From a virus: a stretch of 20,117 nt of DNA. Below, one piece after another: positions 1 through 20,117 of the stretch (the first letter of the stretch is position 1; every line of letters starts with the position of its first letter). The stretch lies in the IMG/VR virus record IMGVR_UViG_3300039045_000235, positions 1 through 20,117 of that record. One strand, given 5' to 3'. The position numbers were made by a program, and so were the translations under genes. The notes beneath the pieces were generated by a model. It was not told where the DNA came from, ran no database searches, and saw only the letters and a list, made by a program, of their open reading frames with translations.

Positions 1-374
1 GCCTTACGACCAAATCTTACAGAAAGTTCTGTTGTGTTAGTTGATTGAATAATTTTTAATTTAGGATTACGACCTACCATCCATGCAGGTAAAAGATAAG
101 ATGCAAACTCAGACTTAGTATGTCTAGGTGCCATATTAATTATAACACGCTTTATCTTTCCGTTTGCAATATCATTAAATTTTTTTGCGACACGTTTATG
201 ATGGGACCCTTCTACAAAATCAGGCCAAACGTGTTTTACGAAAGCCATAAAATTGTCTCGTATCTGAGACTCCTTTTTTCTTTCCTGCCATTGGTTCATG
301 TACAAAGCAAACTGTCGTCTCACGTCTGCAGGAAGTTTTTCAAACTTTTTTAATTTTTCTTTATCTATTTCCAT
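1..374 (-). CDS. terL: Terminase large subunit, N-terminal part (runs off the window edge)
   Basis: This is the ATP-driven DNA-packaging motor and nuclease of a tailed phage. About 124 residues are visible from an ATG at 374-372. The region around residues 28-60 (NQWQERKKESQIRDNFMAFV) and the Walker A-like APRHTKS at residues 82-88, followed by a hydrophobic strand and SEFASYLLPAWMVG, match the ATPase N-terminus of phage large terminases; Walker B and the nuclease domain lie beyond position 1. No good ribosome-binding site precedes the ATG, but an in-frame stop lies a short way upstream and no better start is visible. The small subunit gene is not next to it: it lies 3.7 kb away on the other strand. 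Confidence 0.85.
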   Translation of the reverse strand, partial: MEIDKEKLKKFEKLPADVRRQFALYMNQWQERKKESQIRDNFMAFVKHVWPDFVEGSHHKRVAKKFNDIANGKIKRVIINMAPRHTKSEFASYLLPAWMVGRNPKLKIIQSTNTTELSVRFGRK

Positions 375-536
375 TAAGTTTAAATTTTTTGCAAAATTTT
401 TTTACGAGTGTTTTAAACATCATAAAGTATTTTACCCCTATAAGTATACAAAACTTGGCAAAATGTCGCACCTGTAGGGACCCCTTTTGCTTGACACTAT
501 ATCTGGTATTAAAAAAAATTCAAATTCTAGATCTGG

Positions 537-560
537 TTTGGGACCACTATTGGTCCCAAA
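537..560 (-). terminator. 10-bp perfect hairpin after the 573-737 gene
   Basis: TTTGGGACCA (537-546) pairs perfectly with TGGTCCCAAA (551-560) around a 4-nt loop, starting 12 nt past the stop of the upstream minus-strand gene. Read on the minus strand, a run of eight U lies at about 511-518, some 18 nt beyond the stem. It is therefore not a textbook intrinsic terminator, but it could end or protect the transcript before the terminase gene. The rest of 375-536 shows no supported gene. Confidence 0.4.
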
Positions 561-572
561 CAGTAGGTAAGG

Positions 573-737
573 TTATTTTTGTAAGACTTTTATTAAGTCG
601 TTTATCTTTTGTAAGTCATGTACTGAACAATTTTCCACGTGTTGTTTTATATCTTCTCGCATCGCGTTTTGTTCTTCTCTTGCTTTTGCTTTGTTGCTGT
701 CAATTATTTCAAAATGCATCTCGCTTTGTTCTGCCAT
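573..737 (-). CDS. Small acidic/helical protein, unknown function
   Basis: Encodes 54 aa beginning MAEQSEMHFEI. An in-frame start 13 codons upstream exists (776), but I chose 737 because its ATG overlaps the stop of the upstream gene as TAATG, the same coupling seen at several other junctions here, and a GAGGG lies 11 nt upstream. The protein is almost entirely charged helix (KAKAREEQNAMREDIKQHVENC, written from about residue 15), ending in a leucine/isoleucine-rich amphipathic stretch, so a short coiled coil is likely. It has no recognised family. It is the last gene before the hairpin at 537-560 and probably shares a transcript with the 737-919 gene. Confidence 0.55.
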   Translation of the reverse strand: MAEQSEMHFEIIDSNKAKAREEQNAMREDIKQHVENCSVHDLQKINDLIKVLQK

Positions 738-919
738 TATAATATTGCCCTCACTTCCCAAATTCCTGTAGCGCATCTGTAATTATTTTTATCTATATCG
801 AAATAAACAAAATAAGGTTTGCCCTGTTTATTAGTATCTAGTCTGCACTTCTTATCTATCTTACCGCGTCTAATTATATTCTTTTTATCCTTATTAGAAT
901 AGTAACTTATATAAAACAT
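737..919 (-). CDS. Small unknown protein
   Basis: Encodes 60 aa with a very clear ribosome-binding site (GCGAGGAAATATG) and a nearly identical leader to the 980-1552 gene (GTGAGGAAATATG), which supports this start. The N-terminus is basic (NKDKKNIIRRGKIDKKC); the C-terminal half reads KPYFVYFDIDKNNYRCATG and looks like a small beta-rich fold with two cysteines. I do not recognise the family. It overlaps the next gene by 1 nt (TAATG), so the two are probably translationally coupled. An inverted repeat and possible promoter lie just upstream at 939-976. Confidence 0.6.
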   Translation of the reverse strand: MFYISYYSNKDKKNIIRRGKIDKKCRLDTNKQGKPYFVYFDIDKNNYRCATGIWEVRAIL

Positions 920-938
920 ATTTCCTCGCTTTCTTATT

Positions 939-976
939 TATAGGACAATCCTATCATGGATTGCCCTATAAGTCAA
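939..976 (-). promoter_or_regulatory. Promoter candidate overlapped by a 13-bp inverted repeat
   Basis: On the minus strand TTGACT (976-971) is followed after 17 nt by TAGGAT (953-948). The same stretch is an inverted repeat: 939-951 pairs with 958-970 with a single A/C mismatch and a 6-nt loop. A dyad sitting over the spacer and -10 region is what a repressor operator would look like. It could instead be an RNA hairpin ending the 980-1552 transcript, though no U-run follows. Confidence 0.4.
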
Positions 977-979
977 CAG

Positions 980-1552
980 TTAATTTATAGTCCCTGCAGG
1001 TGGAAGCGCTTTGACTTCCTGGTGCCAGCTTAGACCATCTTTTTTAAGGTTGGTATGTAACCTATCCTTTAAACTATCTGGGCTTCCTGCTTCCATAATC
1101 TCTTTATAAGAAGCACGTTTATTCGCTTCTAATGTTGCAAGGATCTTGCCTTCTGGTGTCTTCTTAATTTTTTCTCGCGCAAGCTCCCCCGCCCATTCTC
1201 TTATTTGCTCCCAACAATCGTCGGGTGTTATTTGATTTGATCTATAACCAAAAACGTCAAAAGATTTCTCTTTAAACTTATACCCGATATCTTTTTTCGC
1301 TTGTTTAGTTTTGCTAAAAAACCGAGCCGCTTTACTCATTTTGTTTTTTAGATTTTCGATAGCGTCTTCTAACTCTTGAATAATTGGTGTTGCTCCAATC
1401 TCATCAGCTAAATTTTTCTCAGCTATCTCAACTGCTTCCGCTTCTATTGATCTTAATTTTAAAGAAGCAGCACTGATCAACGGGTCATAGTTTCGATCTA
1501 GTTCTTTTACAAAATGATCCCGTTGCCATTTTTGCATTGTTGCTTTTGCCAT
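980..1552 (-). CDS. Unknown helical protein, 190 aa
   Basis: It starts at an ATG with a strong site (GTGAGGAAATATG). Residues about 5-75 are heptad-rich charged helix (EAEAVEIAEKNLADEIG, then ELEDAIENLKNKMSKA), so a coiled coil is likely. The middle is basic (SKTKQAKKDIGYKFKEK) and includes FDVFGYRSNQITPDDCWEQI. The C-terminus ends LPPAGTIN. I see no catalytic motif and recognise no family. Its place on the same strand and just upstream (in the transcription direction) of the small genes leading to terminase suggests, weakly, a virion or assembly role. Confidence 0.65.
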   Translation of the reverse strand: MAKATMQKWQRDHFVKELDRNYDPLISAASLKLRSIEAEAVEIAEKNLADEIGATPIIQELEDAIENLKNKMSKAARFFSKTKQAKKDIGYKFKEKSFDVFGYRSNQITPDDCWEQIREWAGELAREKIKKTPEGKILATLEANKRASYKEIMEAGSPDSLKDRLHTNLKKDGLSWHQEVKALPPAGTIN

Positions 1553-1585
1553 ATTTCCTCACTTTCTTTTTTTTATTTTATAAAT

Positions 1586-1893
1586 AAATTGTGGCCAAAT
1601 TATGCCACTTCTTTATTTAATACCAATGGTTCCTCCTTATTTGTTAAAAGCGCATCATATCTAGTTAAATGATATTTTGCATTTTTATCATCGTTTAGTT
1701 GCTCATACGCTAAAAGATTTCTGGTAGCATCTTCTAAACTAAACGGCTCTTGTTTCATAATTTCATAAGTGGTTGTATGTGCCCACTTAGTAATTTTAAT
1801 TATGAAATATTGATTTTCTACATTTGACATATTTACTCCTTTATTAACTTTCATAAAAATATTTTACTAAAAAATTGTGGCAAAATTATGTCA
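1586..1893. repeat. 22-bp direct repeats flanking the 1600-1830 gene
   Basis: Positions 1586-1607 and 1872-1893 match at 20 of 22 bases, around the core AATTGTGGC-AAATTATG. The left copy overlaps the last codons and stop of the small gene; the right copy lies in its leader. Within the left copy GTGGC/GCCAC makes a dyad. The pair could mark a past duplication or insertion, or be two copies of a regulatory site (see the TTGCCAC boxes at 1874-1963). Confidence 0.6.
1600..1830 (-). CDS. Small unknown protein, 76 aa
   Basis: The start is set at 1830 because AAAGGAG lies 5 nt before that ATG. A longer frame opening eight codons earlier (1854) has no site and would place the Shine-Dalgarno inside the coding sequence. 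The protein opens with a probable beta strand pair (NQYFIIKITKWAHTTTYEIM), followed by a charged helix (LEDATRNLLAYEQLNDDKN) and YHLTRYDALL. It is not recognised. It is bracketed by 22-bp direct repeats. A TTGCCA-17-TATACA promoter candidate lies upstream at 1900-1928. Confidence 0.6.
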   Translation of the reverse strand: MSNVENQYFIIKITKWAHTTTYEIMKQEPFSLEDATRNLLAYEQLNDDKNAKYHLTRYDALLTNKEEPLVLNKEVA

Positions 1894-1963
1894 TGCAATT
1901 GTATAAAAGCGCCGCACCCCTGTGGCAATGTTGTCCAGATACAAAACATATTTTTGCCACAAT
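1874..1963. repeat. 12-bp inverted repeat of TTGCCAC boxes
   Basis: ATTGTGGCAAAA (1874-1885) and TTTTGCCACAAT (1952-1963) are perfect inverted copies 66 nt apart, with a third partial copy TGTGGCAATG at 1921-1930. The boxes sit exactly between the divergent 1600-1830 gene and the structured RNA, and two of them supply plausible -35 elements (one per direction). A shared operator or a paired promoter element fits best. Confidence 0.55.
1900..1928 (-). promoter_or_regulatory. Leftward promoter candidate for the 1600-1830 gene
   Basis: Minus-strand TTGCCA (1928-1923, one mismatch to the consensus -35) is spaced 17 nt from TATACA (1905-1900). The -35 lies inside the TGTGGCAA box. The predicted leader is about 60 nt. 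Confidence 0.35.
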
Positions 1964-1981
1964 CCTATATTATTCTATATC
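1954..1981 (+). promoter_or_regulatory. Rightward promoter candidate for the structured RNA
   Basis: TTGCCA (1954-1959), spaced 16 nt from TATATC (1976-1981), predicts a start near 1988, three bases before the first helix of the RNA at 1991. The match to consensus is moderate; the fit to the beginning of the folded region is what makes it credible. Confidence 0.35.
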
Positions 1982-1987
1982 TGCATC

Positions 1988-2346
1988 TGTTTACTAGTGT
2001 CCGATGTCGTTAAACTCAAACTAGTGAGATAAGATCCAGAGTCACACCGCAACTTGTTGCCGTCTTCTCTGGATGCTGATCTCTGGTCTAATGAAGAAGG
2101 GGACGCCTGGGAAGTAGTTAGACCTGAGATCAGTTGAAACCTTTGGTGCTGTCGCAAGATAGGTAACACCCAAAGGTGCTGATCTCTGGACACTCTGGGA
2201 GCCCTGCAGGCATTAAACCAAATATTGCTTGAGTGTCCAGGGATCAGTTCAATCGATGCTATGTCCACGGCTGACAGCCTGATTGATTGACCTGGTCAAT
2301 TTATAATAAGTTCTTGCCTGGGCCTACTTGTTTAGATGGCCCAGGT
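1988..2346 (+). ncRNA. Large structured RNA, class not recognised
   Basis: This stretch folds as a chain of helices read on the plus strand. H1: 1991-1998/2020-2027. H2: 2034-2041/2067-2074, capped by 2049-2053/2056-2060 with a CUUG loop. H3: 2076-2091/2118-2133, 15 pairs and one U-U. H4: 2139-2146/2170-2177, topped by 2149-2153/2158-2162 with a GCAA loop. H5: 2178-2195/2231-2248, 18 continuous pairs counting U-G and G-U wobbles. H6: 2249-2254/2281-2286 with 2269-2272/2276-2279. H7: 2287-2291/2295-2299. H8: 2317-2324/2338-2345. The wobbles (1992-2026, 2151-2160, 2185-2241) are G-U only on this strand, which sets the orientation. Loops are GNRA and CUUG types. It lacks convincing protein coding and is less AT-rich than its surroundings. 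I did not recognise tmRNA, RNase P, group I/II intron or hammerhead core motifs. The 3' end is uncertain: H7-H8 may belong to the downstream leader. Confidence 0.75.
2302..2346 (+). promoter_or_regulatory. Perfect TATAAT followed by an 8-bp GC hairpin
   Basis: TATAAT at 2302-2307 matches the -10 consensus exactly, but the hexamer 17 nt upstream (CTGATT, 2279-2284) is a weak -35. A transcript from here would begin near 2314, just before the hairpin CCTGGGCC/GGCCCAGG (2317-2324/2338-2345), and run into the GP88-like gene with a leader of about 180 nt. The hairpin is followed by UAAAAAAAG, not a U-run, so it is unlikely to be a terminator in either direction. Confidence 0.3.
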
Positions 2347-2370
2347 AAAAAAAGATATGAAAGTACAAAC

Positions 2371-2432
2371 GACAAGCAACAAGCTGCAGAGCAGCAAAAC
2401 AGAGCAACAAGCGGCAAGCAACAAGCTGCGAC
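2371..2432 (+). repeat. AAGCAACAAGC repeats, cluster 1
   Basis: Copies of (GAC)AAGCAACAAGCTGC occur at 2371-2387 and 2413-2429, with a variant GAGCAACAAGCGGC at 2402-2415. They lie in the gap between the structured RNA and the GP88-like gene. The same 11-mer recurs downstream at 3176, 3297, 3370 and 3420, always in this orientation. The rest of the gap up to 2497 shows nothing else clear. Confidence 0.7.
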
Positions 2433-2497
2433 AAAATATAAAATATTTTACACCTGGAATTCGTGTTAAGAATAGATTTAACAGAAAGCGATGAATT

Positions 2498-3100
2498 ATG
2501 AAAATAAAAGAAGCCTTAAAAATAACAGATAGTTTTACAAGAACTTCTAAGATGCCTGGACTTAGTTATAGTCTACCTGCATGGGAGTGCAAAACGGGAT
2601 GGAAGCTGGCTCAGGTTCCTGGTACTCCATGTTTTAGTTGTTATGCTAAAAAAGGAAATTATACAAGGTATCCCGCAATCAAGGCGGCGCAATACAGAAG
2701 ACTGGAAGCTATCAAGTCACCGCTATGGGTTGAAGCAATGGCGGCAAAAATAAAAAACCAAAAATGGTTTAGATGGCATGACGCGGGGGATGTCCAGAGC
2801 GTCGAGCACATGCAAAAGATTATAGAAGTTTGTAAGTTAACACCGAATACAAAACACTGGTTACCAACTCAGGAGAGGCAATTTTTGCCAGCGCCTGAGG
2901 ATGTACCAGAAAATTTAGTTATAAGATTATCAAGATCTAAAATCGACGGGCCAGCCTCCAGTGCCTGGTCTCATGAGTCGGGCGTTACAACTGACAGCAC
3001 TAAGAGAACTTGTCCCGCACCTGATCAGGCGAACAGCTGCGGAGATTGCAGGGCGTGTTGGGATAAGGAGACAAAAGTTGTAGTATATGGTAAACACTAA
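2498..3100 (+). CDS. GP88-like cysteine-rich phage protein
   Basis: Encodes 200 aa. The sequence resembles the phage 'gene product 88' family as I recall it, through WECKTGW, the CFSCYAKKGNY segment (C45, C48) and FRWHDAGDVQS. The C-terminal part carries C172 and a CGDCRAC cluster (C181, C184, C187), so at least six cysteines are arranged to bind metal, either a zinc or an iron-sulfur site. Biochemical function is unknown. It is a plus-strand gene in an otherwise mostly minus-strand region, with a base composition less AT-rich than its neighbours, and it is framed on both sides by AAGCAACAAGC repeats. The start ATG has only a weak AAAG upstream. It may be moved as a cassette with the RNA and repeats (inference). 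Confidence 0.75.
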   Translation: MKIKEALKITDSFTRTSKMPGLSYSLPAWECKTGWKLAQVPGTPCFSCYAKKGNYTRYPAIKAAQYRRLEAIKSPLWVEAMAAKIKNQKWFRWHDAGDVQSVEHMQKIIEVCKLTPNTKHWLPTQERQFLPAPEDVPENLVIRLSRSKIDGPASSAWSHESGVTTDSTKRTCPAPDQANSCGDCRACWDKETKVVVYGKH

Positions 3101-3102
3101 AA

Positions 3103-3261
3103 ATGTTTTATCATCCAAATTATTACAAAGAACTAGCTAAAGAAAAAAAGAAGCTTGAGGAAAGGCTCAAGCGTCAAGCAACAAGCGACAAGCAGGAAGG
3201 GTCAAGCAATGACAATGAGGAACAAGCAGCTGGAAAGACTGATACTAAAGATCCACAGTGA
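3103..3261 (+). CDS. Small ORF whose C-terminal half is repeat-derived
   Basis: Encodes 52 aa starting MFYHPNYYKELAKEKKKLEERL, only 2 nt after the GP88-like stop, with no strong ribosome-binding site (GGTAAACACTAAAA before it). The first 22 residues look like a genuine protein start: an aromatic N-terminus, then a lysine/glutamate helix. From residue 23 on (KRQATSDKQEG) the sequence is the translated AAGCAACAAGC repeat. It overlaps the next ORF in another frame. It could be a real small protein whose tail was replaced by the repeat, or a decaying one. Confidence 0.4.
   Translation: MFYHPNYYKELAKEKKKLEERLKRQATSDKQEGSSNDNEEQAAGKTDTKDPQ
3166..3232 (+). repeat. AAGCAACAAGC repeats, cluster 2
   Basis: A run of CAAGC-type units: GCTCAAGCGTCAAGCAACAA from 3166, then GACAAGC, GTCAAGCAATGAC and GAACAAGCAGC. 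It lies inside the overlapping 3103-3261 and 3209-3388 ORFs and is read in both frames. The GCTCAAGCGTCAAGC lead-in recurs at 3401-3415. Confidence 0.65.
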
Positions 3262-3388
3262 GTGGGCCTTCGAAAATGGTTATGAGTCTAAGGCGCCAAG
3301 CAACAAGCTGTCAAAAGTAAAAAGATATAAGTGCACAAGCTTTAGGGAGGGCTACAAGCCTTCAAGGAGCAAGCAACAAGCATCGTAA
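3209..3388 (+). CDS. Small basic ORF ending in repeat-encoded residues
   Basis: Encodes 59 aa from an ATG at 3209 with GGAAGGG about 7 nt upstream; the same frame is open to 3155 but that start lies in repeat sequence without a site. The core, LERLILKIHSEWAFENGY, looks like an amphipathic helix of a real protein, and the rest is basic (KLSKVKRYKCTSFREGYKP). The last residues SKQQAS are a translated repeat copy. It overlaps the upstream small ORF by 53 nt and, convergently, the VRR-NUC gene by 37 nt. Unknown function; could be a degenerate gene. Confidence 0.4.
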   Translation: MTMRNKQLERLILKIHSEWAFENGYESKAPSNKLSKVKRYKCTSFREGYKPSRSKQQAS

Positions 3389-3431
3389 TCTTTTGCGTGG
3401 GGCTCAAGCGTCAAGCCCCAAGCAACAAGCT
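3293..3431 (+). repeat. AAGCAACAAGC repeats, cluster 3, with a small hairpin
   Basis: Copies lie at 3297-3308 (CAAGCAACAAGC), 3369-3380 and 3419-3430. The last copy is preceded by GGGGCTCAAGCGTCAAGCCCC, a 6-bp hairpin GGGGCT/AGCCCC at 3399-3419. These copies cover the 3' ends of two converging genes and supply the C-terminal codons of both the 3209-3388 ORF and the VRR-NUC gene. Confidence 0.65.
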
Positions 3432-3726
3432 TTTGTATCTGGGCTCCTCTATAAAGTTTTGGAAGCTTGGAAGAGGCATCATAAACCATGATAAAAGTAT
3501 TCTTTGGATGTTTAATATGGAATGCTATTTGATGTGGAGAAAATTTAATCTTGTTTGTTTTTGTATATTTTAATTCTACGGTAAAAAAGGTGCCGTGATT
3601 ATTATAGCCCAATAGATCGGGAGTGCCAGGAATACTAATGTTTTCAATTCTAATCCAAGCAATAGATGCAATTTTTCTTTTAACTTCATGCCAAAATTTT
3701 GTCTCTGGTTTCAATTTATTTTTCAA
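3352..3726 (-). CDS. VRR-NUC family nuclease
   Basis: Encodes 124 aa, the usual size of a stand-alone phage VRR-NUC domain. This PD-(D/E)XK nuclease family is associated with structure-specific cleavage (Holliday junctions, flaps). Motif residues are visible: KLKPETKFW at the N-terminus, GTPDLLG (D37), FTVELKYTK (E51, K53) and SPHQIAF (Q66), followed by LYRGAQIQKL. The start is a TTG at 3726; no in-frame ATG exists before the catalytic core. It probably resolves replication or recombination intermediates before packaging. The last 20 or so codons (AWGLTLEPHAKDYDACCLLL) run through AAGCAACAAGC repeats, so the native C-terminus may have been altered by repeat insertion. Confidence 0.85.
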   Translation of the reverse strand: MKNKLKPETKFWHEVKRKIASIAWIRIENISIPGTPDLLGYNNHGTFFTVELKYTKTNKIKFSPHQIAFHIKHPKNTFIMVYDASSKLPKLYRGAQIQKLVAWGLTLEPHAKDYDACCLLLEGL

Positions 3727-3735
3727 ACATACAGG

Positions 3736-4005
3736 CTAGCCAATTTTCTTCAGAACTTTGCCCATATTCCAGGTTTCAGCTTGAACTGTAAAGACGAGTC
3801 GATGTGATTCTCGGACTCCAATTAGTTTATTTTCCATGAGTTGTAAAGAGGTAATGTCATAATATTTACCATCAGGTAAACATACTTGAACACGAGCAGA
3901 TTTAGCTGCTTCGCCCTTCATCATCTTCTCTAATATTTGTTTTAGTAACAATCCATTCATAACTTTTAACTGGCGTTCAGTATCCGTAAAAACTTCGTAA
4001 GCCAA
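3736..4005 (-). CDS. Unknown protein, 89 aa
   Basis: The N-terminal half is helix (LKVMNGLLLKQILEKMMKGE); the C-terminal half is a strand-rich segment, ARVQVCLPDGKYYDITSLQL, then HRLVFTVQ. The longest frame opens with TTG at 4005 without a convincing ribosome-binding site; an alternative is the ATG at 3960 (Met16). No recognised family. It lies 9 nt upstream of the VRR-NUC gene on the same strand and diverges from the terminase small subunit. An extended -10 promoter candidate lies at 4056-4084. Confidence 0.6.
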   Translation of the reverse strand: MAYEVFTDTERQLKVMNGLLLKQILEKMMKGEAAKSARVQVCLPDGKYYDITSLQLMENKLIGVRESHRLVFTVQAETWNMGKVLKKIG

Positions 4006-4055
4006 CGCCAGCGAAGAAAAAACAACTGCCGAATATCAAACGACAATTCTTGAAT

Positions 4056-4084
4056 TATATAGCATGTTGTGTTAAAAAAGGCAA
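4056..4084 (-). promoter_or_regulatory. Leftward promoter candidate between divergent genes
   Basis: On the minus strand TTGCCT (4084-4079) lies 17 nt before TGC-TATATA, an extended -10 (hexamer 4061-4056); an overlapping perfect TATAAT is at 4059-4054. It would drive the 3736-4005 gene and the VRR-NUC gene. Its -35 sits immediately before the start of the rightward terminase small subunit, so the two could interfere. I see no good rightward promoter here. Confidence 0.35.
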
Positions 4085-4087
4085 CAC

Positions 4088-4672
4088 ATGGGAGTACCAA
4101 AAAAATTAACAGATCAGCAAATGAAGTTTGCAAACCTACTTGTAACAGAGGAAGGTAGAAAGACGGCCACTCAATGCGCTGTCGAAGCAGGTTATTCTAA
4201 AGAATGGGCTAGACAGTCTGCAAGTGTCTTACAGAATCCAAAAAAATATCCGTTGGTGGTTAAATACATAGGAGAGCTAAGAGAAGAATTACAAAAGAAA
4301 TATGATGTAACTTTTGGCAGTCACATATCAGAATTAGCTAAGTTAAGAGATGAGGCTAGAGAAAAGAAAGCTTGGTCTGCCGCTGTCAATGCAGAGGTTG
4401 CAAGAGGAAAGGCAGCTGGCTTGTATATTGAACAGAAGATAATACGCACAGGTAAACTAGAAGACTTAACAACAGAAGAATTAGAAGTAAGAATGAAACA
4501 GATAATGGAAGATTATTCTCCAATCTTAGAAGGCCTTGAAGTAGAAGAGTTGAAAGAGAAAGTACTGCAAAAGCCAGAAAAATTTTCAAAAAAAGAATCG
4601 GATCCATCAGATCAAAACTCTCTCCATCTTAAGAATGCAACCCCTGGGAAAGACGTTCCTGTCGGAGAATAA
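4088..4672 (+). CDS. terS: Terminase small subunit
   Basis: Encodes 194 aa. The N-terminal LTDQQMKFANLLVTEEGRKT followed by ATQCAVEAGYSKEWARQSAS and LQNPKKYPLVVKYI is the Terminase_2-type DNA-binding helix-turn-helix that recognises the packaging site; the middle (residues about 60-140) is helical oligomerisation sequence, and the tail is acidic, then polar. The ATG at 4088 has AAAAAGG about 6 nt upstream. It would assemble as a ring that feeds DNA to the large subunit. Oddly, it is on the plus strand, 3.7 kb from the minus-strand large subunit. Its 3' end overlaps the converging 4607-4891 gene by 66 nt. Confidence 0.85.
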   Translation: MGVPKKLTDQQMKFANLLVTEEGRKTATQCAVEAGYSKEWARQSASVLQNPKKYPLVVKYIGELREELQKKYDVTFGSHISELAKLRDEAREKKAWSAAVNAEVARGKAAGLYIEQKIIRTGKLEDLTTEELEVRMKQIMEDYSPILEGLEVEELKEKVLQKPEKFSKKESDPSDQNSLHLKNATPGKDVPVGE

Positions 4673-4891
4673 TTCATCGTTAACTTCATAACTAGCGAAC
4701 GTTCTTACATTCTTAGAATCTTTATTAAAAACATAAGCATGAGTAACCATGACTGAAGGCATCATACCTGCAAAATCAAAAGCAGTAGCGTGCCCCGCAT
4801 CGCCTGTGATATCGACCCACGTAATTTTATAGAAGTAATATTTTTTCTTTTTTATTACAACGTGTTTATATTTGCTTTTCTTTGGTGTCAT
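4607..4891 (-). CDS. Conserved-looking unknown protein, 94 aa
   Basis: A basic N-terminus (KKSKYKHVVIKKKKYYFYK) is followed by ITWVDITGDAGHATAFDFAG and then SVMVTHAYVFNKDSKNVRTF, a beta-rich pattern that I recall from short uncharacterised proteins of marine phages; the C-terminus is RNVFPRGCILKMERV. No catalytic role can be assigned. The start has a weak purine stretch only (AGAAAAACT). The coding sequence begins 8 nt to the left of the 20-bp inverted repeat that bounds the iteron region, and its end overlaps the terminase small subunit gene by 66 nt in the opposite direction. Confidence 0.65.
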   Translation of the reverse strand: MTPKKSKYKHVVIKKKKYYFYKITWVDITGDAGHATAFDFAGMMPSVMVTHAYVFNKDSKNVRTFASYEVNDELFSDRNVFPRGCILKMERVLI

Positions 4892-4899
4892 AGTTTTTC

Positions 4900-5116
4900 T
4901 ATAATACTTTTTTACAGGATTTCTATTAACATAGAAACCGTGAAAAAATGACTCTCGCGTAGGGAAATTGTAACCTTATGTAACCTCTATGTAACCCAAT
5001 TGTAACCTCAAGAAAGTCAATAAAATCAATCATAATAGTCAATTGTAACCTTGTAACCTCTCTTCGTAACTTTTTTGAAAAATATTTTTATAAAATTCCT
5101 GTAAAAAAGTATTATA
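4900..5116. repeat. Perfect 20-bp inverted repeat bounding the iteron region
   Basis: Positions 4900-4919 (TATAATACTTTTTTACAGGA) and 5097-5116 are exact reverse complements, 177 nt apart. The right copy overlaps the stop of the 5112-5786 nuclease; the left copy lies just before the 4607-4891 gene. Each copy holds a TATAAT pointing inward, but no matching -35 was found. No transposase or target duplication is visible. It could bound an origin, mark a small mobile element, or act as paired regulatory ends. Confidence 0.75.
4968..5070. other. TGTAACC iteron array, candidate replication origin or operator
   Basis: TGTAACC starts at 4969, 4979, 4990, 5001, 5044 and 5052, and a related CGTAAC lies at 5065. 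The first four are 10-11 bp apart, on the same face of the helix, and the gap to the fifth (43 bp) is also close to four turns. The surrounding DNA is very AT-rich and has no supported gene between 4892 and 5111. Phased direct repeats beside an AT-rich stretch are typical of initiator binding at plasmid and phage origins; a repressor array is the other reading. Confidence 0.6.
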
Positions 5117-5786
5117 CATTTTTAAATAGGTCAACTCTTCTTAACCATTTCCACGAAAACTGTTGAAAATCCTTGTCTTTTGCTTCAAATTTTTGAAAGT
5201 AATTATCCTTGGTGCACATTAGAATCACTCCAGACTGTATGTTTGTACCGTATACATAGTTGTGAGCCATGGCGTATGCTGCCAGTTGCAAGAAATAATC
5301 TTCAATCCACTCTTTTCTTTTTGGCTTGTTACTCTGTTTAAAGTCCACTATACTTTCGCGCCCATCATAAATACCAACTAAATCTGTTGCACCTGCATAT
5401 AACCCTGGATAGTAAACTGTGATCTCAGACCCCCATATTTCTTCCAAATGACCCCTGATTCCTGACTCTATAATCGTTTGGGCCATGACCCCTGCCTCTT
5501 TGCCCAAATCGCTAAAATCAGCATGGTTTTGGCCCAGCAAATGGCCTTCTATAATACGGTGCATGATTGTGCCTCTTTCTGCTGCTTGATCCCTGATGCT
5601 TGTTGCCTTATTTTCGCCAACATTCTGCCTCCATTTTGCCAAACTTGCCTTTTTTTCGTCACTTTGTGTAGCTTGTAAAATAGTCGTAACACTTGGTAAC
5701 TTTTTGTCACCTATCTCGTAGTGTCGTTGATCATTAATCAAGGATCTAATCGACGGCGGGTAATTAAATCTTTTATTCCATTTCAT
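5112..5786 (-). CDS. RecB/MGME1-like PD-(D/E)XK exonuclease
   Basis: Encodes 224 aa. Motifs in order: LPSVTTIL (30-37), RGTIMHRIIEG (71-81), YAGATDLVG with D135, IVDFKQSNK with D148 and K150, and the QxxxYA motif LQLAAYA (Q167). This is the arrangement of Cas4/RecB-like and mitochondrial MGME1-like single-strand exonucleases; phage members act in recombination or DNA end processing. The ATG overlaps the stop of the GIY-YIG gene as ATGA. A stretch at about 5582-5607 resembles the dispersed repeat read on the other strand (ATSIRDQAAE), perhaps a diverged copy. The gene ends inside the right arm of the 20-bp inverted repeat. Confidence 0.85.
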   Translation of the reverse strand: MKWNKRFNYPPSIRSLINDQRHYEIGDKKLPSVTTILQATQSDEKKASLAKWRQNVGENKATSIRDQAAERGTIMHRIIEGHLLGQNHADFSDLGKEAGVMAQTIIESGIRGHLEEIWGSEITVYYPGLYAGATDLVGIYDGRESIVDFKQSNKPKRKEWIEDYFLQLAAYAMAHNYVYGTNIQSGVILMCTKDNYFQKFEAKDKDFQQFSWKWLRRVDLFKNV

Positions 5787-6991
5787 TGTTTTAATTCAAA
5801 ATCATATAATTTGTCTTTTATCGCTCTCCAATGCTTCACGCCTTTGTTTTTATTTAATAAAGGACTAACTCTTTCTATAATTCTAGCTTCGTAATTTTTT
5901 CTTTTAATATTATTTTTTAAAAAATTAAAAGATAAAACTTTAAGTCTACATTGGTTTTCATCTCTAACAAATTTTTTTATTTTTTCTAAAGATGTTCCTG
6001 GAAATTTACGTCTTAATTTTGTCTCTAGTTCTGTTAATTTACCAGTATTTTTAGGTTCATATGATGCGTAACGTTTTTGAAAATTTCTAGATTCTCCTAC
6101 ATATAAAATACCATGTTTGTTTTTTTGAAATAAATTGTTGATATCTTTAAACCAATAAACACTTCCTGGAATATTTTCAGTATATTTTTCTACAGGAACA
6201 TACGTTCTTAATTTGTGTTCTTTATCTTGTAATTTTTTTAACTCAATTTCTTTTTCATGTAGAGCTGTTTTTTCTTTTTGTAATCTTATGACTTCTTTTC
6301 TTTTAGCTCTGTTAATTCTTCTAATTCTTTTTTTAAAAAAATCTTTTAAATTTTTACAATACTTAGGATTAACTCCATAATCCCAATAATCATCGCTATC
6401 ATGATAGTGATTTGACAAGGTTTCTTCATCATCCACTTCATCCCACAACTCTTCTATTTCTTTCCAAAAAACATAAACACCCCTATAACCGTCTTTAGTT
6501 GTATCCTCTTCTAAGAGATATTTATGTACATTATCAAAACATTTGTGAATTTTTGTTTTGTGATATTTTAAATATAATTTTTCCAATAGATTATCTACCA
6601 AGTACCAAGGTATTGTTACTGAAACATGGTCTACGTTTGGTTCACGATAATAATAAGTATCTTTAAGATTTCTATATCTCGCTGCTTGGAGTAAATTATG
6701 TAGATGTTTAGATCTAACTAAGCCATTTTGTACACCAATAGATTCCATATTATCTATTTCACAAGTAGCGTTTGCTAATGGAATATCTACTTTGTAAGAT
6801 AAATTATTTAACCTTTTAAGACGTTCAGAATCCTTAAGTCTTTCATCCGCTGCTTCATCAATGACTTCCCTAATTTGGTCTAAATCTTTTTGTACTCTTT
6901 CAAAACATCCGTCTATTTCTTCATTATAATGTTTTAATTCAAAACCATCTACTTCAAACGCTACTTCTCTAATTATATCACATTTTTTCAT
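5783..6991 (-). CDS. GIY-YIG nuclease with a long unknown N-terminal region
   Basis: Encodes 402 aa. The GIY-YIG fold is confined to residues about 275-385: GSVYWF (276-281, the GIY strand), ILYVGES (295-301, the YIG strand), R307 in FQKRYASY, and YEARIIERVSPLLN (368-380) with the metal-binding glutamate. Residues 1-215 match nothing I know and are acidic and helical, with VSVTIPWYLVDNLLEKLYLK (123-142). Residues 218-262 are a basic coiled coil. Homing endonucleases usually have the nuclease at the N-terminus, so this architecture is unusual. The gene is richer in A/T codons than its neighbours. The AGGAGG at about 7009-7014 lies too far from this ATG to be its ribosome-binding site. It overlaps the exonuclease by 4 nt. 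Confidence 0.8.
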   Translation of the reverse strand: MKKCDIIREVAFEVDGFELKHYNEEIDGCFERVQKDLDQIREVIDEAADERLKDSERLKRLNNLSYKVDIPLANATCEIDNMESIGVQNGLVRSKHLHNLLQAARYRNLKDTYYYREPNVDHVSVTIPWYLVDNLLEKLYLKYHKTKIHKCFDNVHKYLLEEDTTKDGYRGVYVFWKEIEELWDEVDDEETLSNHYHDSDDYWDYGVNPKYCKNLKDFFKKRIRRINRAKRKEVIRLQKEKTALHEKEIELKKLQDKEHKLRTYVPVEKYTENIPGSVYWFKDINNLFQKNKHGILYVGESRNFQKRYASYEPKNTGKLTELETKLRRKFPGTSLEKIKKFVRDENQCRLKVLSFNFLKNNIKRKNYEARIIERVSPLLNKNKGVKHWRAIKDKLYDFELKQ

Positions 6992-7064
6992 ATTAATTAT
7001 CTTTTATTGCATCCTCCTATTTGGTTGCACAAATTGCATTATGTTGGACCCCAAAATTTTTATC

Positions 7065-7469
7065 TCACCTTGTGATAGACAGTGGCTGCATTGTTTCACC
7101 TCCTGCAGGGATTTTCTTTTCGACTCCTGCATTTTTAAATAACCGTTGCCACGGCATTTGGGGCATATTACTTTTACCATAGTTCTCCTCTATATTTTTC
7201 AATACTTTTTTAATCTTTGATCTCACTAAATTGTGATCTAAATCAGCATAATGACAGACTGTGGCAAAATCTTGATTTGGTTTCGTCACATAAGATATTT
7301 CAGATGAATAAGATCCATCAAAAAATCTTTTATATCTACATCTTGTTATCTGGTCTTTGATAGCGTCTTCAATTGCTACCACTAATACACTTCTCCATAG
7401 ATGTTTACATGGATCATGTATCTTATTTCCAATGACATCAACTGTCCTTAGACCTTGAAATTTTCCCAT
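7065..7469 (-). CDS. Unknown protein with HTH-like segment, 134 aa
   Basis: The ATG at 7469 has AAGGA 6 nt upstream. The pattern HLWRSVLVVAIEDAIKDQ, then DFATVCHYADLDHNLVRSKI (residues about 67-86), resembles short phage proteins found near replication genes; the second segment looks like a helix-turn-helix (FxxVCxxAxLDxxxVRxxI). A DNA-binding or regulatory role is inferred, not shown. The C-terminus is variable and proline/glycine-rich. It overlaps the RHH-like gene by 32 nt and probably shares its promoter. Confidence 0.65.
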   Translation of the reverse strand: MGKFQGLRTVDVIGNKIHDPCKHLWRSVLVVAIEDAIKDQITRCRYKRFFDGSYSSEISYVTKPNQDFATVCHYADLDHNLVRSKIKKVLKNIEENYGKSNMPQMPWQRLFKNAGVEKKIPAGGETMQPLSITR

Positions 7470-7620
7470 TTAGCTTCCTTACTTTCTCGTTTATTATAAT
7501 ATCTAAAGCTTTTGCCCTTGATACTCTTGTTAGCGGCACAATAACTTTACAAATCTTGTCTAACTTCTCACAAGAGTCGTGCGATAACGCCACTGATTTA
7601 TATTTACTTATGTCAGTCAT
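7438..7620 (-). CDS. Ribbon-helix-helix-like small protein
   Basis: Encodes 60 aa from an ATG with AAAGGAG 9 nt upstream. The layout is a short strand (YKSVALS), helix (HDSCEKLDKICKVI), turn with VSRAKA, and helix (LDIIINEKVRKL), which matches the Arc/CopG ribbon-helix-helix pattern. Such proteins are usually dimeric repressors. It is the first gene after a leftward promoter at 7656-7683, which could be its own target. The call rests on pattern only. Confidence 0.6.
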   Translation of the reverse strand: MTDISKYKSVALSHDSCEKLDKICKVIVPLTRVSRAKALDIIINEKVRKLNGKISRSKDS

Positions 7621-7655
7621 TAATGTAAACTCCTTTAATTACTTTATTATTTAAT

Positions 7656-7683
7656 AATATAGGATTTTTATATTTTTTTACAA
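7656..7683 (-). promoter_or_regulatory. Leftward promoter candidate
   Basis: Minus-strand TTGTAA (7683-7678), 16 nt, TATATT (7661-7656). The -10 context AATCC-TATATT-A is shared with the stronger promoter at 8426-8454. A second TTGACA lies at 7692-7687 but is poorly spaced. It would drive the RHH-like gene and those beyond it, with a leader of about 30 nt. Confidence 0.45.
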
Positions 7684-7691
7684 GGTTGTCA

Positions 7692-7937
7692 ATGAAATTT
7701 TTTTTAACAGTTTATATTTGTTCACAGGTAGCTCAAACTTGTATGATCCCACCTGGATATCCAAAGATAATTAATGACTATTATACTTGCGTAAAACAAG
7801 GTTTATTGGAATCTCACGACGTGTTATTTGAAAGAGATTATTTTACGTCGGAGGCTATAGTAGCTAGTAGATTATACCCTCAGTTTAAGTGTGAGAAGTA
7901 TGTTATACCTCCTAAGAAACCTGGCACTGGCGTTTAG
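7692..7937 (+). CDS. Small exported-type protein with conserved cysteines
   Basis: Encodes 81 aa from the ATG at 7692 with AAGG 6 nt upstream; a TTG two codons earlier is less likely. The N-terminus MKFFLTVYICSQVAQTC is short and hydrophobic, like a signal peptide or lipobox-less anchor. It is followed by PPGYP, YTCVKQG and FKCEKY, giving four to five cysteines suited to disulphides outside the cytoplasm. I recall similar short proteins in marine phages; none has a known function. It is one of few plus-strand genes and stands alone between minus-strand genes, overlapping the converging 7912-8064 gene by 26 nt. Confidence 0.65.
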   Translation: MKFFLTVYICSQVAQTCMIPPGYPKIINDYYTCVKQGLLESHDVLFERDYFTSEAIVASRLYPQFKCEKYVIPPKKPGTGV

Positions 7938-8064
7938 TTTTCTTTTTATTAAATTGTAATATCTCTGCAAATTTTCTAACTGCTTTATACCATTGATCCC
8001 TGATGCCTGGATCCTTAGTCTTGTTATATTGTATAGCCAGTTCGTCTATTTCTCTCTGTGTCAC
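7912..8064 (-). CDS. Microprotein, 50 aa, GTG start
   Basis: Starts TQREIDELAIQYNKTKDPG after the initiator. The GTG at 8064 overlaps the upstream stop as TAGTG, the same coupling used elsewhere here, and that is the main support for it. The sequence continues IRDQWYKAVRKFAEI, an amphipathic helix, and ends basic. No family known. It overlaps the plus-strand 7692-7937 gene at its 3' end. Confidence 0.6.
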   Translation of the reverse strand: MTQREIDELAIQYNKTKDPGIRDQWYKAVRKFAEILQFNKKKTKRQCQVS

Positions 8065-8195
8065 TAATCTTTACTTTTTTTCAAAGACGCTGGCGACATA
8101 CCAAACATAAAAAACCCATCTTTATCTTGATACATTTTTTTAAAACCTAATTTTTTTAATTTTTTAGGCACTTTTACTTTTTTCTTTTTGTTCAT
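8064..8195 (-). CDS. Microprotein, 43 aa, basic
   Basis: The ATG at 8195 has GGAG 6 nt upstream (AAAAGGAGAAAGTCATG), a leader almost identical to that of the 8164-8406 gene. It begins MNKKKKVKVPKKLKKLGFKK and then QDKDGFFMFGMSPASLKK; the lysine-rich start and the phrase LGFKKMYQD suggest a small nucleic-acid-associated protein, but this is only composition. It overlaps the gene before it by 32 nt and the one after it by 1-3 nt. Confidence 0.6.
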   Translation of the reverse strand: MNKKKKVKVPKKLKKLGFKKMYQDKDGFFMFGMSPASLKKSKD

Positions 8196-8406
8196 GACTT
8201 TCTCCTTTTATATAATCTTTAGCTTTATTAATCACTTGTTTAGCTTCTGATTTGTTTAAATTATGCACTGATTGAATAGCTTGAATGTTGTGTGCATCAA
8301 CAGGATAATTATGCTCATAATAACCGTTTAAAATACTTGCTATTGCAAAAGATATATTTTTATCTTTATCAAAAGAATATATCCAATGTTTTTTATTATT
8401 ATTCAT
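8164..8406 (-). CDS. Small unknown protein, 80 aa
   Basis: Start set at the ATG at 8406 because AAAAGGAG lies 7 nt upstream; a longer frame to 8454 would run through the promoter. It begins MNNNKKHWIYSFDKDKNISF and carries AIASILNGYYEHNYPVDAHN and a helix with NLNKSEAKQVINKAKDYI, ending in a charged tail. Not recognised. It is the first gene after the consensus promoter at 8426-8454, so it and the following microproteins likely form a separately controlled group. Confidence 0.65.
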   Translation of the reverse strand: MNNNKKHWIYSFDKDKNISFAIASILNGYYEHNYPVDAHNIQAIQSVHNLNKSEAKQVINKAKDYIKGESHEQKEKSKSA

Positions 8407-8425
8407 AACTTTCTCCTTTTGTATT

Positions 8426-8454
8426 AATATAGGATTAATTAGGAGATTTGTCAA
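8426..8454 (-). promoter_or_regulatory. Consensus leftward promoter
   Basis: Minus-strand TTGACA (8454-8449), exactly 17 nt, TATATT (8431-8426). The leader to the ATG at 8406 is about 13 nt and contains AAAAGGAG. This is among the best sigma-70-like matches in the window and lies in the only gap between the 8458-8592 and 8164-8406 genes. Confidence 0.75.
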
Positions 8455-8457
8455 TAC

Positions 8458-8592
8458 CTATTGTGGACGACCTTGACGGTTATATTTTTTATGTGATCTT
8501 TTCGCGTGTTTATTTAGTTTTTTTGAGTGACGTCGTGGTCTTTTACGAGGCTTTGGTCTGGGTGTAAAATTTGTAAATTTACGTTTTGCCAT
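8458..8592 (-). CDS. Very basic microprotein, 44 aa
   Basis: It starts MAKRKFTNFTPRPKPRKRPR and continues with HSKKLNKHAKRSHKKYN. Nearly half of the residues are Lys, Arg or His. I recall close relatives among short marine phage proteins, but no function is known; binding to DNA or RNA, in the capsid or on ribosomes, would fit the charge. It overlaps the end of the zinc-ribbon gene by 14 nt. Its site (AAAAGAAC) is weak, so expression probably depends on coupling. Confidence 0.6.
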   Translation of the reverse strand: MAKRKFTNFTPRPKPRKRPRRHSKKLNKHAKRSHKKYNRQGRPQ

Positions 8593-8791
8593 GTTCTTTT
8601 AAAAAATTCTTTTCTTCATCAGACAGCTGCAGGTATCTAATTCTGCCATTTATATATTGTTTAGTATCCGATCCACAATTAGTACATCTATAAAAATCTG
8701 AAACAACTGCAACTAAAATAGTTTCTTCTTTACACTCTTCACATGTCCCTTGAACAGTGTCTATGTTATTAAATAATTTTATAATTTTCAT
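8579..8791 (-). CDS. Zinc-ribbon protein, 70 aa
   Basis: Two CxxC pairs, CEEC (residues 17-20) and CTNC (36-39), hold a probable zinc ribbon, followed by KQYINGRIRYLQLSDEEKN. The N-terminus is a short strand-helix. Such small ribbons often contact nucleic acid or other proteins; nothing more can be said. The ATG overlaps the stop of the M15 peptidase as ATGA, and its own stop overlaps the basic microprotein. Confidence 0.7.
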   Translation of the reverse strand: MKIIKLFNNIDTVQGTCEECKEETILVAVVSDFYRCTNCGSDTKQYINGRIRYLQLSDEEKNFLKEHGKT

Positions 8792-9264
8792 ACAAGATCC
8801 ACAGCTCTACCAATAATTGGTTTGTATTTTGTTTTTTTATTTTCTTTGTAAGCTCTCATGTACTGTGCTCTTGGATTAAACTCTACATAAGATGCATGAA
8901 TCCATCCGCTGTTAGGCTCACCTGGAGTGTAGAATTCAAGGATTAGCTGATCTGTTGTACAGTTCATCTTGATCCAATCAGCAACTTCAGCGTTGTCTAC
9001 GCCAACACATTCGAAGTCTGCGGCCTCGGCCTTGGCATGCTGTGAATTTACAGAACTACCTATTGCTGCACACAACTCAGGGGAGCGGTATCCACTCGTC
9101 ACCTTGACCCTGCCAAAGTGATCACGTACTGGCTGCAAAATATTTTCACACAATGCTTTTAGTTTTTCTATTTGATCTGCATTTGGATTGTTATCTATAT
9201 CCAAACGTATAGCAGTGTCTGATTTAGTAAGCTCTAATAAGCTAAAATTTCGTGAAAGATTCAT
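8788..9264 (-). CDS. M15-family peptidoglycan peptidase (endolysin)
   Basis: Encodes 158 aa, the size of a single Peptidase_M15_3 domain. Zinc ligands are visible: H76 and D83 in QHAKAEAADFE and H123 in GWIHASY, with VTSGYRSPELCAAIG (55-69) upstream, as in D-Ala-D-Ala carboxypeptidase-type enzymes. It would cleave the peptide stem of host peptidoglycan at lysis. There is no signal peptide, so release needs a holin; the membrane protein at 9572-9994 and the small peptides around it are candidates. No Shine-Dalgarno precedes the ATG (AATAAAAA), and the 9242-9400 ORF overlaps it, which suggests coupled translation. Confidence 0.85.
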   Translation of the reverse strand: MNLSRNFSLLELTKSDTAIRLDIDNNPNADQIEKLKALCENILQPVRDHFGRVKVTSGYRSPELCAAIGSSVNSQHAKAEAADFECVGVDNAEVADWIKMNCTTDQLILEFYTPGEPNSGWIHASYVEFNPRAQYMRAYKENKKTKYKPIIGRAVDLV

Positions 9265-9400
9265 TTTTTATTTTTTTTCTATTATACACTTTTTTACTAT
9301 TTTTTCTACGTTGATAAAACCTTGCATCTCTTAATTTTTGTGCAAATTCATTTAAACGTTTAAGATTATTGAATAATGATTTTTCTGATGTGTTTTTCAC
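9242..9400 (-). CDS. Basic microprotein, 52 aa, GTG start
   Basis: A GTG at 9400 has GGAG 10 nt upstream. The product begins with KNTSEKSLFNNLKRLNEFAQ after the initiator and continues KLRDARFYQRRKNSKKV; it is strongly basic and helical. It overlaps the 9366-9575 gene by 35 nt and the M15 peptidase by 23 nt. It fills the otherwise empty gap before the peptidase gene. Unknown function; moderate confidence that it is translated. Confidence 0.45.
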   Translation of the reverse strand: MKNTSEKSLFNNLKRLNEFAQKLRDARFYQRRKNSKKVYNRKKIKNESFTKF

Positions 9401-9575
9401 CTAAATATAACTCCGTCTCTGCTTTACCTCTCCAGCATTTATAAGACACTGACTCACTATATTGTCTCTCCGCGTGGCGCTTGCCGCGAAGACATGCAGC
9501 CATAGATTCTTGAATACGATGCTCCTTGATCTCTCCGTTTACAAACATAAGTAGGGCTATCACAGACTCGATCAT
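9366..9575 (-). CDS. Small protein with hydrophobic N-terminus and two cysteines
   Basis: Encodes 69 aa beginning MIESVIALLMFVNGEIKEHR, then AACLRGKRHAERQ, SYKCWRGKAE. GGGAG lies 7 nt before the ATG, which also overlaps the preceding stop (ATGA). The pattern, a short hydrophobic start, a basic helix with one Cys and a second Cys near W, is one I recall in many uncharacterised marine phage proteins. Export and a disulphide are plausible; a lysis accessory role is guessed from its position next to the endolysin. Confidence 0.65.
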   Translation of the reverse strand: MIESVIALLMFVNGEIKEHRIQESMAACLRGKRHAERQYSESVSYKCWRGKAETELYLGEKHIRKIIIQ

Positions 9576-9994
9576 TGTGGGCTCCCGTTTGTATATTTCA
9601 TTTCACGATTTGCATCTTTTAATTTTTCAATATCAATCAATACCTTGTCCATTTGTTTACGTAAAAATTCTATGTTGACTTTGTTTAGTGCCATAGATTC
9701 TATGTGTGCGTTAAGTTTATCTGTAGTTTTATAAAGATCTTCAATCATCATGAACTGCTCAGAATCTGCGGGCAGTGATCCTAATTGTCCACGTGGCCAT
9801 TTAATTCTAAACTCTGTATTCTCTTCAAGATCTTTCTCCATTATCTGTATACGAGTGTCTGCAACATTCAAACGTTCTATGATTTGAAAGTAACCCATGG
9901 TGCCGAGTGCCACGATGATGATCAAAGAGGCAACCGTTTTCATAGGCATTTGGACAGCTGCCTCTTCAGATATGTTGAGTGGTTTTTTAGACAT
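9572..9994 (-). CDS. Membrane-anchored coiled-coil protein, possible holin or spanin-like
   Basis: Encodes 140 aa. A cytoplasmic start (SKKPLNISEEAAVQMPMK) leads into one membrane helix at about 19-40 (TVASLIIIVALGTMGYFQII). Next come a coiled coil, the phrase FRIKWPRGQLGSLPADSEQF (62-81), and a second long coiled coil (about 95-135). It looks like a bitopic N-in protein with an external helical domain. Its place immediately before the endolysin gene suggests a lysis role, but a single helix plus a long external domain fits a spanin-like or virion protein as well as a holin. No clear ribosome-binding site. Confidence 0.7.
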   Translation of the reverse strand: MSKKPLNISEEAAVQMPMKTVASLIIIVALGTMGYFQIIERLNVADTRIQIMEKDLEENTEFRIKWPRGQLGSLPADSEQFMMIEDLYKTTDKLNAHIESMALNKVNIEFLRKQMDKVLIDIEKLKDANREMKYTNGSPQ

Positions 9995-9997
9995 AAA

Positions 9998-10090
9998 TTA
10001 TTTTGTGAATAACCACTTTACGAATTTTCTCCAGGGCCAACAAATTATGTCCCAAATTTTGCAACAAATTTTTTTACATTTATCAATCAT
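9998..10090 (-). CDS. 30-aa Cys/Trp-rich peptide
   Basis: This tiny ORF has one of the best ribosome-binding sites in the window (GAGGAG, 8 nt before ATG). It encodes 30 residues with four cysteines and four tryptophans (KCKKICCKIWDIICWPWRKF after the first three), an amphipathic, membrane-active-looking composition. It overlaps the stop of the 10083-10733 gene by 8 nt. A membrane-disrupting or holin-like peptide next to the endolysin is possible. Confidence 0.6.
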   Translation of the reverse strand: MIDKCKKICCKIWDIICWPWRKFVKWLFTK

Positions 10091-10733
10091 TTTTTTTCTC
10101 CTCTATTTCATAAAACATATTATCGGTGTCTTCTGTCACCCAATCTTTTCCTTCAACATCCCAATAGGTTGTTTGCACTTTATAATCTGGCCATGAATTA
10201 TCTGTCGTATAATTATTAACATGCCAAATTATTCTATTGTTTGGTTGAGCTGCATAATTACCGTTATCTAACGCTATTATGTGTGCACACTTGTGCTCTT
10301 GCGGAATTTCAGAATGTTCCGTGTTTAGTATATTAGTCTCTGGATGCGCCCAGTCAATAGTAAAAAGATATTGTCCTCCGTAGAATTTTTTATCTTTTCC
10401 TCTAAATTTTCCGTCTATACCAGCCAAGAAATCAAAGCAATGAACACTAGGCCAATAGCTGAAACAGTTCCACAACTGAAGCTGGTCAACTGACATATCT
10501 TGCACTTCGGATCTAGAAAAACGTTTTTGGAAAAACGCTGAGATAGGCAGACGCCAAAAGCACGCACCGTTGGGTAACATGATATTAAAAAGGAGCGCAC
10601 GTCCTGAGATCGAAGTAACCCCAAAGACCACGCAGTCTTCAGAATCTTTAGAATAGTTTTTGTCCAAATCATACAGATACTCCTTCCTTACTTTGCAATA
10701 GATAGGTGGTATGTTTGCGTTTAAATAAGCCAT
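10083..10733 (-). CDS. Conserved unknown phage protein, 216 aa
   Basis: The ATG has GAGG 5 nt upstream. The product is rich in aromatic residues and beta strands: CVVFGVTSISGRALLFNIML (34-53), GACFWRLP, FDFLAGIDGKFRGK, and HIIALDNGNYAAQPNNRIIW (151-170). I recall this protein, with its ALDNGNYAAQPNNRI phrase, from many marine phages, always without assigned function. No enzyme motif is evident. It follows the polymerase gene by 6 nt and probably serves replication or host takeover. Confidence 0.7.
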   Translation of the reverse strand: MAYLNANIPPIYCKVRKEYLYDLDKNYSKDSEDCVVFGVTSISGRALLFNIMLPNGACFWRLPISAFFQKRFSRSEVQDMSVDQLQLWNCFSYWPSVHCFDFLAGIDGKFRGKDKKFYGGQYLFTIDWAHPETNILNTEHSEIPQEHKCAHIIALDNGNYAAQPNNRIIWHVNNYTTDNSWPDYKVQTTYWDVEGKDWVTEDTDNMFYEIEEKKND

Positions 10734-10739
10734 AAATCC

Positions 10740-12659
10740 TCATTTTATTTCACCCCAGCTAGGTCCTGATTCATAATCAACTTTATTAGGAACCTCCAAA
10801 TCTACTGCATGTTCCATAATGTCTTTTATTTTATCAGCATGTGAATCTGATTCAATAGAAAAATCTAACTCATCATGTACCTGAACGTGGGCTAAAATAT
10901 TTTCTTTGTGCAATTCAACCATAGCTTTTTTGGTCATGTCTGCTGCACTTCCTTGGATTAATTTATTCAAAGCTTTATATGTAAAAGCTCTTCTTGTATC
11001 GTTATTGTGCCAATAATTTTTTTTACCTGTATCTTTTCCTTCTGAGTCTAAAATAGTTGGACCCATTTTTTGTAGTTCTAACATTCTCTCATGATCTTCT
11101 GCAGGTACAAATGTACCCCAATCAGAACCTTTTAATATAGGTTCATATTTAGGAAAGCGGCAACGTCTATCCAATAAAGTTTTTACTTGTCCTTTATCTT
11201 GTGCCTTTTTCATAGACTTATTCATTAGTTGTTTTACAAACGGAACTTTTGCATGGTATTTAGAAAATAATTCTTCTGCTTTTTCTTTTGTTACACCAAG
11301 CTCTGCCTGTAGTTTAGCTTTACCCATACCATAAAATAATCCTAAATTAATTACTTTCGCTTGCGATCTTGGTATGTCTGCCATCTCTGCAACTATTTTG
11401 TGAAAGTCTGTTGAAGGGTCATTGTCGTAAGAATCTGCAATTGTATTTACAGAATTTAATTCAAATTTTAATGCATAGTGTGCTACAAGCCTTGGTTCCT
11501 GTTGCGAGTAATCAAAGCAACCCCACTTGCAGTTTTTATCTGGAATAAATAATGATCGAATCATGGGGCCTGTTACTGGATCCCTGGCAGGTATCTGCTG
11601 CAAGTTTGGATTTGAATAACTAAATCTTCCTGTAACTGTTCCTCCATCATCAGATCTAATTTGATTTATATCTGCATGTATTCTTCCACAATATTCATGT
11701 TCTAAGATAGTATCTATAAAAGTAGTTCTGACCTTGTTTATTTTTCTAGCTTCTGCTATTAATTGAACTGTTGGATTTTCGTGATTAGTAATAAAATTTT
11801 TTGTAAATGATGGTGAATCTGTTTTTTCAGTTCTGGAGTATTCTAAACCAAGGTTGTCAAAAACTTTGGCAATTGATCTTGCTGCCCATATTTGAACGTC
11901 TATGTTACTTTCTCTTTTTATTTTGCTCAGTAACATTTCTTCTTGTAATTGTAACCTTCGTTTCAATTCGTGGGCTTTGCTCACGTCCACTTTCACTCCA
12001 AGAAATCTCATGTCAACAAGACAAGGAAACAAATTAGTTTCCAAATCAAATATTTTTTGTAAATTTTCTTCTTGAATTATTTTTTTAAATAATTGCCAAA
12101 GTTGTAATGTTAACTGTGCATCTTTTTCTGCATACTCTCCAACCTCCATAGCAGGTAACTTCCACATATCTGCTTTTGGATCAAGTCCTCTGGATTTTGC
12201 AGCTTCAATTAATCTAGATTCATTTTTACCTTGTTTTAAATAGTGCCATGACAAAGTATTTAAAGTATATGAGTATCTATTTTCATCAATTAAAGATGCA
12301 GCAATCATAGTATCTTTTATTAAACCGTTGATTTTTATACCTAATTTACGTATCCAACATACATCATACATAGCGTTGTGAAATATTTTTACTGAAGGTA
12401 ATGCACAAATATTTGTAAACCATTCAATAACTTTTTTTCTATCCATGTTAGGCCCTTGTCCATGTGCTATTGGATAATAACCTTTCCAAGTTCCTGCAGC
12501 CACGGCTATACCAACTATTTCACCATTACCTATAACAGACCCTGATCCTTTTTTCTTAAGATCTGGATCTCTTGTTTCTAAGTCAATTGCTATCTCATCG
12601 TATTTACTTAAATCTGGAAATTCTTTTGGCGGTAGCCATTCTGTTTGTGGTAATATCAT
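10740..12659 (-). CDS. polA: DNA polymerase I (family A) with 3'-5' exonuclease
   Basis: Encodes 639 aa, near T7 gp5 length, without a 5' nuclease domain. Exonuclease motifs: IAIDLET (D26, E28), FHNAMYDV (D99), YAEKDAQLT (Y176, D180). Polymerase: TGRFSYSNPNLQQIP (343-357), motif A CFDYSQQEPR (D383), motif B KVINLGLFYG (K435-G444), motif C HDELDF (595-600). It replicates the phage genome and proofreads. The residue equivalent to E. coli Phe762 is Leu439. It starts at an ATG overlapping the upstream microprotein stop (TAATG) and has no strong site, so it is likely translated by coupling. It lies in the replication operon with primase and helicase. Confidence 0.95.
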   Translation of the reverse strand: MILPQTEWLPPKEFPDLSKYDEIAIDLETRDPDLKKKGSGSVIGNGEIVGIAVAAGTWKGYYPIAHGQGPNMDRKKVIEWFTNICALPSVKIFHNAMYDVCWIRKLGIKINGLIKDTMIAASLIDENRYSYTLNTLSWHYLKQGKNESRLIEAAKSRGLDPKADMWKLPAMEVGEYAEKDAQLTLQLWQLFKKIIQEENLQKIFDLETNLFPCLVDMRFLGVKVDVSKAHELKRRLQLQEEMLLSKIKRESNIDVQIWAARSIAKVFDNLGLEYSRTEKTDSPSFTKNFITNHENPTVQLIAEARKINKVRTTFIDTILEHEYCGRIHADINQIRSDDGGTVTGRFSYSNPNLQQIPARDPVTGPMIRSLFIPDKNCKWGCFDYSQQEPRLVAHYALKFELNSVNTIADSYDNDPSTDFHKIVAEMADIPRSQAKVINLGLFYGMGKAKLQAELGVTKEKAEELFSKYHAKVPFVKQLMNKSMKKAQDKGQVKTLLDRRCRFPKYEPILKGSDWGTFVPAEDHERMLELQKMGPTILDSEGKDTGKKNYWHNNDTRRAFTYKALNKLIQGSAADMTKKAMVELHKENILAHVQVHDELDFSIESDSHADKIKDIMEHAVDLEVPNKVDYESGPSWGEIK

Positions 12660-12796
12660 TAGTAACTAACCCAAATCACCCAAGTTACAGCAAGTATAAA
12701 CATTATTAAAAGCGTGTGATTACCTAAATTCCAATAACTACTACTCACTGTTTTATTTTTTGGGTCTATAAATTTTTCTTTAAAACTTTTACTCAT
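12659..12796 (-). CDS. Membrane microprotein, 45 aa
   Basis: The ATG at 12796 overlaps the previous stop as ATGA, and its own stop overlaps the polA start as TAATG. The N-terminus is basic (MSKSFKEKFIDPKNK); residues about 28-44 are a hydrophobic segment (TLLIMFILAVTWVIWVS), giving a tail-anchored single-span protein. Unknown role. Its position, coupled on both sides, may mainly serve translational coupling of polA, or it may tether replication to the membrane. Confidence 0.6.
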   Translation of the reverse strand: MSKSFKEKFIDPKNKTVSSSYWNLGNHTLLIMFILAVTWVIWVSY

Positions 12797-12930
12797 TCTA
12801 AATCATCAAACCTTTTAGGTTTAATATCCCCTTTCATTATTTTTTTGATAATAAAAAATGCAATGATTGCAGCTATCGTTAATGCTGTAACACTTATCAA
12901 TAACATTCCAAAACCATCTGCAGCTGTCAT
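12793..12930 (-). CDS. Membrane microprotein, 45 aa
   Basis: The ATG at 12930 overlaps the DUF3310 stop as ATGA. Residues about 7-28 form one membrane helix (FGMLLISVTALTIAAIIAFF), followed by a basic tail IIKKIMKGDIKPKRF, so the C-terminus should face the cytoplasm. Unknown function; paired with the next membrane microprotein by another ATGA. Confidence 0.6.
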   Translation of the reverse strand: MTAADGFGMLLISVTALTIAAIIAFFIIKKIMKGDIKPKRFDDLE

Positions 12931-13166
12931 TTTTTGTCTTTCAATTTTTTTATTTCTAAATCACAATAATGTTTAATTTTCTCTAGATCCTCTATACCAT
13001 TTTTGTGTAAATATCTACAAACATATTTCACAACGTTGCCCTGGAAGAATGATAAATCATTCTTTGAAATAAATTCATACGGCTGTATTTTAAATTTTTT
13101 ATAATGTGATCCTCCAACTTGTCTATCTTGTGGAAACACATCGTTAAATATATCTTTAGTTGTCAA
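12927..13166 (-). CDS. DUF3310 family protein
   Basis: Encodes 79 aa. GGSHYKKFKIQPYEFI (18-33) followed by FFQGNVVKYVCRYLHKNG and EDLEKIKHYCDLEI is the signature of DUF3310, a small family common in phages and often annotated as nucleotide kinase without firm proof. The start is a TTG at 13166 supported by AAAGGGG 7 nt upstream. It overlaps the end of the UvrD-like gene by 11 nt. Its setting among replication genes fits a role in nucleotide supply or replication control. Confidence 0.85.
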   Translation of the reverse strand: MTTKDIFNDVFPQDRQVGGSHYKKFKIQPYEFISKNDLSFFQGNVVKYVCRYLHKNGIEDLEKIKHYCDLEIKKLKDKK

Positions 13167-14589
13167 GTTTATACCCCTTTCTTTTTATTCTTGCTTTTAA
13201 TTTATATAAATTATTTCTGGCACGGGTTACACCCACATACCAAACTTTATGTTCTTCATCTTGTTTGTCTTCACTTTTTTTAATTGCTCGTATTATTTTA
13301 TCGCCCATGTCTAAACAAAGAATAACATTATCTTCTTCTCCACCTTTTGCTGCATGTATAGTTGATAGCCATATCCTCGCAGGTTTTTCTAAATCTTCTC
13401 CTGATTCTAGGAGCCCAAGTAAATAATCTTTGTCTTCTTGTTCTACATTTTGAAAAGAATCATACCAATCTTTTTTAATATCCACTTTGATTCCAGAATA
13501 TTCTTCTACTTCTTTCATATCCTTCTCTTCTAATTTGTATCCTTTTTGTAATAGATTATAATTTTTAATAGCTTTAAATAATCTTTTCTTAATACTTTTT
13601 CCCCTATTACTTTCAAAATACAAGTTATTCTTTTTTAAATAATCCTCTATTTTTAATAGTCTAGAGACAGTTCTAGTTAATATTAACCATTTTCCTTTGG
13701 ATAAGTCAATTTGATCTAAGTTTGCAATCTCTTCGCATATACCATCAAAATCCCTTGAATAATATTTTTTAATTTTTCTAGGTCCTACGATATTCTCTAT
13801 ACATAATTGAGATTGTTCTTGCACTGCCCTGGATATTCTTTTTGAATATATTAATACTTTCTCTTTCGCAGGTTCATTTATAAATCTATTTACATCAGCC
13901 CCTGCCCAGGCGAATATAGCTTGGTCATCATCTCCTGCAAGGTAAATGTCTTTACTTTTTTGTTTTAAAATATCGTACAATTTCCACTGCAGTGGAGATA
14001 AATCCTGTGCCTCATCTATAAATACCACATCAAATTCAGGTATCTTATTTTGCTTTTTTATTAAAAGTTCAATCATGTCATTGAAGTCCATCATTTTTTT
14101 CTTATCTTTATATTCCAGATAATTAGAATAAATGTGTTCTAACATAGTCCAGTCCTCAACTTCTTTTGAGTTATGTTCTCCTCTGTCAAACTCTTCTCTT
14201 ATATCAACACACCTGTTTATAGATCTATGTATTAATTGAAAATATGGATTATCGCAGGTCAGAAAATGTGTTTCCTCTTTGTTGTACCTATCATAATAGT
14301 TAACTTTAACATTTAAATCTTTTCCAAATTTTTCATAGTGATAAGGCTGCATTATATCCTCTTCTTTTAAATCTAATAAATTAAATGCAAAAGAATGTAA
14401 CGTTTGAAAATACAAAAGTTTGTTATCATCTGCTGGCATTCTTTTTCTAGCTTCTTCTGCAGCTTTTCTTGTGAAAGCAAAGTATCCTATTTTGTTTAAG
14501 GGTGTTTTAATTTTAACATAAGCTTTAGCTCTACTTATTAATTTGTGAGTTTTACCTGTCCCTGGAGGACCAAAATATTTGTATATCAT
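13156..14589 (-). CDS. UvrD/PcrA-like superfamily 1 helicase
   Basis: Encodes 477 aa. Motif I GPPGTGKT (7-14), Ia FAFTRKAAEEA (38-48), the Q-TLHSFAF segment (62-69), motif II DEAQDLS (192-198), motif III GDDDQAIFAWAGAD (219-232), motif V STIHAAKGGEEDNVI (409-423), motif VI VWYVGVTRARNNLY (449-462). It is a 3'-5' DNA translocase by family. It is much shorter than bacterial UvrD (about 700 aa), so the 1B/2B subdomains are reduced. It is likely the replicative or recombination helicase of this phage, since no DnaB-type helicase is present in the window. It is coupled by ATGA to the primase gene. Confidence 0.92.
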   Translation of the reverse strand: MIYKYFGPPGTGKTHKLISRAKAYVKIKTPLNKIGYFAFTRKAAEEARKRMPADDNKLLYFQTLHSFAFNLLDLKEEDIMQPYHYEKFGKDLNVKVNYYDRYNKEETHFLTCDNPYFQLIHRSINRCVDIREEFDRGEHNSKEVEDWTMLEHIYSNYLEYKDKKKMMDFNDMIELLIKKQNKIPEFDVVFIDEAQDLSPLQWKLYDILKQKSKDIYLAGDDDQAIFAWAGADVNRFINEPAKEKVLIYSKRISRAVQEQSQLCIENIVGPRKIKKYYSRDFDGICEEIANLDQIDLSKGKWLILTRTVSRLLKIEDYLKKNNLYFESNRGKSIKKRLFKAIKNYNLLQKGYKLEEKDMKEVEEYSGIKVDIKKDWYDSFQNVEQEDKDYLLGLLESGEDLEKPARIWLSTIHAAKGGEEDNVILCLDMGDKIIRAIKKSEDKQDEEHKVWYVGVTRARNNLYKLKARIKRKGYKLDN

Positions 14590-16208
14590 ATAATCTCATC
14601 TTCATCCTCGAAGTCTATTATCTCTTTAATATTTTTTCTTTCTTCAAATATATAAAGAGGTATTCTTAAAACTTTGATTGGAGGAAAATATTCTCCGTTT
14701 GAATTCTTTCCTGGAAACCTTTTTGGTTTATTAAATAAAGCTTTTTGATCTTTGCTTTCACTTTTAAATAATTCTTTTATCATGTATGATGTTCTTTGTG
14801 GATCTATTTTCCATTCTCTAGTTTTTAGTTCAGCATAAAATTCATCATAAACAAACCATGCATATTGATCGTCTGTCAGTGGTTTACCACTTTCAAAAGA
14901 TTTATATGTAGTTGCTTTTGGCCCATAGATATATTTTTCCAAATGTTTCTTTAACATATCTGTAGGGCTTGTCCCCGCTGCAGGCTCTATTGTTTCAACC
15001 TTTTCTTTATCAAATAACATCTTCATGATTTCTATAAAATCATTTCCTTTTATATTTGGTGGAACAATAAAAGCTTGTTCCATTAATAATGCTCTCAATG
15101 CTTTTTGACTTTCTAACTTGTAAACATCTTTTGCGTGAACCTGAATAGTTTCCCCATCATCTCTCTCAACTGTAAAATTCCACTCTGGTGTAGGTTTGTA
15201 ATTTATTTTTTGTAAAGCATATATCCTAGGCCAAGATGGTTTATCATCTGATAAAACACCAAACTTTCTTTTTAAACACACAGGTTTCACACAAACTGGA
15301 GATAACAATTCACCGTTACATTGATAACCTTTTGTTTCTTTTTCCCAACTTTTTATTTTAGACTTCACATGATCATCTGTCCATTTTGAGTCAAACTTAA
15401 AATAATTTCTTGCAGCTTCAACTATCTTATCTTTCCAGGTATCTGGATATTTCTTCTTTGCAAAAACCATGTAGTTATATAAAAATCTATCTCTATTATC
15501 TGTCATTATTTCTTTTGTTAATACACCCAAACAAGGTGGACCATCTACAAACTCTTCTCCACTTCCTTTTAGTTCATCTGATATTATTTTCTCCTGTATA
15601 TCTTTTAATTGTTTTTTACTTACAGCATTTAATTCAACACATTTTAAAAATAAATCTAAAGACATTTCTGTTCCGTCAGGTGAAAGTGCTTTTCTTTCAT
15701 CTCCGTTGTAAGGTAAGTTAATAAAATTTCCGTTTGTTTTGTTACCTTCTTCGTCGGAAGATCTTAGATTTGTTTGTTTTGGAAATATTTCTGTTTTAAT
15801 TGACAACTTAAATACATAAAGCATTTGTTCTAAGAACTGTCTTATTTCAATCGCTTTTACAAATTCAGCTGTGAAGACATATAAATGAAGTCCTCCGCTT
15901 TTTGACAATATAGGTATGATTGGTAAATTTTTTTCTTGAATTGTTTTTAAATAAAATTCTCTATCAATTGGATATTTATCTACATCTATTGCACCAAAAC
16001 GTGCTAGTCCATCATCAGTGCATGGTTGAATACCAATTGACTTATTTCCTTTTAAATGCTGCTCGTAGTCTTCATCTGTTACTCTTATTGAAGACCATTC
16101 ATGTTTAAATTTTTTCTTTCCTGTCTCTGGATCTACATAACCTTGATCTGTTTTACAGACACCATAATTACGTGTTAGACCTGTAAAATATTTTATAAAC
16201 TCTTTCAT
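14586..16208 (-). CDS. AEP-type primase or primase-polymerase
   Basis: Encodes 540 aa. The archaeo-eukaryotic primase signature is present: FGAIDVD with D75 and D77, SKSGGLHLYVF (102-112) with H108, and TEIFPKQ...GNFINLPY (139-167). Residues about 225-310 (FLYNYMVFAKKKYPDTWKDK, then VKSKIKSWEKE) resemble the PriCT-like linker after such domains, followed by cysteines in YQCNG, SPVCVKPVC. The C-terminal 200 residues are unclear; no helicase motifs are seen. It would make primers for PolA, possibly also extend them. Start has only GGG 5 nt before ATG, and a hairpin lies in the leader at 16223-16254. Confidence 0.8.
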   Translation of the reverse strand: MKEFIKYFTGLTRNYGVCKTDQGYVDPETGKKKFKHEWSSIRVTDEDYEQHLKGNKSIGIQPCTDDGLARFGAIDVDKYPIDREFYLKTIQEKNLPIIPILSKSGGLHLYVFTAEFVKAIEIRQFLEQMLYVFKLSIKTEIFPKQTNLRSSDEEGNKTNGNFINLPYNGDERKALSPDGTEMSLDLFLKCVELNAVSKKQLKDIQEKIISDELKGSGEEFVDGPPCLGVLTKEIMTDNRDRFLYNYMVFAKKKYPDTWKDKIVEAARNYFKFDSKWTDDHVKSKIKSWEKETKGYQCNGELLSPVCVKPVCLKRKFGVLSDDKPSWPRIYALQKINYKPTPEWNFTVERDDGETIQVHAKDVYKLESQKALRALLMEQAFIVPPNIKGNDFIEIMKMLFDKEKVETIEPAAGTSPTDMLKKHLEKYIYGPKATTYKSFESGKPLTDDQYAWFVYDEFYAELKTREWKIDPQRTSYMIKELFKSESKDQKALFNKPKRFPGKNSNGEYFPPIKVLRIPLYIFEERKNIKEIIDFEDEDEII

Positions 16209-16222
16209 GCTTACCCAATTCT

Positions 16223-16254
16223 AAGGGCGCATCTAGTCTCCCGTCAGCGCCCTT
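16223..16254 (-). promoter_or_regulatory. 8-bp hairpin in the primase leader
   Basis: AAGGGCGC (16223-16230) pairs perfectly with GCGCCCTT (16247-16254), with a 16-nt loop, in the 68-nt gap between the ssDNA-binding protein gene and primase. On the minus strand it is followed by AGAATTGGG, not by a U-run, so it is not a strong intrinsic terminator. It is one of few structured gaps in an operon that otherwise has none, and could set the ratio of the two products by attenuation or RNA processing. Confidence 0.4.
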
Positions 16255-16276
16255 TTGTACAACTTCCCTTGGGAAA

Positions 16277-17059
16277 TTAGATAATATCTTCCTTATTACC
16301 TGATTCAACCTTTTCATACTTAGGTTGTGCCGCACCTTTAAAAGCCTCTTCTTGAAGCTTTTTAGCTGTCTCATAAACATTTATTTCAAAATCATCAGAT
16401 AAATCTAACATTTTGACTTTCGATGGTTTATAGACATGCCAGTTCTTGTCTCCCCAACTTTTACCTGCTGTTTTGAGATTGAACACTGCAGAGTATGCTG
16501 CAGGTCTGAAAGAACCTTTGTCGTCATGAGCTCTTAAGTTTTGAATTAAATTATTTAATTCTCTACCTGGAGTCAAATTTGACGATCTCATAGGTATTAC
16601 AGCTTTTCTGATCTCACTGTCGACCAATGCAAGTACATAGAAGTACATGGTTTTTTCTACATAATTACCATTTGATAATCTGTACTTACCGTTTTTTTCT
16701 TCTACTGAGTCTGCTGGTGGTTCCATGTGGGTGCCCACTGGAGCTAAAGCGCTGTCCCCTCGTTCTTGCCACTCTGGATATCTAGTCTGAGAATGACAAA
16801 CGACTACATTGAGTCCTTTATCGCCATCAATTAAAGATCCAAAGCTGCTAGAATATATCATACCTGGTTTAGCACCAGTGACATATTTAGCGCTTCTATC
16901 GTTACATTCTGGAGAAAGTTGATGAAGAATTTTTAAAATCGGAGTCGAAGTATCGCTCGCTTTAATTTCTTCTGTGCCTTTGCCAGAATCAGCTCTTAAG
17001 TTTAAGGGTGATAGTGCACCTGCACTATTCTTTTTTACCATTTGAGTATTATTTGACAT
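16277..17059 (-). CDS. Probable phage ssDNA-binding protein
   Basis: Encodes 260 aa; the ATG has AGAGG 8-9 nt upstream. The order ADSGKGTEEIKASDTSTPIL, LHQLSPECNDRSAKYVTGAK, PGMIYSSSF, then GLNVVVCHSQTRYPEWQERG and MRSSNLTPGRELNNLI matches a protein widespread in marine T7-like and related phages that sits with replication genes and is generally regarded as a gp2.5-like ssDNA-binding protein. The tail is acidic at its end (KVESGNKEDII), as in many SSBs, which would recruit polymerase and helicase. I call it from context and recollection, not from an OB-fold motif I can prove. Confidence 0.6.
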   Translation of the reverse strand: MSNNTQMVKKNSAGALSPLNLRADSGKGTEEIKASDTSTPILKILHQLSPECNDRSAKYVTGAKPGMIYSSSFGSLIDGDKGLNVVVCHSQTRYPEWQERGDSALAPVGTHMEPPADSVEEKNGKYRLSNGNYVEKTMYFYVLALVDSEIRKAVIPMRSSNLTPGRELNNLIQNLRAHDDKGSFRPAAYSAVFNLKTAGKSWGDKNWHVYKPSKVKMLDLSDDFEINVYETAKKLQEEAFKGAAQPKYEKVESGNKEDII

Positions 17060-17078
17060 AATATTTACCTCTTATTGT

Positions 17079-17624
17079 TTAACGTTTATTTTTAATTTTC
17101 GTCTGATTTCCATCAAACGTCCAAAAAAGATCTTCAGGAACATCGTTTCCTTTGTTCTTCCAATCTTCCATGGTTACTTTTAGGGTCGAAGGATGAACTG
17201 CTTCTTTTTGAGAAGGTTCATACCCTTGACCCTTTGCAAGGGTGACATAAGCCACTGCCTTGTTTTCTTCGCCCTGACCAAAGTTAACTGTGATTTCATT
17301 TTTCACAATATCACCTAAGCCATTGTTTCGAAGCCATTGTATCGCCTCTGCCTTTTTATCAGCTTTTATTGTAGCACTATACACTTTTTTAATAGATAGT
17401 TCAGAACCATCTTTTAATTTTACTGTACTTAAATTTAACTTATTCATTATCTCAGGAATAGTAAAATTATTTATATATTTTTCCTGTTCCTTTAATTCTT
17501 TTAGTTTAGACTCTGCCTCGGATACTTGAGCTCCAATGCTTTTTAATTTTTCAATCGCTTCAGATAATTCTGAAGGGTCAATTGCATTCACCTGATCAGG
17601 TGCATCTTCTCTTAAGTTTATCAT
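17079..17624 (-). CDS. Coiled-coil replication-module protein, unknown
   Basis: Encodes 181 aa, first gene after the consensus promoter at 17661-17689, with GAGG 7 nt before ATG. Residues about 18-50 form a coiled coil (LSEAIEKLKSIGAQVSEAES, then KLKELKEQEK). The rest includes MNKLNLSTVKLKDGSELSIK (61-80) and AVHPSTLKVTMEDW near the end, then DLFWTFDGNQTKIK. Similar proteins accompany the ssDNA-binding protein in marine phages, but I know of no function. Its leader (AAGAGGTAAATAT) is nearly repeated before the ssDNA-binding protein gene, so both may be expressed alike and abundantly. Confidence 0.65.
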   Translation of the reverse strand: MINLREDAPDQVNAIDPSELSEAIEKLKSIGAQVSEAESKLKELKEQEKYINNFTIPEIMNKLNLSTVKLKDGSELSIKKVYSATIKADKKAEAIQWLRNNGLGDIVKNEITVNFGQGEENKAVAYVTLAKGQGYEPSQKEAVHPSTLKVTMEDWKNKGNDVPEDLFWTFDGNQTKIKNKR

Positions 17625-17660
17625 ATATTTACCTCTTTCAATTTAACTTTCATACCTGGA

Positions 17661-17689
17661 TATATATTAACGACTCAGTATTTTGTCAA
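17661..17689 (-). promoter_or_regulatory. Consensus promoter of the replication operon
   Basis: Minus-strand TTGACA (17689-17684), 17 nt, TATATA (17666-17661). It lies in the 67-nt gap before the 17079-17624 gene, giving a leader of about 30 nt. The co-directional run of overlapping genes to its left (ssDNA-binding protein, primase, helicase, polA and beyond) makes this the likely main early or replication promoter, read by host RNA polymerase. Confidence 0.8.
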
Positions 17690-17691
17690 TA

Positions 17692-18048
17692 CTAATTTTG
17701 AAAAAGATTTATCTCTATAGGAAAATAAGACGCTTGTCTCCTGTCCCATTTCAATAATTTATATTTTCCGTTAGTAATATCACTTGCAACAGAGCATACT
17801 ACTCCTATTAGAGCAGGATCTCCATATAGCAGCAGATAATCATCTGATGTAAATTCTTTTAAACTATTTCTTATCTCTCTAATTAAAGGCCCTGGTGAAA
17901 ACTGCATTTGTTTCAACCTAGAAAACATTACCTTAATTTCGCCATATTTTATTGCAGGGGACAAATCAAACCTAGGTTGTCCAACCTTTTCGGGATCTTC
18001 GTGTTCTTTAATTAAAGGAAGATCTTGAACTAAATAAACTTTTGCCAT
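17692..18048 (-). CDS. Conserved unknown phage protein, 118 aa
   Basis: I set the start at the ATG at 18048 (MAKVYLVQDLP), with AAAGG 10 nt upstream; the open frame to 18150 would add an unlikely hydrophobic start that overlaps the divergent helicase gene. The product has LVQDLPLIKEHEDPEK, then FDLSPAIKYGEIKVMFSRLK, SPGPLIREIRNSLKEFTSDD, YLLLYGDPALIGVVCSVASD and KLLKWDRRQASYFPIEINLF. The GDPALIGVxxxVAS and WDRxxxxYxPIEINL phrases are ones I recall from a family common in marine phages, with no function. It faces away from the SNF2-like gene; their promoters overlap. Confidence 0.7.
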   Translation of the reverse strand: MAKVYLVQDLPLIKEHEDPEKVGQPRFDLSPAIKYGEIKVMFSRLKQMQFSPGPLIREIRNSLKEFTSDDYLLLYGDPALIGVVCSVASDITNGKYKLLKWDRRQASYFPIEINLFQN

Positions 18049-18076
18049 TGACTTTTTACCTTTCTCTTCATATATA
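18048..18076 (+). promoter_or_regulatory. Consensus rightward promoter of the SNF2-like gene
   Basis: Plus-strand TTGACT (18048-18053), exactly 17 nt, TATATA (18071-18076); transcription would begin near 18083, 26 nt before the helicase ATG. The -35 touches the start codon of the divergent 17692-18048 gene. A weaker leftward candidate (TTTACT-16-TATATA) shares the same -10 region. Confidence 0.7.
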
Positions 18077-18108
18077 AGACGTAAGAAAGAAAAGTAAAGA
18101 TATATTTT

Positions 18109-19545
18109 ATGATAAATTATAAATTTAAAACACAGCCATATAAACATCAATTAGATGCATTAGAAACTTCATGGGACAAAGAAAACTTTGCCTATTTTAT
18201 GGAGATGGGAACTGGTAAATCAAAAGTTCTATTAGACAATGCAGCTATGCTATACGATAAAGGTTTAATAAACGGACTTATAATTATTGCACCAAAAGGT
18301 GTTTATAAAAATTGGTATGACTCTGAGATACCAACACATCTTCCTGATCACATATTTAAAAAAGTGGTTCTTTGGAAAACGTCCGATAAATCTTTAAAAC
18401 AAAAAAGTATACTACGTACTTTGTTTGAGACAGGTACAGAATTTCATATTTTAATTATGAACGTAGAGGCTTTTTCATCTGCAGATGGACCTATGTTCGC
18501 TAAAAAATTTTTATCTTCTCACAATGCTATGATAGCTATTGATGAGTCTACAACTATAAAAACACCAACTACAAAAAGAACTAAAAATATTATAGCGCTG
18601 AGAGAACTAGCTAAATACAGGAGGATCTTAACAGGTTCTCCTGTAACTAAATCACCATTAGATTTATTTAGTCAATGTGAGTTCCTTGATCCTTGGCTCC
18701 TAGGGCATTCTTCATATTGGACATTCAAAGCTCGTTATGCTGTTACTAGAAAAATACAGGCTCATGGTAGGCAAGTTGAAATTGTTGTGGGTTATAGAAA
18801 CCTTGGAGAGTTATCTGAAAAGATACAGCCATTTTCAAAAAGAGTTTTAAAAGATGACTGCTTAGATTTACCAGAAAAAACATTTTTAAAACATATTGTT
18901 GAATTAACAAAAGACCAAAAGAAAGTTTATAAACAAATGAAAGAAGAAGCTATTGCTTTTCTTGATGGTAAAGTTCTTTCTTCTGCAACCGTGATGACCC
19001 AGTTAATGAGACTTCATCAAATTACGTGTGGACATTTTACAGCTGATGATGGTGTTATAAAAAATTTACCATGTAATAGAGTTACAGAGCTTATGGACAT
19101 ATTAGATAACGTACACAACAAGGCTGTTATCTGGTCACATTACACGCATGATGTAAAAAGAATTATTGAAGAGATAAAAAATAAATACGGTGAAGATTCT
19201 GTTGTAGACTATTTTGGTGAAACTGATCAAGATCAAAGGTCAATTAATATAAAGAAATTTCAAAACGATGACAAGTGTAGATTTTTTGTAGGAACCACAC
19301 ATACTGGCGGGTATGGTATCACATTGACTGCAGCTAGTACAATGATTTATTTTTCAAATGGCTATGATTTAGAGAAAAGACAACAATCAGAAGCACGTAT
19401 TGACCGTATTGGACAAACAAAACCCATGACTTACATTGATATTATTTCAGAAAATACTGTTGATGATAGAATTGTAAAAGCTCTTCGTAGTAAAGTTAAT
19501 ATTGCTAATGAAATTATGGGTGAAGATTTGAAAGCTTGGATTTAA
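18109..19545 (+). CDS. SNF2-like superfamily 2 helicase/translocase
   Basis: Encodes 478 aa. TQPYKHQLDAL (8-18, Q-motif region), motif I EMGTGKS (32-38), Ia IIIAPKGVYKNW (58-69), motif II in variant form DEST (145-148), motif III LTGSPV (174-179), motif V GTTHTGGYGITLT and motif VI QSEARIDRIGQ (426-436). It is the SNF2 layout without the usual large insertions. Phage SNF2-like proteins are proposed to move along dsDNA in recombination, repair or packaging. The ribosome-binding site is weak (AAAGATATATTTT). It is a plus-strand gene with its own promoter, converging with the 19542-19760 gene by a 4-nt overlap. Confidence 0.92.
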   Translation: MINYKFKTQPYKHQLDALETSWDKENFAYFMEMGTGKSKVLLDNAAMLYDKGLINGLIIIAPKGVYKNWYDSEIPTHLPDHIFKKVVLWKTSDKSLKQKSILRTLFETGTEFHILIMNVEAFSSADGPMFAKKFLSSHNAMIAIDESTTIKTPTTKRTKNIIALRELAKYRRILTGSPVTKSPLDLFSQCEFLDPWLLGHSSYWTFKARYAVTRKIQAHGRQVEIVVGYRNLGELSEKIQPFSKRVLKDDCLDLPEKTFLKHIVELTKDQKKVYKQMKEEAIAFLDGKVLSSATVMTQLMRLHQITCGHFTADDGVIKNLPCNRVTELMDILDNVHNKAVIWSHYTHDVKRIIEEIKNKYGEDSVVDYFGETDQDQRSINIKKFQNDDKCRFFVGTTHTGGYGITLTAASTMIYFSNGYDLEKRQQSEARIDRIGQTKPMTYIDIISENTVDDRIVKALRSKVNIANEIMGEDLKAWI

Positions 19546-19760
19546 AAAAATCCTTTATCAAAAACTTTTTCTAACAGCAGAAGTGATACCGCCCCAACAG
19601 TACCCAATAACACCCAATAGATCTTGTCTATCTTACCACCCAAATCGTGTATACCATCATGCATGTGTTGAACATCTTTTTTTAATCCTGTTATATAACC
19701 ATATATAGAAAGCAAATGCTCTCTTGTTGTTTTGGGTTTTAATTTATCTCCGTTGGGCAT
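19542..19760 (-). CDS. Tail-anchored membrane protein, XhlA/holin-like layout
   Basis: Encodes 72 aa. A charged helical N-terminus (HLLSIYGYITGLKKDVQHMH, then DGIHDLGGKIDKI) is followed by one membrane helix at about 48-64 (YWVLLGTVGAVSLLLLE), then KVFDKGFF. The layout is that of XhlA-type hemolysin/holin-associated proteins. It might belong to lysis, though it lies 10 kb from the endolysin gene and beside a structural gene. Its ATG overlaps the preceding stop as TAATG; its 3' end overlaps the SNF2-like gene by 4 nt. Confidence 0.65.
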   Translation of the reverse strand: MPNGDKLKPKTTREHLLSIYGYITGLKKDVQHMHDGIHDLGGKIDKIYWVLLGTVGAVSLLLLEKVFDKGFF

Positions 19761-19888
19761 TATTTCTTTTTAACTCCTTTAATTTTTTTCTTGTTTAAAG
19801 ATGCATAGAAAACTTTTGCTCCACGTTTTGCACCATACTGTCTTTGCATGGAGTTCATTATTTTTTTACCTTTTTTATTTAGTGGCAT
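19760..19888 (-). CDS. Basic microprotein, 42 aa
   Basis: It begins MPLNKKGKKIMNSMQRQYGA and continues KRGAKVFYASLNKKKIKG. This phrase (GKKIMxSM...QYGxKKGxKVFYAS.NKxKIKG) is very common in short tailed-phage proteins next to structural genes, with no firm function. Both ends are coupled by TAATG overlaps: to the structural gene before it and to the membrane protein after it. Confidence 0.75.
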   Translation of the reverse strand: MPLNKKGKKIMNSMQRQYGAKRGAKVFYASLNKKKIKGVKKK

Positions 19889-20117
19889 TACGATATTCCT
19901 CTATTTCTTAATCTTATCAACTGTTCTTCTGGTGATAATAATGCTTGTTCAATCGGTGTCAATCCTGAACTTGTTGCACCTCCTTGCGGTATCAAAGCTG
20001 CTTGAACAGCCTGAGTGCTAGGCATAGGTGTTTGTGGTAAAGGTGGTGTTTGTATTTCGTTTTCTAAATAATTTTCTATATTTAAATTCCAAGACTCACC
20101 TAATCCTATGTTTTTAA
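19888..20117 (-). CDS. C-terminus of a probable structural protein (runs off the window edge)
   Basis: 75 residues are visible, reading in frame from 20115. A segment with NIGLGESWNLNIENYLENE is followed by a proline/glutamine/threonine-rich stretch (TPPLPQTPMPSTQAVQAA), then GLTPIEQALLSPEEQLIRL, ending RNRGIS. The low-complexity linker and short helical LSPEEQ tail recall the C-termini of virion proteins in marine podovirus-like phages (portal, internal or tail proteins), but the family cannot be fixed from this piece. Confidence 0.6.
   Translation of the reverse strand, partial: KNIGLGESWNLNIENYLENEIQTPPLPQTPMPSTQAVQAALIPQGGATSSGLTPIEQALLSPEEQLIRLRNRGIS

Follow-up and report, generated by a model that had tools for sequence, protein, structure and literature searches.

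Noncoding RNAs and genome mosaicism are each well known in phages. In the toxIN geometry, RNA repeats precede a protein gene and share its strand, and type III toxin-antitoxin arrays such as ToxI/ToxN, CptIN and TenpIN carry tandem RNA modules in this arrangement. In lambdoid phages, short conserved boundary sequences act as crossover points for the exchange of modules. The HTVC023P-like group includes phages of SAR11, the dominant ocean bacterium. GOLLD, ROOL and OLE are large structured RNAs of bacteria or associated with phages, and their cellular role is little known (Rfam; PMC12286853). The locus described here has a likeness to each of these RNA and exchange systems.

We analyzed a 20,117-nucleotide stretch of viral DNA (hereafter the window), from a phage whose DNA polymerase is 73% identical to that of HTVC027P, implying an HTVC023P-type-like phage. 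An earlier note on this DNA had suggested that a divergent intergenic region holds a large, undescribed structured RNA; folding, covariation and the lack of an Rfam family all support it. Beyond what was seen then, comparison of related loci indicates that the hairpins of this RNA form a family, hypervariable and exchangeable, whose clamps stay fixed.

A structured RNA between divergent operons

The plus strand of 1988-2346 is a real structured RNA (Table 1). Its minimum free energy (MFE) was −137.9, compared with −103.9 ± 5.2 for dinucleotide shuffles (z −6.5), and none of 100 shuffles was equally stable. The fold contains seven consecutive hairpins, several of them interrupted by internal loops, a fair match to the at least eight consecutive helices first proposed. 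The 15-pair H3 and 18-pair H5 of that proposal correspond to the B1 hairpin, with 17 pairs around a single U.U, and to the B2 hairpin, and the GCAA (2154-2157) and CUUG tetraloops are both there. The minus strand folds almost as well (z −5.6), so that thermodynamics by itself hardly settles the strand, which was settled by comparing loci.

No Rfam 15 covariance model matched the window at the gathering score, and in 1850-2500 nothing credible was found at E<=5, the best sub-threshold matches lying far under gathering. The impression that the region lacks convincing coding content also held, as no protein frame is conserved across 1988-2346 and the interior is replaced wholesale among relatives.

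A promoter-like site is present immediately 5' of the RNA, as first suggested; it is absent from our consensus-scan list, but its block is conserved in four other loci (L002, L004, L005 and L006). At the level of consensus sites, the promoters are established by comparing sequences. In other loci the same slot reads TTGACAATAGGATAGTCAAGNATTATATT, and a promoter-like site was found upstream of the RNA in 35 of 116 loci, against 1.6 expected. We also observed that in the window both divergent promoters, spanning 1856-1981, carry the TTGCCACAAT box, one on each strand. An inverted repeat, TTGACAATAGGATAGTCAAG, is found in other loci and could act as a bidirectional promoter or operator.

Table 1. 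Features of the RNA locus in the window
Feature	Position	Strand	Basis
Divergent promoter-like TTGCCA-16-TATTTT, left operon	1856..1883	-	Consensus scan; TTGCCACAAT box in common with the plus-strand promoter
Promoter-like TTGCCA-16-TATATC for the RNA	1954..1981	+	Sequence; conserved block
Structured RNA	1988..2346	+	z −6.5; covariation
H1, 5' hairpin, ACUAGU arms	1991..2027	+	MFE only, without covariation evidence
A hairpin: stem and tip variable (tip CUUG here), internal loop UCAC-AC-C / C-GU-CUU fixed	2034..2074	+	
B1 hairpin: variable interior closed by the clamp CUGAUCUCUGG..CCUGAGAUCAG, which has a U.U mismatch	2076..2133	+	B-module pair counts
H4, hairpin between B1 and B2, GCAA tetraloop	2140..2176	+	MFE; inter-B stretches themselves exchanged
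B2 hairpin, 18 pairs; U-A in place of U.U	2179..2247	+	97% identical cassette in L062
Hairpin H6	2248..2290	+	MFE
Hairpin C, tip CUACUYGUUUAGAUGG	2316..2346	+	MFE; 5' of A in L107
CAAGCNN heptads in the interval from RNA to gp88	2372..2434	+	TRF period 7
gp88, PF17338; usual, not constant, neighbour	2498..3100	+	Pfam E 1e-31

Two pattern scans of IMG/VR recovered the B module in at least about 180 viral contigs that were fetched, and the RNA is also present in the cultured pelagiphage HTVC027P (MN698241, about 17,680-18,160, minus strand of the record, between gp35 and gp34) and in phage 023Pt_psg01. By sequence comparison, the locus is fixed between a divergent terL-side operon and the gp88/terS side. 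The scans demanded exact clamps, so the conservation of the B clamp is partly ascertainment; the inner stems are unaffected. Retrieval by GP88 alone gave 80 viral loci, and a CUGAUC..GAUCAG hairpin lay upstream in 46 of the 63 with at least 700 nt of upstream sequence, compared with 0 of 249 control stretches.

Searched by blastn against 50,697 phage records, the region gave nothing relevant, just chance matches of 33-36 nt. The A and B hairpins were absent by regex from HTVC033P and CRP-4, among the non-pelagic GP88 relatives fetched, and the fetched part of HTVC023P (10-24 kb) had neither gp88 nor these hairpins. The exact B pattern was not found in contigs of 85k prokaryote species. A relaxed pattern gave a single scaffold, an HTVC027P-like phage piece with RNA and gp88 (L313, KB911123.1) in the single-cell assembly Flavobacterium SCGC AAA160-P02, which may mean that the host range is wider or that the phage was co-sorted.

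Hairpin anatomy and covariation

Two hairpin types recur. The A hairpin is defined by a near-invariant internal loop, UCACACC..CGUCUU, with variable stem and tip. The B hairpin is defined by the clamp CUGAUCCCUGG..CCUGGGAUCAG, laid out as CUGAUCCC-U-GG / CC-U-GGGAUCAG, and its inner stem and interior are variable. A lies 5' of B, mostly directly adjoining, and one to three B hairpins follow per locus, with further hairpins after them (among the matches listed). A D domain (GUGACC-GNRA-like-GGUAGC) was considered as a special part and rejected; the strict pattern occurs in 4 of 165 loci, and it is merely one more cassette type.

We compared 173 distinct B modules and 36 distinct A hairpins (among the matches listed). 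The U.U mismatch of the clamp is retained in 165 of the B modules, and positions 3-6 of the inner stem are paired in 95-100% of them, compared with 43-69% when arms are shuffled between loci. The outer stem of A behaves alike (89-100% against 47-80%). Since the interiors are too variable, no covariance model was built; gapless alignments at the clamp gave a cleaner test. In such an alignment of 50 B sequences, 95.7% of cells are paired, 145 cells carry double changes (47.3 ± 5.7 in shuffles), and the covariation score is 0.418 (0.122 ± 0.012 in shuffles). The shuffle control ignores relatedness, whereas structures slid along the alignment model it, and these drop to background (at most 0.10). 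Stem changes are also compensated within an interior family, AUAUACUAGCUUAAC. Compensatory changes thus exceed chance, the criterion for a structured RNA, and the arms covary strongly; the independent mutation of arms that would have refuted the proposal was not seen.

The covariation also fixes the plus strand, with 115 G.U cells against 3 A.C cells in B and 16 against 0 in A, bearing out the view that wobble pairs are sensible on this strand only.

Pairing that persists while interiors vary freely is what would be expected if the array merely supplied RNase III sites or transcript insulators between the divergent operons, where only duplex geometry matters and interiors drift; B stems of 17-18 pairs are indeed RNase III-sized. 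We regard such a processing or stability array as unlikely. The sequences of the clamp and the A loop are near-invariant beyond what duplex geometry needs (B clamps being partly search-selected), and identical interiors have spread horizontally, suggesting that interiors matter.

Shared blocks between phages

Comparison of loci revealed 182 island blocks, each at least 40 nt at >=93% identity, between unrelated flanks. Whole hairpins and the stretches separating them, about 50-190 nt in length, make up the shared units, and blocks at 95-100% identity link phages with GP88 proteins just 47-56% identical in amino acid sequence. Block edges fell in the clamp arm zones in 36% of cases, compared with 11% expected and a maximum of 17% among 500 nulls, implying that many, not all, exchanges end at a clamp. 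Sequence comparison shows, with little doubt, that hairpins and the stretches between them are exchanged horizontally as cassettes between phages, at or near the conserved clamps.

Individual pairs illustrate this. L055 and L167 have 116 nt in common at 100%; the B2 cassette of the window recurs in L062 between unrelated flanks; L008 has an extra cassette of roughly 180 nt. In L009 and L010, gp88 and the A hairpin are identical and B1 is unrelated, while L030 and L050 have identical RNA and gp88 genes at 89.5%. HTVC027P and L019 share a 130-nt block at 97.7% that ends at clamps, and because HTVC027P is a cultured genome, metagenome misassembly is no explanation for the exchange.

The repertoire is large. 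Among the matches listed, 171 B modules form 123 families at 85% identity (Chao1 about 300), the commonest having 7 copies in 7 left and 5 right contexts, and in the window itself B1 and B2 have different interiors. Such diversity could stem from relaxed constraint and frequent recombination instead of diversifying selection.

The enrichment of exchange edges at palindrome-like clamps also invites a reading at the DNA level, in which the hairpins work as folded single-stranded DNA or as recombination or packaging sites (attC-like, or pac near terS/terL) and not as RNA. Its position between terL and terS fits, as do hairpins that are conserved outside and variable inside with a conserved mismatch, which resemble attC. 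However, the excess of G.U over A.C cells is unexpected for duplex DNA (one folded strand is not excluded), the long compensated stems contain internal loops, and a TTGACA promoter points into the array. HTVC027P is described without lysogeny-associated genes (PMC12753301), and the genes inspected, without a dedicated search, included no integron integrase that was noticed. We therefore hold a DNA-level element to be quite improbable.

Relation to gp88 and proposed function

The neighbour on the 3' side, called GP88-like in the earlier note, was confirmed as such by Pfam. Among the matches listed, gp88 is present in 152 of 178 RNA loci, and in 18 of the remaining 26 a contig end is at most 900 nt away. 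Six of the other eight keep the RNA at the same locus with gp88 absent (L302, L213, L237, L261, L266 and L273); of the last two, L308 does have gp88, and in L099 the RNA adjoins terL.

In a cis-leader reading, the hairpins are the 5' untranslated region of gp88 and regulate its expression. This agrees with 80 of 81 oriented GP88-family matches lying 3' of the RNA and on its strand (median distance 293 nt), and with the clustering of HTVC027P gp33 and gp34, which have their own expression cluster at 6-9 hpi in published RNA-seq (PMC12753301). HTVC027P gp33 is the GP88 homologue, and the RNA lies directly upstream of these two genes. The same cluster fits a separate plus-strand unit; this is indirect, as the RNA has not itself been seen as a transcript and is not reported in the published RNA-seq (PMC12753301). 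Several features argue against a leader. A TTGAC promoter box lies 30-60 nt before gp88 in 96 of 127 loci (transcript starts are unmapped), the distance from the last B to gp88 ranges from 169 to 759 nt (10th-90th percentile), RNA and gp88 are uncoupled in L030/L050 and, in reverse, in L009/L010, and six loci keep the RNA in place without gp88. We consider a leader unlikely. Based on the separate promoter boxes and these six loci, the RNA is probably an independent ncRNA gene, although this is inferred from sequence.

In three loci with gp88 missing or displaced (L302, L213 and L232), other small proteins (MSKSYPIWIDVSGDNYKTSKSFG.. and MSTRSNIAIEDPKTKKVKVIYVHSDGYPYG.. among them) lie directly 3' of the RNA, as in a variable-cargo slot. 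CAAGCNN heptads occur on both sides of gp88, at 2372-2434 and 3168-3209 in the window. At least three heptads lie within 300 nt upstream of gp88 in 107 of 155 loci and within 900 nt downstream in 99 of 155, and the upstream array often continues into the gp88 promoter at its -35 box (CAAGCTTGACA). Perhaps the array serves protein binding.

GP88 has invariant cysteines at C31, C45 and C48 and at C172, C181, C184 and C187. Its AF2 model (pLDDT 92.5) gave a best Z of 5.6, to viperin-like/QueE radical-SAM folds, under the level that stands out, and Foldseek found no significant fold (best E 0.1). GP88 is possibly an uncharacterised Fe-S enzyme, with a modelled fold that leans weakly to radical-SAM. 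Our literature search found no paper on PF17338, and the sole paper found joining pelagiphage and noncoding RNA was about Actinomarinales.

RNA repeats upstream of a same-strand protein gene also raise a type III toxin-antitoxin-like pair, with the array as antitoxin and GP88 as toxin. This seems very improbable: the modules are not near-identical repeats, as their many families attest, GP88 matches its own Pfam family and no toxin family (a remote fold relation is not excluded), its fold leans elsewhere, and six loci have the RNA without gp88.

Our preferred reading, to which we give a probability of about 0.5, is an independent plus-strand ncRNA gene of tandem hairpins that most likely works in trans, under diversifying selection, as a binder or decoy made of multiple hairpins. 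In the array, an A hairpin with its invariant internal loop is followed by one to three clamped B hairpins, and there are further hairpins. Constant clamps and A loop together with interchangeable interiors suggest a scaffold displaying variable recognition modules; a protein may contact the constant parts, or these may serve the RNA itself as its scaffold. During infection the RNA would act in trans against a variable opponent, such as RNA-binding or RNA-cleaving factors of the host or of rival phages, and recombination between co-infecting phages would keep producing new hairpin sets. Binding or decoy function as such is inferred, at even odds at best, and neither a partner protein nor a target is known. 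Complementarity between the window RNA and the remainder of its contig shows no excess, leaving an antisense action on the phage's own mRNA unsupported.

A stronger version, a cassette-shuffled specificity system in which each exchangeable interior on the constant scaffold is matched to a different opponent (host defence, or RNA or protein of a rival phage), is doubtful for now. If it were true, hairpins traded across deep divergences would be an RNA analogue of antigenic variation. An undescribed structured RNA with traded hairpin cassettes would represent a new way for RNA to evolve, and the trading could mark an arms race at the RNA level in the sea. To our knowledge, no RNA described so far has hairpins that are traded as cassettes between genomes; what we rate as new is the combination, hairpin-level mosaicism of one structured RNA.

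Set against known systems, the array differs from each. Unlike GOLLD, ROOL and OLE, it has no Rfam match and is a chain of local hairpins of about 360 nt with swapped interiors, not one fixed large fold. Unlike type III toxin-antitoxin arrays, its hairpins are non-identical, its neighbour GP88 is not a ToxN-type RNase by Pfam, and it can lack that neighbour. Integron attC sites likewise have hairpins with conserved outer arms, variable insides and a conserved mismatch, but they flank gene cassettes, whereas the phage hairpins are contiguous, have strand-specific G.U pairs and no attC core motif that we noticed. The CsrB/CsrC sponges, with many tandem hairpins, a repeated constant motif and a variable remainder, offer a possible working analogy; their constant part is a GGA loop, while that of the phage RNA is a stem clamp with an internal loop, and its interiors move horizontally. 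Finally, the modules of lambdoid mosaicism are genes, whereas the units exchanged here are RNA hairpins and the stretches between them.
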